A stretch of 5,291 nt of DNA from Chloroflexota bacterium (GTDB lineage Bacteria > Chloroflexota > Anaerolineae > Anaerolineales > Villigracilaceae). The notes below the pieces were generated by a model. It was not told the origin of the DNA and made no database searches. It saw nothing but the letters and a program-made list of their open reading frames with translations. A program made the translations under genes and the position numbers. This document shows, one piece after another, positions 1-5,291 of this stretch (position 1 is its first letter; every line of letters begins with the position of its first letter). Where the stretch lies: assembly GCA_021796155.1 (NCBI GenBank), contig JAJYOO010000209.1:1-5291 (forward strand), written 5' to 3'.

Positions 1-417
1 TATTTTCAGCATCTCAGTCTGCTTCATGGTGATTTCATGAACTTCTGCGGTCAGAGTATGGATCGCCATGAGTGTTTCGTGATCGCTCTCGGCGCGGGCG
101 TCGCTTGCGGCGGCCTGGACATTCTGACCGACAATGATGATGGGCAGCAACACCAACTGCAGGAAGGTTTGCGCAACCCATGCAACGATGATAATGGGAT
201 CATGGGAATTGATCGCAGCTGGCAGCGAGATGAGGGCAAGCAGGGCGAAGACATAGGCGCACCACATCGAGCCAACGACTTTGGTAATGCTTAATGCCAG
301 GTGTGTATTGATCCGGCCCATGAAACTGTCACCGTGAACATCTTTGTGAACATGTTCATTCAACACCAATTGAGGTACGTGGGCTTTTGCATCTGCAGTT
401 GAAAATTTGACAGACAT
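1..417 (-). CDS. DUF1003-like two-TM membrane protein (3' end outside window)
   Basis: The reading frame is open from the ATG at 417 to the window edge, giving 139 residues with no stop, so the C-terminus is missing. The start is well supported: AAGGAG (complement of 424-429) sits 6 nt upstream. A polar N-terminus (about 1-40) precedes two hydrophobic segments, about 44-66 and 75-97, separated by a short SHDP loop. After them comes VGQNVQ (96-101) and an acidic, probably helical tail (ASDARAESDHE...). Two membrane helices followed by a GQN-x-QAA...RAE-x-D tail is the pattern of DUF1003 (PF06210) inner-membrane proteins, whose function is not established. The match is from memory of the family, not a search. 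The gene is transcribed away from the cassette and divergently from argF. No terminator or convincing promoter is visible; a TATCAT at 461-456 on the minus strand is the only weak -10 candidate. Confidence 0.8.
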   Translation of the reverse strand, partial: MSVKFSTADAKAHVPQLVLNEHVHKDVHGDSFMGRINTHLALSITKVVGSMWCAYVFALLALISLPAAINSHDPIIIVAWVAQTFLQLVLLPIIIVGQNVQAAASDARAESDHETLMAIHTLTAEVHEITMKQTEMLKI

Positions 418-497
418 GGTCAGCTCCTTGGTTTGATGATGATTTTAGTGCAAATATGATAGGTTGTCGCGGGATTGAAAGAAAGTTAGGATGGACA

Positions 498-621
498 GGG
501 TAACGGCAAGTGTTAGCGGCAGGGCGGACGGGCAAGACTCCCTCGCCAACCAGAACCATTGCTAGCAAACGCGCTCCGTACCCTCAGGGCGAAGCCCTGT
601 CCGCTGCACACAATGTTAGGC
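498..621 (-). other. attC-like recombination site (59-base element)
   Basis: Read on the minus strand the site starts with R'' GCCTAAC (621-615) and ends with GTTACCC (504-498). The arms pair as follows, in plus-strand coordinates: TAAC 501-504 with GTTA 615-618; GTGT 510-513 with ACAC 608-611; GCAG 519-522 with CTGC 604-607; CGGAC 525-529 with GTCCG 599-603. Two G residues (523-524) are unpaired and resemble the extrahelical bases that orient attC folding. Inside lies a small hairpin, CAGGGC-GAA-GCCCTG (585-599). The 124-bp length falls within the range known for attC sites. The distal core GTTACCC does not fit GTTRRRY. If the cassette sits in a secondary site, those bases would be chromosomal, and the circular form would restore GTTAGGC. 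The left arm also has an extra TAGCG, so the stem is imperfect. Confidence 0.6.
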
Positions 622-626
622 GGGCA
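615..626 (+). repeat. 12-bp inverted repeat, gene-distal copy
   Basis: GTTAGGCGGGCA here is the exact reverse complement of TGCCCGCCTAAC at 2145-2156. The two copies bracket the three-gene operon, and identity stops abruptly on both sides of each copy. This copy overlaps the R'' box of the attC-like site and ends three bases before the stop codon of the last gene. Confidence 0.9.
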
Positions 627-628
627 AA

Positions 629-1264
629 TTAGTTGCTGGAATTTTGCGCGGGAAGCAAGCCCTGCTTTGATAGTTCATCCAGTAGCTCTTGGACGTTTTG
701 CATTACTATTTTTGATATTTCCTCTGCTGATGGTTTTGATCTTAGAGGAAATTCCAATACCCTGCCATCTGCCATGTAAGACATAAATACCGCTTTACCT
801 CCCCAATTACCCTCATAATCTCGGTTACCCGGAAAATCCATTCTTACGTAGATGTCGATGTTATAAGCAGAATTAACTGTGTCTATGCCGTATGAAAATC
901 TCAGAGAAAAGGAGCTAAAATCCCCCTTCACTCCCTTTAAATCGTCCCTCTCTATTTGAAGTTCAAAACCCGCATCAACATTTGATAATTTACCTTCGAG
1001 AGTGAATAGATTCTGGAAGCGCGACCCATCGGAAGTACTTTCTTCGTTAGGATAGAAGGAGTAGCAGTGATCTATAGGCGTCAACTTGCCTTTTCCAGCG
1101 AACAAGTTGTCATTGACATTCTTCAATATTTTTTTAAGTCCAAAGAAGGTATGAACCTCGGAATTCAGACGAATCATGTTACCAATAATTGTCTGAGAAT
1201 TTCCCTTCTTCTGAAGAGATAATTTATTAATCAGAATCAATTTGTATTGGTTTTCGTCCGTCAT
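629..1264 (-). CDS. Hypothetical cassette protein, third gene (211 aa)
   Basis: I do not recognise this 211-residue protein. Its ATG (1264-1262) overlaps the TGA of the preceding gene as ATGA, a typical sign of translational coupling, and I see no separate strong Shine-Dalgarno. It appears soluble, with no signal peptide or membrane segment. The N-terminal third is basic and mixed. The middle is rich in alternating polar and hydrophobic stretches that look like beta-strands (LRFSY at 121-125, VF at 159-160). The C-terminus is a probable amphipathic helix (179-203) with the ELLDE motif, following a P-x4-P element (P173, P178). These landmarks recur at matching places in the neighbouring 183-aa protein, so the two are probably paralogues. 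The stop lies a few bases from the attC-like site, the usual position for the last gene of a cassette. AT-rich composition sets it apart from argF and rocD. A defence, toxin-immunity or other accessory role is possible but unsupported by any motif I can name. Confidence 0.75.
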   Translation of the reverse strand: MTDENQYKLILINKLSLQKKGNSQTIIGNMIRLNSEVHTFFGLKKILKNVNDNLFAGKGKLTPIDHCYSFYPNEESTSDGSRFQNLFTLEGKLSNVDAGFELQIERDDLKGVKGDFSSFSLRFSYGIDTVNSAYNIDIYVRMDFPGNRDYEGNWGGKAVFMSYMADGRVLEFPLRSKPSAEEISKIVMQNVQELLDELSKQGLLPAQNSSN

Positions 1265-1812
1265 AATTTTTGAAGGATTCCAGAATCTAGGAGTTCGGAA
1301 GTAAAGGTCAACAATAAGTCATCGATATCCTTAGGCGTTCTTGAAATTGGATTCAGCCAGAAGTTTCGACTTATGGATTTCCCTACAAAGACTGTAGTTC
1401 CTTTTCTTTCCCTCGATTTAATACTGCCAAGCAGGTATAACCCAAAACAGTTCGCACTATTATAGTAGGAAAGTCTAATGCCAATGTGCTTTTTTACCTT
1501 ACCTTCCACCCAGTCTAAACTAGCCTGCACGCCCCCTCTTGTGCTTTCACCTAAATCAAGAAACTTCTCCTCGGGCGCGAACTCGCCTTCATCTAACCAA
1601 GAATCAATATGGATTTCTGGGCTAGTGATATTTCCGCTTTCTCCGAGATAGACTTTATTTATCGAGATAAGATAATCAATATACTTTTCCTGCTCGAAAT
1701 ATTCTTGACATTTCTTTGCTTCTTCAAGAGAACCTCGGAGTTGGGGGGATGGCTTAAATGACCCAATAACAGGAATGTTACTTTTCTTCCGAATCTCGTT
1801 TTTGTCAGTCAT
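1261..1812 (-). CDS. Hypothetical cassette protein, second gene (183 aa)
   Basis: The function is unknown. The frame is open further up to an ATG at 1845, but the likelier start is the ATG at 1812. That gives MTDKNE, which parallels the MTDENQ start of the next gene, and creates only an 8-nt overlap (ATGACTGA) with the first gene instead of 41 nt. The protein is soluble-looking and basic at the N-terminus, with a charged probable helix at 28-50. Strand-like stretches follow, with IRLSY at 112-116 and VF at 141-142, then P155-x4-P160 and a C-terminal helix containing ELLD (173-176). The spacing from VF to the first proline is 14 residues, identical to that in the downstream 211-aa protein, which supports common descent. 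Its TGA overlaps the next start codon, so the two are probably made in a fixed ratio and may form a complex. Base composition is low in GC, as in the rest of the cassette. Confidence 0.75.
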   Translation of the reverse strand: MTDKNEIRKKSNIPVIGSFKPSPQLRGSLEEAKKCQEYFEQEKYIDYLISINKVYLGESGNITSPEIHIDSWLDEGEFAPEEKFLDLGESTRGGVQASLDWVEGKVKKHIGIRLSYYNSANCFGLYLLGSIKSRERKGTTVFVGKSISRNFWLNPISRTPKDIDDLLLTFTSELLDSGILQKL

Positions 1813-2101
1813 TATACCCGCCGCCAACATCATCCCAAAAGCCATGCGTACAGTCGGACAGGCCCTTCACGGATTCTTGCCAAAGACCTGCTTCCATTGC
1901 TCTTCTTGCGGATGAGTGGAGAAAGCCGTATTGGTCTTCCCAGTATTGGCGACGATTCGCTTCTTCAACTTCCTGTCTGATTGCCCTATACCGTTGCAAA
2001 TCCGCGAATGACATTCCAGATTTTGGGGGTAACTGCCTAGATGTCGGAAGTCTATTGATAGTATTCAAATATCGCTGAGAATTGTATGGATTGAAGGACA
2101 T
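1805..2101 (-). CDS. Hypothetical cassette protein, first gene (98 aa)
   Basis: This small protein of 98 residues belongs to no family I recognise. The start is well supported by a strong Shine-Dalgarno, GAGGTGAT (complement of 2105-2112), just upstream of the ATG. The N-terminal 30 residues are polar and proline-rich (RLPTSRQLPPKSG). They are followed by a highly charged, probably helical stretch of about 32-75 with several aromatic residues (RQYWEDQYGF, GLWQE), and the tail ends in GFWDDVGGGYND. There is no membrane segment or signal peptide. It leads a three-gene operon in which each following start overlaps the preceding stop. The distance from the cassette border (GTTAGGC, 2156-2150) to its start is about 50 nt, typical of a cassette's first gene. 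It could be a small regulator or an antitoxin-like partner of the two downstream proteins, but that is only a guess from size and position. Confidence 0.7.
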   Translation of the reverse strand: MSFNPYNSQRYLNTINRLPTSRQLPPKSGMSFADLQRYRAIRQEVEEANRRQYWEDQYGFLHSSARRAMEAGLWQESVKGLSDCTHGFWDDVGGGYND

Positions 2102-2104
2102 AGG

Positions 2105-2112
2105 ATCACCTC
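2105..2112 (-). promoter_or_regulatory. Strong Shine-Dalgarno of the first cassette gene
   Basis: The minus strand reads GAGGTGAT, an eight-base match to the anti-Shine-Dalgarno end of 16S rRNA, immediately before the ATG at 2101. It is the only strong ribosome binding site in the three-gene cassette. Ribosomes probably load here, and the two downstream genes are reached through their start/stop overlaps. Confidence 0.75.
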
Positions 2113-2144
2113 TATCTTCATATTCTACTACTTTACTGCTTTCC

Positions 2145-2156
2145 TGCCCGCCTAAC
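2145..2156 (+). repeat. 12-bp inverted repeat and cassette-border core site
   Basis: TGCCCGCCTAAC is the exact inverted partner of 615-626. On the minus strand it contains GTTAGGC (2156-2150), which fits the integron core consensus GTTRRRY, with the expected crossover between G2156 and T2155. Just outside it is a 10-bp palindrome, TGGTTAACCA (2160-2169). It could be part of a degenerate upstream site, but I cannot assemble a full second attC or an attI around it. Confidence 0.65.
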
Positions 2157-2178
2157 GAGTGGTTAACCAGAGTTTACA

Positions 2179-2211
2179 CTGTATAACCCCCTGTTTTAGG
2201 TGGTTATACAG
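2179..2211. promoter_or_regulatory. 14-bp inverted repeat, candidate operator upstream of argF
   Basis: CTGTATAACC is mirrored exactly by GGTTATACAG. Including one mismatch, the arms extend to 14 bp around a 5-nt GTTTT centre. The midpoint (2195) lies about 28 bp upstream of a TATAAT box at 2223, so it would sit near -40 of that promoter, a position used by many repressors and activators. It does not resemble the ArgR/AhrC ARG box (TGAAT..ATTCA) well enough to name the regulator. No T-run follows it on either strand, so an intrinsic terminator is less likely. It could equally control the cassette genes that diverge from it. Confidence 0.45.
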
Positions 2212-2222
2212 AATTAGTTCCG

Positions 2223-2228
2223 TATAAT
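2223..2228 (+). promoter_or_regulatory. Candidate -10 box for the argF operon
   Basis: TATAAT is a perfect sigma-70-type -10 hexamer. At the proper spacing (about 2200-2205) there is no good -35, only part of the inverted repeat, which suggests either activator dependence or a chance match in AT-rich DNA. Transcription from here would give a leader of about 127 nt before argF. A second weak possibility, TTGAGA (2309-2314) with TAAACC (2331-2336), lies closer to the gene. Confidence 0.35.
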
Positions 2229-2350
2229 ATCCTATAGACAGATTATATATCAATCCCCAAATAAACCCAGATTTTGTCCAGATATACGCCACATCCAACA
2301 GGTGACGATTGAGACAGGTTACAATTGGCTTAAACCACTATACGTATTAC

Positions 2351-2355
2351 AGGAG
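2351..2355 (+). promoter_or_regulatory. Ribosome binding site deciding the argF start
   Basis: AGGAG lies 6 nt before the ATG at 2362. The same frame is open back to a GTG at 2302, but the extra 20 residues would lie upstream of the family's usual N-terminus. This site therefore fixes the start at 2362. Confidence 0.85.
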
Positions 2356-2361
2356 TTTGCA

Positions 2362-3285
2362 ATGAAGGACTTTCTCGCAATTTCTGATCTATCGTCTGCC
2401 CAAGTGCAAGATCTGCTCGATGTGGCGGTCAAGCTCAAAAAAGAACATTTCAAAACAGGCAACAAGAAAATTTTCAAAGGCAAAGTGCTGGGCATGATCT
2501 TCCAAAAGCCCAGCCTACGCACGCGCGTGTCGTTCGATATGGCGATGCGTCATTGCGGCGGCGATGCGTTGTATCTTTCGCCGAGCGAGATCGGACTTGG
2601 CAAACGCGAATCCATTGCGGACGTGGCGCGCGTGCTTTCAGGTTATGTCCATGCTTTGATGGCGCGCGTCTTCGAGCACGAGCATGTTCTGGAATTGGCA
2701 AAGTGGTCAAGCATTCCAGTTGTCAACGGCCTGAGCGATTACAATCATCCCTGTCAGGGCATGGCCGACGCATTAACTATTCAGGAGAAGTTTGGCAAAG
2801 CCAAAGGTTTGAACGTGACGTATGTCGGCGATGGAAATAATGTGGCCGTTTCGCTGATGCACGTCTCTGCCAAGCTCGGCTGGAATTTTACGATTGTCAA
2901 TCCCGAAGATTATGACATCACATCGAAGGCAATTGAAGTTGCTAAGAATATCGCAAAGGAAACCGGAAGCAAGTTGAATTTTCTGCGCGATCCGCATGAA
3001 GCAGTGAAGGGTGCGCACGTTATTTATACCGACACATGGACTTCGATGGGGCAGGAGGAAGAGACTGCTAAGCGCGAGGAAGTTTTCCATCCGTATCAGG
3101 TCAACGCGAAACTGGTCAGCGAAGCGGACAAGGATGTGATCGTAATGCACTGCCTGCCCGCGCATCGCAACCACGAGCTGACCGACGATGTGGCGGATGG
3201 TCCGCATTCGGCGATCTTCCCGCAGGCGCATAACCGTCTGCATGCGCAGAAGGCGATTCTCGCAAGGTTATTCGGCGTGGCGTAA
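2362..3285 (+). CDS. argF: Ornithine carbamoyltransferase
   Basis: This cytosolic enzyme makes citrulline and phosphate from ornithine and carbamoyl phosphate, the sixth step of arginine synthesis; catabolic versions run in reverse. The 307-residue length is normal for the family. The carbamoyl-phosphate loop is S51-L-R-T-R55 (the family usually has S-T-R-T-R). H129-P-C-Q132 is the second carbamoyl-phosphate motif. D224-x-W-x-S-M-G230 is the ornithine-binding SMG loop that separates OTCases from aspartate carbamoyltransferase. H263-C-L-P266 supplies the cysteine near ornithine. I chose the ATG at 2362 for its AGGAG site and for the [11 protein letters not shown] start typical of the family. 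It heads a plus-strand operon with rocD and ald. Whether it works in the anabolic or catabolic direction cannot be told from sequence, since no carbamate kinase, arginine deiminase or other arg gene is in view. GC content is far above that of the cassette next to it. Confidence 0.96.
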
Positions 3286-3289
3286 CAAT

Positions 3290-3342
3290 ATTTCCCTCAC
3301 CCCGCCCCTCTCCCATTGGGAGAGGGGCGGGGTGAGGGAAAT
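3290..3342. repeat. Perfect 26-bp-arm palindrome between argF and rocD
   Basis: Every base from 3290 to 3315 pairs with 3342 to 3317 around a single central T (3316), which I checked position by position. The core reads CCCTCTCCC-ATT-GGGAGAGGG, flanked by GC-rich CCTCACCCC and GGGGTGAGG. It starts 4 bases after the argF stop and ends just before the rocD ribosome binding site. A related copy fills the next intergenic gap, so this is a dispersed intergenic repeat (REP/MITE-like) and not a unique regulatory element. In RNA it would be a very stable hairpin within the operon transcript. It lacks a following U-run, so messenger stabilisation or partial attenuation is likelier than full termination. 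Confidence 0.9.
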
Positions 3343-3343
3343 C

Positions 3344-3348
3344 AAGGA
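3344..3348 (+). promoter_or_regulatory. Ribosome binding site deciding the rocD start
   Basis: AAGGA lies 7 nt before the ATG at 3356 and immediately follows the palindrome. The same frame is open upstream to 3188, but that would run through the argF 3' end and the repeat, so the start here is the credible one. Confidence 0.8.
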
Positions 3349-3355
3349 TAATTTT

Positions 3356-4558
3356 ATGAATACACAGGATTACATTGCTTTAGAAGAACAGTACGGCGCG
3401 CATAATTATCATCCGCTCGATGTGGTTATTAATCGTGGTGAGGGCGTGTGGGTCTACGATGTGGATGGTAAAAAATATTTGGATTGTCTTTCGGCTTACT
3501 CTGCTTTAAATCAGGGGCACGTTCATCCGAAAATTTTGAATGCATTGCTGGAACAGGCCAAGAAAGTCACATTGACCTCGCGCGCGTTCCGCAACGATCA
3601 ATTGCCGATGCTTTATAAAGAATTATCAGAAATGACCGGCTATGAAATGTCCCTGCCGATGAACAGTGGTGCGGAAGCTGTCGAGACGGCGGTCAAGCTA
3701 GTGCGCAAATGGGCGTATCGAGTCAAAGGTGTGCCGCGACATCAGGCCGAGATCATCACCGCGGCCGGAAATTTCCACGGACGCACGACAACTATTATTT
3801 CGTTCTCAACCGAGCCATCCTATCGCGACGACTTCGGTCCGTTCACGCCCGGATTTGTGACTGTACCTTACAGCGACGCGTCCACAGTGGAGAAAGCCAT
3901 CAATAAAAATACAGCGGCAGTTTTGCTTGAACCCATTCAGGGCGAAGGCGGGGTCATCATTCCTCCTGTCGGATATTTGAAGAAGGTCGCCGAGATCTGC
4001 AAGAAGAACAATGTTTTGTTCGTTGCCGACGAAATCCAAACCGGACTTGCACGCACAGGCAAACTTTTTGCGTGCGAGCATGAAGGCGTCCGCCCGGATA
4101 TTATGATTATTGGTAAGGCGCTGGCCGGAGGCTTTTATCCCGTCTCTGCGATCTTGGCGGATAAACCTATTCTCGGTTTATTCACGCCCGGTACGCACGG
4201 CTCGACCTTTGGTGGAAATCCGCTGGCTGCCGCGACTGCGCGCGCCGCGCTGGCAGTCATCCGCGATGAAAAACTTGCCGAGCGTTCCGAAAAGTTGGGC
4301 ACCTATTTTATGGAACAGTTGGCGGAGATTCCCAGCCCGCATGTCAAGGAAGTGCGCGGCAGGGGATTGCTGATCGGCGTGGAATTGAAGCCGTCGGCGG
4401 GCGGGGCGCGGCGTTTCTGCGAGGCGATGCAAGAGAAAGGCATCCTTGCAAAGGAGACGCACGATAATGTCATCCGCTTTGCGCCGCCGCTCATCATAGA
4501 GAAAGAAACGATTGATTGGGCGCTTCCATCCATTCGGGCAGTGCTTAATATGAAGTAA
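3356..4558 (+). CDS. rocD: Ornithine aminotransferase (ornithine-oxo-acid transaminase)
   Basis: This PLP enzyme (class III aminotransferase) moves the delta-amino group of ornithine to 2-oxoglutarate, giving glutamate-5-semialdehyde and glutamate, in the cytosol. The length is 400 aa, normal for bacterial RocD. The residues that separate it from acetylornithine or GABA aminotransferases are present. By alignment to the human enzyme from memory, Y18, Y48 and R143 match Tyr55, Tyr85 and Arg180; E197 matches Glu235; D225 matches Asp263; and the Schiff-base lysine K254 matches Lys292. Other family landmarks are YGAHNYHPL (13-21), NSGAEA (103-108), EPIQGEGG (192-199), DEIQTG (225-230) and GSTFGGNPL. 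The start at 3356 has AAGGA 7 nt upstream and gives the usual N-terminus. It lies 70 bp after argF and 104 bp before ald, with related palindromes in both gaps. ArgF and RocD compete for ornithine, so this pairing marks the branch between arginine and proline/glutamate. Confidence 0.96.
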
Positions 4559-4564
4559 TTTTCT

Positions 4565-4650
4565 CTCTCACCTGTCCTCACCTGCACTTGCGCCAGGTGC
4601 AAGTGTCGGACACCCTCTCCCATCGGGAGAGGGGAAAGGGGTGAGGGGAG
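4565..4650. repeat. Second copy of the palindromic repeat, with a nested hairpin
   Basis: The core CCCTCTCCC (4613-4621) pairs with GGGAGAGGG (4625-4633) around ATC. The right flank, GGGGTGAGGG, matches that of the copy at 3290-3342. The outer left arm CTCACC (4567-4572) pairs with GGTGAG (4640-4645). Between outer arm and core, about 40 nt (4573-4612) has no counterpart in the first copy. It forms its own hairpin: TGTCC/GGACA outside and CACTTGC (4585-4591)/GCAAGTG (4599-4605) inside. An alternative pairing, CACCTG with CAGGTG, exists in the same stretch. The whole unit fills the rocD-ald gap and ends just before the ald ribosome binding site. Confidence 0.85.
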
Positions 4651-4662
4651 TCGGAGGGCACA

Positions 4663-5291
4663 ATGAACATTGGCATACCCAAAGAACGTCGCCAGTTTGA
4701 GTTCCGCGTGGGGCTGTCGCCCGCAGGGGTAGAAATACTTGCTCAACATGGGCACCAAGTTTTTGTCGAGCATGAAGCGGGATTAATGGCAGGCTTCAGC
4801 GACGCGGAATATGAAAAGGCCGGCGCGCGTCTGGTCTACTCGACTGAGGAAGCCTTCGGTCGCGCTGATCTGCTGCTGAAGGTCGCGCGTCCGATGCTGG
4901 AAGAATTGAACTGGCTTCGACCGCGCTCGATCCTGACCGGCTTTTTGCACCTGGCCTCGGCGCGGCAGGATAAGATTGATATTTTACTCAAGAAGAAAGT
5001 CACGGCCATTGCTTATGAACAAATCACCGCACCGGACGGATCGCTTCCGGTATTGCGCCCATTCAGCCAGATCGGTGGAGCGATGGCGGCGCAGATCGCA
5101 GCGCGCCTGCTTCAAAATAATTGGGGCGGTAAAGGCATTCTGATGGGCGGTATGCCGGGCGTCCCGCCCGCGGAAATCGTTGTGATCGGCGCGGGGGTTG
5201 TAGGTACATATGCTACACAAATGTTCCTTGGCATGGGCGCGCATGTGACTGTGATCGATCATAACATTGCTGCGCTCCAGCGTATCTGGGG
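4663..5291 (+). CDS. ald: Alanine dehydrogenase (3' end outside window)
   Basis: This enzyme catalyses NAD-dependent reversible oxidation of L-alanine to pyruvate, ammonia and NADH. Only the first 209 codons are present. The start has GGAGGG (4653-4658) 4 nt upstream. The N-terminal substrate domain shows MNIGIPKE, then R15 in the position of the substrate-binding arginine, K73 (LLLKVARP) matching the catalytic lysine and H96 (FLHLA) matching the catalytic histidine of characterised Ald proteins. The stretch GGMPGVPPAEIVVIGAG is characteristic. The Rossmann NAD motif is G176-A-G-V-V-G181, followed by an acidic residue at the end of the second strand (VTVID) as expected for NAD. The catalytic aspartate near residue 270 would lie beyond the edge. 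The related transhydrogenase alpha subunit (PNT) shares this fold, but the PGVPPAEIVV and GTYATQ context favours Ald. As third gene of the operon it could assimilate or release ammonia alongside the RocD-produced glutamate. Confidence 0.92.
   Translation, partial: MNIGIPKERRQFEFRVGLSPAGVEILAQHGHQVFVEHEAGLMAGFSDAEYEKAGARLVYSTEEAFGRADLLLKVARPMLEELNWLRPRSILTGFLHLASARQDKIDILLKKKVTAIAYEQITAPDGSLPVLRPFSQIGGAMAAQIAARLLQNNWGGKGILMGGMPGVPPAEIVVIGAGVVGTYATQMFLGMGAHVTVIDHNIAALQRIW

What the first reader, a model, noticed from the sequence alone, without database searches (positions are those of the whole stretch)
498..2156. A lone integron-type cassette in an ordinary chromosomal neighbourhood
Seen: GTTAGGC upstream and an attC-like 124-bp palindrome downstream of a three-gene, AT-rich operon, with an exact 12-bp inverted repeat linking the two borders. 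Known: integron cassettes consist of a gene followed by attC, and cassette start and R'' box are complementary. Inferred: this is a cassette captured outside an integron array, between a membrane-protein gene and argF, with no integrase nearby. Such solitary sites in this kind of organism are little described.
Basis: partly seen in the sequence, partly recalled or inferred. Interest (0 to 1): 0.75.

Follow-up and report, generated by a model that had tools for sequence, protein, structure and literature searches.

The report
Solitary integron cassette beside argF
A three-gene mobile cassette of the kind that bacteria normally store in integrons sits alone in an ordinary stretch of a Chloroflexota (Anaerolineales) chromosome, next to an arginine gene, and looks like an off-target insertion by an integron integrase.

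Summary
The finding holds up. Minus-strand positions 2155 to 504 form a 1,652-bp integron cassette: G|TTAGGC start, three tightly coupled ORFs without family matches, then a full-length attC (621-498). An attC model built only from two tandem arrays in relatives (R3) scores it 41.6 bits (E 2e-10); the best background hit in 1.32 Mb is 12.5 bits. The 12-bp repeat joining the borders is the usual cassette signature: in a relative's 18 cassettes, start and own R'' agree at 71 of 72 variable core positions. R' as found (GTTACCC) does not match R''. Nine bases beyond the crossover lies a remnant of the metallo-beta-lactamase-fold gene that precedes argF in close relatives, so the chromosome resumes there. 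No integrase is among the seven window proteins scanned, but integron integrases exceed the curated cut-off in 21 of 40 related genomes. Solitary attC sites are frequent there (38 of 119 in 12 genomes); 8 of 18 checked have a matching cassette start, 6 of them clearly their own. Best reading: integrase-mediated insertion at a non-att GTT site ('attG'/SALIN type). New member of a known kind. Cargo function is unknown, and further cassettes beyond the 503-bp left flank are not excluded.

The parts
504..2155 (-). Gene cassette, 1,652 bp, read from 2155 (TTAGGC...) to 504 (...CCG); crossover points are 2156|2155 and 504|503
   Evidence: own-start/R'' match of 12 nt; G|TT rule for the crossover, GTTRRRY motif (PMC10127599 passages)
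2150..2156 (-). Cassette start G|TTAGGC; the G at 2156 belongs to the host
   Evidence: sequence
2104..2112 (-). Probable ribosome-binding site GAGGTGATC ahead of the ATG (2101) of ORF 1
   Evidence: sequence; inference
1805..2101 (-). Cassette ORF 1, 98 aa, no relative found
1261..1845 (-). Cassette ORF 2, 194 aa (183 aa from the ATG at 1812, overlapping ORF 1 by 8 nt); one relative at 67% identity
629..1264 (-). Cassette ORF 3, 211 aa, ATGA overlap with ORF 2; stop 7 nt before R''; no relative found
498..621 (-). attC site
   Evidence: R1 110 bits, model includes the window; R2 50.2 bits; R3 41.6 bits
615..621 (-). R'' box GCCTAAC
   Evidence: alignment
601..611 (-). L'' arm GTGT-gc-AGCGG (lower case: unpaired)
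510..519 (-). L' arm CCGCT-a-ACAC
498..504 (-). R' box as found, G|TTACCC: G from the cassette, TTACCC from the host
   Evidence: does not match R''; position
458..494 (+). Remnant (about 12 codons) of the 3' end of the metallo-beta-lactamase-fold gene that precedes argF in close relatives; a TGG codon reads TGA here
   Evidence: 86% over 37 bp to L208 (E 2.8e-6); weaker matches of 21-37 bp at the same place in G162, G169, G246; PF00753 for the intact gene
1..417 (-). DUF1003-like membrane protein (host gene, runs off the window)
   Evidence: PF06210 E 7e-4, below the curated cut-off; relatives in 5 of 152 genomes, no R2 hit at E <= 0.01 in their fetched loci
2224..2253 (-). Promoter-like site (TTGATA-18-TATTAT) in the host flank, reading into the cassette
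   Evidence: consensus match only
2362..3285 (+). argF (ornithine carbamoyltransferase), followed by argD 3356-4558 and an ald/PNT-type gene from 4663

Best explanation
It is a complete integron gene cassette (three translationally coupled genes plus attC) that an integron integrase, acting in trans, inserted at a non-att GTT site in the spacer between the old metallo-beta-lactamase-fold gene and argF. Shown: the attC identity by model, the cassette borders by the start/R'' match, a host remnant directly beyond the attC, and integrases and matching arrays in relatives. Inferred: the mechanism. The circular cassette's attC bottom strand folds to a hairpin, IntI joins it to the host G|TT site (CTCG|TTACCC on the minus strand), and replication resolves the junction. 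The insertion leaves an attC whose R' no longer pairs fully with R'', so excision should be poor and the cassette is likely kept there. Also inferred: expression from the cassette's own ribosome-binding site and a host promoter divergent from argF.
For: R3, built from 21 attCs of two arrays (G148, G024) with no window-derived sequence, gives 41.6 bits, E 2e-10; background best 12.5 bits in 1.32 Mb. R2, from 9 integrase-adjacent attCs, gives 50.2 bits, background 12.4. The L''/L' layout (4 bp, 2-nt bulge, 5 bp; 1-nt bulge opposite) is shared by 26 attCs: covariation 0.266 against 0.110 +- 0.015 shuffled (0 of 500) and at most 0.091 when slid. Own start against R'': 12 of 12 in the window; in a relative's array 71 of 72 core positions, unbroken for 9-12 nt in 15 of 18 cassettes. 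Closing the cassette moves the bottom-strand fold from z -0.7 to -4.2. Host remnant 9 bases from the crossover; ancestral gene order in 29 of 86 loci. Integron integrase over cut-off in 21 of 40 related genomes (0 of 14 controls over it) and in 6 of 11 near relatives. A matching start at 8 of 18 solitary sites in relatives; 0 of 19 on the opposite strand.
Against: No genome is held for the window, so an integrase in the same cell is inferred from relatives. The exact empty site was not found: spacers in relatives differ from the joined flanks beyond the 37-bp and argF-proximal matches, and 52 of 86 argF loci show no metallo-beta-lactamase-fold gene at all. R' as found departs from GTTRRRY at two positions (expected for host DNA, but decay would give the same). 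As it stands the site is not unusually stable when folded, and the better fold after closing is partly built in. In one search the number of pairs with a change on both sides (8) was reached by 19 of 500 shuffles. In one search, two of the eight matching starts (L230, L232) were matched as well or better by other sites' probes, and 10 of 18 sites had no start of 9 nt or more. Only 503 bp of left flank can be seen.
Confidence: 0.86

Rival explanations
1. It is one cassette of a longer cluster of attC sites without integrase (CALIN), or the worn end of a former integron, whose other parts lie left of the contig end; the DUF1003-like gene would be the next cassette.
For: Only 503 bp of left flank are visible; pairs and clusters occur in relatives, some in a genome without a detected integrase (G001); contigs often end near arrays.
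Against: The DNA right after the attC holds a remnant of the host gene that precedes argF in close relatives. DUF1003-like relatives show no R2 hit nearby at E <= 0.01. No other attC hit in the window, which includes 3.1 kb on the right.
Confidence: 0.1
2. It is another kind of mobile element whose terminal inverted repeat happens to be GTTAGGCGGGCA and which carries an internal palindrome.
For: A perfect 12-bp inverted repeat brackets three unknown genes.
Against: No transposase or recombinase family among the three ORFs. The second arm of the repeat is not at the element's end: 111 bp of attC follow it, as in cassettes. No target duplication at the borders beyond one shared base. The attC models match over their full length.
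Confidence: 0.02
3. The attC-like palindrome is a dispersed intergenic repeat and the three genes are ancestral to this place.
For: Solitary copies of the palindrome occur around relatives' chromosomes (38 of 119 sites), and 10 of 18 checked lack a cassette start of 9 nt or more.
Against: Tandem arrays and sites beside integrases, covariation of the two arms, a cassette start exactly matching R'', a different gene order in 29 of 86 argF loci, and no match to ORF 2 in 152 genomes.
Confidence: 0.02

Closest known systems
[quoted passage not shown] term seen in a passage of PMC12690207)
   Same: One attC with its cassette, no integrase seen nearby
   Different: Carries three coupled genes; in Anaerolineales; the left flank is too short to apply a 4-kb rule
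Off-target cassette insertion at attG sites (Loot et al. 2024, Nat Microbiol; paper not held; title seen in reference lists; described in a passage of PMC12444791 as sites that are neither attC nor attI, with broad integration in E. coli)
   Same: Cassette joined to chromosomal DNA at a G|TT that is neither attI nor attC
   Different: Natural case in a Chloroflexota contig; donor and integrase not observed
CALIN (cluster of attC sites lacking integrase; one proposed origin is off-target insertion, PMC8618304 passage)
   Same: attC cassettes separated from intI
   Different: Only one attC seen here
Chromosomal integron of the relative G148 (19 attCs in one cluster on contig C4; integrase on contig C5)
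   Same: Same attC layout, same start/R'' rule
   Different: No integrase, attI or array in the window

Membership tests
attC site | R'' box RYYYAAC | tested here: met
   GCCTAAC at 621-615
attC site | 3' crossover triplet G|TT, followed by bases of whatever lies next (RRRY when that is another cassette) | tested here: met
   GTT at 504-502. The following ACCC is not RRRY, as expected if host DNA follows; in the G148 array R' also departs from its own R'' (53 of 76 positions agree)
attC site | Conserved L''/L' stem with extrahelical bases, kept through compensatory changes | tested here: met
   helix 2: 94.9% paired, 5 of 9 pairs with changes on both sides; window arms fit. The structure was drawn from these sequences, which favours it
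attC site | Recombined by IntI as a folded bottom strand | not testable with these tools
   Needs a suicide-conjugation assay
Integron gene cassette | Start complementary to its own R'' | tested here: met
   12 of 12 nt; probes of 18 other sites reach at most 6 in the same upstream DNA
Integron gene cassette | ORF(s) filling the space between start and attC in one direction | tested here: met
   ORF 1 starts 54 nt after the start, ORF 3 ends 7 nt before R''
Complete integron | Adjacent intI and attI | tested here: not met
   No integrase among the seven window proteins scanned; host DNA beyond the attC. attI was not searched for by a model
SALIN | No other attC within 4 kb | tested here: inconclusive
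   None in the 5,291 bp, but only 503 bp on the left and 3.1 kb on the right are seen
attG insertion | Empty GTT site in a close relative | tested here: inconclusive
   Close relatives have a metallo-beta-lactamase-fold gene/argF spacer without cassette, but the exact site was not found

The most novel reading that the evidence does not exclude
In Anaerolineales, integrons do more than stockpile cassettes: off-target insertion regularly scatters single cassettes across the chromosome, where they come under host promoters, so solitary cassettes are a standing route of gene gain in this order. The window would be one well-preserved example among many.
Probability: 0.45. Interest if true: 0.6.

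Novelty: new member of a known kind. Interest (0 to 1): 0.45.

Why it matters
Integrons are particularly prevalent in Proteobacteria (PMC8618304 passage). Here an attC family shared by genomes of a mostly uncultured order of Chloroflexota is outlined, with a stem layout and a start/R'' rule that let solitary cassettes be delimited to the base. That turns 'how often do cassettes leave arrays in nature, and where do they land' into a countable question, and it marks unknown genes such as these three as mobile cargo.

Tried and rejected
Rfam scan of the window: no attC family hit. The eight hits up to E 1 (miRNA, frameshift element and similar) all score below their gathering scores and fall on the palindromic repeats at 3284-3394 and 4546-4644, so they were rejected. 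Folding the site as it stands, both strands: not distinguishable from shuffles. Exact 23-mer of the attC in viral contigs: none. attC region against plasmids: none. ORF 2 in plasmids and viral contigs: none. ORF 2 in 152 genomes of the family: none. Pfam, PADLOC, PHROGs and NCBIfam for the three ORFs: nothing useful, two PHROGs hits at E 0.13 and 0.26. ORF 2 and ORF 3 are not detectably related by sequence. AlphaFold models of ORF 3 (mean pLDDT 38.8) and ORF 2 (44.1) were too poor to search with, so no fold search was run. A first simple attC pattern scan found 2 sites in 14 loci, both read on either strand, and was replaced by covariance models. I considered the metallo-beta-lactamase-fold/argF spacer as a cassette hot spot: five relatives have larger gaps there (L004, L007, L211, L215, L219), but no R2 hit falls in them (at E <= 0.01, at E <= 10), so this was rejected.

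Limits of the counts: one search used stricter filters on 201 genomes drawn from a larger group. One search counts sites found by R1 or R2 at E <= 0.001 in 12 genomes chosen by me; only 150 first-look candidates per genome were scored, so counts are lower bounds, and some of the 38 single sites lie at contig ends (for example G148:C5:131 and G169:C17:99, contigs that also carry an integrase). One search examined 18 of the 19 solitary regions fetched; L248 was dropped because its R2 match was partial. R1 contains the window and its close homologues. R2 contains one site (G037a) first found by similarity to the window. R3 contains neither, but its two arrays were reached through R1 hits, and its sites were bounded by R1 (L133) and R2 (L216).

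Full report
WHAT IS THERE. The window is a 5,291-bp stretch of an Anaerolineales (Chloroflexota) genome, judged by its argF: 91% protein identity to the relative G148, and 79 of the 80 best argF loci bear Chloroflexota or Anaerolineae-type names (one is titled Omnitrophota; Brevefilum, Anaerolinea and Ornatilinea placed from my own knowledge). No whole genome is held for it. On the minus strand, G|TTAGGC at 2156 is followed by three ORFs (98, 194 or 183, and 211 aa) that overlap (2101-1805, 1812-1261, 1264-629), then an attC-like site at 621-498. ORF 1 has a good ribosome-binding site (GAGGTGATC, 2112-2104), and ORF 3 stops 7 nt before the site. G+C is 41% over 629-2101 against 53% over 2362-5291.

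IS IT AN attC? A first homology search in 40 related genomes found the palindrome in 13 of 40 at E <= 0.1, among them two copies about 760 bp apart in G001 and one about 650 bp from an integron integrase in G037. Ten sequences, the window's among them, gave model R1. In 20 fetched integrase regions, R1 (E <= 1) hit 6: L133 (4 sites), L142, L143, L146, L149 (2) and L152. Nine of these ten sites lie on the 5' side of the integrase and read away from it, as cassette arrays do; the one in L152 lies on the 3' side. The other 14 regions had no hit: in 13 the contig ends within 1.6 kb of the integrase on that side, but in L148 about 14.5 kb are visible and no site was found.

Nine integrase-adjacent sites gave R2. 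It finds the window site at full length with 50.2 bits, E 6e-11, and at best 12.4 bits in 1,319,949 bases of argF loci. R3, from 21 sites of the arrays in G148 and G024 only, gives 41.6 bits, E 2e-10, with background 12.5 bits. E-values are rough (short calibration). On 26 sites the proposed pairs score 0.266 for covariation, against 0.110 +- 0.015 in shuffles and at most 0.091 when slid; the L''/L' helix is 95% paired and R''/R' 81%; the weaker measure, pairs with a change on both sides, was reached by 19 of 500 shuffles. The window fits: GTGT-gc-AGCGG with CCGCT-a-ACAC.

BORDERS. In G148's 19-site array, the start of each of 18 cassettes was compared with the complement of its own R'': they agree at 71 of 72 variable core positions, unbroken for 9-12 nt in 15 of 18. 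R' and R'' of the same attC agree at only 53 of 76, because R' belongs to the next cassette. In the window the own start matches for 12 of 12 nt, while R' as found is GTTACCC. So the cassette runs from 2155 to 504, and what follows is not its own start. Closed on itself, the site folds as an attC (bottom strand -33.2 kcal/mol, z -4.2; as found -23.9, z -0.7; mononucleotide shuffles). Part of this gain is built in, as closing brings the 12-bp repeat together; that the L''/L' arms then pair as in the models is not.

THE HOST SITE. Of 86 argF loci with at least 400 bp upstream, a metallo-beta-lactamase-fold gene (PF00753 for that of G148) ends within 400 bp of argF on the same strand in 29, lies farther off in 5, and was not found in 52. 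About 12 codons near the 3' end of that gene survive at window 458-494: 86% over 37 bp to G148 (E 2.8e-6), with a stop in place of a Trp codon by my reading; weaker matches of 37, 21 and 34 bp fall at the same place in G169, G162 and G246. This is 9 bases from the crossover. On the other side, argF-proximal DNA matches G078 and G250. The cassette therefore lies inside the old spacer. The exact empty site was not found. The DUF1003-like gene (below the Pfam cut-off) has relatives in 5 of 152 genomes, not beside argF in the loci examined and with no R2 hit nearby, so I take it for host DNA and not a second cassette.

WHERE THE ENZYME COMES FROM. No integrase is among the seven window proteins scanned. 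TIGR02249 exceeds its curated cut-off in 21 of 40 related genomes (0 of 14 controls over it) and in 6 of 11 near relatives, including G148, G169 and G162 but not G001. R1 matches 88 of 201 genomes of the order at E <= 0.01. In 12 chosen genomes, R1 and R2 together find 119 sites; 38 have no other site within 4 kb, some of them at contig ends. Of 18 solitary sites examined, 8 have an own-start match of 9 nt or more, against 0 of 19 searches (window included) on the opposite strand. In two of the eight (L230, L232) probes of other sites do as well or better, so 6 are clearly their own. The other 10 may be decayed, wrongly bounded or not cassettes.

MECHANISM. [quoted passage not shown] The insertion placed the genes downstream of a promoter-like site divergent from argF (2253-2224 minus, 10 of 12 consensus bases; 12 such sites were found in the 2-kb region against 4.1 expected, so this is weak). 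With a mismatched R'/R'' pair the cassette is probably hard to excise.

WHAT THE GENES DO. Not known. No family match. ORF 1 and ORF 3 have no relative among 5.8 billion proteins at the tool's sensitivity; ORF 2 has one relative at 67% identity on a 1,386-bp contig. Cassette genes of chromosomal integrons are mostly of unknown function (PMC8618304 passage).

LITERATURE. Integrons are listed for Chloroflexota (PMC8618304 passage; PMC9668308 passage). Of my seven searches (listings seen), those for integron with Anaerolineales (3 papers) and for integron + Chloroflexi + attC + Anaerolineae (1 paper, PMC12772301, passages read) listed no paper with integrons of this order in its title or in the start of its abstract; of 25 papers with integron and Chloroflexota, 20 were listed. 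The key paper on attG sites (Loot et al. 2024) is not held; I rely on its title and on a passage of PMC12444791. The terms R'', L'', L', R' and extrahelical base come in part from general knowledge of attC sites.

VERDICT. Observation confirmed, interpretation supported. It is a natural example, delimited to the base, of a known process in a group where integrons seem little studied. The count in relatives suggests that such strays are common.

Noticed in passing
window 3290-3342 and 4605-4650: Two copies of a G+C-rich palindromic repeat (CCCTCACCCC...GGGGTGAGGG) between argF/argD and argD/ald; a similar string lies upstream of argF in G169. Probably a dispersed repeat of the group; it causes false miRNA hits in Rfam.
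   Followed up: partly
window 2179-2211: 14-bp inverted repeat CTGTATAACCCCCT/AGGTGGTTATACAG between the cassette border and argF; could be an operator of argF. By eye it is not in the argF upstream regions of eight relatives printed.
   Followed up: partly
L004, L007, L211, L215, L219 (upstream of argF): In these relatives 0.8-3.4 kb separate the metallo-beta-lactamase-fold gene from argF (in L007 and L215 only its C-terminal part matches), so the spacer has been opened several times, but no R2 hit falls there.
   Followed up: partly
L152:454-583 (G013:C13): An attC model hit on the 3' side of an integron integrase and not on its 5' side, unlike the other integrase regions with hits.
   Followed up: no
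L148 (G009:C23:56000-72000): An integron integrase over the cut-off with about 14.5 kb visible on its 5' side and no R1 hit: an integrase without detectable array, or with a different attC type.
   Followed up: no
loci (e.g. L134, L137, L139, L140, L144, L145, L147, L151): Contigs end within 1.6 kb upstream of intI in these loci, as if tandem attC arrays broke the assemblies; integron content of these genomes is probably undercounted.
   Followed up: partly
window 1261-1845 (P0002, P0003): ORF 2 has one relative at 67% identity on a 1,386-bp contig; the cluster of ORF 2 itself has 2 member sequences and a longest contig of 3,813 bp, so an identical protein may lie on another contig. Neither contig could be read here.
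   Followed up: partly
G016:C16:102829-103715, G016:C24, G009:C43, G246:C141:217-1161, G169:C43: Integron integrase reading frames with an internal stop or in pieces, suggesting decayed copies alongside intact ones elsewhere in the order.
   Followed up: no
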